Assembly (NCBI RefSeq): GCF_051622035.1
Contig: NC_135366.1
Coordinates: 935,001 to 999,000 of the forward strand
Length of the DNA: 64,000 nt
From: Arctopsyche grandis
Lineage: Eukaryota; Arthropoda; Insecta; Trichoptera; Hydropsychidae
Reading direction: 5' to 3'
Every line of letters begins with the position of its first letter. The stretch's first letter is position 1. The translations under genes were made by a program, and so were the position numbers. Below, in pieces: positions 1-64,000 of this stretch. The notes beneath the pieces are model-generated. The model searched no databases. It was given only the letters and a program-made list of their open reading frames with translations, and was not told the DNA's origin.

Positions 1-512
1 CCCTTTGACAAATCACCGACATCGGACACCGCGTTTTTTTATGAATTGTTTTTTTTTATCGATCGTCGACGGTAGAAATACAGTAACATCTCGTGACGAC
101 TTTAACAATATATTTTTTTCGCTCGTAAGCAGAGAAATTATAATATTTCTCTGGTTTTAAATGCGCATCGTCGTAATTCAAAACATTGTTGTAATTCAAA
201 ACATCAACGATGATCTAATTTTAGCTCAATCTCGCTCTTTAGCTTGATTTTGATATTTAATTTCAATTTTAAAATTTAATTTTTATTTCGATATTTTGTA
301 CGCTACTGCTTGTTAAAAAGTTGGCCCAAAATCGTCGTTGGTTTAGTCCGTAAGCACCATTACGATTATTTAATGACCTGCTTATACATATAGAGGTTAT
401 GAAAAGATTAAATTAATATCGAGTGATGTATTAAAATAGTTGTTAAATGATTCAAATAAGCTATTGAAAAACTAATGTTGTATGCATGATAATTTTTTTG
501 ATTTTATCGTAG

Positions 513-860
513 GACGATTTTGAAGAGACCGAACCGGAAGAAGACAGCGCAGATAGACCGTTAGTGATAGATGAGGGCGGGCGAGCTGACAACAATTCCG
601 TCAATAGAGACGGAGGCTCTTTAGAACTCAACGAGAGCGAAGTACCCGAATGTCAGGGTTGTCGTAAACGTGAAGCTCAGTTTGTGTGCGCCGGATGTGC
701 CAACCAGTGGTATTGTAGTCGCGAATGTCAAGTACGATTATTTTATGCAAAAATTCAATACTCGGTATCGTATATACGCATGTGTGAATGAAATGTTTTT
801 TTTTTTATCAAATTCCAGGTCTCGGCATGGGACGAACATTCGGAGGTGTGCTCTGGTTAG
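513..860 (+). CDS. C-terminal exons of a MYND zinc-finger protein (5' part outside window)
   Basis: Two exons, 513-731 and 819-860, join in phase 0 across an 87-bp GT-AG intron; the first has an acceptor ending ATCGTAG at 512. The 86-residue product has an acidic stretch (DDFEETEPEED) and then a MYND zinc finger at the extreme C-terminus: CQGC, CAGC, CSREC and H-x3-C (HSEVC), followed by stop TAG. MYND fingers bind proline-rich partners and are common in transcriptional co-regulators such as DEAF1, RUNX1T1/Nervy and ZMYND proteins. A finger ending a few residues before the stop fits DEAF1-like or ZMYND10-like proteins, but the finger alone does not decide which. The N-terminal part lies to the left of the window. 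Confidence is high for the MYND finger and low for gene identity. Confidence 0.8.
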
Positions 861-1579
861 ATCTCGTGAAGAGTATGATATACTCGTGTTTATTTGTATG
901 TGTGATATATCTGTATGTATATCGATACCACGTTGTTGAACAATCAATCTCACTGTTACCGTGTGACACTCGTTTTAAGTCGACCCAGTCTACATGTAAA
1001 TAAATATAATTATATATATATACAATAGTGCAGGTAATCTTCAGTGTAATGTCCCGACTCTTGACCGATTTGTGGATCGGAATCTCAATGCGGATCCGAA
1101 GACCGTCTCGTATTCGCAACGTTGGCAGCTTCGCACGAGCCTTCGGCGACGACGGCTTCCCACGTCCTACTTACGATTAGAAAGTTTAAGTATTTCAAAT
1201 TGTGAGCGTTGATTTTGTATTATTTTATATTACTTTTCGTACGCAATATATACAATGTAGTTGTGAAAATTACACTCGATTCAAATTTTTGTTTTTAATT
1301 TTAATTTGGTGTATATTTATTTATTATTATTATTTTTACTTTTATAAATTGGTATATTTTTTATTTAATATTATTTTTAAAAAATGTGACGATACGATAC
1401 GGCTCCGTAAAATGTACGTTAAATAATTAGCTGTTCCGTTTGAAGTGTAGCGTGCCATAAATAATGCAAAGTCAATATTTGCTTTGGATTTGGAAATATT
1501 TATCATACATTAAATGTAATGTATATGAAATTTTTTTATTGAATTTTAAGTTATTTTTGTTAGATTAATTTATACTTAC

Positions 1580-1674
<95 letters not shown>

Positions 1675-4113
1675 CACCCTCCCCTCCCCAATTAGAAAGA
1701 ATATTCACATACACTAAAATTATAATTATTATAAATAAATCAACAAGTATGAATTTGTAAATATAATATATTACGTATATATATATTATGTGTGGTGTAA
1801 GAGAGAAATTTTTCATAAGCATAATAAAAGTGTTCAGTAATTTTTATTCCATTTAAAAAAATAAGATTTTTTTATATAAGTGCATACATATGTACGTGCG
1901 TATATATGTGTATATGTATTATATATATAATATTAAACGTATGTGTTAATTATGGAAGTAAGAATAGACGTTGTATTGCTTCGACTGTATTATTTCACTA
2001 CGAAGTATATTTAAATATTTCACCAAAAATAATTTCTCAAAACGATTACCTACGAATGTCACGAAAAATTATGTTCCTTGCCTAAATATTTTAGTTTTCA
2101 TCAATTGATACTAGTCATATAATTTGTTACCTATGTATTTTCTATTTTCCATACATTATATAATAAAAAACTTGACAAATGATTTTCGTGTTTTATTTTA
2201 CTATCTATGTTTTCGATTTGGAATTGGTTTTTGTTGCACTTAATCGGCTTATTATAATTTTGTATGATTTATGCATATGTACATAATAACGTACTTAATT
2301 TTGAGATGTAACTTAGGTTTGTGGAATTTTGCAGAATCCTTTTTTTATTATGGTTTGGTGTGCAGTACAACGCATAAATATATTTGGCTCGGAAATGAAG
2401 TACATACATATACTCGGACCAAAATTTCGAATTATCGAACAGAACGTATAATTCGAATTTTCAATTTGGATCTACATATTATTTAAATAAACAAATCTTA
2501 AATACTCGGTAATTTTGCACTGTTTTTACTTTTGTCATATTAAATCAAAGGTGAAGGTTATTAATAGTAAATAAATTTCAATTTGATCAATTAAAATTGG
2601 GATTTTATTGATTCGCCAGATTGTGGATGTAGATTTCTCAACTGTTGAATATGCGCTCTAACTGATCTTCCGTTTTATGTTATGAATTATAGAAACAATA
2701 ATGTTTTTTTCTTCGATATTAGTCTCGTGACCTTCTTTTTGAAAGACTGCGTTTGTCCCTTTTATAAATCTTCAACATGCTTCTGATCAAATTTGAAAGG
2801 TCTCTAAAGGGGTAAGCGTCTATTATTCCGCTCCGTACAATATGATGAAGATATAACATTTTGTTATTTGATTGTCGTTTTGAATCGCACAAAAATTATA
2901 GGACATTAAAAAATAATTAAAAAACGATTTCCCTCAACAAAAGACGCAACAGTTGTCTAATTATACTGTACCAAATAAAGCATGCAATAATACTCTGTAT
3001 TATTAATGCTGACAATAAGTATTATTAATTCTGCCAGAAATAGCTTATGTACATTCTCGGACACGTAATTGACGTACGTGTCAAACAAAATACAAAATGT
3101 TTCGATCTCTCATACGTGAGATTTAACAAATTTTGTAAATATGAGATCATCGCGTAATAAATGTCATCAGACGGTTATTTCAGTGATTGAAACTTTCAAA
3201 TGGTCTAAATTTTAAATAAATAAATTTGATTGGTTAAAAAAAATATTTTTACGAATTAAATTTGATGCATTTACATATATGAAATTATTCACCTGATATT
3301 TATTTTTAATTCTTTATGGTCCAATCTAGGTTAACATTTTTAGGAAAAGTAACAACATGCACTAATCTAATTTTTTTTTTCATTTACCGGTAAATATCGA
3401 TAGTCATATAAAAAAATCATTTACCGTTTACCGGTTCATGAAATTTGACGGTAAATTGCAATCCCTAGTCGAGATGTTACCTACATACCTTACCATAATA
3501 CTTTTTCTCAAACCGGGACAGTTTCAAGAATTTGCTCGAAATAGAAAGAGAAGTATTTATGATTCAAAACAATTTTTTGACGGGGAAAAAGCTAAGTAAT
3601 GGAGTGGTTAATAAAAAATAATTAATATTTATCAATAGAGTGAAATTTCCTTAAAAATTATTTGTTATTGAAAAAATTCATTACAACCCGGTTCACAATT
3701 TACTTTGCAGCGCATTAAAGCTTCACAGTTGATTGAACCCTGCTACCTTTTTCTTTAGACCAAATGAATTAATACTTGTTTTCCAATATTCTGACATTAA
3801 ATGGTTTGTCATGCACCGAATTTTGCAATTTCAACTGATTGAAAGCCTAAAATTTAAACCTTTACTCCACATTCTGGTATAAAATATTGTACAGCACATG
3901 CACAGTTTAAATATTTTTCATGTTTTAAATTTATAGTTTAAATCTTCACGAAGTTGTAGAAACAACAATGGCTAAATCACATTAATAACGAAGGCTTCAC
4001 AATTTGTTTCGACTTGTCTAGATTTTGTTTCAACAAATTTCGATGTTAATTCAAACTTGAAGTTGGGATCTTGAATAGCAGCATGAAATGCAAAAGCCGT
4101 TTCTTTATTAGCT
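861..4113. other. 3' UTR and intergenic AT-rich DNA, no gene seen
   Basis: AT-rich sequence downstream of the MYND gene. A GC-richer island at about 1035-1170 stands out and may be 3' UTR or an extra exon (see findings). AATAAA-type signals occur near 2160-2190 and 2480. Around 3380-3470 there is a short remnant with CCGGTAAA motifs that resembles a TIR element end. No open frame with a recognisable domain was found. Confidence 0.6.
1582..1674. repeat. (TA)n microsatellite
   Basis: About 90 bp of uninterrupted TA dinucleotide in the presumed 3' flank of the MYND gene. Confidence 0.97.
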
Positions 4114-4114
4114 A

Positions 4115-4440
4115 CTAGTGGTTTTACCCGGCTTCGCTCAGTATTTGCAATATAAACAATAGTTTTATTTTATATAAATTTATTTGAATACTCATTTGTT
4201 TTTTTTTTTTATTAAATTGACTGTCACGAACAAAAACATATATACTAAGTCTCTTTCGAAATTATATGTATACCAGAATCCGACGGCCTCCCTGGGACTT
4301 TCGAATTCTATGAATCGAAGAAAAATCGAATCGAATGTGTTGTTTACGAACCAACCAACGAAGGTTACATATATACATACATACATACAAAGTCTCTTTC
4401 GAAATTATATATTAGATTAAATTTTTTTAATACGAATTTT
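4115..4440 (-). mobile_element. Possible Helitron-like fragment, minus orientation
   Basis: Read on the minus strand, the left edge ends in GCGAAGCCGGGT followed by CTAG and then T, which resembles Helitron 3' ends in insects. No clear 3' hairpin or 5' TC end was found, so the right limit is a guess. Inside is a direct duplication of a 22-bp segment (AGTCTCTTTCGAAATTATAT) near 4246 and 4390. Confidence 0.3.
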
Positions 4441-4671
4441 TGTTAATATGATCACAGTTTTTTTCAATTCTTTAATTCATCCGTAAACACAATTTTTTTT
4501 ACATATTGTGGGCTGAATTAAATTAATGTACAGTACAAAACACTCGTAAGCAATACGCTGAAAACAAACATCAATTCACTCCACTCAATTCGAAACCGAG
4601 TATCCATGTTGCCTTTTTTTTTATTTCTCCCAAATAACCAAAAATGACAAATCGGCCGGGACTGTCTCGGT

Positions 4672-5447
4672 TAGTGGCGTAGCGAAGGGGGGGGGGGGGT
4701 CCAGGTGGTCTGGACCCCCCTCTTGGCGGAGTGCAGTCGGCAGCAAAATATCCCACTCCTGTCGCAATTGATCGTTTGTACCATTTTTGGATAGCTTTCT
4801 ATCCCAAATCCATGACAGATTTTTAGGACGTAAACATATACTTGAAAATTTCCAATGTTTGCTTCCTGATGGGAAAAGCTCTCAACCATCAAGTTTTTTA
4901 AAAAATAAGATTAAGACTTCGGGGGAAATTTACAACCAAGCTATATTTTGTGGGCCTTGCATTCTAACTGGAGAGTTGGAAATGTGGTGGCAGTATATAA
5001 GTACTAGTGAAAATCGACCAAATAACGCACTAGCTGCAATTGCAATTTGCAATCCTTCAATATTTACATACTTCTAAAAATTCTAGCAACACTTCCGGTG
5101 ACAACAGCAACAAGTGAACGGAGCTTCTCCACACTACGATGTCTAAAAACATATTTAAGAAATACGATGTCGGAAAATCGACAAAATGGACTTGCTTTAT
5201 TAGATATTCATAGGGACATTTTAGTGCATAAAAAATATTAGATAAATACGCGAAGATTGGATCTGTGAATTTCGTACTTTTTTAAAGTATTCATTATTTT
5301 TATTTTATTTGAATTTTGTTCATACCATATGTTTATTACGTATTTACTTTATTTTTATATGTTGTGATTTTATATTAATTAAATATAAATTATCTTGCCT
5401 TTCCTGTCAAAACCCCCCCCCTTGACAAAATCCTGTCTACGCCACTG
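4672..5447 (+). mobile_element. hAT transposon, internally deleted, with transposase C-terminal part
   Basis: The termini are inverted (TAGTGGCGTAG at 4672 and CTACGCCACTG ending 5447) and flanked by a perfect 8-bp target duplication, GTCTCGGT, at 4664-4671 and 5448-5455. This is the hAT hallmark. The interior codes, across a frame change near 5045-5075, for the end of a hAT transposase. The dimerisation region is recognisable from PVTTATSERSFSTLRCLKTY at about 5096-5155 and the stop near 5241. The N-terminal and catalytic core are missing, so it cannot be autonomous. G and C homopolymers lie just inside the two ends. Confidence 0.93.
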
Positions 5448-5579
5448 GTCTCGGTCTTACATACATGTAGTTACAATTTAATGAAAGTTATATCACAATC
5501 GTGCGGTAAAACATTCCTCATCAGAAGTAGTTCATCTCGTGAACCCAAGTTGAAGTCATAGGCTGAAAATGAATGAAAA

Positions 5580-6640
5580 ATGACGCTTGTACGAGTGGTG
5601 GGTGGTGGTAGGTGGTATGTGGGAGAGGGGGTAGGCGGTAGCCGCAGAGCGAATGCGTTGGCCAGCCTGGCGGAAGCCGAGCCGCACCGCTCACAGATGT
5701 AATGATGAAAAAGCAAATGGCGGATGAAAATGAATAGCGCTGGTTTCGAGCGAAATTAAATCCGAATGAAGGAGAGCCAGAGGGGCTCATCCGAGGGCGT
5801 CTCCGCTCGACTCTCTCGAGCCTGACGACGTGTCCTCTCGCGGGGGCCTCCTTTGCGCCCCACGGCCATCGAGCTGCCGAAACCGCTTCCTCGACCGCTT
5901 CCTCGACCGCTTCCGCTACCGCTCTACCGCACCGCTCAGCACGACCGTCGCCGATCGCTCGAGGGCCCCACGGCTTCAGGGCTCCAGGGCTCCAGGGCTC
6001 CAGAGCTCCAGGCTCCAGACTCGGAGGGCGCAGCCCCGCCCGGCGACAGGCCGCAGCCGAGGCGCCCCCTTCCCGCGCAGCAGGTTAGTCTCCCCGCCCC
6101 ACCGCCACCGGAGCCCCCCCTCCGCCCGCTCCCCACTCCTCACCCCCCCACTCCCCGGCAGCCGACATTCCCAGGTCTGACTTCTCGTCGGTTCGCCATT
6201 TGTTTGTTTGTTTTTTCGCCACAATGTACGCACGCGTTTTTGGTAATTGTGATCCGGCGTGAACGGAAAACATGACTTCGGAATATGTCGTCGTCCATTT
6301 TTTTCGGTGCGTATGTGTGATCGATAGCGTTTGACAGCGGAAAATATCTGCGATCGGAAGTGTGTTGAACCCGGGTCGTTTCTAGATTGTTCTTTTATTA
6401 TTATTATTATAGTTTTTTTTTTAATTATTTTTCTATCGATTTATTTGTGTCCTCGAAGTGTTGTCTTGCGGCCGTTCGCGTGTTGACAATAAATTTTAAT
6501 CACGTTAAATATTGTTGCACATTTTTGGCCGAGTCGGCGACATAACCTCGAAAGTTGATCTCGCGCCGATGATTTAGCACACTGATGATGGACGATCGTG
6601 AAAAAGTCGTCTCACTTGTGCGCCTCACAGTTTGAAATAA
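5580..6640 (+). promoter_or_regulatory. GC-rich promoter region and probable non-coding first exon of CDK12
   Basis: This is the only extended GC-rich block before 12.4 kb, in strongly AT-rich surroundings. A G-rich purine/pyrimidine run (5597-5640) is followed by CG-dense sequence to about 6130. A donor CAG|GTTAGT at 6083/6084 could end an untranslated exon spliced to the acceptor at 12420. Proline- and arginine-rich open frames here are compositional and overlap on both strands. The first AUG of CDK12 is at 12452, so a 5' UTR exon is needed upstream; this block is the natural candidate. The exact start site cannot be seen. Confidence 0.5.
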
Positions 6641-6978
6641 TAAATGTTTAATTCATTTGTTCGAATCCTTTGTTTTTTTTTTATTCAACTATCTTTTGAT
6701 TTTTTTTTTATTCGACCATCTTTTGTTTATTTTATTTAAATAAAATTTACATATGTATGTTAGTATAGCTTGCTATTACATAACAGACAATTTATTATTT
6801 TCAAATAAAATATGCGTATAATTATTTATTTAGAAATTATCAATTTTTTTTATAACAATTTCCATAAACAGAGTGATGATGAATTATTTTAAATATTTTT
6901 AAAACAAATTTTAACAATAAAACTATTAAATAAAAGCTCTTAAAAACAAGAACAATGAATTTTCTCACGACTCCATCT
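6641..6978. other. AT-rich DNA, no gene seen
   Basis: Probable part of CDK12 5' UTR intron. Poly-T tracts and AT-rich sequence; nothing identifiable. Confidence 0.5.
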
Positions 6979-8131
6979 TGGGGATCCCAATCGAATATTC
7001 GAGTATTCGAATTATTCGTCTGATTTTTCAGCCATTCGTTATTCGAATATTTCATCAACTATTCGAATATTTTTCGTATATATATATATATTGTTTTATA
7101 AACTAAATACACAAAATCAACATGAAAAGAGTGATGACGAAGAAGCCGACGATTATGAAGAAAATTAAATATATAATGGGGATAATTGTGATGAAAGTGA
7201 AGATAATGAAGAAGATGAAATATCTACATTTATTTATTTATTCACAAATTTGCCATAGTGACTTTACAGATCAACTCCAAGGCGACACTATGGTTATATA
7301 AAAAGGAAATTAATTATTATTATATTATAATAATATTATATATTAATTAAAAGACAAATATGGATCAAACAAATATAAAAATACAAAATTGTAAAAACAT
7401 GAAATATAAAAATACGAAATTGTGAAAACTTAAAATATGAAAATATAAATTGTAAAAATAAAAATATAAAATTGTGAAAATATAAAAAAAAACATGAGAA
7501 ATAAAATTATAATGAAAAATAATAATATGAAAGATAAATATATAAAAATATGAAACATAAAAATATAAAAATTTGAAAATATAAAAATGTAAAAATATGA
7601 ATATAAAAATGCAATATGTTACAAGTTGCTACGATCTCAAACTAAATAGTACCTCAACCAGATCAGTATATTTTAGATTAAACAGATCCAATCCAATAGA
7701 AATCTGGTTGAGGAGCTTGATGCCCCTGGCGACAGGGGACGAAAGCATTAAATTGGTACGTGCCTCAGTACATGTGAAGAAACGGATTTTTATTCATTAA
7801 ATACGGAAATGTTTGAAGAAAATCACTTTTCGATCGATAATAATCTCTACGAAATTTTAGAAAACATCAGAAAAATGATACGAATATTTAAGAAGTCACC
7901 GGCGAAATATACATTTTTACAAGAAATCATAATGAAAAAAGAAAATAAAAAATTGAAATTATCGTTAGTAAAAACGCGGTGGAATTCAATGGCAACTATG
8001 ATAATACGATTCATTCAAATTTATGCTTAGTATGTAATTACCTTTTTTTTTAATTTTCGAATATTCGAATAGCTCTTGATTTACTATTCGATATTCGAAT
8101 AGTTGAAGTCGACGAATATTTGGGATCCCTA
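6979..8131 (+). mobile_element. hAT transposon remnant with 8-bp target duplication
   Basis: The ends are inverted (TGGGGATCCCAA at 6979 and TTGGGATCCCTA ending 8131). The flanking 8-bp repeat CTCCATCT is at 6971-6978 and 8132-8139. Subterminal regions carry many TATTCGAA repeats in both orientations. A decayed transposase piece at 7809-8030 includes KLSLVKTRWNSM, a motif of BED-type hAT transposases. A second short hairpin insert at about 7655-7740 (CTCAACCAGAT and its complement) recurs near 44630-44700. Long A-rich tracts fill 7370-7600. Confidence 0.88.
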
Positions 8132-8175
8132 CTCCATCTCACATACATACATATGTTACGATAGTCGACCCAATA

Positions 8176-8315
8176 GCGCCATCCACACTCACGATATCTA
8201 CATACGACATTGTCAATATTTTCCATATCCAGTTCCTAAATAGCAACCACAGGTTGCGATACGGGAACTGGATATGGAAATATCGCATGTAGATATCGTG
8301 TGTGTGGACGGCGCC
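8176..8315. mobile_element. Palindromic MITE
   Basis: Left arm GCGCCATCCACACTCACGAT and right arm ending GTGTGTGGACGGCGC are near-complementary. The match continues through GATATCTACAT and TTCCATATCCAGTTCC to a short loop near 8240-8260. It forms a single hairpin of about 140 nt and has no coding capacity. Confidence 0.75.
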
Positions 8316-8549
8316 AATGTAGCGCGAAAACCAATCATTTGTGAATATTAAAATCAATGAAAATTCTATTTTTATACGAACACAATTATTGACTAGATTT
8401 TTAATAAAATTGAAATATGATTGTCTTTTATTTATATAAATATCTCGTTCAAATGACTTGTTCTTACAAGTGCCAGGCATGCTGTCGCATTCGTGCAATG
8501 TTTTGTAACATTGTAAGTTAATTTCTTTATTTTTATTAAATTATTTCGG

Positions 8550-8815
8550 TGCCACTTTAGTATGCAGTCAACCTTAGCGTGCGATCTACCTTTGAATCGC
8601 AGACTTTTTTTTTGTGTCGTAACAATGACTTGTTTATTGTTCGAAGCATTTCTATCAAAATATCGTCAGCAGCGAAGAAAATACCGACCCTAACAACTTA
8701 ATCTTAAATGAATAGGGCCAATCCTAACTTAACCTAACCGAACCTGACCCTTAAATAAATAGGTGTTGGCTGATTATTAATAAATAGGTGTTGGCTAATT
8801 AATAATTTAAAATTT
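8550..8815 (+). repeat. Long-TIR family A, left-half copy
   Basis: Begins GGTGCCACTTTAGTATGC, then GCGATCTACCTTTGAATCGC, and continues into TTAACCTAACC-type and GGTGTTGGCTGA sequence, as in the full copy at 15986-17834. The right half is absent. Confidence 0.75.
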
Positions 8816-8999
8816 TGTAGGCCGATCGCATCGATGAGTACATTGCATCGCATCGCGCATGCGCAATACTCATACTATGCCGCGTCTCTTTCCACAATAT
8901 ACGATTACAAGAGGAAAAAAACATGTTTGTGAACATCAATCAATACGTACTTTACTCGCACACACGCACGCATTAGAAAATTGTTATATACGATATTTT

Positions 9000-9518
9000 A
9001 TTTTATTGTTACAAATCAATATACACTCGCCATTACAGTTTTGCTCCAATGCGACGGGTGTACGTTAACGAAATATAGAATACATAAACAATCAGAAATC
9101 AGAAATACAGTAATACATACATATACAATCAGAATATATAGCATATAACAATTAATCAGAAATAATAATCATAGAGACATCTATGGATTATTTTTAGATT
9201 TTTTTTGTATACAATTTTTATACATATAATAAATACGAAATTATAGAGATGTCTATAGAGATATCTATAGATTTCAGATTACTGTGTATAATTATTACAA
9301 ATTATACACAGGCAGATTTTGTGACAACAGGATTAGATCTAATACCAATCTTCAGGAACCGTTTCAGCAATGATCAGATAAAATTGGCAAACTCTGATAG
9401 AGAAACGATCGATTTGGAGTCACAAAACCCCCAAATCTAACCAGCAGTGGCGAGGACTCGAACCTTTGACCTCAGTGGTGCTAAATATATACGCTACCAC
9501 TAAGCCAAACTGCTGGCT
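9000..9518 (-). mobile_element. tRNA-headed SINE (full-length type)
   Basis: On the minus strand the head at 9518 starts GCCAGCAGTTTGGCTTAGTGG (A box) and carries GGTTCGAGTCC (B box). Its outer bases CCAGCAGT and ACTGCTGG pair like an acceptor stem. A conserved core follows (GTGACTCCAAATCGATCGTTTC, then CAGAGTTTGCCAATTTTATC). The tail contains AGACATCTCTATAATTTC. The second complete copy is at 63490-63985 and shorter relatives occur elsewhere in the window. No function beyond RNA polymerase III-driven retroposition is implied. Confidence 0.8.
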
Positions 9519-9521
9519 ATA

Positions 9522-9760
9522 ACCGGCAGAATAGACTAGTGGTTAGCATATAATGCTTTGAACAAAGTGGTCACGGGTTTTTGAATCCCACTGGTTTCTG
9601 CTGACCAGACCTTGGGTTTGTGACTCCAGGTCGATCGTTTCCTATCAGAGTTTGCCGATTTATCTGATTTTTATTGTAACGGTTCCAACAAATTGGTAAC
9701 CTTACCGATTTTCTCGCAAAATCTCGAGTTTTCAGCAATCTCGAATTTCACTGAATAAAA
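9522..9760 (+). mobile_element. SINE, related head, plus orientation
   Basis: Head CCGGCAGAATAGACTAGTGG with a B-box-like GGGTTTTTGAATCCC, then the family core (GACTCCAGGTCGATCGTTTC and TCAGAGTTTGCC) and a tail with AAAATCTCGAGTTTTCAGC. It lies head to head with the SINE at 9000-9518. Confidence 0.7.
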
Positions 9761-10145
9761 TTTACGATATAATTCAATGCAAGGTCTTTAATAATATCAC
9801 TGTAAGTTTCGCTGTCCATAACATGACGTTGACAACTACTTTGATCGTCTAAAAAATATAAATTTTCATTAATAGAAAATATATACGTATTCCAAAACAC
9901 ACGAACAATTTTGTATTTATTTACTAAAATGCAATGAAAAACTGAAACGAAATGTAATTGTAACTGTAGCCAAATCATTGCTGTGATGATACGATTTATA
10001 AAGTTATTCATTTCAGATTGGATAATTACTCGATTATTAGTCGGTAGCTGAATCTCAGTTCTTTTAAAACCCATCTAATAAATCATATTTTTAGTCCTGA
10101 TTTGAAAAGTTTGAATAACACTATAGCCAAGGAAAGGTAAACGTT

Positions 10146-10330
10146 TTATTCCGCAAAAAGCGATATCGCGCAAATCACTAAAATCTCGATCATGGAACAC
10201 CTGGCACTCGAGTTAGTACAATATTTCGCGTTGATCACTTTCGATTGATGGGAGTTTTTGGGTGCCAGATGTTCCGTGATCGAGATTTTAGCGACTTGCG
10301 TAAGAGATTAAGCTTTTTGCGAAATAATCA
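10146..10330. mobile_element. Palindromic MITE
   Basis: Arms ATTCCGCAAAAAGCGATATC...CACTAAAATCTCGATCATGG and CGTGATCGAGATTTTAGCG...GCTTTTTGCGAAATAATC are inverted copies. It is related to a larger palindrome at 62912-63478 (shared GATCGAGATTTTAG and GGCACC/GGGTGCCAGATGTTCCG motifs). Confidence 0.65.
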
Positions 10331-10665
10331 CCAAACCTCTATGAAAAATACAAAAATAATTTATATACGTATGTACATATATAGATAAGATAGATAAAAT
10401 ATTTGTACCCCTACGGTGTGAAAAAATGAAATTATTCATAACTTATGTACTATTAAAGTGTTATTGTATTTTTTACGATTTTGTGAAAATATTATTACAT
10501 GCATACAATGATATATGTATTATATGACTTGCATATCTATGTTATTGATAATAAATATGCAATGTGACAAACATTATTTCAATTTTGTACTTTATTTTAT
10601 ATTTTTTCTTACTTTGTACCGGGAAATATGTGTTTCTGCTGAAGATATTGAATAATTGGCACTTA

Positions 10666-10935
10666 TTGGTTATTCGGGCGCATCTGAGCATCGAATATAC
10701 ATACTTACATACAAATACACAGCAGTTGGGTGAATGGCCTCTAGGTGTTTATAATAAAATTATTTTGGTGATGCATTTTCGATTTTTATCGATATTATAC
10801 GCCAATCACTGTATACTGCCACTTTACAAAAACTGTTTGCGACACCTAGAGACCATTCATGTAAATGCCGTGTATTTATATGTGTTAGTGTAAGTGTGTA
10901 TGCTCGATACTCAGATGGGCCCGCATAACCAACAA
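10666..10935. mobile_element. Palindromic MITE
   Basis: The inverted ends are GGTTATTCGGGCGCATCTGAGCATCGA on the left and TGCTCGATACTCAGATGGGCCCGCATAACC on the right. An inner pair, GAATGGCCTCTAGGTG and CACCTAGAGACCATTC, is also present. About 270 bp, non-coding. Confidence 0.75.
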
Positions 10936-10950
10936 GTACCACACTTTTAA

Positions 10951-11425
10951 CCCTCCCTCACCGTAGAAGCTTCCATAGAATTTCTGAACTTTGCACGGGA
11001 TTTTGAGCCTTATATGCACCTATTTCAACTGTTTTAAGGTTCAAAATTGGTTGAATATATTACTGAGAGTTGAATGCCATCTATTCAAGTTGCTTAAAAT
11101 TCATATATACCAGTCAAAATTAGTTTTTTGTGGAACCATACTGAAACCTCGTTTATATTACTTATTTATTTGTTTATGTTCACGTCTGTTGAACAATGGC
11201 GACGATACGTCTCAATTGTATGAAGAATGATTATTTGACAATTAAGCCAAAACTACGAGATATATTATGTATTTTATTGTTTAAAATAATACTTTATGTG
11301 TTAATTAACATATCTGGTTACTTGAGTAAATATTAAAATCTGTATTTAAGGTCGAAAACTCAAATTCGCGAAAAAGGTGCCGTGTACAGGGCTTGTTCGC
11401 TATATTTATTGCCGCGGGCAAAGGG
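10951..11425. mobile_element. TTAA-flanked piggyBac-type MITE, family C
   Basis: Bounded by TTAA at 10947-10950 and 11426-11429. The ends are CCCTCCCTCACCG and GCCGCGGGCAAAGGG. A second, rearranged copy sits at 26571-27064 inside CDK12 intron 12; the two share more than 300 bp of close sequence. A TTAA target site and CCC/GGG termini are characteristic of piggyBac-class elements. No transposase is encoded. Confidence 0.7.
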
Positions 11426-11429
11426 TTAA

Positions 11430-12420
11430 TAGCTACTGATCTAGTGATCATTTTCTATTTTACAATTTTAATTTAATTTTGTTAGTAATCATAGTTTATA
11501 TTATTCTAATGTTAATGTACATAAAAGGAAAAAGAGCTCAAACATATATTTACAATTCTTGTAAATATGAAATTATGTATGAACACTGGTTTTCGAAATA
11601 AAAAATGCCACTTTTGAAGAATAAGATCTTTGATCAATATGTTTTACCAGTGATGATGTATGGATGTGAAACGGTGATGTTGTAAGTCCAGAATGCTACA
11701 TACAGCTCGACAGAGTATGGAACCCTCTAAGTTCGGCATTACAAGAAGAGACAGAAAACGGAATATGTGGGTGAGAAGCATGAAAAGGGTACTAAGCCCG
11801 ATTTAAAGGTCAAGGAATGTGACCGTTAAAGCCCTCAACATGAGGCCACCACCCCCCCAACGAATACAGTCTAAGAGACCCTTTCGTCGGAGAACGAGAC
11901 GGTTGTTCATGAATATCGCATAAGAACAACCGCACATCACTGTTCTATTAAAAAAAACCACACTGTACACAACCAAGTACAAAATAAACAACAACGCTTG
12001 AACACATAAAGCGCGCATGCGTTAGGAAACAATACCTGAAATGTGCCGTGCGAATGCACGCACACTTCAAGTAAACATACATGCATGCATGTTTATACGT
12101 GCAATGAAAAGGGTAGTTGATATTGTAGAGCGAATGAAGAAATTGAAATGGCATTGGGCGATTCATGTAGATAGAAGAATGGTAGACGAAAGATTGGTAC
12201 CCAAGATAATGTAGAAGAAGGAAGTCGGTGAATGAAATAAAAAAAAAATAGATAAATTTATAATCGAACAAAATTTGAAATATAATTTCACTGTGACATA
12301 TGTATATACTATGTCGTGTCGTGTCACACCACTATGCACCCCGATGGTGTATTTCATTAATGAACATTTTGGCCTTGACGTTTTTTTTTATATAATATTT
12401 GTTTTTATTTTTCATTTCAG
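11430..12420. other. Presumed end of CDK12 5' UTR intron, degenerate repeats
   Basis: 11600-11790 and 12100-12240 contain degraded LINE-like coding scraps (for example a frame reading VMMYGCET-like at about 11650, typical of RT C-termini). Tandem ATGC/CATG repeats lie near 12080. A polypyrimidine-rich acceptor TTTCATTTCAG ends at 12420. No intact gene was seen. Confidence 0.45.
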
Positions 12421-12451
12421 ACTTTAGCCGACTAGTGGAAACGATCGTGTG

Positions 12452-15326
12452 ATGGAACATTCTAGAGACAGGCGTCGTTCGAAACACCGAAGCAACAAGT
12501 ACAAAGATGCCAGAAAATCTCATAGAAAGCACAGATCGCGGGCCAACAGCGGCAGCGTCGACCGATCCGTCTCGTCGTTGGTCAAACCCCTCGTCGAATA
12601 CTCGGACGTGAGCTCGGAAGACCTGTCGGGACCGGAGGCCGGCGAGATCCAGAGCGAGGCCAGCGGACGGTCCGACTCCAACTCGTCCAGCTTCATCAAA
12701 CGGGAGTTGTACGCCGACCGACACGACCAGTATGTAAACAGCGTGTCGCAGAGGGACCACTACAGCTCGTCGCGGTCCAAGAAACACGACCGCAACTCGT
12801 CTCGGGTGCCGCTCTCCTCTCTAGACGATTACAACGACGACGAGATCAAAATACGCAAGCGGAAGGACAAGCGCAAACGGGACAAGAAGAAGCACAAGAA
12901 GAAATCCAAACACCGGTCCCGGACCGCTAGTTTGGACAGCGTTTCGCCCGACGATAATCTGATCTCTCCGGACCGCCTCCACGGCAACGATAGTCGCGTG
13001 GCTTCGAACTCCGAGCTCACCTACGACAAATTGCCAACGAGCGGTTGGAATAAATCGCACGCGCACAAAAACGGTTCATGTTCCCCGATATCCTCGTCTA
13101 CGCCTCCGCTGATCAAGCAGACCCTGCCGCCGAGGCGGCTGACCAACGCCAGCGATATCAGTCATAATAGTTACTCACCGCCGAAAACCCCACCGATTAG
13201 TCTGTCGCCTAGGTATAATTCTTTCCATTTAATAATGTTTCCGCATCGGAACGCCTCTTCTCACATTTGTGTATGTCTGCAGGAGAAGAATCACCCCTTC
13301 TTCGCCTCACACGCCTCTGCAGCCCCCGTCTAACTATGCAGTCGTACCCATCGACTCGGATCCGGATATCGTATACTCGGGTGTGAAGGAATCTAGTCGA
13401 AGTCCGAGGGAGTATTGGAGACAGCATCATTTGAGCCCGCCGCCCATGGTTGTAAATGGTGTGAAAATTTTGTCCAATTGTTTCGGTAGTCGTCTCCTCA
13501 GATGATCGGTTTTGTCATCTTTGTTTTTTGTTTTCAGATTCGCCTGTACACCATTCGAGTCCTCGTCGGAAGCATTCTGATCGTTCGCATAGAACCAGCG
13601 ATAAGGAGCATCGACGGCATCGTTCTCTGAGGGATAGGGACAGGGTTAGGCATTCTAGAAGGTATATGTTACTTTTGATGTGTATTGAAATTGATAATAT
13701 TGAGCAATTTTTTACCTGATTAGTTTTTTTTTGTATGTGATTTATAAATTAATTTTTATAAAGCAATTTACTTTGATAATAATAATATTTTCCTTTGTAT
13801 ATTTACATACATTTATCGCATTCTTAAAATGCAAAGGTGATGTTTCATAGATTGAAATAAGTCTAGGACTGAATATAAAAATTTGACACATATTGTCGTT
13901 AAAGTTTGAAAGATTCTAAAAATCATTACACAAAACTATATCTATAAGTAAAATATACGTGTACAAATAGTGCTTTTGAATTTATTATATTTTATTAACC
14001 TTTCCACCGCGTACGACTACAATACATGTCCTAGCGAACATGCCCTCAGCGCGCGAGACATGCATTGAGAGGTCTTGGAAGTTCCAACCTGTATAAGAGC
14101 CGTCTATTGTGTTAAAATTTTATAACTAGGTTGAAAATATTACTAAATGTATACTTTACCAAATTCAATAGATGGCAGTAGTCAAAAAAAATAAATATAG
14201 GTTGTAAAATTCAAAAAAATATTACAACCTATATTTGTAGTCGAAAACGCGATAACAAAATCCGCAAAAAAGCAGACGCGTACAGGGCATGTTCGCTAAA
14301 TTTGGTGACGCGGGCAAAGGGCTAATTAACCCTTTGGATGCTGACCAACGCCGATCGGCATTTTGCCAACAAGTCCATGAGCCTGAAATACGCCGATAGG
14401 CGTTGTATTTTGAGTATGTAAAAAATAAACAAGAATACTACCCGCTAAGCCTTTCCAGGTAGCATTGAAAAAAAAATGCATTGAACATGGGTCGTGTAAT
14501 CTGTATCAATGTTTATAAAGACTGGTTTACACTGGAATTTCTGAATTTATAACCATAGCAGAATTTCTCGATGGAAGGTTGTGAGCATTACATTTTAACA
14601 ACAATGAAAAAGATAGAACTAGTTTTGGAAAAATACATTCATCAATAGACTTATTTTTTGTATTTTATATTGTTGCAAGATATATTAGAGAGTCTAAACA
14701 CACCTTTACAAAACTCGAAATCCTCGGCCGTAGTTGTTTGGATTAGCTACAATTTTTATACCCGCTTTCTATTGGATTTCTTAATAATTCTAGTTGGAAA
14801 TTTTCAGCATGGCGGGCTTTCAACAGAAAAGACATTATAGAGAAATGTATTCAGGATTTTCACTCTTTTTTTTTATTGTTCTTTATGCAGATCGCACAGC
14901 AGTAGTCGCGGATCAAAGCGTCGCCGCTCGTCAGACAGACGATCTCGGTCCAGGCGACGTTCCTCGGTCAGCAGTCCTCCGCGTCACAAACCAAAGCATA
15001 GAAGTCCGTCAATCAATAGGTAAGACAGACAAAATCACAATTTGAATATATATGCACATACGTTAGAAACAAATATTAAAAGCAATCGTCGATTTGCAGG
15101 TCGTCGAGGAGCAGCGTCGCAGACTCCACGGCGCCGCTCTTGCAAAGACGGATAGACTTCAAGGAGAAAATAAACGACACTAGTCTGTTTGCCGAGCTCG
15201 TCAAAGACAAACACAAACGTGCCAAGGTGACCATGCGTTCGATTAGTTTTGCATTATTATTCGTGTTCATTTGATTTAAAAAGTATGCATGATTTCTATG
15301 TTAACAATTAACTTTTGATTTGCGGG

Positions 15327-15384
<58 letters not shown>

Positions 15385-18300
15385 TAAATATGCATATTTA
15401 TATTACAAATAAATATCTATTCGTACTTGAAGACAGTAAGTAATATGTTTGTTTTTTGGTACATGTGATAAGAGTGAGTTGATGTTGCGTTCTTCAGAAC
15501 GCAAAGATGACATGTCCGTGTCGGAGATGACTCATCGAACACAAACAAGATGATGGAATTCCATATTTGAAATGTTGCAGCGAACAGGGTTATAAGCGTC
15601 TGTGTATTTATGTTATGTGTTATTTAATTTTAATAACGCTTGCAACGTTTGTTCTATCCAACATTTCATCTGAATGTGACAATTGCTTCATTTTAAATGT
15701 AAATTACTTGAAATTTGCTAAATCACTCTTAAGATGAGTCGTGTGATTTGAATCATGTGATCATATAAGACCGATTCGATTATTTTATGTTTGTGTTTGG
15801 TGTCAATCCTTGACACTCTTGAATATATGAATATTGAACTATGGAAAAATAGTGACTTTTCAATTTCATTAGTATCACAAAATATTTTTGGATGTCTAGA
15901 TGTTGTAGATGTAGACTTAAACACGAAAAAGCGCGCTTGGCGATTAAGTGTTTAAATATCATTTCATATATAAGAAAAAAAATCAGGTGCTACTTTAGTA
16001 TGCGGTCTACCTTAGCATGCGATCTACCTTTGAATCGCAGTCGATTATTTTTTTTATTTGTATCTTAGCAACGACCTGTTCATTATAATTTTTGTTTTTT
16101 CCTGCCGCCCCATAATGTTGTCGAAGCATTTCTATCAAGATATCGTCAGCAGCGAAGATAATACCGACCCTAACAACCTAATCTTAACCTTTCCACCGCG
16201 TACGACTGCTATACATGCTATACATACATCCTAGCGAACATGCCCTCAGAACTTGGAAGTTCCAACCTGTATAAGAGCCGTCTATTGTGTTAATGGAATC
16301 AGACTGCAGTAGTACGTGTCGATGATCAATTCACTGATGAGATTCCTATAGAACGGGGCGTCAGGCAAGGATGCATCCTATCACCTACTCTTTTTAACAC
16401 CTACACCGAATCTATCTTCCACGATGCTCTCCAAGAGGCGGAGGGCATCAAGGTGGGCGGCGAGACGATCACCAATATAAGATATGCTGATGACACGGCA
16501 CTAGTCGCTGAAAATTTAGCAGACCTGCAAAGATCTCTAGACCGTGTACATCAAGAAAGCAATCGAAGAGGTCTGCGCATAAATCTAAAGAAGACAAAAT
16601 TTATGATAGTAGATAGAATGCAAACAGACACCGGGAATCTAACCTTGGATGGAGAGGTGATAGAAAGAGTAAAAAGATTCAAATACCTGGGTACCTGGCT
16701 GAATGAAGAGAAGGACCCAGATGAAGATCTAAGAATCCGCATCGAGATGGCTAGAACAGCATTTGTAATAAAAATGAAGGCAGCGCTTACAAACAAGCAT
16801 CTCAATCTTCATACGCGGTTGAGATTCGCGAAGAGCTACGTCTGGACAGTATTACTACACGGATGTGAGACGTGGACTCTGAAAACCAAGATGATCAGCC
16901 GCATTGAAGCTTTTGAGATGTGGGTCTATACGCGTATGCTGAAGATTCCGTGGACCAAAAAGATATCAAACGAAGCTGTCCTCGGCATGATGGGGAGAGG
17001 CAGGGAACTTGTTTCTGTCATCAAGCGGAGAAAGATGGAGTACCTCGGACACATGATACGGGGTCCAAAATACGAATTTCTCCGTTTGATAACCATGGGG
17101 AAAACAGAAGGAAAAAAATGGATTGGCAGGAAAAAGTTATCTTGGCTTCGAAACATGCGCATGTGGACCGATATGAGCGCCGAAGAGCTGTTCCGAGCCG
17201 CTGAAGACCGATGCGGATATATTCAAATAATCGACGAGGTGGTCGCCAACGTCCGGATGCAGACAAGGCATTAACAAGAAGAAGAAGATTGTGTTAAAAT
17301 TTTATAACTTGGTTGAAAATATTACTAAATGTATACTTTACCAAATTCAATAGATGGCAGTAGTTAAAAAAAATTCAATATAGGCTAAAATAATTTATAA
17401 AATATTACAACCTATATTTATAGTCGAAAACGCGATAGCAAAATCCGCAAAAAAGCAGCCGCGTACAGGGCATGTTCGCTAAATTTGGTGACGCGGGCAA
17501 AGGGTTAAATGAATAGGGCCAACCCTAACTTAACCTAACCTAACCTGACCCTTCAATAAATAGGTGTTGGCTGCTAAGATATCTTTTTAATTTTAATTTT
17601 ATTTCATCAGTATTTTCACAAAAAAAAGCTGCCAACACATTTATTTGAGGGTCAGGTTAGGTTAGGTTGAGTTAGGGTTGGCCCTATTCATTTAACATTA
17701 GGTTGTTAGGCTCGGTATAATTCAGTCTCACAGTCACACGCGAGAACTGAGACCGCATATTAAAGTAAAAACGTGAAGGTCGATCGCATACTAAAGTAGA
17801 TATGTGAAGGTAGACTGCATACTAAAGTGGCACCAAAATTCAAGCATATAAGTTCACTGTAAATATGACATTTATTATGTGTTATGTGTTAAGTGTGGAT
17901 CCCCGATCAGGAAAGGCCGATTTAAATAGTAAAATATCGGTATACCGTCGCACGGACATGTCACCTTTGGGTTCCAAGGTTGCGATATATGTATGTGTAT
18001 ATACAATTTTAAAGGTGTTTATTTTAAACAGAAACTGCAGGAAATCCTCGACAAAAAGGAGGAGCAGGACGGCAACGTTCAGGGTGTTACCACGCTGTCG
18101 ACCGAGGACACGTCCGAAAGCAATTCGATGCCAGGTGCGTCTTCGGCGTCGAACGCCAACGGCGATTACCATCTGACGGTACAGAATTTCGACCTCGTCG
18201 ACATACCGATGCCGAACGCCTCGAACACGCAACCGTTGCGACCGCCGCCCGACTTCGACTCCGTCAGGGTCGGCATCGATCAGACCGACTTTGTCATTAA

Positions 18301-21300
18301 GGATAATAGTAGTAACGGAATAGTCGAGAACGTCAAGGATGTGAACGCGTCGTTCGCTCACGTCGGCGGGACCCCTTTGCCGCCAATCGTCAAGGTACTA
18401 TCATTGTCTACACATCATATGTATATGTATGCTTAATATTTGCTCGTTGCACGTCTATGTTATTTATTATTGTCAATATTTTTTATTGTTTTGTATGTGC
18501 TTACAATTTCCACGGAATATATTGTCGCTTTATTATTAATGTACTAATTGTATACGATTTATATTGATATCGGATGAATACAAATTTAGATTGACTGGTT
18601 TTAGTTTGTTAACAACACGTGTAATTTGCTTATTGTATCGAGGCTGTCAGTTTATAACTAAACACCGACCTCGCAATCAGCTCTTGGTTCGAGTCTGATT
18701 TATCATATGTTTTCGTCTCATAGTATGTATTGGTGACACGACAACTCGTTCACAGATTTTCCGTAAACCGAGGATGCGCTCCAGGCATTACGTATACGGT
18801 CATCTCTTTCTCACCCCCGTCTGTTCACCAAGATCTCGTTTACTATGCCATTACGTATGCGGCCATCTCTTTCACAAACCGTCTGTTCACCGATAACAGA
18901 CGGTCTGTGAAAGAGATGGCTGCATACGTAATGGCATAGTAAACGAGATCTTGGTGAACAGACGGGGTGAGAAAGAGATGACCGTATATGTAATGCCTGG
19001 AGCGCATCCTCGGTTTACGGAAAATCTGTGAACGAGTTGTCAGGTAACCGTATGTATTATGTACGTGTCGGCCTCTATTGTATTCGAGTATGTGCATATG
19101 TAGTGATTTTTATCTCACGATGGCCTATTTTATTCATGTTTCAAATTCCTATTTGTCGGAACATCTTGGCTGACCAATACGAATTGGGCTTCTTTCTCTC
19201 CCGTTGCCAATAACTGTGAAATAAAAACCACTTAATCGCCACGCGTTTGTAGACACCGATTCGATCAGTTTATTATCATTGTTTTTTTTTATTACATTTT
19301 ATACCAGGAAGTCCTTACAGGTAAACCCCAATGCGCCTTCCTGGCCAATTACAAACGATACAGCATTTTTATTATACAAGTCGCTGAATTACGAGGCACT
19401 GAAAACTCGCAAATTAACGAGACATCTATGAATTGTACATTAATCATACTCAAATCGTGGTGATATAGTAGGTAGTAAGTTTTTAATTGGGAATCGTTTC
19501 AACAACAATGAAATCAGATAAAATTGGCAAACTCTGATAGGAAACGATCGACCTGGAGTCACAAATATCCAGGTCTGACCAGCAGCACTACAGATATACT
19601 CATAAAAATTCTTTTCAATCGAGGTCAGCTCATGGGGTCGAACCCGGCGCCTCTTGGTGTTAGGCAGAAGCTTAATGACCGAGCTATGCTGCTGGCTAAT
19701 ATATGTGTTTAGTGCTATTGGTATTTTTATTCAAAATAATAATTCATATATCTTTATATTATATACAAAACTAAAAAAGAGGTTTGTTTTTGAAAAACTT
19801 TTTTTTTTACAATTTCGCCATAGCTATTTAATAACTTAATATGCCAACAACCCATGCGATGATATTTCATCGGGTACAACACTAGTATAATTTAATAATA
19901 ATAAAGAAATTATTTTACGTTCTTATCATAAGGTTATAAAGGATCGATAATAGAAACATATATTTTTCAATTATTGTGAATAAGAATGTTGAGTATGTTG
20001 AGCATACTCAACTTTTAGACATAATTTTCAAAATAAAGATTATCTTCAATTGACTTGACAATTATTAGGAAAATACAGGTCTCACTATTGATCACTAATA
20101 CAGTTTTGATGGATGCGGTGCATCCGCTCAAAAATCGTCAGACAAATTGAACGACAGATTAACGGACGGCTGCTTTAAATGCAATTCTCGTCTTCTCGAA
20201 TGATAGATTGCACACCAGATGACGGGTAACCTTTCGATGTGCACAGATGCAATTATTAACATTGAGTTGGATCTTTCAGGTGAGGTTTTAACAAGGGAGG
20301 ATTCGATAAGTTCCGAATCGTGATCAATAGTGAGACCTGTATTTTCCTAATAATTGTCAAGTCAAGTTTTTCCTGCCGCCCCATAATGTTGTTGAAGCAT
20401 TTCTATCAAGATATCGTCAGCAGCGAAGATAATACCGACCCTAACAACCTAATCTTAACCTTTCCACCGCGTACGACTACTATACATGTCCTAGCGAACA
20501 TGCCCTCAGCGCGCGAGACACGCATAGATGTCTTGGAAGTTCCAACCTGTATATGAGCCGTCTATTGTGTTAAAATTTTATAACTTGGTTGAAAATATTA
20601 CTAAATGTATACTTTACCAAATTCAATAGATGGCAGTAGTCAAAAAAAATTCAATATAGGCTAAAATAATTTATAAAATATTACAACCTATATTTATAGT
20701 CGAAAACGTGAGAGCAAAATCCGCAAAAAAGCAGCCGCGTGCAGGGCATGTTCGCTAAATTTGGTGACGCGGGCAAAGGGTTAAATGAATAGGGCCAACC
20801 CTAACTTAACCTAACCTGACCTGACCCTTCAATAAATAGGTGTTGGCTGCTAAGATATCTTTTTTATTTTAATTTTATTTCATCAGTATTTTCAAAAAAA
20901 AAAGTTGCCAACACCTATTTATTTAAGGGTCAGGTTAGGTTAGGTTAAGTTAGGGTTGGCCCGAGAAAACGAGAATTACGTTTAAAGCTGCCGTTCTGTT
21001 AATCTGGCAATTTTAGAGCGGATGATGCACCAAACCCGTTTTAATGATGTACACGTAGAGTATACCATCGTAAGATATAAAAACGCAGCATTTAAGATTT
21101 AGTTTAGAAATACACACGTGTAAATATGGAGTGTTTAAATTGTCTTATTGGTTGGTCACTCATTTCATTTGTGTTTTGTGTTTGTTGTTTAGGTGGATGG
21201 AAGCGTCGTAGAGGGCGTGTATAGAAGTCGGACCAGCACTGCCACGTCTGCTGGCTCCCGACCTCGCGGGCTGACTGGCCTGCCGATGCCGCCCAACGTG

Positions 21301-24300
21301 TCGGCCGCCGATTTGCTGCAGAGTCCGATAAGCGGATCTCCCTCGCCGCCCGCGCCGACGAAACCGGCTCGAAAGTCTGGCATCATGAATTTGCCGATGC
21401 CGCCTGGTACATATAATACACAATTTTTGTCAAATGTTATATATATATATATATATATACGTGTGTATATTCTCTGATCGTTTCGACTCACTTTAGTGAT
21501 TCCGGGTTCGGAAGACTTGAGCGGCGACGAGGATCTCATCTGCACGCCTCCACACAACCACGACATCAGCAAGGCCTCATCGTCCATGTCGACTGCCGCT
21601 GCTGCTGCTGTCGCTGCCGCTGCCTCCGCCGCCTCCACCTCCGCCTCCACCTCCGCCACGCTCCGAATGAAGAGGAGGCCGAGAATTCTGCGCAGGCGGA
21701 GTTCGAGGTCCACCATCAACACGCTCGGAAAAGATTGGGGCGAGAGGTGTGTCGATGTGTTTGAGGTTTGTAGTTTTTTCTTTTATGTTGTACCTGCTTG
21801 CTCGCACAGTTCTTTTTCGAATGGCTCCTATTCCAAGAGCTATTCGACTTCTCAATGAAATCGTTGCTGCTGTCCCTGAATGTGATATTTTACACCTTGG
21901 GGAGCGTAGATTATCAGATATTATCTTAACATATTTATCTGGTAACCTGCGCTCATCATTACTTTCTTAATTTGAATGTGATGAATGAGTGGAATTTTAA
22001 TCTACTCTCTTCCATTTGGGCCTCGCTGTGATTTTATTTTTTATTCATATTTTGTTTTATTTTATTTTACTTTTTCTTTCTCCTTTGTACATTTTTATAT
22101 ACTATTTTAATTTTGTTCAGTGTAAACAAAGAATGGGATTTATGGATTTTATTTTTAATTTTTACACTTTTGTTATTTTTTTTTCTCTCTGAATGATGTA
22201 TTATTTTCCTTTTGTTACATTTTTTATTATTTTATTTTACCATGTTTTCTGCTTTTGCTTTTCCTTTATTTACAGTTTACTTGTTTTTATATCATGTTTT
22301 TATATCTTTTTCAAATGTAGGCCATTGTGGCGCATTAGGTTCTTCCTGTAATGCCACAATGGTCCAAAAACTATTAAATAAATAAATAAATAAATTATAC
22401 AATGCAGAGAAATCGCATCACTTTCAATTGTTCGATTTTTTTTAAATACATGAAGCTATACATAAGTTTTTTTGGTTTTATTATTTGATTTCAACTATTT
22501 AACATGTTTTACGATTAAAAAAGATTATTTATATTTTTAAATTAAGGCGAGATACGAATTTTAAAAAAACATGCAAAATAGGGCATTTTTCTTATATGTG
22601 TGTTTCAAATGTCTCTAGCTAAAATAATATTACAGTATATATTTTTCTATGAATTAAAATACATAGGCAATGGACATATGACAACAATAAATAGTAATAT
22701 AATAATTACTAGACAATCGTCTTACTTCTATGATGGGATGGTACCTGCCGGCTGGGACAATACGACTTTTTTTAGTATGACGTCCGAAATTTCTGCAAAC
22801 CATACATTTTCAACAGTTTTTTTATCTCATAATTTGCCCCAGGGTGTTGTTTTTATTCCCTTTGCTTTATAATAGCCTGTACATATTCGATAGGTTGTAA
22901 GTCGGGACTATTGTCTGGTAATTTTAGTGACCCTAAACCCATTTTAACGGCAGTTATATGGAAAAAGATGGTTTTACTGCGAAAAATTCCGCAAAATTTG
23001 GACTTAAGATGATTGGGAGAATGTAATCTTTACTGACGAAAGCAAGTTTAATCTTGGCGATTCCGACAGAATAAATTGGATGAGGAGAAAGCCGAACGAA
23101 CATTTCAGTTGTCAGTGTGTTTCTAGAATAGTTGAAAACCGGGCGGCCAAATGATTTGGGGATGTTTTTCGTATTACGGCATGGGGGTGCTACGTTTTTT
23201 CAATGGCACAGTGAAGACTATATAGACTATGAAAAAAATTTGAGAATTTTTTTCCGCCTTTTATTGAACAACATCTTTCAAAGTCAACCGACTTCAAAAT
23301 TTCAGGCCGATTTTGCAAATTATCATCGGGCACAAATGATATTTATTGTATTTAAAATAAGTGATTGATATCATCAAACAAATTTAATAGCATTTTATTA
23401 AGTTTGGACGGCTATTTTTTTTACAAATATAAAAATACAAAGAGAAAGTAGATATTCATCACAAAATGAGCAGACAATAGCCCCGACTTACAACCTATCG
23501 AATATTTAGGGCTATTATAAAGCAAAGGGAATAAAAACAACACCCCGGGGCAAATTATGAGTTAAAAAAACTGTTGAAAATGTATGGTTTGAAGAAATTT
23601 CTGACGACATACTAAAAAAAGTCGTATTGTCCCAGCCGGCAGGTACCATCCCATCATAGAAGTAAGACGATTGTCTAGTAATTATTATATTACTGTTGTC
23701 ATATGTCCATTGCCTATGTATTTTAATTCATAGAAAAATATATACTGTAATATTATTTTAGCTAGAGACATTTGAAACACACATATAAGAAAAATGCCCT
23801 ATTTTGCATGTTTTTTTTAATTTCGTATCTCGCCTTAATTTAAAAATATAAATAATCTTTTTTAATCGTAAAACATGTTAAATAGTTGAAATCAAATAAT
23901 AAAACCAAAAAAACTTGTGTATAGCCTCGTGTAATTAAAAAAAAATCGAAAACATCGAACAATTGAAAGTGATGCGATTTCTCTGCATCTTACTGTATGT
24001 ACGTAAGTAACGGTGATTTTGTTATTGTTGTTATAATACTGATTTTTATCGTAGGTGATTGCTCAAATCGGTGAAGGTACTTACGGACAAGTGTACAAAG
24101 CACGCGACAGACGAATTGGGCAACTGGTGGCTCTCAAGAAAGTGCGCCTGGAGAATGAAAAAGAAGGCTTTCCTATTACGGCCGTTAGAGAAATTAAAAT
24201 TTTAAGACAGCTGAATCATAAGAATATTGTTAATCTTAGAGAAATTGTTACCGATAAGCAGGACGCGTTAGATTTTAGAAAGGTATTGTATTCAGTTCTA

Positions 24301-27300
24301 CATATATATGTGAGTTTTGATTTTAAAAAGACTGAATTTGATTGATACAATAAAGATCTATTATTTAATGTGTGACATTTGTCTGTGTGTAATCGTTCTT
24401 GGAAAAAGAATCGGCACAGGTGGTTTTTTTTTTTTGGGTGCGATTTAACTGTACATTGAGAAAAATACTTTGTATCTTAAAAAGAATGTTTGTGCATTAA
24501 AAATTTGCATTATTTTCGGTGCATTAAACAAATTCGTATCGTGTAGCGAATAAAATATTTTGGTATTATAAAGTGAGCATTTAAAAATGTGAAACGATCA
24601 TTCGAAAACATTTGTTTACGTATTACGTATAAATATATATATTTTTTTTTTGGTGACTTCGACTTCTAGCAGGAAGCTTAAGAGGGCTGTACACCCGAAA
24701 CCTTAATTTTGTTACAGTTCCTTTCTTCGATATATATATTGAATGTATGCGACAATATATATCAATATATATATTGAGTGAATGCGACAGTTGCGCTTCG
24801 ACCAGATAAAACGTATTTTAAATTGACAAAATCGAGGTTTCGTATTCTACTATTTTCACCTCCAAAACTGGACCAATTTTAAAAAAAAAATCATCATCGG
24901 TATGAGAAAGATACTTTCTGTGCATCTATCGGCGTATTTTTTTTTAAATCGACCGTTAAATAAGCACGCTGGACCCGTTTCGTGGGTGTAAAAAAGAGGC
25001 GATTTTATAGATGTTTGGCGGCTCCTATGTCCTATAAAAAATCATTAATCAAAAAAATAAAACGATAGATGCACCCCAATGGAGGATATCCATAGCATAT
25101 TAAAAAATAATTTCTCTAGTGCCATAAATGAGGAAGGGAGAAGTATAGTACGTTTGTATGGACAAGGTGCTGCTGTCCAGCCCTCTTAAGCTTCGGCAGT
25201 GAAGGCAATTTTTCCTTATTTTTATATAGAATTTAGACTAAAACATCACTACTTTGTATCAGCCTTTTTATAATCAAATCAAATGGACATACACAATATA
25301 TATTTCATTATAACATTATATTTCAATGTGAAATTTCACAATGTTTCAGGATAAAGGTTCGTTTTACTTGGTGTTTGAATATATGGATCACGACTTGATG
25401 GGACTGTTGGAGTCGAAGATGGTAGACTTCAACGAGTCCCATAATGCCAGCATAATGAGACAGTTGTTGGACGGTCTGAATTATTGCCATAAAAAAAATT
25501 TCCTCCATAGAGATATCAAATGCAGCAATATTCTAATGAACAACCGGTATGCTTTGTTTTATTTATCGATATATAATACATAAATATATTGTTATATATA
25601 TTGTGTATTTCAATTGTAGGGGCGAAGTAAAACTGGCCGACTTCGGTTTAGCCCGATTGTACAACGCCGACGATCGTCAACGTCAATACACCAACAAGGT
25701 GATCACGCTCTGGTACCGTCCTCCGGAACTGCTCCTCGGCGAGGAACGATACGGGCCTGCGATCGACGTGTGGAGTTGTGGTTGTATTTTGGGAGAGTTG
25801 TTTTTGAAACATCCTCTGTTTCAGGTATGCTCTTTTTTTTTTTCGTGACGGAATTGTGTGAATTGATTCAGATGATGATGATGATGGATTGTTGTTGCAG
25901 GCCGGTGTGGAAGTGATTCAGCTGGAGTTGATATCTCGTTTGTGCGGCACGCCCACTCCGGGCGTTTGGCCGTCGGTGATAAAGCTGCCGTTGTGGCACA
26001 CGCTCAAACCAAAGAAGATCCATCGCAGGCGGGTGCGTGAGGAGTTCAGTCTGATGCCGGCGCCCGCGCTCGATCTCCTCGACAAGATGTTGGAGTTGGA
26101 TCCCGATCGTCGGATCACCGCAGAGGAGGCTCTCAAGAGCGCCTGGTTGAAGAACGTTGTTCCCGAACAGTACGTTTCGATATTGTATATATAATAAAGA
26201 TCTATTCATTTGGTCTGATGGAAGCTATGTATGTAGTCAATCAGCTCTGTCGATATCTGTAATTTTTGTTTACTGATTATCGACTTTAGTATTCAGTCTA
26301 CGTTAGCGTGCGATCTACCTTTGAATCGCGGTCGACAATTTTTTTTTTATTTGTATCGTAGCAACGACCTGTTTATTATTATAATAATAAGCATTTCTAT
26401 CAAAATATCGTCGGCAGCGAAGAAAATACCGGCTCTAAAAACTTATTTTAAATGAATAAGGCCAACCTTAACTTAACCTAACTTAACCTTACCCTTATAT
26501 AAATAGGTGTTGGCTGATAAGATATGTTTTTTTTTTTTAAGTTTTATTTTATCAATATTATAGTTTGCCCGCGGCCGTCTTCTATGAAAGCTTTGGGCGA
26601 CAAGTCTGTAGCGCGGTTGTCTTCCGTAGAATTTCTGAACTTTGCACGGGATTTTGAGCCTTATATGCGTCTATTTCAACTGTTTTAAGGGTCAAAATTG
26701 GTTGAATATATTACTGAGAGTTGAATGCCATCTATTCAATTTGCTTAAAATGAATATATACCAGTCAAAATTAGTGGTTTTGTGGAACCATACTGAAACC
26801 TCGTTTATGTGACGTCACGTCTGTTGAACAATGGCGACGATACGTCTCAATTGTATGAAGAATGATTATTTGACAATTAAGCCAAAACTACGAGATATAT
26901 TATGTATTTTATTATTTAAAATAATACTTTGTGTTAATTAACATATCTGGTTACTTGAGTAAATATTAAAATCTGTATTTAAGGTCGAAAACTTGATTGC
27001 CAAATTGGCGAAAAATTTGCTGCGCACAGGGCTTGTTCGCTATATTTATTGCCGCGGGCAAAGAGTCAGGTTAGGTTAGGCTATTCATTTAATATTAGGT
27101 TGTTAGGGTCGGTATTATTCAGTGTCACTGTCACACGCAAGAACTGAGACAGTGAGACCGCATATTAAAGTAAAAATGTGAAGGTAGATCGCATACTAAA
27201 GTAGATATGTGAAGGTAGACCGCACACTAAGTGTATCATCGGTTTATTAAAATATGAATGAAATGTGTTTTCAGGATGCCCGCTCCGGAATTGCCGACGT

Positions 27301-27419
27301 GGCAAGACTGCCATGAGCTGTGGAGCAAGCAACGGAGGAGGCAACAACGCGATCAGCAGGAGGGCGTAGCCCCTGCGGTTCCTCCACCGGCCACCAGGCC
27401 AGACGCTCTACCCGCCTAG
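12452..27419 (+). CDS. Cdk12: Cyclin-dependent kinase 12 (CDK12), complete coding region, 13 coding exons
   Basis: Exons: 12452-13212, 13283-13458, 13538-13661, 14891-15019, 15100-15226, 18032-18394, 21193-21406, 21497-21765, 24055-24282, 25350-25546, 25620-25824, 25901-26169, 27275-27419. They total 3207 bases, or 1068 residues plus stop, and every junction keeps phase with GT-AG borders. The N-terminal third is rich in Arg/Ser/Lys (RS-like), followed by a Pro-rich segment with repeated LPMPP and an Ala/Ser run in exon 8. The kinase domain begins near residue 712: glycine loop GEGTYGQV (727-734), ATP-binding Lys749, cyclin-binding helix PITAVRE (761-767; PITAIRE in vertebrates), HRDIK (850-854), DFG (870-872), activating Thr887. 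The tail [18 protein letters not shown] matches the CDK12/13 C-terminal extension. With cyclin K, CDK12 phosphorylates the RNA polymerase II C-terminal repeat in the nucleus and supports elongation and processing. The AUG at 12452 lies 31 bases into the exon. Introns 3, 6, 8, 9 and 12 are filled with transposons. Confidence 0.96.
13999..14321. mobile_element. TTAA-flanked MITE, family B (in CDK12 intron 3)
   Basis: Follows TTAA at 13995-13998. Ends are CCTTTCCACCGCGTACGACTAC and GACGCGGGCAAAGG(G); the right target copy is CTAA. Inverted subterminal GCGAACATGCCCT and AGGGCATGTTCGC pair. Other copies are at 16188-17504 (interrupted) and 20459-20780. Confidence 0.8.
14330..14836. mobile_element. 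TTAA-flanked MITE, family D, right end decayed
   Basis: Begins right after TTAA (14326-14329) with CCCTTTGGATGCTGACCAACG and shares its interior (GAATTTCTCGATGGAA, AAGATATATTAGAGAGTCTAAACACACC) with the complete copy at 47583-48060. It abuts the family B copy at 13999-14321. The right end is degenerate. Confidence 0.65.
15329..15380. repeat. (TA)n microsatellite in CDK12 intron 5
   Basis: About 50 bp of TA repeats. Confidence 0.95.
16188..17504. mobile_element. TTAA-flanked MITE family B, split by a LINE
   Basis: TTAA at 16184-16187 and 17505-17508. Ends are CCTTTCCACCGCG and GACGCGGGCAAAGGG. Without the LINE it would be about 320 bp, equal to the copy at 20459-20780. Confidence 0.8.
16294..17287 (+). 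mobile_element. 5'-truncated non-LTR retrotransposon (reverse transcriptase C-terminal part)
   Basis: Flanked by a 10-bp target duplication, ATTGTGTTAA, at 16284-16293 and 17288-17297. It codes almost without interruption for the end of a reverse transcriptase. [15 protein letters not shown] is at about 16353-16400, the catalytic [10 protein letters not shown] at 16483-16512, then [18 protein letters not shown] and [13 protein letters not shown]; the stop is at 17272-17274. It ends in a short GAA-rich tail. The motif order fits RTE/L2-like LINEs. 5' truncation is usual for target-primed insertion. The intact frame suggests a recent insertion. Confidence 0.92.
18731..19050. mobile_element. Palindromic MITE in CDK12 intron 6
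   Basis: A near-perfect inverted repeat of about 150-bp arms around centre 18890. ACAACTCGTTCACAG at 18741 pairs with CTGTGAACGAGTTGT ending 19040, and the pairing runs almost to the middle (CAAACCGTCTGTTCACC / AACAGACGGTCTGTG). Overlapping open frames on both strands here are artefacts of the palindrome. Confidence 0.9.
19300..19705 (-). mobile_element. SINE, minus orientation
   Basis: On the minus strand the head is GCCAGCAGCATAGCTCGGTC with B box GGGTTCGACCC, then a core with GACTCCAGGTCGATCGTTTCC. The tail ends GCGCATTGGGGTTTACCTG followed by AAGGACTTCCTGGTATA, which recurs near 36630, 37050 and 44500. Confidence 0.75.
20050..20366. mobile_element. MITE with 45-bp terminal inverted repeats
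   Basis: Left TGACTTGACAATTATTAGG...CTCACTATTGATCAC and right GTGATCAATAGTGAG...CCTAATAATTGTCAAGTCA are complementary. The segment 20115-20200 also pairs in inverted orientation with 20964-21040 (GCATCCGCTC, GAATTCTCGT-like blocks). The two halves may therefore be one element split by the family A copy between them. Confidence 0.7.
20367..20960. mobile_element. Family A fragment carrying a family B MITE
   Basis: Matches the interior of the family A copy at 15986-17834 (CCTGCCGCCCCATAATGTTG, TATCGTCAGCAGCGAAG, TTAACCTAACC arrays). A family B MITE sits at the same internal site, 20459-20780, with intact TTAA on both sides. The shared insertion site implies the composite was itself multiplied. 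Confidence 0.75.
21786..22396 (+). mobile_element. 3' end of a CR1/jockey-like LINE in CDK12 intron 8
   Basis: Encodes an RT C-terminus ([20 protein letters not shown]) with a stop near 21970. A GCCATTGTGGCGCATTAGG / CCTGTAATGCCACAATGG hairpin and an (AAAT)n tail follow. A second copy in reverse orientation is at 32522-33125. It starts about 20 bp after the exon 8 donor. Confidence 0.85.
22397..23998 (+). mobile_element. Tc1/mariner element rearranged into a foldback
   Basis: Terminal sequence ACAATGCAGAGAAATCGCAT at 22399 returns inverted at the right end (ATGCGATTTCTCTGCATC ending about 23990). The inverted arms run about 500 bp each (22397-22915 and 23480-23998), beyond normal Tc1 TIRs. 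The middle keeps a decayed transposase with the catalytic block [12 protein letters not shown] at about 23012-23050. The right arm continues with [11 protein letters not shown], the third catalytic region. The left arm is an inverted copy of that 3' coding end. The frame is broken by stops and it is not functional. Confidence 0.85.
24673..25194. mobile_element. MITE with GAAGCTTAAGAGGGCTG ends in CDK12 intron 9
   Basis: Left end GAAGCTTAAGAGGGCTG at 24673 and right end CAGCCCTCTTAAGCTTC ending 25194 are perfect inverted repeats. About 520 bp, no coding potential. Confidence 0.8.
26287..27231. mobile_element. Family A element with a family C insertion, CDK12 intron 12
   Basis: Starts TAGTATTCAGTCTACGTTAG and ends AAGGTAGACCGCACACTAAG, the family A ends, with TTAACCTAAC arrays inside. 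The interior 26571-27064 is a family C copy (GTAGAATTTCTGAACTTTGC...GCCGCGGGCAAAG). The last coding exon of CDK12 starts only 43 bp to the right. Confidence 0.75.
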
Positions 27420-28010
27420 CACGCGCTTTGGCTCTGCTTGCCAGAGCCTCCTTACGATACTAGGTGGCAATACACACCGTGAAGTTATTGTAATCATATG
27501 TTAATATTTGGAGGCATTTAAATTATTCAATACACTTACATATATGTATATTTATTACGATAATAACATTCCATTGTGTATATAAATATATGATGCATAA
27601 ATATGTTGTTTTAAATTAAATGAAATAAAAAATAGATCTTTATTTATTCATGAGTGGTTGTCGAGGAATAATGTGAATGTGCTTCCGTCGTTGTTGTCGG
27701 AAACTTTGGAGTTGGATCGTTTCCGTTTGTTGTGAAGATAGTGTGTCGCTCGCTATCCAAAAGCACACACGCATGTATTTGTATATGACAATTTCTTAAT
27801 ACGCTTGTTGTTCTATCGGTGTGTGTATTATGTATATCTGTTAATATAAGACTGTGATATGTATATTATACAAAAGCTATTTTACAAAAAAGAAAAATAC
27901 AATAACAAAAATATGTATGTAAAAAAAACAAATGAAATCACTTCTGTATATATTGTAATTGTTAACGTAAATAAATTATGTTATATTCCTTAAGGTCATA
28001 TATTATTGAT
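27420..28010 (+). other. Probable CDK12 3' UTR
   Basis: Sequence after the CDK12 stop. AATAAA-like signals lie at about 27623 and 27967; the latter is followed by a T-rich stretch. No other gene was seen. Confidence 0.5.
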
Positions 28011-29562
28011 GTTCAATTTTTGAGTGTTGATATATATATTAATAAATGTATATGCATAATATAAAATATATGTATGTATGAAATATTGAAAGAAAAAAAA
28101 TGTGAACGCATAGTGAGATTGTATCGATCTAGTTTTTTTTATATATATAAATGATTATGTGTACAATACAATCTTCCAATTTTTAAGTTATTATTTTAAT
28201 TTTTTTTACAATCCCCTTATTGTTTCTTCTATACTGTTTTTTTTTCTTTATTACGAAATGAAAACACTTTTGTATTGGAAAAATATATATTTTAATGATT
28301 TAACAAATACTACATATAAAATGAACACATTCAACTTTGTAAAAGGTCTTTGCAGACGACAAACATAAATTGTAAAGAGTTTACGACACACTTTACCACA
28401 CTTACGATTAAAAGATTAACAAATGGAATATCTCTCATAAAAGACGTTTTGAAAAATATTTTCATAATATATCACACACGATTGTACAAATGACTTAGTA
28501 TAGATATTGCGGCTGGCATTTTCAACCCTTCACATTCAGCTCAGCGTGTTTGCTGTTTGTCGACAATCTTCTCACCAAAGGGTTGAAAAATTAAATGGGA
28601 ATCAAAATAGAGTTATTATTTATGTAGATTTAAATGGCACAAGTATGAGTCAATATACATTAATATTTACGACACAAAGATCAATAGAAAAATATTTCAG
28701 ACATCAATATTCGTCTCTCCGTTTTTTATACATTTAATTTTTTTTTTCTTCATATAACATGTAAACTGAGCTAATTTTTATTAAATTCTTAAATTTCATC
28801 ATAGGTTTTATGTACACATTAAACGTAATGATTGAGCGTGGACGCATCGAAAATTTTACAAGCTCAACAAGTAAGTATAAACATTAATGACTAGCCATGC
28901 AAAGAATATATACATTTTTAATTTAAAACACATTGTGAGCAACGATTAGTATAGAAAAATTCGTTTAGCACCAAAATCACTTTGTGATGAGAAATAACAT
29001 TGAAAAATATTGTTTTCATATATAAATTGTATTAAACATATTGCCTAAAATCAACAGTCGATAGACGAGACCATCCCCAATGAGAAATACTGTAATTAAA
29101 GCAAATTTAATAAATCATATACAGAGCCATCTCTCGTCTCTTTTGTGTACTAAATAATTTTCATTTTAGTGAATTCATTTGTTTTTCATTAAATTCAAAT
29201 CTGTATAAATCTGACTTAACAATTAACCTCAAACGTACTAAAATTGATTATATTATATAAATTAAAATAAAATATGTCAACGATCAATAATTCAGACTAT
29301 CAGAGTGCGTCTCGACAAGGATGCGAGGATTGTTAAGTCTAATGAATTAAAAACCCCGATTCAAACTTTGAATGCGGCCGTTTTATCACAGATTTTCATC
29401 AGTATTATGTCGTTTTGAATGCATTTTCAAGACGAATCTTAAAACTTACCATACGACGGAGACAAGATGGCGACGCTACAAACTCTATATTATATAAACC
29501 ACCAGTATGACCTCATCCATCGACTCAAAAACCATACACTGACACTCGGCATGTCACGGAAA
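28011..29562. other. Convergent 3' flanks of CDK12 and NPRL2, no gene seen
   Basis: AT-rich sequence between two converging genes. TTTATT (AATAAA on the minus strand) motifs occur at several places, including about 28774, and could serve NPRL2. No recognised repeat or coding frame. Confidence 0.5.
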
Positions 29563-32500
29563 CTATTTCCAAAGCATAGAAATAGTGCGGTCTCTCTCCA
29601 ATTGCTCTTCGAGAGACGCCATCGTCGCGCCATTCTGACAACACAACTCATCCAAGGAGACCAGCCCAGTGTGTATCCTATTACTTATGCTGCTGCCACT
29701 CTCGCTATCAGATCCATCACAGCTCACCGTCACCGGATACTGCAAAAATCACAAACAATAAATAAATAATTCGGATGTGAACACCGCGTGACTTTATCTA
29801 TGTATTTGAGGAATATAAAAAGGTCACAAAGCAAAATATGATAATTAAATATATATACACGTTCACACATATCGGTTATGAGAGCATTTTCAATACAAAT
29901 TGAGCGCAAATGTAGGGAGACTTACACGAGACAAAAGTTCTACTTCTGGTTGTCGGATTTTGTTTGAAATTTTTTTATTACTTGAAATCACTATAATTAT
30001 TATACACATAAAATATCAAGAAAATAAAAATAGTTTGAAAGGTCAAAATAAAATAATGAAATATTGTTTAAAAAAAAAATACAAATCCGGTTGACGAATT
30101 CTGACCAAAACCTTATCAGCTCTAAGTTAGTACATAAAGAATACAAATATAAATTTTCAGGTTGATACGTTCAGGGGTGTGGAAAGAATCGTGATCACAA
30201 CATTTTTGACTTTTCTAAGAGGAAAAAATCCCACTTCCGGTTTATTAAATTTAGTGATTTTTTTTATTATTTTCATCACATTGATACAAGAATTATACTT
30301 GAATTTTTTCGTGAAGAGCACACATGTTAAAGGGGTCGAAAAAAATCGTACAAGAGTAAACTGCCACTTCTGGTTGACGGATGCTTACCAAATTTCATAC
30401 ATAGCTTGGCATTTAGCTTAAACTTCTAGATATGAAATTTCAGTTCAACAACGATGAAGAAGAACAACGTCAGGAGGAGCAACGCGATGTGGAACGAGAT
30501 CGCCACGTTGGTGAATGTATCGGGGAACAAGCCAGACAAAGAAGAGCACCATTCTGGCTGAAAGATTGCGATACAGCACTCTGCGGAGAAGAAAAAGGTG
30601 ACTCTTCAAACGACACATGGAAGGTCGTCACCAAGAAGAAGGGAAAGAAGACTGTATCCTGCAAAACGGCCCTAAGACAAAAGTTAGGCCCCAACGAAGA
30701 AGAAGAAGAACGGGAAAAGCATGGCGGTCAGAAAACATTTTACAAGGGACGCGGTGAAGAAAGGCACCGTATGACTCACGTACCGGCGTTCTGAAGAACG
30801 GCACCACAATTGACGGACATCACAGGCAGACTGGGGATGTTCAGGGAGTTAGCGTGAGGAGGAGTGTTGGAACAGCACGCATGACTCCGATTTGTATAAC
30901 CATGATATGTATACGCTTGTACCACTGACTCTCTGTCAGACTGTGTTAGAGACAGCTTGTAAATATACACCTGTCAAACATGCCTCGTCTTTCACTCTTC
31001 GATATCTGAACCGTCCCGCACACATCTCAACAGTAACCGATACTAAGTTTCAGTTTGATCGGACTAACACAGACACACACACTCATTTTTTCTAGATCAT
31101 GAAAACGTGATCACTGATCAATTCGGAGTTCGAATCAGTCAAAATCTCAAGTTTACAAAACTTCATCTATTGTTTCTACGTACATAAATAAACCAAACCT
31201 AACCCTTACTCAATTCAAACTCACCTTTTGAATTCGCCTTATCAATCCTTCCAATACGCCGAACTGGACCAGCTTACGTTCATTGATACCGAGCGCATAG
31301 GGATTGAATCTGATGCACAGATCCCGGATCGTAGTCCCGTACGTCATCCCGGCATACATGCATATGATATTTTTCAAACTGGCCGGTTGACGAGCTGAAA
31401 ACCAAATATTGAATTAATAAAACCAACCCTCTCAAAACACTTGTCAAAGTCGAACAGGTCGAATTTCACTACCTGATCTGGAACAGAAGTCGATGCAAGT
31501 CTTCTGCAGACCCTTGCAGAGAGCCAGCTGCCGCAGCTTCGGCGTGGCACAATACACGGCGCAGTACTGAAAGATCGGCACGAGGGTGACGACTCCGTAA
31601 TACACCAAGTTTTGGACACACGACTTCACCAGGTTTGTTTCCACATCCGCCAGAGTGCCTATCTTAGATATATGGTTGAAGCCGTCTATATGCGGCAAGA
31701 TCTGAAATAAAAGTATTCAAATGTTGAACATATCGTATGCAGCGAGCAAAAGTTCAATGTTTTATACGGATGGTAATATTCTATAGAGATTATTTATATT
31801 AAAATATATAGGTAATGATGTTTAAACTTTTATATTGACAGTTCGTCATTCATAACGACCGTTGAAATTTTAGATAAAATATTTACAATCTACTATTCCA
31901 ACAGATAAACATTGCATGATGAATTTTAAAAATGGTTTTCATTGGTACATATAAAATGAATTTCAAAATACATATCGCGTCATTGAAGATAAATCCACGA
32001 TTCGGCTAAATCGAATTATAATATGAATGCCGTTTTGTTCCTATTCTAAACAACTATTCAAAATTACATCACATTTTTTATGGCTGTTTTATTTATGATG
32101 CACAAAAGTTTTAACTTTAATTTCAAATCACGTATCAATTCCATTCCGAAGCCACACATTGAAATGTGAACGGGCAAAACACTAATATATGTAAAATATA
32201 AATCAAAGGACTTACAATTGAATGTGAAGTATTCAGTACAATAATATGAAGTATATCTCAGTAAATTAAGTATTGTAATCGTGACAAAGTGGGTAGGATA
32301 TTTTTGCCAGTTTGATAAGGAACCGTTTCAAGAATGAAATCAGATAAATCAACAAAGTCTGATAGGAAACGATCGACTTGGAGTCAAAAATATCCAAGTC
32401 TGACCAGCAGCACTGCATAAATACTTCTGAATAAATTCTTTTCAATCGAGGTCAACCCAGGGCTTGAAGCCGGAAACCTCTCGGTGGTTAGCAATAACGC

Positions 32501-35500
32501 AACCAATGAGCTGCTGATATTTATTTATTTAAAGTTTGGAACATTGTAGCATTACAGGAATTCCTAATGCGCCACAATGGTAAAAAATATAACAGAAAAG
32601 AAAAGAAACAAAATAATAACTAAAGAAATTCATAAATCACAATCAATCATGAAAACAATGATGAGCGCAGACTACCAGATAAATGGGTTAGAGTAATATC
32701 CGACAATTTACGCTCACTAAGGTGGAAAATATCACATTCAGTCTCGGCAGCAACGATTTCATTAGGAAGTTGAATAGCTCTTGGAATAGGAGCCATTCGA
32801 AAAAGAACTGTCCGAGCAGCAGGTACAACCATCAAATGATGATGTCTACCACACACATATGTATATAGTTATTAGGGACATTAAGTCCCAACTGCTCCAG
32901 CAACAACGGGCATGACGTATTACCACTTGGAGCTGGAGAACCAAACGAATTAATGAGAAGTTTCTCCGAAGTTCAAGGGAATTATACACAAGCATGCCCA
33001 AAAGGAAAGGAGTAGGGTAGAGATAAGGGTAATACCCATATTCTTTCCTATATAGGAAACGAAGAAATGCTTTTTGCACTTTCTCTATCATCAGAGAGTA
33101 ATTTGCTTCATGCGGATTCCACACAATCGCATTATACTTTAGCTCATCTAGTATCTAGTATCGATTGTATCTATGTAGTATCGATCATTGATTACGTTTT
33201 TAATCTAAGCATTTGATTTACAGCAACCTTTAACACCACTTCCATTAACTGGTTCCTGTCGATTTATCATCATCATTGCCGTTTGGGAACGCAATATTTT
33301 ATTTTATTTCATAGAACACGAACACTCGCCTTTATAGACCGCCCCAAAGCTACCAGTACACTTAAAACAGATAATACATATATAATTGATAGTCAAATTG
33401 GCGAGCCTGAAGATGCTGAACAATTTGAGATTAACAAAAGAGATGGGAATGGAGATATCAATTTTACAGGAACCGTTTCAAAAAAATTGGCAAACTCTGA
33501 TAAGAAACAATCGACCTCGAGTCACAAACCAAGGTCTGGCCAGCAGCAGGACTCTAGTGGGGAATCGAACCCGTGACACTGCTCGAAAGCATAATATGCT
33601 AACAACTAGTCCACTAGACGAGTGCACTTAAAACAGATCATATAATTGGTGAACCCGAAGATAATGATTAGCTTGAGATTAGCAAGAGAGATAGGAAAGG
33701 AGATGCCAATTTTACAGAAACTGTTTCAATGAAAATCATTGGCAAAATCTGATAAGAAACGATCGACCTCGAGTCAAAAACTAAGGTCTGGCCAGCAACG
33801 GTTCTCTAGTGGGAATCGAACCCGTGACACTCTGCTCGAAAGCATAATATACTAACAACTACTCCACGCTGTCGCTGTATATACATATTCCACTTGAAAA
33901 AAAAAATTAAAACGACAATTCACTGACCAAGTTACATATGTTATATAACACACATTGACCATCTTACTCATACGATACAAAAATATACACTAAACAAATA
34001 CCATATATGTATGGATAGTGGCAAAAAAATTCACACTATCGCCATTTACACAACGATAACGATAAGGTCAATGACTTTAGGATATATTCACTCATAATTA
34101 CACATACATACATACATACATACAAACACGTCTTGGGATCTTTGGGTTTCAACTCTCTGGCAAAGACAAGAGATTTATTTCTTGGGAAACATTTCGTAAA
34201 ATTACTTAGAGGAGAGATTCACAATTCCGCTATCCTAGAGAAGTTAAAATTTTGGGCCCCCGGAAAACCATAGGGCTTTACGAAAGCATGATATCTTGTT
34301 GTCAATTAGGGTTAAAACAAACGCGCTCATGAACTCCCCCCTCTCGAGAGCTGTTGGACTCCTTAACTTACTGGCACATTTCTTAGACCTCTTCAATGCC
34401 AGTTATGTTGAGTTGGTTGAACACATCCTACATAGCGCCAACACCTATTTATTTAAGGGTCAGGCTAGGTTAGGTTAAGTTAGGGTTGGCCCTATTCATT
34501 TAAGATTAAGTCGTCAGGGTCGGTATTATTCAGTCTCACTGTCACACGCGAGAACTGACACAGTGAGACCGCATATTAAAGTAAAAACGCGAAGGTAGAT
34601 CGCATACTAGAGTAGATATGTGAAGGTAGACCGCATACTAAAGTGGATTTTTTTTTACGAATTCTTGTTTTATGTATACTTATAGTTGTAGACAAGCCAA
34701 GAGCATCACAAAGGTAGACAGTGAGCCTATCGTATACCTCGGGCAGATTGTGTCTTTCAATGACCATATGGAAGCAGAAATACAAAAGAGGATCACTATA
34801 GCGTGGAAAAGATTTAACTGTTCGCTGAAAGACATAATGAAGGGCAAACAAAATGCCAATGCAATCAAATATTGAACACCTGCATACTTCCAATCATGGC
34901 CTATGGATGTCAAACTTGGGCTACCACTCAAAAAAACTTCCAGAAGCTTATAACATGCCAGAGGAGCATGGAAATAAGTATGCTAGGATACAGCATAAAA
35001 CATAAGAAAAGAGCAGTAGATCTAAGAATAAGAGGAATAATTTTTCTTTAATAGTAATCGTAACTGAAAGTAAGAAGAGGTTAGTTAAAAGTAGAAGATA
35101 TTAGCATAAAAACCAAAAAATTTAGATGGAGATGGATCGGTCACATGATCAGAGAAAAGAAAGATAAATGGTCAAGAGCAATAACAGAATGGACCCCACG
35201 CTATAAAGCAAAAAGAAAAAGATGGTCAGAAGGCGCCAATTAAATTAGGGCGCCGAACGATGCGCCAATTAAATTAGGGCGCCGAACGATGCGCCAATTA
35301 AATTAGGGCGCCGAACGATGCGCCAAAGGCGCTTTAAAATTTAAAATCAGAGCGCCAAAAGCCATTCAAAATTTTAAATTAGAGCGCTAAAGGCGAAAGT
35401 TTTTTCTAAGGGTGTTTAGAAAAAATTGCCCGAGGGCTCCATCGGGTGTAAGGCCGGCACTGTCTGTAGATCTCACTATTTTTTCTTATAGGCACTGGCT

Positions 35501-38500
35501 GCAGGCCCTTTATGGACAAGGATGGCAGGAGAGAGAGGAATATGGAAAGGTCTGGAGGAGGCCTACGTGTCATCAGGACACACTGAATATCAGCAATAAA
35601 GGCTTTGAAATCTTGAAATATTTGTATTATAACCACAGTTTGGTCTGTGGTATTGATTTTTTAAAAATAAAATACATATATGCAGCAAAATTACCTGATT
35701 CGTGGTGAGATCCCATTGATCAGGCACGAACGTATCACGATCGAACAGAAATATGGGCACTTGATGATCCTGCACCGGGTCCGGATCCGAGCTTATCTGG
35801 ACGATGGTCAGGTGGGTCGTCGTCGTACCTTCTGCGCAAGAGACATAATAAGCATGACTAGAACAACATAGGCAATGATATTACAACGTCCCCGTCCTAC
35901 CGGTGAGAGTGCACATCTTTTTCGAATTCAAATCTTGCATCACTTGTCTCATTAGCATGCCGAGAGAGCCCGAGTCGCCCGATAGCGACTGTTTGGACAG
36001 CCATTCGTTCTCCAATTCCATAGACAGCTGAAAATAAACACATTGCATTCATGGCGATTGTCGAATTGAATATGTGTGTGAATACGTGCCGCCGTCGAAT
36101 GCATACCAAATATTCCGTCAGCTTTTTGACGACGGGCTCGTAGTGCACCGTCCTGGCCCAAGCGTCGCACACGAAGCACAGATTGAAATAGAACGCGTTC
36201 CGAGCGTATTTATTATGATCGATCTGAACGGGAAAGCCTAGTATCTTGGCGTCCAGTAATGTTCTGTAAAAAATAATAAAGAAAATGTCAATTTTCCGAC
36301 CTTTTTTTGACTGGTTTTATAGCAGTTCATGAATTGTACTCGACTGACGAGTCTCTAAAAGATAGGTAAGACTATATCGAACATCAAAAAGGCATATGTA
36401 CATTCAATCTCATGTCCACACACAGATTATATGCTAATTTAATTACTCAATAATGGGCTACGTACAGTCGTTAAGACAAAATTATCCGATAATGTACACT
36501 AAGTAACTGTTTGTATACTCGGACGGCACCGGTATATTTGCTAATGTATAATATAATAAAGATAATTGTATAAAAAAACACTTTTATATAATGCAAGCTC
36601 ATCGGAATTTTTTTTTAATTTATACCAGGAAGGCCTAACAAGTAACCCCAATGCGCATTCCTTGCCAGAAATATTGTACATTTGATATAAATATATTATT
36701 AATATTATACAAAGTACATTAATACAGAGACATCTATGGTCAAATTTGTACATTTGCAGCATTTTTTAAGATTCAATAAAATTCGAGATTGTTGAAAATT
36801 CGATATTTGTGAGAAAATGGATAAGGTTGCCAATTTGTTGGAACCGTTTCAATGAAAATTAGATAAATTAACAAACTTTGATGGGAAATTAACGACCTGG
36901 AGTCACAAATCCAAGGTCTGGTTAGCAGAAACCAGTGGGATTTGAACCTGTGACCACTCTATTCAAAGCATTATATGCTAACCACTAGTCTATTTTGCTG
37001 GATATAATGCAAACTCATCAGAATTTTTTTTAATTCATACCAGGAAGGCCTTACAGGTAACCACAATGCGCCTTCCTTGCCAGAAACATTGTACATTTTA
37101 TATAAATATTATACAAAGTACATATCAATTAATATGCACAGAGACATCTATGGTCATATTAGTAAATTTGCAGCATTTTATACAATTCAGCGAAATTCAA
37201 GATTGTTGAAAACTCGAGATTTGCCAGAAAATGGACAAGTTTGCCAATTTATTGGAACCGTTTCAATGAAAATTATATAAATTAACAAACTTTGATGGGA
37301 AATTAACGACCTGGAGTCACAAATCCAAGGTCTGGCTAGCAGAAACCAGTGGGATTTGAACCCGTGACCACTTTGTTCAAAGCATTATATGCTAACCAGT
37401 GGTGTAGTGCTAAATTTTGAGGGGGCGGTACGCTCGATTTTGCCAATATTTAAATGTGCTAAAGACACATCTGATGCCTCACATAAAGCCTAGCGTTATC
37501 TTTGATCCTGACAGCATTTTTATGCACGACAGCGCTCCTTGTCATCGAGCTTGGGTGAAAAATATTGCAAAAGTGGTAAAACTTTTCGAAAAAAATTATA
37601 CTATTTTGATTTTTGAAATTTTTATGGCGGGTCGCGTACCGGTGCCGATAAAAGGTGGCGGGACGCCGTACCGGTGCGCACCTGCTATTCTACAACCCTG
37701 ATGCTAACTATCAGTCTATTCTGCTGGAATTTGCATTTGTGCAAAATTTCAATAAAATCACCTCTCCAAAAGTGGGTCAATAATTGATTGCAATATTTAA
37801 ACCACGTAAACACAAATGTGAAGCTAAATAAAACCATGTAAATGGTAAAGCTGAGTAATGTGCGAATGCAAGTTATACGCATACTATAAAAAAAACTGTT
37901 TTTGTTATCGATTCGTTTTCGCTTTCCGATAAGGACTCATGATCACTTGTATTGTATTACGAATTCCATTTTTGAGGTCAAACGTTGATACCGAAATATA
38001 CAAATGTTAGTTTATTGATGAAATTTGGTGTGAAAACAAACTTTGGTGGGTAGATATAATATTTCAATGCATGCAATTCACAGGTAAGTAATGAATTGAA
38101 GGCAGACACTTTTGATTATAATAATCATATGAATAAATATAGTGATATAAATGTACATATAAATAAGTATGTCATTTTGAAAAGTTATCTTTCGTAATTT
38201 TTGTAGCAAACACTGATTGAATTATCGCTAAATAAGGTATTTGCTCGATAAGTATGCATACATGATTCCAAATTTTATACATGTATTTCATTTTTACAGC
38301 ATATCAGATATTATGCAAAGGTTTGATCATTACTCAATAATTTAAAAAATCACCATTTATAAATAATTAGGCATATTATGATTAAAGAGCGGGCCCAGAG
38401 CGCGCTGTTCATTGTTCACATGTTGTAAATGCATTGTTAAAGGTTTGACGAACCTTTTTTACAAAGCATTTACAATAGTGGAACAACAGACGGCGCGCTT

Positions 38501-40493
38501 CCGGCCCTACCTCTAATTGTGATATATGTATGAGCCTTTGCTACCAAAATTTAACGACCGACCAATCACAAACGTCTTTGATCAATCCAGCCAATCGGAT
38601 ACGACTTTGACGACAGCCAATCAGAAACGACCGACGACTGCCAATTAGAAACGAATAACAGACGCCGTTTCGGTTTTATATATAAGATTTATTTGAATCG
38701 AAAAAAATACGTAAATAAATATTAAATTAATTATATTTAAAAATTATTTGAATAAAAATACGACCGCCATGCGGATCGAACACAGGACCGACAAATTTAT
38801 TTCATTTGATAACTTAATATGTCATAACTCACGCGATAATATTTTATCGGGCACAACACTGGTATTATTTAACGATCGATCAATGACAAATGTCTTTGAC
38901 CAATCCAGCCAATCAGAAACGACTTTGACGACAGCCAATCAGAAACGAATTACAGACGCCGTTTCGGTTTAATATAGAAGAAAAGCAGGGCTTTTTACAA
39001 ATTTTTTTTTTTTTTTGTAATGTAATGCACTGGAACGGCATTCCGGCACCCTTTTTTTTTTTAACTTTTTACCATTTTTTTCGAAAAAATTTAGATAAAT
39101 GATGGGTTGAAAACCAGACTGGTACAAGTGACATTTTAAAAAAAATTTGGTTTCAGTGGTAAAATAATAGCATATATGAAATGCTATTATTTTAACACTT
39201 AAACCAGGTTTTTTTTAAGAATGTCACTTGTACCAGTCTGGTTTTCAACCCATCATTTATCTCAATTTTTTTGAAAAAATGGTAAAAGAAATAGTAAAAA
39301 GTAAAAAAAAGGGTGCCGGAACGCCGTTCCAGTGCATTACATTACAACAAAAAAAAGATTTGTAAAAAGCCCTGCTTTTCTTATATATTAAACCGAAACG
39401 GCGTCTGTAATTCGTTTCTGATTGGCTGTCGTCAAAGTCGTTTCTGATTGGCTGGATTGGTCAAAGTCATTGGTCGATCGTTAAATAATACCAGTGTTGT
39501 GCCCGATAAAATATTATCGCGTGAGTTATGACATATTAAGTTATCAAATAAAATAAATTTGTCGGTCCTGTGTTCGATCCGCATGGCGGTCGTATTTTAA
39601 TTCAAATAATTTTTAAATATAATTAATTTAATATTTATTTACGTATTTTTTTCGATTCAAATAAATCTTATATATAAAACCGAAACGGCGCCTGTAATTC
39701 GTTTCTAATTGGCAGTCGTCGGTCGTTTCTGATTGGCTGTCGTCAAAGTCGTATCCGATTGGCTGGATTGGTCAAAGACATTCAGTCATTCAGCCCATCG
39801 TTTTCTGGTTGGTTTGTTTTGGTTTTCCGCCTGATTTTCAGCCCGTCAAATGATGTGTAATTTTTTATTCACTACAAGGCATAGGAAAATTTCAATATAA
39901 TTTTCATTAATAAAAAGCTCGACAAGAAAAGAGTTCCGACACCTCTTAAAAAAAAAAAAAAAAAAAAAAAACCCACCGAAGATAAGTATGTAATCATAAA
40001 GAAAAAATAAAAAAAAATACAAAATATTAACAGAAAAAAAAATGATAATTAAAAGTCAACGATTAACATCAGCTCACTGAATTACATAGTATCCTAAAGC
40101 AATGGAAAAAATAGGAAAATAAATAAATTTGATATTTTCATATATAGCTCTGTATTGAACATACATTTACTATTGAATTGAGTCAAACAAGTGCATTTTC
40201 CAAAATACGACAGTTGGTGTGATGGATGTGATGGATGAGCTGATTGGAATCGAGTTGGAATCTTACACGGTGAGGGTAGACCTCTGGAGCTGAACCTTGG
40301 GGATGATGTAGTGGCTGACGGTGTCGAAGGTGTCTTTGGAGATGTAGCCGTCGGGCACTTGGCAGGTGATGCGGGGGCCCGCTCGCGGGTGGAACTCGCA
40401 CAGGAACAGGCAGCGGATCGGCCCCCCTGCTCCCCCACCCCCTGCCCCCGCCCCCGCCCTGGCCCCCTGTGCGACCGCTCCGCTCGACGACAT
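29563..40493 (-). CDS. Nprl2: NPRL2, GATOR1 complex subunit, complete coding region, 7 exons
   Basis: Exons in transcript order: 40493-40267, 36263-36107, 36027-35901, 35831-35695, 31701-31473, 31394-31225, 29739-29563. They total 1224 bases, or 407 residues, all in phase with GT-AG borders. Diagnostic segments: CEFHPRAGPRITCQVP near the start, QWDLTTNQILPHIDGF, ETNLVKSCVQNLVYYGVVTL, ERKLVQFGVLEGLIRRIQKYPV, and a terminal DELCC...LWK. The order is an N-terminal longin-type domain, a middle linker and winged-helix C-terminal domains. NPRL2 works with NPRL3 and DEPDC5/Iml1 as the GTPase-activating complex for RagA/B at the lysosome, lowering TORC1 activity when amino acids are scarce. The catalytic arginine (Arg78 in human) is kept as Arg97 in NKYARNA. 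The protein starts with an extra Gly/Ala-rich stretch of about 20 residues. The AUG at 40493 is the only AUG upstream of the conserved start in this frame; a GTG at 40520 was not used. Confidence 0.95.
29880..30430. repeat. Repeat with recurring ACTTCYGGTT motif (copy 1)
   Basis: Contains the core TCTACTTCTGGTTGTCGGATT, CAAATCCGGTTGACGAATTC, CCCACTTCCGGTTTATTAAA and GCCACTTCTGGTTGACGG, spaced roughly 125-165 bp apart. An inverted relative is at 51800-52270. It lies in NPRL2 intron 6. No class assigned; it may be a satellite-like or rolling-circle-derived unit. Confidence 0.6.
30432..31095 (+). mobile_element. Possible LTR-retrotransposon remnant
   Basis: A 120-codon open frame (30432-30794) is rich in Glu/Arg/Lys and contains APFWLKDCD. 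It is followed by a purine run (GAGGAGGAG at about 30857) and then TGTTGGAACAGCAC, resembling a polypurine tract and the start of an LTR. Class and ends are uncertain. In NPRL2 intron 6. Confidence 0.35.
32325..32515 (-). mobile_element. SINE, minus orientation, NPRL2 intron 4
   Basis: Core GACTTGGAGTCAAAAATATCC, CTGACCAGCAGCACTGC and head end CAATGAGCTGCTG match the 19300-19705 copy. Truncated at its 3' end near 32325. Confidence 0.7.
32520..33125 (-). mobile_element. CR1/jockey-like LINE 3' end, NPRL2 intron 4
   Basis: On the minus strand it codes EKVQKAFLRFLYRKEYGYYP and then, after a frame change, [20 protein letters not shown] and the 3' hairpin CCATTGTGGCGCATTAGG, ending in an AAAT-rich tail at 32520. 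It is the same family as 21786-22396 and extends further 5'. Confidence 0.85.
33465..33875 (-). mobile_element. Two tandem SINE copies, minus orientation
   Basis: Copies at about 33465-33630 and 33705-33875 share CGATCGACCTCGAGTC, AAGGTCTGGCCAGCAG, GGAATCGAACCCGTGACAC and AGCATAATAT. The left copy is followed by a repeat of its upstream flank (GAGATTAGCAAGAGAGATAGG against GAGATTAACAAAAGAGATGGG). The pair therefore arose by tandem duplication. Confidence 0.7.
34437..34647. repeat. Family A right-half copy
   Basis: Matches the right half of 15986-17834: GGTCAGGCTAGGTTAGG, CTCACTGTCACACGCGAGAAC, and the end AAGGTAGACCGCATACTAAAGTGG. The left half is missing. In NPRL2 intron 4. Confidence 0.75.
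34675..35232 (+). mobile_element. Degenerate LINE reverse transcriptase fragment
   Basis: Coding scraps in order: VYLGQIVSFNDHMEAEIQKR (34734-34790), AWKRFNCSLKDIMKGK, then ILPIMAYGCQTWATT-like and MERSMLGYS-like sequence, and RWRWIGHMIREKKDKW near 35135. This is the C-terminal half of a non-LTR reverse transcriptase with stops and frame changes. In NPRL2 intron 4. Confidence 0.8.
35233..35319. repeat. Three identical 29-bp tandem units
   Basis: Unit GCGCCAATTAAATTAGGGCG plus CCGAACGAT, repeated at 35233, 35262 and 35291 with no visible change, then a degenerate GCGCCAAAGGCG tail to about 35400. Lies at the 3' edge of the LINE fragment. Confidence 0.95.
36605..37010 (-). mobile_element. SINE, minus orientation, NPRL2 intron 1
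   Basis: 3' tail near 36620 (ACCAGGAAGGCCTAAC, CAATGCGCATTCC) and head near 37000 (ACTAGTCTATTTTGCTGG), core AACGACCTGGAGTCAC and AAGGTCTGGTTAGCAG. A closely related copy follows directly. Confidence 0.75.
37028..37725 (-). mobile_element. SINE split by a small hAT element
   Basis: Same layout as the SINE at 36605-37010. Its head is broken at ATGCTAAC (37389-37396) by the element 37397-37700 and resumes at 37701 (ATGCTAACTATCAGTCTATTCTGCTGG). Confidence 0.8.
37397..37700 (+). mobile_element. Small hAT-like element carrying a Tc1-type coding piece
   Basis: Perfect 8-bp target duplication ATGCTAAC at 37389-37396 and 37701-37708. Ends CAGTGGTGTAG and CTACAACCCTG are imperfect inverted repeats of hAT type. 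Inside, 37440-37570 reads FCQYLNVLKTHLMPHIKP and IFMHDSAPCHRAWV, which resembles the second catalytic Asp region of Tc1-like transposases (QDNAPCH). Confidence 0.75.
38562..39782. mobile_element. 1.2-kb foldback element in NPRL2 intron 1
   Basis: Two arms of about 600 bp are inverted copies around a centre near 39172. GACCAATCACAAACGTCTTTG at 38562 is matched near 39760, and GCACTGGAACGGCATTCCGG at about 39029 pairs with CCGGAACGCCGTTCCAGTGC at 39316. The middle (AAATAATAGCATATATGAAATGCTATTATTT, about 39163-39193) is itself a hairpin. Each arm holds two internal repeats of CCAATCAGAAACGACTTTG...GACGCCGTTTCGGTTT. No transposase. If left in pre-mRNA it would form a long double-stranded stem. 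Confidence 0.9.
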
Positions 40494-40640
40494 GCACTCG
40501 TCTGACCGCCCACCACCCACCTCCTGCGCCCGCCGTCGCCCGCTGACGACGGCCGACTGACGGACGCGCTAACTCCTCGCCCGTTGCTAACGTCGTTTCA
40601 GGGCCTCTCAACTACACACTATACAGACCATAAACTACAC
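40267..40640 (-). promoter_or_regulatory. GC-rich first exon and promoter region of NPRL2
   Basis: The first coding exon (40267-40493) and upstream sequence to about 40640 form a CG-dense block in AT-rich DNA, as expected of a housekeeping promoter. No TATA box is evident at a fixed distance; the start site cannot be placed. Confidence 0.45.
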
Positions 40641-40679
40641 ACTTGCACCCGCACCCGCATCCAGGGCCCCGGAAAATTC

Positions 40680-41920
40680 CCCCTGTAATTGGATTATTAG
40701 CCACATTGCGATCGCTCAAAAGACTATTTTTGCCATGAAAATCGCCAATACGGAATATTTGCCACTATGTATGATAGTGTTGTGTAGGGGTGGGTGGAGG
40801 ATCCAAGTAAAAGGCCAAAGTCGTGTCGCAGCATTTATTGATGCACGCACTGCCAGTGCTCCGTCCAGAATGTCTTGATATCGCCTAAGTACCGCCTTAT
40901 AACGAATAGGTCGCTCAAGGCAACTTCGACTTCCCTATTGTTTAGGCATGTACCCGGATATGTATTCCCCGGACGACACTCGGTCACTTCTGAGAAGGGA
41001 CCAATAGCGGCCAATTCGGTGGCCATTGTTTAGCCTGCTTGCACTTAGTCTGGAGATTGTAAGATCGCCAATTTAGTAGTCGGCGGTCATCAGTGTAAGA
41101 CAGGTAGTGCTGGCTGTTGCGAAGTTGCGACGTTCGTTGAGGGGGTCACCAGTGTAAGACAGGTGAGGGGGTCACCAGTGTAAGATCGCCAATTTAGTAG
41201 TCGGCGGTCATCAATGTAAGACAGGGGTCACCAGTTATAGAACAGGGGTCACCAGTGTAAGAACAGGGAAGGTATGTTGACCGTATCCCGGTCTAACGAA
41301 ACACGTGTTGTGTGGTTTGAAAGAGGATCGTTTATTTGCGTTCAATTGGTACAATGGTTATTGTATGTACGAAGAGGTTTCTTCGGAGATGTGATCTAGT
41401 TGAACTCTAGAGGCTCACTCTGCCGGTGGAGGTTGCTGCGTTGCTTTATAAACGTTTTGGGTTGAAGTGTGTCGTGTGCACATCTTTTGTTCTTGGTACT
41501 CGCGAGCGTGGTTTTATGGGTTCATACGCCTGGACGTAGTTCGTGGTTTTTATGGGTTCAGTGAGTTCTTCCTTTGTTTCCCAGATACGTGTATAGAAAC
41601 ACGTGTCGACCTTTTGACGAGGCGAGCGTGTGCCATGCGTTAATGACTTTCCTGGATATGTGTCGCAGTGACCTGATGAGATCATTTCAGTTGTACTATA
41701 TGCCTACAAGATAATCCTTGAAACCAATTATAACGGTCACACAGTCTCTGGGATGCTACCCGGCCTAATCTGATTGCATTTACTCGGTGGTGTACGTAAC
41801 AATAGTTATCGTTAGTATGATAGACTTTTCGGCTGCCAAATGTTCCACTATAGAGATTTTAGTGACTTTAGTGAGCGAGCGCTTTGTGACCAATAATAAT
41901 CACCGTAACCGAAAATTCAT
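40680..41920. mobile_element. MITE family F copy, split by a solo LTR
   Basis: Left part 40680-40777 (GTAATTGGATTATTAGCCAC, TTTTTGCCATGAAAATCGCC) and right part from 41802 (AGTATGATAGACTTTTCGGC, AGAGATTTTAGTGACTTT, TTGTGACCAATAATAATCACC) match the unbroken copy at 59165-59375. The LTR (40778-41801) lies between them. Confidence 0.8.
40778..41801. mobile_element. Solo LTR with internal tandem repeats
   Basis: Starts TGTTGTGTAGGGGTGGGTGG, ends GTACGTAACA, and is flanked by a 4-bp duplication ATAG (40774-40777, 41802-41805). It shares GGATCCAAGTAAAAGGCC and ATTGTTTAGGCATGTACCCGG with the copies at 49583-50014 and 60077-60520. This copy is about 580 bp longer because of an inserted block with repeated GGTCACCAGTGTAAGA units (41090-41270) and unrelated sequence. 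A 4-bp target site fits Gypsy/Ty3-type integration. No internal genes remain. Confidence 0.8.
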
Positions 41921-42194
41921 CATACCCTACTCCGCCACCGAACCATTTTATGGGGAAAATTATCAATTTTCAACTGCTCAATTCCACCCCAGACACCTGG
42001 CCAAATGCGATAGAAAATCCGCACGAGCGATTTTCGTAACGGTGGTTATCCTGTTAGCGATTCACATTTGGGATGTAATCACCGAACCACTGAAAATCTA
42101 TGAGCTATATGGCTGAAAATATTCTCATTAAAATTTGCACAAGTGGACGGGAAGTACGCACAAAGGTCTATTCATACTAGCACGTGTTTACTTT

Positions 42195-42320
42195 ATCTAT
42201 GTCATCATCATTATCTACAACCGCTCACCATCCACTGTTGGATGAAGGCCTCTCCAACACGCTACCACTCGTCTCTGTCTTGCGCAACTCTCATTCTGTA
42301 GAACAGGCAGGGTTTATCTA
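42195..42320 (+). mobile_element. RTE-like LINE 3' end fragment
   Basis: TCATCATCATTATCTACAAC and CATCCACTGTTGGATGAAGG followed by CCTCTCC is a widespread 3'-end signature of insect RTE-type LINEs (the CACTGCTGGACATAGGCCT block). Confidence 0.6.
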
Positions 42321-43864
42321 TGTACATATGTACGTAGTAACAATAGATGAAGTTTGTGATCAATGAAAATTTGAACTCGGGAAATAAAATTGGAGTCACA
42401 GTCAGATTGTGGGAAAATAACGTAGTCGCCTAACTTTTAACGACTCCACAGTCCATCAGCTTGACGACTATTGACACTATTTTTATAGGTGTCACATTTC
42501 CCTAATGAATCGAGAAACAATGTTTTTATTTTTTGTGGATTGATTTTTTTATGTATACATAAGTACGTCACATATAATAATACTTGCTATGAATAATAAA
42601 TCGATTGTATATGAGTGAGAATAAGTCCTTTTATTTTATTTTAAAGTTGATACAGAACGAGTAATTTGATTTGAAGACAAAAAAAAAAACAAGTGTAACT
42701 CCAGTTAATTATTCCAAACCGGTTAACAGATCCCCCTTTTGCTTATTGCTTTAAAGGAAGTGGTAATAATAATACGAAAACGCCAAATATCCAAAGTCCA
42801 TGTGTCTTCTCTTATCTATCCCAGACGCTCGTGCAATTTATTCATTACGATGCTAAGTATGTGCTCGTATTAGACTATGAGCCAGTATCAAATGAAAACA
42901 TAAATACACTTAGCGACAACAATGTTTTCAAACACTGCTGTATCTTAATATCTTATCTAAAATATTTGCATCGAAAACAGAAATCAAATCAGTGGTTGGA
43001 AACCGCTTGTTTCTGTATTACGAAAAAAGGAAAAAAAATAACGGATTTGTATTTTTAGAAATGCCATAATATCTACATGTAACGTGCGAGAAACGAGTTG
43101 TCGATCTCTGTTGAAAAATTTTCATAACAAAAGAATATCATTTTAAAAAAATACATTCACACATTTTTAAATTTCCACTTACATAAAACAATAAATAGAT
43201 TTTATTTTTCTTTTGACACAACTCGAAAAGCTTTGTCTCGCTCGCACTCATTGCATAATATGTTTTAAAAAGAGACGCGCGATCATCTGGAGAAAGACCC
43301 AATTAATTGTAATTTATTAATGTTTAATTTTATTAAATGTAATTTATAAGTTGATTGCAGCTTCTGATTTCCAACTGTGGGGAAACCAACCTTGGCCGAC
43401 ACGAACATGTGGAGTGTTCGCGCTTGGAGAACTTTTACTGTTTTCTTCTTTACAAAGCTTCCCAAGCTGTTGTTTTGATTAACATAATAATTGAGAGTAT
43501 TGTGTATTACCAAAGATTAATACATTAAGTTAAAATATGTAAACATTCAATAAAGAAATTAACTTACAGATACTTCAAAATTTCAATCACGCTTTAGGAA
43601 ATGTCAAATTTTGCTCCACTTTTGAAAACTTTCCAGAGGAAGTAATTTTATATATATATTTGTAAATTTTATCTTGAAAACGTACTTAAATTTTTTTCTT
43701 AATCTACTAATTTCGGGTAAGCAATTCAACTGGGTTTATTAGATAAAAGTTACATGACCTGTTCAACTCTAAGACATTATCTATTAATTATTGTTATCAT
43801 TAGGGTCTTCTATATCTTTATTGTTTCAAAACTCTACAGTCAAACGACCTATTCAACTTCATAG
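42321..43864. other. AT-rich intergenic DNA, no gene seen
   Basis: Open frames at 42831-43058 and 43283-43513 have no recognisable domain, no splice context and AT-driven composition. No repeat ends identified. Confidence 0.45.
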
Positions 43865-45155
43865 CAGTGGCGGCTCGTCATTATGGGCTGCAAGCTTCCA
43901 GTATAATGCATATTTTATTTTATTTTATTTATTTAATAAACAGAGGGAAACTTACAGCTAAAATAAAGATAATAAAATAAATAGTTAAACATAAGCCAAT
44001 AAAAGTTTTTTCAAATAGCATAAAAAATTAAAAATGGAACTTGCTATGAAGGCCAATAAAAAAGAAAAAAATAATAACTATACAAAAAGAAAATAATGAC
44101 AAATTTGTAAATAATAGTATTATTAATTTGTAGATAATAGTAATAGTAGATTATGGTGAGTAACAGTAGAAAATGAAGCAAAAAGGATTAAGGTAAAAAA
44201 CAAAACAAAAAAAGAAAGAACGGGTTAATAAAAAAACAATCTTGCAAATAAGTTCCTAATAGTAATTGAACTATCATGAAATAGGTCAATATATATGCAC
44301 ACTATTTTTTCATCCACATGGGCCGCGGGGCTGCAGACCTCCCAGTATAGTACATACCTACCTACTATGTCACCACTATATGATTATATACACTATGATT
44401 GATGTACAATAAAAAATTATGTTCAAATTCATAGATGTCATAGATTCAGCGACTCATGTAATAAAAATGTTGCATTGTTTGTAATTGACTAGGAAGGCGC
44501 ATTGGGGTTTATCTGCTAGGCCTTCCTGGTATATTTGTATATATGTATGTAAAAAATAAAATAAATAAATATACTGGGGCACGTACCAATTTGATAGTTT
44601 TATCACCTGTTTCCGGGGGGGGGGATCAAGCTCCTCAACCAGATTTCTATTAACTTGGATTTGTTTAATCTAAAATATACTGATCTGGTTGAGGGATTGT
44701 GTAACTTGAGCTCGTAACGAGTTCTGTTATTGTATTTGTTGTTGTTTGTATACTTTTTCTTTTTTTGTTTAGCCTTAGTGACGACTTGTAACTACTCTGT
44801 GATGTCACTGTGGCGAAATTGTAATAAATACATAAAATGGATGCTATTTTTGTTTGCATTCGAACACTGTTGTAGTCAACGAGTTACTATGGCCCGATTA
44901 AAGGTCTGTTCATACCTATCCAGCAAGACCCGTATCTTGCAGGTGTCCTGCAAGTGCGGATAGTATTCTTTGGTACATTATATGGACGTATTCATACTCC
45001 ATTCGCGCATGCGCATTTACGCATCCATGCGCGTCCATATAGAATAAACTAAATAATACTGTCCGTACTTGCAGGATTCGGGTCGTGCTGGATAGGTATG
45101 AACAGACCTTAATATGTGCAGCCTCTCCACTATGAATTCTCACGAGCCGCCACTG
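43865..45155. mobile_element. hAT-type element with nested Harbinger MITE
   Basis: Ends CAGTGGCGGCTCGT at 43865 and ACGAGCCGCCACTG ending 45155 are perfect inverted repeats. The flanking 8-bp site CTTCATAG / CTTTATAG (43857-43864, 45156-45163) differs by one base. The interior has no transposase; it includes a SINE tail (about 44490-44540), the hairpin block CTCAACCAGAT (44630-44700) and the MITE at 44902-45109. Confidence 0.85.
44902..45109. mobile_element. Harbinger-type MITE
   Basis: Inverted ends AGGTCTGTTCATACCTATCC and GGATAGGTATGAACAGACCT are perfect. The target duplication TAA (44899-44901, 45110-45112) fits PIF/Harbinger. An inner inverted pair, CTTGCAGG...CCTGCAAGTGCGG, is present. 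The same end, AGGTCTGTTCATAC, starts the Harbinger transposase fragment at 54992. Confidence 0.85.
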
Positions 45156-45163
45156 CTTTATAG

Positions 45164-46489
45164 TATTATTTTTCATAATCTTTATTGCTGCAGATGCATC
45201 TGTCTCATGACCCGTGCAACCCTCAAATATTATTTCCGTTCATTATATACTTTCTCTAATCAACTGTGTGACGTTTTTACAAAGAGTTAATTAATATATT
45301 AATGAAGCTAATAAAGAGTCTTGTAAAAATGACAAGATTCGAAAGAAGACATTTTTTTAAACGTGAAAGTAAGAATAATTTGATCATTAATTTGGCTTAC
45401 GGGTCAAATATTTCTATGTAGTTAATTACGCCACTATACGAATTTTTTTTCTACACCGTTATCAAACTGTGTCATAAGAACTGACAGGATAACTTGTTTA
45501 CATACATGCATATTTTTTAAGCAAAGACGGAAGACCTTCAACGGATTTATTCTGCATGAGAAACAGCCGAAGGTCTTCGAGCGACTCGTTTTGTTTACCA
45601 ACGCTCTTCATATTACGTTTCGTGGGGGTCTTTTTCGCTTACGAATTATTCTAATTATCTAATGCGCCATAATTCAAAAGCATTTGCTTATGCAATGGCC
45701 AGACTCGAAAATGTAAATAAGTGTGTGTGTGTGTGTGTGTGTTTGAAAAAAAAAAGAATGTTGAAAATCAACAATCGCAGAACTAAAATACTCTCAATTT
45801 ACACAGCAGTGTCATTTGTGAGTCGTCGAACCCGTTCCTATTATAACGACCGATCTCACACAATTAAATTCGGATGCATACGATTAATTTATCCGTTAAA
45901 ACGTCGTTAAGGAGAAGACATTTCTTTCGTCAGTATGGGAGCACTCGTTCGTATCACTCGAGCAAAACTGGTTTTGTAAAATGAGAGCCGAATTTTCTCC
46001 GCATTCGATGAGAACAATATGTTCGAAAGGGCCGAAATAAGGGCACTCGAGGCCTCGAGCTAATTTATACACGTGTTAAATTGGGAGTGTATTACTCATG
46101 CGGGTGCAGTTCTTCCAAAAGGATCCAATTCACACGAGTGATATTTCATATACGATGGTATATTTAAGTCAACAAAATGGCAACTAAATGCTAAGAAGCC
46201 GTCATTGATCACGCCGAGTATTAGTTCAATTTGGCATCTATTTTTATGAAGAGTTTAATTTTAAATAATAAAAAATTTCGATGAATTTTAATAAAATTTA
46301 TATACATATAAACAATTTAAAGACAACACAACCATTAAAAAATAATAGAAAAATTCGAAAATGTTTTGAAATTAAAATTACAATGAAAAAAACATGAATA
46401 TAAAAATACAAAGACAAAAAATATGAATATAAAAATATAATACCAATTAAAATTGATTAAAACTTAACATGGAGCATATTTCTACAGGT
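45164..46489. other. Intergenic, no gene seen
   Basis: Scattered short frames without domains. A palindromic piece with GAAGACCTTCAACGG / CCGAAGGTCTTCGAG lies near 45528-45580. Nothing else recognised. Confidence 0.4.
45722..45741. repeat. (GT)n microsatellite
   Basis: Ten GT units followed by poly-A. Confidence 0.95.
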
Positions 46490-47170
46490 TTTTTTTTGAT
46501 ATTCGGTAACAATTATATCGTATTTTAGTAAAATACCTTTCAGCATCCACACTATTGACGGGACACCAAATAGATTTTAGAGCGGCACAACCAAACTCTT
46601 CATATTTAATTTTGGTTGCCATCAATAATAGCAATATATCCGGCGTGGATTCACTTTTTATATTCTCTATATTAATTGTCTAAAAAGTGCTAATATCCTT
46701 CCAAACATTGAGCCTCTGTTAATACATTAAACGATGGCAGGTTTCTAAAAAAACAAAACTGTTTCTTTAACATTAATATTAGATTTTGAACCTGCCACAG
46801 ATGGATTGAATAGTTTACTCAATGTTTGGAGGAATAGATTTGTCTCATTTAGTCTTGAGTGCGAGTCTAGTTTTAACACGCTTTTTTTGAGCAGCCTGTT
46901 GGATACATAGCTCCAACTATTTACAGTAGTAGACAAAAGCAGTTGCTTGGTTTCGACAGGAAAAACACCGTCTATGGTAAACTGCAAGCTCTGTTTTATC
47001 CCCTCAACTTCTTCACATAATAAATGGGCAAATGGATAGGAAGACCCTTCTAAATTGTCTATTAATTTTATGCAAATTTCACTTTTGTTTGTTATTTTAG
47101 CATCTATTCGCATATTTTACGAATTTAGCATCTATTAGCATCTATTCCCAATTTTAGCATTAATAGCAAA
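46490..47170 (-). pseudogene. Decayed hAT transposase remnant
   Basis: Minus-strand coding scraps. A 122-codon frame at 47113-46745 is uncharacterised. Further downstream CPVNSVDAERYFTKIRYN at about 46575-46520 matches the hAT C-terminal dimerisation region. Frames are interrupted between the pieces. No termini or target duplication were identified. Confidence 0.6.
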
Positions 47171-47582
47171 GTGCCCAAAATAAGTGTCTCTATTGATCAC
47201 GTATCAAATTTCAAGTTAAACTTTACGACATCGACATTCAAAATTCAGCTTTATGATACTATCAAATATGCTATATAAACGACTATTTCTTGATTTCGAC
47301 TGTACGACTATAAGAGATTGAAATAGACGTTGACTTGGGGCAAATTTATGAGATTTGATTGCCAAATTTAATCTTTCAACTCCCACACTGTTACCAAAGC
47401 AACCAACCGCACAAATATTAACAAAAGCCTTGTCACGAATTAAAAATGATTTAAATAAAATAGTGATTTGTGAAGCAGCAATAGATGAAAGATTGAAGCC
47501 TGTACCTAACTGACCTAAATGCCTTTTACCCTTTTACCAAGTGGTACTATTTCATCCATATATTTATATTCATATTGTTTAA

Positions 47583-48060
47583 CCCTTTGAATGCTGATCA
47601 ACGCCGATCGGCGTTTTGCCAACAAGTCCAAGAGCCTGAAATACGCCGATAGGCGTTGTATTTTGAGTATGTAATAAAGACTGGTTTACACAGGAATTTC
47701 TGAATTTATAACCATAGCAGAATTTCTCGATGGAAATCCCTAACTGCTAAGTGCGTATCTTAAATTGTGGTTTGGCATTTAGATTGTGAGCATTAAATTT
47801 TAACAACAATGAAGAAAATGGAACTAGTTTTGGAAAAATACATTCATTGATAGACTTCATTGTGTATTTTATATTGTTGCAAGATATATAAGAGAGTCTA
47901 AACACACCTTTACAAAACTCAAAATCCTCGACGGTAGTTATCTATAGTTTGTTTGGATTAGCTACAACTTTTATACCTGCTTTCTATTGGATTTATAAAT
48001 AATTCTAGTTGGAAATGTTGGCAAAATTTTCAACATGAAAAGACATCAGCACTCAAAGGG
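47583..48060. mobile_element. TTAA-flanked MITE, family D, complete
   Basis: TTAA at 47579-47582, CTAA at 48061-48064. Ends CCCTTTGAATGCTGAT and ATCAGCACTCAAAGGG are inverted repeats. 478 bp, no coding. Related to 14330-14836. Confidence 0.8.
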
Positions 48061-48064
48061 CTAA

Positions 48065-49582
48065 GCAATTTAAATTAAAACGCTTCGATATTACAAGCTA
48101 TAATGCTAATATTAAGATTTAGATTCATTAATATTGAGTTATAATCATAATATTAGCGTTGAAGAGCCATTGAAAGATCCTTGATTGATTGCATCGTAGA
48201 TTCAATTAAATTCAAGCTTTTGTATAGTATCTAATAGAAATAATTCTATGGGCAATAAAACATACATATGTAATGAATAGCAATCAGCTTCCATTAGATT
48301 GCCGCTCTAAATAAACGCGCCATTATTATTATGAATTAGAAATAAGTTACAGTGTATCTATCTCGCTTATTGCGTTTCTAACATGCAAACACTATTATTA
48401 AGTGTATTTATTTATAACTTGTTATGTATGCATCGGTATTTTCAATTTACTTTACACGTGTCGATGTTCTCGTGATCATGAAAATATTGCAGTTTCTCAC
48501 TATGGAAATGTTTTAAACTGAACGTTATTTTGTCGGAAGCCATCATTTGAATGGTTCACTTGATCGAAGACGACCTTGGTTTCAATCACACTTATATTAC
48601 AAGACAACTAGCAAAACAGTTGTTTGAACAACGAGTATGCATATGCGAGGTGTGAGTTAAATGTTCGAGGATTCACAAACACAGTAATCAATATAATAAA
48701 AAATAATTCGTGAACCAGTGAGGGATGATCACAGTAATAAGCCGGTCTATGGTAGGTAATTGTCTTTTGGGTTTAAAAGTTTTGCAGTTCGTTGCTAAAA
48801 CTCTTGAGTTATGCATCAATCACACGCAAGGGATTTATGTGAGGAATTACATAAGTCTTTAGCACATTAAAATATTGGTCCCCATTCATGGACCCATTAA
48901 CGAAATAAATGGGCCCTGAACCTTTTTTTCGCTTATGACTAGAGGTAGGATAGTCACAGTGCTATCTATTGTTCGGCAAACCTTTAACAATGCATTTACA
49001 ACCTTTGAACAATACACGGCCCCCTCAGGCTCCGGTGACTACTTATGACGACTCAAACCATTGTCTAGGGTGGATGTTTAATTGTGCTATTGATAGATGA
49101 GGGTAGGTAGCAACGAACTAGGGCTGCAACGAACAAACAAACGGCTTTGTGTCATGAACTGAAGGATACATTCATCGCTCGAAGATTGCTTTGAGAATTG
49201 CAAAAAATATATATCTTATTTTTTTGTATGGTCACGAGTAGTCTTCGGCAGTGGAGAATGCAGAACAGTTTTCCAGGAAAGAGGGCATTTGGGGCCATTT
49301 TCCAGGAAACAGGGCAAACTACAAAGCTAGAGAGCAAAAATGATCCACAGATCTTCCTATGTGAGAAAGATTGGATGAAAGAAGGGGATAAACTGTTCAT
49401 CCAGTTCCTGCTCCATTATTAATTAAACTTCTAAAAATTAGTTCCCCATAAAAATTAACAACGGTGCGCAGGGTCACGCCAGCCCTATGGTCACGAAAAG
49501 TTACTAGTATGAAATAAATATACTAGTATGAAATAAAGCTATGGTTTTGGGCTCTGAAAAATTCTTAAAATTTTAAATATAT
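48065..49582. other. Intergenic, no gene seen
   Basis: A 74-codon frame at 49198-49422 has no known domain and probably derives from an old repeat. A segment near 48940-49030 shares CAAACCTTTAACAATGCATTTAC with 38430-38480 (GTTTGACGAACC...GCATTTACAA), so a dispersed repeat is likely. Confidence 0.4.
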
Positions 49583-50014
49583 TGTTGCGTAGGGGTGGGT
49601 GGAGGATCCAAGTAAAAGGCCAAAGTCGTTTCACAGCATTTATTGGTGATTAAGGAGATACACGCACTGGCAGTGCCCCGTCCAGAATGTCTTGATATCG
49701 CATAAGTACCTCCTTATAAAGGAAAGGTCTCTCGGGGCATCTTCGACGTCCGGTTACTTCCCTATTGTTTAGGCATGTACCCGGATATGTATTCCCACGA
49801 CACTCAGTCCCACGCTATCGGTCACTTCTGAGAACTCCAAGGGAATGCGACTGAGTGCCGCTACTACGCCAATTCGGTGGCCATTGTTTAGCCTACTTGC
49901 ACTTAGTCTGCAGATAATCCTCGAAACCAATTATAACGGTCGTACAGTGTCAGGGATGCGTCTCGGCCTAATCCGATTGCACTTAACCGGCGGCTCTTTT
50001 CAGTATACGCTACA
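49583..50014. mobile_element. Solo LTR, same family as 40778
   Basis: Starts TGTTGCGTAGGGGTGGGTGG and ends TATACGCTACA, flanked by ATAT on both sides (49579-49582, 50015-50018). 432 bp, probably close to the standard LTR length. Confidence 0.82.
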
Positions 50015-50758
50015 ATATCAAGAAAAACAAACCAGTAACTCGTTTATATGTTTACTTTCAAAATTAAATACACTGAAAATATTTTTTTTAAGATGCGATT
50101 TAAATTTCTAGCTTAATTGAGAATCGTTCAAAATTTTACTTTCGTCTACTAAAAAAGGCAACGCTTAAAAACTGGTATTTATTAAAGCAAGATAAATATT
50201 CAAACGATAAAATGCGTTTTTTAAATACATTAAATATTGAATTTGATTCACCTTTAAGATAAAAGGTTAAATTATCAATTTTTATTTTAAAAATCTTCAT
50301 TTTTAAATGGCCCTTTTCGAAAACACTTATGTATGTATATACAAATCTATCGAAATCTATCAGACCACTTGAGCAACGCCCACCTTGACCTTTAAACTAT
50401 TCCTTTTTTAGACCGTTGCATAAAAAACGTCGATGTTCCACTTTTTACATCGCGACTTATCTGATATAAAAGTAATCGAACTCTATGGATTAACAGCTTA
50501 GAGGTTTAATCTAAAATAAAACTACTCGAGTGACACGAACGGTCAAAGCTAACGTTTATTTATTTCCAAAACGGTCATTTGCTTGAATAATTTGACCTTA
50601 TTATAAACAATGACAGAGTCGACATGGCGAGAATGAGTTGTCATTAACATTACAATAACATTGTTGTTATTTACATACTACATTGTATTCTGATTGCTTA
50701 AATTGTTGCACAATCGCTTACATATTCATTATTTGTACATTTGATACTAAATATTGTA

Positions 50759-53236
50759 CTACACTTTAAATATATATGAAAACATATCTATAATATTAAA
50801 TTTTTCTTCTTTGGATGTTTTTGGGTCGTCTTTTTTTGTATCTTCGGTGAATTTAAGAGGTGCCTCCGTGTCTAAAGCTCTTTGGGCTTCTTTCTCAAGC
50901 GAAATGAATATCATTTGCTTTTGAAGTATAGGAACTACGAGGTTGTAATGAGTGATCTTTGAATTGATCTTTTTCACCAAGTCGTTGTGCTTTTCCACGC
51001 ACCGAGACCAGTCGTACTCTTCGGACGGATTCAATGGAACGTTGCCTAATTTGCTACGCTCCTTTAAAAGGCTAGAACGTAACTTTTCGACTTCGTGCCT
51101 GATGTCTTTTTGAAGGGTTATCCATTCCGGAGTAAATCCATTATCGATTAAAACCTAAAATGTAATTAATATTAATTTGAAAGCAAAATATGTGTATATT
51201 TTTACTATCATATGAACCTGATTCATTTTATGTGTTACAAAGTCGACATATGGATTTGTATTTTGATGTAATGGTAAAGGTTTTCCAATTCCTTTTAAGT
51301 TATTAAATTCTCCTTTGGACATTGCCTCTTGGATGAGATCTTCGACGAGTCGATCAAATCCATATCTTAATGAAACAAACCTCAATTAATCTTTTTGTTA
51401 ACTGTATTACATCGAATCGAATATTATCTAAGCTATCATATTATATAAGGCTTGCTCCTACTTAGTAGAAAATATTTAAAATCGGACCCGATAATTTTAA
51501 CAAAATCCTCATTATAAAGATAAAAAAAATGTCAAGAATAATGAAAAATATGTAAATATAAATGTATTTATAGGACAAATTTATCTAAATAGTTATTAAA
51601 TAGTAAATAAATCTATACATATATATGTACAGGGCTGCCGAGAGGAATCTCAGGCCCTGGGGAAAAATAAATTCTGGTCCTATGACAAACTAAAAAAAAG
51701 ATCTTTTAGATTTATCAGAACTATTAGAAAAATACCTATATGTTGGTTGCTATTTTTTTAAATAATTAAATAGAAAAGTATGATATAATTCTATAACAAG
51801 TATAATTCTTGTATCAATGTGATGAAAATAAAAAAAAATCACTAAATTTAATAAACCGGAAGTGGGATTTCTTCCTCTTGGAAGTCAAAAAGGTTGTGAC
51901 CACGATTCTTTCCACACCCCTGAACGTGTCAAGCTGAAAATCTATATTTGTATTCTTTATGTACTAACTTAGAACTGACGAGGTTTTGGTTAGAATTCGT
52001 AAACCGGAAGTAGTATTTTTTTGTAAAACAATATTTCATTATTTTATTTTGACCTTTTAAATTATTTTTATTTTTTTGATATTTAATTTGTATAATAATT
52101 TAAGTGATTTTAAGTAATAAAAAAAAATTTGAACAAAATCCGACAACCGGAAGTAGAACTTTTGTCTTGTGTAAATTTCCCTACATTTGCGTTCAATTTG
52201 AATCGAAAATGATCTCGTAACCGGTATATGTGAACGTGTATGTATGTTTTTTTTTGTGACCTTATATTCCTCAAATACATAGATAAAGTCATGGGTTGGT
52301 CACATTCTAATTTTCTTCATAGGAGCAGACCTTGATTTATTCGTCAATTAAATAGCAACGGGCTGGACCATTTACAAGTAAATTACTTCGTCTTTATATC
52401 ATGTTTTTTCTTCGCTATCGGTTGATTTTTGTCCATCAATGCATTTTCAGCAGCCGTAGTCTTGGCTATCCGATGTTCCATAACGTTTTGCGCAGCACGA
52501 GACGCTTTCACTTTGACCCATTGCTTTTCCCTTTGCATCGGTGTTCCGATTCCAACTCCTTCGTAGCTCAAATACTGCCGATGTTGAGGCGCCGTATGCT
52601 TCAAAGTTTAAACACTAAATAGTATATCCATACATATATCAAAATAATTAGTTATACCAATTATGTATATGTGTACCCTGATATCGAATTCACCAACATC
52701 TTCATCTTTTAGTAGGTTATTTTGCTTCGTAATTTTTTTGTGAATTTGCCTAAATGCCGATTCAACCTCTTTGAACTTGTTCACGTCTGATTGCGGAGAT
52801 CCCGAATCTGGATGATATTTTTTAGCGAGAAGGAGGTATGCTTGGCGTACCGTTTCATAGTCACTACTTTCGTTAACATTGAGAATTTCGTAACATCTCT
52901 GAAATGGTTTAGTTGATTTAATCTGATATATAAAAATATTATTCAATTCAATAGTTTTTACTCACACTCAAATCTTTGTCCAATTTGCTTGATGAAAAAC
53001 GTATTTTAGAAATATTATTGAGTGACAAAAATATAGTTCTTTCTATACACCTGAAAATATATAGAAAAAATTACAAATAAATAATAAAACTATAATATTT
53101 ATAGAATATAAAAAAAATATTTTTTTTTTTCAAAATTTGATAACGTATATACGTATTATTTGAAATAAATATAAAAATTCATTTGAAATTCCATTTGATG
53201 TTTAATTATAGAAAGATAGAATAAAATTCACCGCAT
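50759..53236 (-). CDS. DNAJC28-like protein (J domain plus DUF1992), six coding exons
   Basis: Exons in transcript order: 53236-53232, 53050-52966, 52898-52677, 52598-52387, 51365-51218, 51154-50759. They total 1068 bases, or 355 residues, in phase throughout. Residues 1-30 (MRCIERTIFLSLNNISKIRF...) are basic/hydroxylated with no acid before Glu5, a possible mitochondrial targeting sequence. The J domain at about 31-95 carries the HPD motif (59-61) needed to stimulate Hsp70. Next comes HTAPQHRQYLSYEGVGIGTP (105-124), then the DUF1992 region with RLVEDLIQEAMSKGEF, GIGKPL and LIDNGFTPEW. This order is that of vertebrate DNAJC28. Its function is poorly known; a co-chaperone role is inferred from the HPD. 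The first coding exon holds only ATGCG, so the start is the least certain part. The first junction puts Arg at residue 2. Confidence 0.9.
51366..52386. repeat. DNAJC28 intron with inverted copy of the ACTTCCGGTT repeat
   Basis: The intron between exons 4 and 5 contains, at about 51800-52270, an inverted relative of 29880-30430: AAACCGGAAGTGGGATTTC, GTAAACCGGAAGTAGTATT and CCGACAACCGGAAGTAGAAC. The remaining sequence is AT-rich. Confidence 0.6.
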
Positions 53237-53659
53237 GAATATAAAATTAAGAAATTCTGACAACTAAAAAGAACTGTCAAAGTGACATAACAATCGGAAG
53301 TCAAAACAAAGTCGAAAAAGATATTATACTGGCCATGGTTGAAATTAATAATAGGAAAACACAGGTAATTGTATTGTAGTTTTAGTAATTAAGGGATAAT
53401 TTCTAGTTGCAATAAAATCAAAGAAAAAGTACATATCCTCAAGTAATTTCCAATTTCAGCATCATCGATGCGGTAAAATAGAAAATTCAAAAAGTGCCCA
53501 ATTCTATATATATAATTTATAGCCGATCTGTAACCAAAACTCAATGATATAACGAGTTCAAAAATGCATTTATATGATAGACAAGATTTCGTTTATATTT
53601 TTTAAACAGTGAAACTCGTACAATATGAAATTCAAGTACATATGTACATACATGTAGGT

Positions 53660-53835
53660 TCGGTGATCATTGGTCACAAAAGTCACTAAAATCTCTATAA
53701 CGGAAGACCTGGCAGCCGAAAAGTCCATCATACTAACGAAAACTCGAGTGTCAAATATTCCGCATTAGCGGTTTTCATAGCAAAAATTGTCTTTGTGGTG
53801 ACCACCGCAATGTGACTAATAATCCAATTACCGTA
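53660..53835. mobile_element. MITE family F
   Basis: GGTTCGGTGATCATTGGTCAC on the left and GTGACTAATAATCCAATTA on the right, interior GAAAAGTCCATCATACTAACG. Inverse orientation to 59165-59375. Confidence 0.75.
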
Positions 53836-53981
53836 CATATACTATCTAGTTTTAAAATCTTGAAGGAATTGTTTATATTTTTTCCTCTAGCATCATTGAT
53901 TAGGAACTACAGAATGTTTATGTACTTCATTCATTATTTTTTTTTAGTTGAGTTAGCTGTACCTTTTTGAATTCAATATAT

Positions 53982-54506
53982 AGCCAGCAGTATGGCTCGG
54001 TGGTTGCGTTTATGTTTAGTACCAACAGATTACCTGGTTCGATCCCGTGCTAATTTTTAATACTGCTGGTCAGACTTGGATATCTGTGACTCCAAGTCAA
54101 TCGTTTCTTATCAGAGTTTGCCAATTTATCTGATTTCATTGTTGAAATTAGAGAAATGTAATATTAATAGAAGGGCCTTTACGAATAAATAATCTTTGTC
54201 AATATTACGCGGTACGTCTCTATAAATACGCTACAACGCACGGAATACAATCGGATCAATTCACTTATAAAAATGTATCCCATGTTGTTTATTGTGTTTT
54301 TGCATGCATTGTCCAATTTTTACCGATGCTGGCCCATCTTGCGTGTAATATAAACAAACAGAGAAGTTTTTATCCGACATACGTCGAGCACCAAGCATCA
54401 AATACGACTAATGCTAGAATTATTTAGGATTGTCTGTGGACAGTCGTCACTTGACAACAATATTACGCCTAAAGCCACTTCTATTAATATAACATTTCTC
54501 TGGTTG
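53982..54506 (+). mobile_element. SINE with a MITE inserted at its 3' end
   Basis: SINE head TATAGCCAGCAGTATGGCTCGG with GGTTCGATCCC and core GACTCCAAGTCAATCGTTTC at 53982-54145. It is followed by a MITE (about 54149-54500) whose ends ATTAGAGAAATGTAATATTAA and TTAATATAACATTTCTCTGG are inverted repeats, flanked by TTGAAAT-like sequence. Confidence 0.65.
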
Positions 54507-54849
54507 AAATAGTTCCTCCATCAAATTGGAAAAATCATCTTACCTGCTGCCACAAATATCTGAATTTGATTTATGTATAATATGTAAAAAATTATGTACA
54601 AGTCTAAATACATAGATATCTCAATGGATTAATTAATTGTTATTTTCGTTTTCTTCAGCCTCTCGAAATACAGGAATTTATGTAATAAAAATAAAATATA
54701 CAAACATACACAGCCATTGAAAAATAGATCAAAATTCACACTTGATCGTTCTAATTATTATTTGCTATTGTACAAAAACCTTAAGCGGGCTCTTCACTCG
54801 CCCGTGAAAATCGCTGAGTGTGGTGACATCTTTTTACTAACCCGTTAGC

Positions 54850-54991
54850 GCCAGTGGCGTAGGTCGAAATTTTGGGCCCTAATGCAAAAATTTCTCCCCA
54901 CTTCCTGGCCAGTTTGTTCGCTCCTGATTTTATTTCTTCGTATGAATTTCGTAATTTACTAACATTCTCATATATACGATTCAACACCTAA
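54850..54991 (-). mobile_element. hAT-type end fragment
   Basis: CAGTGGCGTAGGTCGAAATT at 54850 is a hAT-like terminus (same start as 4672). The minus-strand frame reads YEEIKSGANKLARKWGEIFA. No second end was found; it stops where the Harbinger fragment begins. Confidence 0.5.
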
Positions 54992-55440
54992 AGGTCTGTT
55001 CATACTTAACAGCACTGCACGACTCCGTTTCAAATATGTCATTTTATTACATTTCTATTCATATCTACCTACACGTCGCGGTCACGTCACGTTTACAGCA
55101 ATTTGGCCGAGTGCAAGGCAAAATCGGCTTACTTATACATTAGAGGCCATGACGATACGGCGCAATATTGCTTACGTCGTATTGTTGAGTACTTGCAATA
55201 TGAATGCATACACGTGCATTCGTAGCTACGCGTCAGAATACAAGTCAGCAAAAATGTTTCGACGTTTATCGAACGAAAAATTATGTATAATCGCGCTGTT
55301 GTTGGAAGAAGACGCTCAAGACGGCAATAAAAAAGCGCAGGGGCGTTTTGATGTGCATCCCATGTTAAAAAATAGAAAAACCTAAGGAGAGTTTTGGACA
55401 CTGTATAAGGAGCTTGTGGATAATGGACAAAATTTTTTTT
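54992..55440 (+). mobile_element. Harbinger transposon 5' fragment with transposase N-terminus
   Basis: Starts AGGTCTGTTCATACTTAACAG, preceded by TAA. Coding region from about 55250: RLSNEKLCIIALLLEEDAQD, then RFDVHPMLKNRKT, and after the first stop GEFWTLYKELVDNGQ. This matches the N-terminal start of HARBI1-type nucleases (LLLEEE...WVHPILKKR...GEFHTL). The rest, including the DDE nuclease, is absent, and an in-frame stop separates the two pieces. Confidence 0.75.
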
Positions 55441-55643
55441 AATATTTCCAGTATTGAGATATTTAAAAAAGTAAATCAAGACAATTTTTCAGTATTTGAT
55501 AGGCGTTTATTAAGTATTTTACATGACTAGGTTCAGGAAAAATGGAAATCGTCAAAAACTGATAAACTTGAAAACCATTTTTCAAAATATTGGAATATGT
55601 ACATACATACATACATATACGTACATATGTATATAATTTTATA

Positions 55644-58244
55644 CTAATAATCACATATTTTCTGGTGTATTGTCTTTAAAGATTGCAACTGAACAAAATC
55701 AGCGCAGATATCTAGGGCAGATAGAGGACTACCGTCGTTACCTTCTTGCATAAAGTAATGTCGTAATTCGGCAATGAATTTCCTTGCTTTTCGATGAGTT
55801 ACTCGTTCGTGTTCAGTATCATCCCCTTCACTTTCATGTTCTTCCGATCTGTCTTCATTTGTTGCTGAATTTTTTTCAATTGTGTCTACATAGTCTTCAT
55901 TCTCATTATAACATTGAATATTGTCATCCATCGATAAAAACTCTTCAAAGTTTCTGACACGCTGCAAAACTATTTCACTTTCAGTATTGGTCTTATCCGG
56001 CAAATTTTTACTGGAATTCTTAAATCCACATTGAGCAAAGCAGTTTTGGATCGTCTCGCTGCTTACTTTTCGCCAGCTGTCTGCCATAAATTGGACGGCT
56101 ATTAATACGGTAATCTTCGAACTAACTTCTTCAGCTGTTGAAGATGATGGCAGTAAATTTTCTTCAATTGCTTCATGAATGTAATGAACTAGCCTTCCAC
56201 GATACAGTGCCTTTAGATTTTTTATGATGCCTACTTCCAAAGGTTGCATCATAGTTGGGTCATTAGCTGGAAGAAATTCCAATTGAATATTTTTCAAATA
56301 ATCTAAACGAGGGTGTACAGTATAATTATCTAGAAGTAGCATAATTTTTCTAGACTTCTGTTGCAGTTCCTTATCCCAACATTTTAACCATTTTTGAAAA
56401 ATATCTGAAGTCATCCTGGCATTCTTGTTGGCACAATAGATTACTGGCAAACTATTCATTCTAAGTCCTTTAAAGCATTGAGGTTTAGCATTCTTCGCAA
56501 TAACTAACAGCTTCCTTTTATCATTTCCTGACATATTTAAGCAACATAATACAGTAAAACGATCCGATACGCCTTTAGAAGTCAATGTATGTTTGTAATT
56601 TAGGGAACCATCTGGCATAGCACGGAAAAGTAAACCTGTTTCTGTAGCATTGTAGATGTCATCTGCATCGAACATTTGGAGCAAGTCTAGTAATGTAGTA
56701 GATTTCCATGGTTCAGTGTTTGCAGCATCAGGAATCTCTCTTTGGCCAGGTATTTTCTTAAATTTAATTTCATGTCTAGATTTCCACCGAGATAACCAAC
56801 CGTCTGTTGCTTTAAAGCTAGTGTGACCCAGTTTATTAGCTAACTCTTCTGATTTACTTTTCAACGTTGAACCATTGATGCCCAAACCCTGTATGTTTGC
56901 ATAAGAGAACCATTGATTGAGGGCCTCCTCGACATCGGGATGCTTGCCTTCTCGTTTTCGTTTTTGGGATTTAGCCAGTTGTCCATGCAATGCCCATTCC
57001 TCTCGCAGTTTGACTTGCTGGCTTATCACCCGAGCGATGGTGGATTTTGGTACTCCAGTTATCTTCGCCAATTGGCGATGACTGGTGTTTAACGGTTGAC
57101 TTTTAATTTGATCTAGTAAAGCTATTTTATTAGCTAGTGTTAAATCTTTTCGTGGCACCTTAGCAACAGCCTAATAAAATGAAAGAATCATTAGTTAAAA
57201 AAAAACAAATAATTTCAATTTAAAATATCCAGAGACCACAGTAATTGCCCAGCCTATAATAAGGATATACAATCTCTTTTTCTTTGATAAGATTCCATCA
57301 TGTCGTGGTGAGAATGATTGAGAACTCCAATTATTCTAAAGGCTATAATGGTGGTATTCTTTGGCTTTCCAAATCAGATAGGCTTGAAGTGAGGATCATA
57401 ACTAAAATAAATCAACTAGCAGCAGACAATGACACTGCTAAGACTTAACCAAAGTCAAGAACAAAGAAAAAGATAAAAGAAAAGCTAGGATGTTCTTATC
57501 AAACTCTAAGAATTACAGAACCAAATATAATAGAATCTTCGCAGAACTGATGGCTACGAGGATGACAATATATGTATGTATGTAGTGCTATCTATAAGAA
57601 ATTAACAAGAGCACCATTGTGATCATACAAAGTTTTAATTAATGCTATTTTTTACTTAAAAATTCAAGGAGTAGGCCAATTAATACAATCTCTTCTGTTT
57701 TCCATGATATAAATATTACCATTACATATTTTCCTTCAGTATTATTTTGTTCCTGGCAAAATGAAAGCTCGTTCATGCTCCGACTCTTTTCCTCCAGGTT
57801 AGAATCGCTCGGCAATCTTCCATTATCTACACACTCATCAGGTAAATTTGATGGTTGTGCATTAGTATTGAAACACTGATCCTCCAGAACTAAGTCATCG
57901 AGCAAATTTTCCTCTACATTAATGTCCAAGCATTCGGTCAACCTCCGTCGAGCTCTTTCATCATTTTGAATACAAATCTTCTTGAAACTAATGAACAATC
58001 TCAAGTTGTTTTCACAGGACGAGCATATTGTATTGGGTAGTTTTTCATGTTTTCTCACCTGTAAGGGAAATACGAATAGAAAAATAGTATCAATGAGATA
58101 TAATTGATTATAAACATTTGAGGAATTGACCTGTAAGTGACAGCAGCGCCAGATGCGTTCCACAAGTTCTTGAGAATCTTTTTTATCGAAAATAGGAACG
58201 GAAGATTCAGCTGTCACATAGCACAGGCAAAGTCGACACTCCAT
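55644..58244 (-). CDS. ZAD domain fused to a pogo/Tigger-type transposase-derived protein
   Basis: Exons in transcript order: 58244-58131, 58058-57720, 57170-55644; 38 + 113 + 508 codons plus stop, all phase 0. Residues 1-151 are a ZAD: CRLC at 3-6 and CSSC at 50-53 are the four zinc ligands; ZADs dimerise and mark many insect C2H2 factors. The large exon follows a strong acceptor (TTTTTTTTTAACTAATG, then TTTCATTTTATTAG). It encodes a psq-type helix-turn-helix (LTLANKIALLDQIK...VPKSTIARVI), a CENP-B-like second HTH, and a DDE region of TIGD4/6 type (FTVLCCLNMSGNDKRKLLVI, MTSDIFQKWL). The expected first Asp is Thr (YNATETG), the second is kept (LLLDN) and the third is Glu (QPLEVG), so nuclease activity is unlikely. 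A Glu/Asp-rich tail follows. The large frame begins with GTG at 57158 and no AUG near its 5' end, which supports splicing to upstream coding exons. The alternative is that the ZAD exons read through to the stop near 57645 and the Tigger frame is separate. A nuclear DNA-binding role is inferred. Confidence 0.78.
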
Positions 58245-58517
58245 CTACCTGAACTTGAATCTCCAGCTCTAGTTTATGACAGAACTTTGACAGTAGACAT
58301 ATCAAGATACCAACTTTAAATTTTCGATCGAGTCTTCTTCATTGAAATCATTTAATAGACTAATTGGGAAATGGGTGTGGCAAATTAATTTGGACGCTCC
58401 AATAACTTATAATATAAACGCAGGTATAAATAATCTATTAGCATATAATATATTGGAGCTCGTATCGAGCTCCAATATATTATAACACACAATTTTAAAT
58501 TTTAGCCAACGAACAGA

Positions 58518-58625
58518 GGGGTTCGGTGATTACTGGTCACAAAGTACTCGTCACAAAGTCACTAAAATCTCTATAACGGAACATCTGGCAGCTGAAAATT
58601 CCATCATACTAACGAGAACTTGATA
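58518..58625. mobile_element. MITE family F, partial
   Basis: GTTCGGTGATTACTGGTCACAAAG, AAATCTCTATAACGGAACATC, ATTCCATCATACTAACGAG. The second half is absent. Confidence 0.65.
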
Positions 58626-58639
58626 GTTAACTTATATTT

Positions 58640-59160
58640 ACTCTTTTCATAGATGCTTATATTTTAATATGAATTTTTGGAACTTCCCCTACGTAGACGG
58701 CTTCTGGCTGATCCGTAAACAGCGGCGTATATAGAGTGCGAAAGATCCAGGAACAGCTACTAGCTCGACCGCAAGTGGTTGAAGGCTGGGGCAGGAGATA
58801 AGAAAAGATCTGAGGTCGACCGGCTCTGAAGAAAGTTTGATGAAGAAGAGCGTTTCTTCTCGCGCGTGTCCGGAGCTACGTCCGGGGAGTGGGGGTAGCA
58901 GGATGCCAACCTAGACATTGGCATTGCTACTAACTGAAGGGACGATGAGGAAGACGTAGCGTTATATCCCATTCAAATGTTAATATTATTTCTAGAAAAA
59001 TGTGATTACTTGAAAAATATAGAACTGTTTCATATACTTTTTTTTATCACTTTAAAATTATAATAAAAGTTTTTGATGTAGTACATTTTTATAAAATCAG
59101 TGTTCCAGATATCTTTTATACTTATTGTATTGAAAATATATGCGTTAGTGTCGCACATAT
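58640..59160. other. Unassigned stretch with a GC-rich block
   Basis: A GC-rich block at about 58690-58980 stands out from its AT-rich flanks. It has no recognisable protein; the minus-strand 70-codon frame (58760-58972) is Ser-rich and unsupported. It could be an old LTR or a regulatory piece upstream of the ZAD-Tigger gene, whose start lies about 450 bp away. Confidence 0.35.
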
Positions 59161-59164
59161 ACCT

Positions 59165-59375
59165 ATGCATTTGTTGTAATTGGACTATTCGTCACATTGT
59201 GGTGGTCACAAAGACAATTTTTGCCATGAAAATTACGAATACACAATATTTGGCACTCAAGTTCTTGTTAGTATGATAGTTATCGTTAGTATGATGGACT
59301 TTTCGGCTGCCAGATGTTCCGTTATAGAGATTTTAGTGACTTTGTGATGAGTACTTTGTGACCAGTAATAACCGA
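59165..59375. mobile_element. MITE family F, complete
   Basis: TAATTGGACTATTCGTCACA at the left and TTTGTGACCAGTAATAACCG at the right, interior TTAGTATGATGGACTTTTCGG. The uninterrupted version of 40680-41920. Confidence 0.75.
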
Positions 59376-60076
59376 ACCGCATTTGTGAAGTGCTCAAGAT
59401 GAGGAAATACTTCCATGATACTTTTCCATGTGCACATACATACATAAATACATACGAACATGTATAAATGTAATTATGCTAAATAGAATCAATCATATCG
59501 GCGACAAAGGCGTAAATTATAGTTGGTTTGTAATCATTAACGAAAAAGTATTGTAGTAAAACTTAATTTATATAAAGGCATTTGATGAAGAATTCATTAT
59601 TGTATCTAATGAATATGTACCAAAATTGTGAATTTACAAAGTGTAAAGTTACAATTTTTACCAACATAAATAAACTTTGCAAAAAAATAAATTACGAGTG
59701 AACAATTACGATGATATGTTTATTAATGTTTAAGATTTAACTATGAAGTCTCAAGATAATATGAATAGATCTAATTTTGCACGTTCTCGGTTTTTGAATT
59801 GGAACAACAATTTATGTTATACAAATGTTTAAATATCATATTATTGACTAAATATAACCAAAAACTTAGCAATGGATGGGATGCAAGAGTGAAACTGATT
59901 TATAAAAGTATTTAATACTTTATTCAAACAGTTTATACAGTTATGGAATTCACAATAGAACTGTTTATAACATACTGAATGAGTGAGTATGAACTACAGT
60001 GACAAAAGATTAAGAATATTTCATACAAATTTGGACTCCTGGCCAACTTGTCTTGTTATTTATTTTTTTATAATAT
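59376..60076. other. AT-rich intergenic DNA, no gene seen
   Basis: No frames with domains and no clear repeat termini. Confidence 0.45.
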
Positions 60077-60520
60077 TGTTGCGTAGGGGTGGGTGGAGGA
60101 TCCAAGTAAAAGGCCAACAGTCGTTTCACAGAATTTATTGATGATTAAGGAGATACACGCACTGGCAGTGCTCAGTCCAGAATGACATGATATCGCCTAC
60201 GTACCGCCTTATAAAAGGTAGATCTCTCAGGACGTCTAATCCGTTTACCTGTTGTATAGTCACGTATTCGGATATATATTTCCACGACATTGGGTCTCCC
60301 CGTACCGATTCTGAGAAAGGACTAATAACGGTCATTGTTTAGCCTAAATGCACTTAGAGTCCAGATATAATCCTGGAAGTAAGTGCAAGCACTTAGTTAA
60401 TCCGATAACAGATATTCGTTGGTCTAAGTGCAAGCACTTATTTAATCCGATAACAGATAACCCCTGAACGGCCACATAGTCTCTGGGATTCTATTCGCTT
60501 AATCCGCAGCGTACGTAACA
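60077..60520. mobile_element. Solo LTR, same family as 49583
   Basis: Starts TGTTGCGTAGGGGTGGGTGG, ends GCGTACGTAACA. It contains a 50-bp duplication (AAGTGCAAGCACTTA and TTAATCCGATAACAGATA repeated at about 60380 and 60427). A matching 4-bp target duplication is not evident. Confidence 0.75.
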
Positions 60521-60751
60521 TTATGTATATTTACAATGGTGTTATTACAGATTGCACCAAGGACTACGGCCAAATTTGTACGTAGCATTATTATAAATTT
60601 AAAATTATATCAGGTATATTCAAATAATGGTGACAAATTGAGGGTAGATTATGTTCTGATATAAGCGTCTCTTCAGATCATAGACATTGTAACTAGATCT
60701 CACAAAAAGGGTTTTCTCAATGTGTTTTATTGTTCGATCAGTGATAAAAAA

Positions 60752-62156
60752 TCACTTTTCCGGCATATCATTTTCTGCTGGTTTTGCATTTGAAAGATCT
60801 TCCCCCGCGTGACATTGCAGATGTCGTTTTAGATTTCTGCTGCTAACGAAACACTTGGAACAGATCCCGCATTTGAAAGACTTTTCCCCGTTGTGATAAA
60901 TCATGTGACGATTCAAAATTCCTTTTTCTATAAATCTCTTCGAACAGATCTCACACTTGAAAGGTTTTTCCCCGGTGTGATAGATCATGTGTCGATTTAA
61001 AACCCCTCTTTCGACAAAGCTTTTCGAGCAAATCTCACATTTGAATGGCTTTTCTCCGGTGTGATGGATCATATGTCGATTTAAAATCCCCCTTTCGACG
61101 AAACTCTTCGCGCATATCTTGCATTTGAACGTTTTTTCCCCAGTGTGACATTTCATATGTGTCGTCAGCAGATAATTCCTCACGAAACATTTTGAGCAAA
61201 TTTCACATTTGAACGGTTTCTCTCCAGTGTGGCATGTCATGTGCGTTATCAGCTCGCAATTTTTCATGAAACATTTCGAGCAGAGCTCGCATTTGAAAGG
61301 TTTTTCCCCGATGTGGTACTTCATATGACTGCTGATACTCTTCTTTTCGATGAAACACCTCGAGCAGATGTCGCATTTGAAAGGTTTTTCCCCAGTGTGA
61401 TACCGCATGTGTACAGTCAATTCGCAATTCCTAGCAAAAGACTTCGAACACATATCGCATTTAAATGGTCTCTCTCGGGTGTGACATTTCATGTGACTTT
61501 TAAGGTATTTATTTTTTAAAAAACATTTCGAACAGATCTCACATTTAAAAGATTTTTCCTCTGAGCGACATTTACTACTAGGCTGAAAAATTAAACAATC
61601 AATTATAACATTCTTTTTTTGATTAAATAACATTGACTTTTTTTGTTATTTTACCACAGGATATTTTCCCTTGGTACCATTTCTTGGAAGTTTATTGATG
61701 AGTATCTCTTTCTCTAGTTTGGAATCACCCGGTTGTCTGCCATTACTCGCATCATCTTTAGGGATATTATATGGCTGAGAATTGGTATGTGAAGATTCGT
61801 CTTCCCAAATTAAATCATCCAGAATGACTTCCTCTACTTTGATCCCTGATCTTTTTCTCGCTTTTTTATCGTTTTGTAAGCAAATATTTTTAAAATCAGT
61901 GAACAAATTCAAGTTGGTTTTACACGACCAACACATTGTGTAGGGCAGTTTTTCATGTTCTGTTATCTGTAAAGAAAATTTAAATACATATATCTAAATA
62001 TTTGAATAGAATTAACTAATCATTTGAGTAGGAATAACTGACCCGTAGGTGGCAGCAGTTCCAAATGCATTCCAGTAGTTTCAAAGAGTCTGAATGTTCA
62101 TATATAGGGACTGAAGATTCTTCTGTAACATAACATAAGCAAAGTCGACACTCCAT
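60752..62156 (-). CDS. ZAD-C2H2 zinc-finger transcription factor, three exons
   Basis: Exons in transcript order: 62156-62043, 61966-61655, 61582-60752; 38 + 104 + 276 codons plus stop, giving 418 residues, all phase 0. The N-terminal ZAD has CRLC at 3-6 and CWSC at 50-53. The last exon carries nine consecutive C2H2 fingers of the FKCxxC...HxxxH type with HTGEKPFKC linkers. Fingers 6-8 are very alike (SFVERG/FIEKG LNRHM), which points to recent internal duplication. Proteins of this class bind DNA in the nucleus as ZAD-linked dimers; the target cannot be predicted here. Exon 1 is 27/38 identical to exon 1 of the neighbour at 58244 and exon 2 is clearly related, so the two are tandem duplicates. 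They lie on the same strand, 2.5 kb apart, with a solo LTR and a MITE between. Confidence 0.95.
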
Positions 62157-62503
62157 TGAACGTCACTTGTACTCGAGTTTTTGACACATGTTTGACAGAT
62201 AGTGCACACTGTGACCAACTGTAAATTGTTAATGAATCAGAAACTAGAATTCTCAATTTATAACTAGAGGTAGCTCTACGGTTGTTGGTTAGCGATAGAG
62301 ATAGATATTGGCCACTTGGATTTAAACAATGTTATACAATTGGATTTTGGACATAATTATTCAGTAAAATTATTAATAATCTTTTTCGTGCTCATTTAGC
62401 AACATTGGGTAAATTCTTTTGAATTCCTCTAGGGAGCAGAACTATGCAAGTGCCGTCTTCCATTTTTCAAGAATTTAGTTTTTTTACATTAATAGAAATA
62501 TTA

Positions 62504-62852
62504 TCTATATATGTATATAAAAATGAATGTCTGTGTGTGTGTCTCGAGTAGGCTTCTAAACCACTGAACCGATTGCGATGGAAATTTCAGGATACGTTGT
62601 ATGCATGTCTGGGAAGATTACTGTGAAAAAAAAACGGGAACGGAAATGAGAAAAACGGGAATGAGTGTCATTGCAACGCTACAATTTCAAATGTTTTCGC
62701 GTCGCGACCAACGTGTTCGCTGCCTGCGTTTTTCTGACAAATAGGAACGGGAACGAGAATGGGAATGGGAACGGGAACGAGAAAGAAACGGGAAGTGAAA
62801 CGGGAATTGCATGCGTTATTGTGGCATTGCAACGCATGCCGGGTTCAGCTAG
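62504..62852 (+). mobile_element. Short non-autonomous Helitron
   Basis: Starts TCTATATATGTATATAAAAATG, ends CTAG, and sits between A (62503) and T (62853). A 9-bp stem, GCATGCGTT / AACGCATGC, lies a few bases before the terminal CTAG. All these are Helitron hallmarks. The interior has GGGAACGGGAA-like repeats and no RepHel. Confidence 0.88.
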
Positions 62853-62911
62853 TACAATATATATTCATGCGTATTTATTTAAAAGATGTACTACCAAGCA
62901 AGAATCGTCCG

Positions 62912-63478
62912 ATTCAGTGATTATTCCGCACAAAGCAATCTCGCACACGTCACTAAAATCTTGATCAATATCTGGCATCCTAAAATTCCATTCATCGAGA
63001 GCTACGCACTAACATTATCAATTGTTCCCTTAAAGTTTCACTTAAAAAATGAGAGCCAATCTTGATGATATTAACTTGAATTTAAAGTTAAAAAAGTTTT
63101 TAACATTTATTCAATGGTGCATGCTACATATACAGTCAATACGTAACAATAGTTATTTTAGTATCGTCGATTTCAAAATAGCCCAGATGCACTACTGATT
63201 ATCACGATACTAACCTATTTCACTATCAATAATCTTTATACGTGTGAAACTGTTAACAATATTGATAGTGTAGCATTCCCCAATACATTTTTTGCCTTCA
63301 ATAATGCTACTGTCCACTACGGTAAACGGATTATTGCGTAAATTGCGATCGCGCGCACGATAATCGTTGCCAAAAAAGTCGCGAAATTTTCCGCAGAGAT
63401 TTTGGGTGCCAGATGTTTCGTGATCGAGATTTTAGTAACGTGTGCGAGATCGCTTTTAGCGGAATAATCATCGAACTA
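62912..63478. mobile_element. Palindromic MITE-like element
   Basis: Ends GATTATTCCGCACAAAGCAATCTCGCACACG and CGTGTGCGAGATCGCTTTTAGCGGAATAATC are inverted, with inner CACTAAAATCTTGATC / GATCGAGATTTTAGTAACG. Related to 10146-10330 but longer. Confidence 0.7.
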
Positions 63479-63489
63479 TCCACTGCTAC

Positions 63490-63985
63490 ACATTTTTTAT
63501 TTTATTTTATTTTTATTACAATCAATGTACACTCGTCATTACAGATCGCTCCAATGAAACGAGTGTACGAGAACGGTCAGACAACGTATACAAGACGTTC
63601 AATAAACATCGAATACAATAATTAATCAAGTACAGAAATAATAATCATAAAGACATCTATGGATTATTTTTAGATTTTGTGCACAATTATTATTACAATT
63701 TTTATACACATAATAAACATGAAATTATAGAGACATCTATAGATTTCATATTTCTGTGCATAATTTCTACAAATTATACACACAGATTTTTGTGACAACA
63801 GGAAATGATCTATTACCAATTTTCAGGAATCGTTTCAACATCAGATAAAATTGGCAAACTCTGATAGAGAAACGATCGATTTGGAGTCACAAAACCCCCA
63901 AATCTAACCAGCAGTTTGGTGAGTCGAACCATCGATTGCAGTGGTGCTAAATATATACGCTAATATTAAGCCAAACTGCTGGCTA
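63490..63985 (-). mobile_element. tRNA-headed SINE, second complete copy
   Basis: On the minus strand: head GCCAGCAGTTTGGCTTAATATTAGC, B box GGTTCGACTC, core CTCCAAATCGATCGTTTCTC, tail to CATTGGAGCGATCTGTAATG. Closely matches 9000-9518. Confidence 0.8.
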
Positions 63986-64000
63986 TGTGAAACATATGTA

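Follow-up and report, generated by a model that had tools for sequence, protein, structure and literature searches.

Layout of the locus

The window, that is, the whole 64,000-nucleotide stretch of DNA analysed here, corresponds to C12:935001-999000 in a 476-Mb assembly, which its ZAD genes mark as probably that of an insect, and carries on its minus strand, from 58244 to 55644, a predicted three-exon gene in which two exons for a ZAD domain and its linker precede a long exon derived from a Tigger/pogo-type transposase (Table 1). Its upstream neighbour on that strand is a tandem ZAD-C2H2 paralogue whose third exon encodes nine C2H2 motifs.

Table 1. Coordinates of the predicted fusion gene, its candidate catalytic codons and its tandem paralogue, in window positions
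Feature	Position	Strand	Description
Exon 1	58131..58244	-	opens with ATG (MECRLCLC...); first ZAD half, with the C3/C6 pair; aligns with paralogue 62156-62043
Intron 1	58059..58130	-	72 nt, GT-AG; open in frame (intron 1 of the paralogue, 76 nt)
Exon 2	57720..58058	-	second ZAD half (C50/C53) and linker; ends at a phase-0 donor
Intron 2	57171..57719	-	549 nt; GT donor 57719-57718, AG acceptor 57172-57171
Exon 3	55644..57170	-	508 codons, phase-0 opening, ends with TAG; Tigger/pogo-type transposase-derived frame
Codon of T176	56643..56645	-	first catalytic Asp in four aligned relatives
Codon of D281	56328..56330	-	second catalytic Asp, retained
Codon of E312	56235..56237	-	third catalytic Asp in L016 and L029
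AATAAA	55506..55511	-	possible polyadenylation signal, 132 nt beyond the stop codon
ZAD-C2H2 paralogue, tandem	60752..62156	-	exon 1 62156-62043, exon 2 61966-61655, exon 3 61582-60752

Joined across both introns, the three exons give a predicted frame of 659 residues whose sole stop codon is at its end. We infer the splice between the ZAD exons and exon 3 from phase and paralogy; the donor (ATG/GTAATA) and acceptor (ATTAG) of intron 2 are acceptable, not optimal, and the acceptor is pyrimidine-rich, ending in TTATTAG. The ZAD frame also reads through the exon-2 donor to a stop at 57645. By chance, about 5e-13 open frames of 508 codons would be expected in 64 kb on both strands at the local base composition. 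An earlier note on this DNA had described two ZAD exons ending in phase 0 at a GT (57720/57719), a pyrimidine tract before exon 3, and a phase-0 opening of that exon into a 508-codon Tigger-like frame; direct reading of the sequence bears out all three, and the last agrees also with matches to DDE_1 and HTH_Tnp_Tc5. The same note was mistaken in having exon 3 begin with GTG, since the first codon is GCT (Ala) and GTG is codon 5.

Very abundant and little-diverged repeats lie on both flanks of the fusion locus, leaving it open to rearrangement. Upstream, an element at 58520-59378 with 101-nt terminal inverted repeats (TIRs; 95% complementary) begins 276 nt from the fusion ATG, and its TIR plus about 100 nt has 2528 candidates in the genome, the best 40 of which scored 93-100% identical. 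Downstream, 57 nt beyond the AATAAA of the fusion, a roughly 460-nt dispersed repeat occupies 54989-55449, with 4830 candidates, 40 scored, and best non-self rows at 94-97% identity; TIRs were sought in this repeat and none was clear. A further TIR element with 55-nt arms (87%) lies upstream of the ZAD-C2H2 paralogue at 62913-63475, its ends related to those of the 58520-59378 element, and a reverse-transcriptase frame of 326 aa (RVT_1, 76 bits) occupies 16294-17274. To the right of the window are an Rft-1 gene (Pfam, 490 bits) and several tandem ZAD-C2H2 genes (L043 1255-2979, L044 and L045).

The ZAD exons and their tandem paralogue

Translated with intron 1 retained, the ZAD frame matches Pfam PF07776 (zf-AD) at 47 bits against a cut-off of 28, and in the PDB the same translation matched nothing at E 0.001. 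Its cysteines C3, C6, C50 and C53 form two CxxC pairs, which we take to be candidate zinc ligands of the ZAD. ZAD matches are plentiful in this genome (989 PF07776 candidates, 150 scored), and among the 150 scored of 850 candidates for exon 2 the closest relative is C12:996661-996960 in the adjoining paralogue, at 54% identity.

Alignment to the paralogue is free of gaps, at 70-72% identity, through exon 1, intron 1 and the beginning of exon 2, the remainder of which aligns with gaps. In both genes exon 2 ends at the same phase-0 GT (...GGAAAATATGTAATG/GTAATA in the fusion and ...GGAAAATATCCTGTG/GTAAAA in the paralogue), and in another ZAD gene, L048 at C12:3.84 Mb, a GT likewise follows an exon-2 tail of similar sequence (NTEGRYSM versus NTEGKYVM). 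Next to this donor, the fusion and the paralogue are identical at only 15 of the last 24 bases of exon 2, against 25 of the first 60 bases inside the intron, and this counts against the fusion reading.

Between the fusion and the paralogue, the dN/dS of ZAD plus linker is 0.15 (142 codons; bootstrap 0-0.32), at a dS of 1.87 that is near saturation and also yields the bootstrap zeros. Unique amino-acid changes in the ZAD, fusion to paralogue, number 13:18, 1:4 and 9:14 with three outgroups, the second of which covers exon 1 only. With this dN/dS and fewer unique changes than in its finger-bearing paralogue, the ZAD part does not resemble a remnant in decay. A decaying ZAD copy is rejected because the relative rates reveal no faster change than in the paralogue. 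The motif scan for C2H2 fingers found none in exon 3, in intron 2 or at 50000-55643, and Pfam reported no C2H2 family in exon 3; with this simple scan empty, we also reject a C2H2 exon surviving as a remnant in intron 2 or further downstream as far as 50000.

The transposase-derived exon

Exon 3 matches DDE_1 in Pfam with 142.7 bits (residues 203-378) and HTH_Tnp_Tc5 with 54 bits (78-139), whereas its CENP-B_N match (residues 6-58) is weak, at 18.8 bits against a cut-off of 21.2. Residues 7-132 match the DNA-binding structure of CENP-B (1hlv, 4e-10), and HTH pairs of the CENP-B type bind DNA. Of the domains named in the earlier note, DDE_1 is matched, CENP-B_N stays below threshold, and for HTH_psq Pfam reported no match. 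The weakened first HTH may mean an altered DNA target.

That exon 3 has no AUG near its start, as had also been claimed, holds true: no in-frame Met precedes residue 166, which lies past both HTH regions, so that an exon further upstream would have to supply the start for the DNA-binding half unless translation begins at a non-AUG codon. Alternative start exons were scanned within intron 2, where the sole phase-0 ATG mini-exon has four codons (MITM, ahead of GTGCTC; its two nested ATGs were counted separately).

In alignment, the catalytic triad of exon 3 reads T-D-E, where the multicopy L016 family has D-D-D. The T176 codon, ACA, is three bases away from either Asp codon, and the spacing between the second and third triad residues is 30, inside the Tigger DD29-36D range (given in passages of PMC7386202). 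Judged by its triad, the nuclease core is probably catalytically dead.

In a simple neutral model, a frame of 508 codons would acquire about seven stops at 0.1 substitutions per site, with a probability of no stop of about 7e-4. The relatives are too far for an exon-3 dN/dS, and counts of unique changes in exon 3 against L015 are rough at such distances. For the DNA-binding part they come to 22:13, 17:15 and 6:8; the DDE part gives 21:20, 25:21 and 29:14, and the tail 14:14, 8:4 and 12:14. These mixed counts suggest that exon 3 evolves at a rate close to that of L015 or perhaps somewhat faster.

Relatives of the Tigger-type frame in the genome

The genome search with exon 3 gave 226 candidates, of which 85, self included, were scored. 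Four of these matches span at least 400 residues, namely exon 3 itself, whose frame is intact, L015 (32% identical, the best other full-length match), L032 (27%) and L029 (26%). Another 17 span 300-399 residues, 12 of them without stops and mostly from the multicopy L016-type family, and the remaining 64 are shorter than 300 residues, with stops in 49. Identity among the scored matches reaches at most 50%, over 77 residues, and with all other scored copies at or below this level the exon-3 frame is probably old.

Searched against the genome, the intron 2 sequence recovered itself alone. TIRs were sought between intron 2 and 53800-55643, and none was convincing, though worn-down ends are possible; the sole inverted-repeat signal near exon 3 is a TACATA microsatellite, reached by two of 300 shuffles, and otherwise nothing rose above the shuffles. 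We reject a recent transposon insertion on three grounds: none of the 85 scored matches is a close second copy, the genome search recovered intron 2 just once, and no TIRs were convincing. The first and third of these hold within searches of limited depth, which slightly lowers our confidence. Among viral contigs, the search for relatives of our alignment A2 gave 45 pattern matches, none of them confirmed.

The long Tigger-type frames L015 1081-2661, L029 847-2442 and L032 682-2616 have each lost one triad residue, the third D to K in L015, the second D to F in L029 and the third D to C in L032, and are candidates for further domesticated genes. Two shorter open frames, L046 2110-3099 (330 aa) and L047 1613-2368 (252 aa), match HTH_Tnp_Tc5 and have no DDE_1 match, which makes them candidate domesticated genes with the DNA-binding domain only.

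Tigger-type relics also occur close to other ZAD genes. Of 123 DDE/HTH places, taken like 223 ZAD places from the matches listed and with chiefly near-identical array copies left out, five have a ZAD place at a distance of 5 kb or less, the present locus among them; the Poisson expectation of 0.58 (P 3e-4) disregards the clustering of ZAD genes and of repeats and carries no weight. An antisense relic lies at L042 5858-6661 in the intron that separates ZAD exon 2 from the C2H2 exon, another lies at L039 between two ZAD-C2H2 genes, a third immediately 3' of the finger exon at L048, and at C6:5687199 the DDE/HTH place is upstream of its ZAD. Three of these four close pairs, L039, L042 and L048, were inspected, and none holds a second ZAD-Tigger fusion.

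Origin of the gene and alternative explanations

We consider it probable, on the evidence of the sequence, that a duplicated ZAD gene captured a Tigger-type transposase frame and now encodes a domesticated, probably catalytically dead DNA-binding fusion protein. The presence of a paralogue with homologous exons 1 and 2 and the same donor makes it simplest to assume that the gene was duplicated in tandem and that exon 3 was then exchanged. The locus is unusually clear in that the paralogue retains its finger exon 3, so that the gene pair displays an exchange of zinc-finger and transposase exons at a common phase-0 donor. In this scenario, a ZAD-C2H2 gene would have been duplicated in tandem, the order of events presumably being duplication, exon loss and capture. 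The relics at L042, L039 and L048 place Tigger-type sequence in or beside other ZAD genes; insertion of a Tigger element in intron 2, with the zinc-finger exon then lost from one copy, would yield the present gene. The ZAD and linker exons would be spliced through the ancestral phase-0 donor to the captured frame of the pogo superfamily. The product, of about 659 residues, would pair through its ZAD, as expected from this domain family, and bind DNA through the transposase HTH domains, while its nuclease core would persist as a fold; from the families involved, it would be a dimeric sequence-specific DNA-binding protein acting as a transcription or chromatin regulator. The splice fusion put forward in the earlier note thus gains support from the paralogue, the constraint on the ZAD, the lack of an early Met, the absence of convincing TIRs and a broken triad in an open frame without a close second copy among the scored matches. 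Against it stand the less than optimal splice sites, the sub-threshold CENP-B_N match, the possibly faster change of exon 3 and the repeats on both flanks.

One could instead see two neighbours here, a ZAD-only gene or ageing pseudogene ending at 57645 and, behind it, a domesticated Tigger gene in its own right, whose first exon or promoter has escaped notice. The ZAD frame does continue to that stop, Tigger-type open frames without a ZAD match occur elsewhere in the genome (for example L015, L046 and L047), and passages of PMC7655104 report Drosophila ZAD proteins without C2H2 fingers. However, the donor position and phase are common to the fusion and the paralogue, the ZAD copy evolves no faster than the paralogue, and the Tigger DNA-binding domain lacks a Met of its own, with just one four-codon alternative start exon in intron 2. 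We therefore regard two separate genes as unlikely.

A transcribed fusion could also be an unselected by-product of splicing, without lasting function, and the mixed relative rates of exon 3 would fit this. But an unconstrained frame should have gathered stops as in the neutral model above, and the frame is probably old, with no other scored copy above 50% identity, so that we find such a by-product decidedly improbable. We give only a very slight chance to an active or recent transposon, not domesticated, that came to lie in phase behind the ZAD exons by accident: relics do adjoin other ZAD genes, yet the scored matches include no close second copy, convincing TIRs are wanting, the triad is T-D-E, and the frame is intact whereas most of the shorter matches hold stops. 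Capture of the Tigger-type frame by the duplicated ZAD gene remains our preferred explanation.

Comparison with known systems

The best-documented cases of transposase capture come from vertebrates, where KRAB is often the partner. Work by Cosby and colleagues in 2021 reportedly describes host exons that splice to a transposase exon, giving KRAB-transposase and other fusions in vertebrates, and we know of no ZAD partner in fusions of this vertebrate type. The gene described here would have arisen by the same route of transposase capture, in contrast to those KRAB-transposase fusions in an insect instead of a vertebrate host, and by analogy it is a likely insect parallel to the vertebrate transposase-fusion genes. 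What is new is the ZAD as partner family; host-transposase fusion itself is already known, and the gene is not a new kind of system.

In the open-licence literature, no ZAD-transposase gene appeared by title or start of abstract among the matches listed, although predicted ZAD-DDE_1 proteins may exist in domain-architecture databases. By term counts, the term ZAD is absent from the full texts of PMC10027918, PMC11837612 and PMC8472432, and the word transposase from that of PMC7655104. The earlier note, which knew of no described ZAD-Tigger gene, is in keeping with this literature, which has KRAB- and ZNF-pogo fusions and, among the matches listed, none with ZAD.

A more speculative and doubtful proposition makes ZAD the insect equivalent of vertebrate KRAB, a domain to which captured transposases are joined time and again. 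On this view the pogo-type DNA-binding domain would have gained a new means of dimerising through ZAD, and the resulting factor would bind Tigger-derived sites dispersed in the genome, regulating or silencing these, with the relics at other ZAD genes as raw material. A survey of ZAD genes whose third exon lacks C2H2 fingers would test such a KRAB-like role.

POGK is among the closest known counterparts. Twelve vertebrate genes derived from pogo are named in passages of Gao et al. 2020 (PMC7386202), among them three chimeras (CENPB, POGK with KRAB, and POGZ with ZNF), and the triad is well conserved in three of the twelve and partly conserved or not recognisable in nine. According to the same passages (PMC7386202), POGK likewise combines a partner domain of zinc-finger repressors with the HTH_Tnp_Tc5 and DDE_1 domains of the pogo superfamily and has partly lost its triad (DN35D); it differs in being mammalian, in carrying KRAB and not ZAD, and in belonging to the Passer family with a spacing of 35 against 30 here. 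CENP-B, JRK and the TIGD genes have the CENP-B_N/HTH_Tnp_Tc5/DDE_1 layout, which exon 3 resembles with its CENP-B_N match below cut-off, but they have no ZAD and are mostly independent domestications. On the ZAD side, parts of PMC5081699 state that four cysteines of the domain bind one zinc ion and that dimerisation has been shown for several ZADs, and parts of Kasinathan et al. 2020 (PMC7655104) describe, besides ZAD proteins without C2H2 fingers, others with extra domains. The ZAD, linker, exon layout and tandem clustering of the gene are those of insect ZAD-C2H2 genes as portrayed in these parts (PMC7655104), whereas in the predicted fusion a transposase replaces the C2H2 array.
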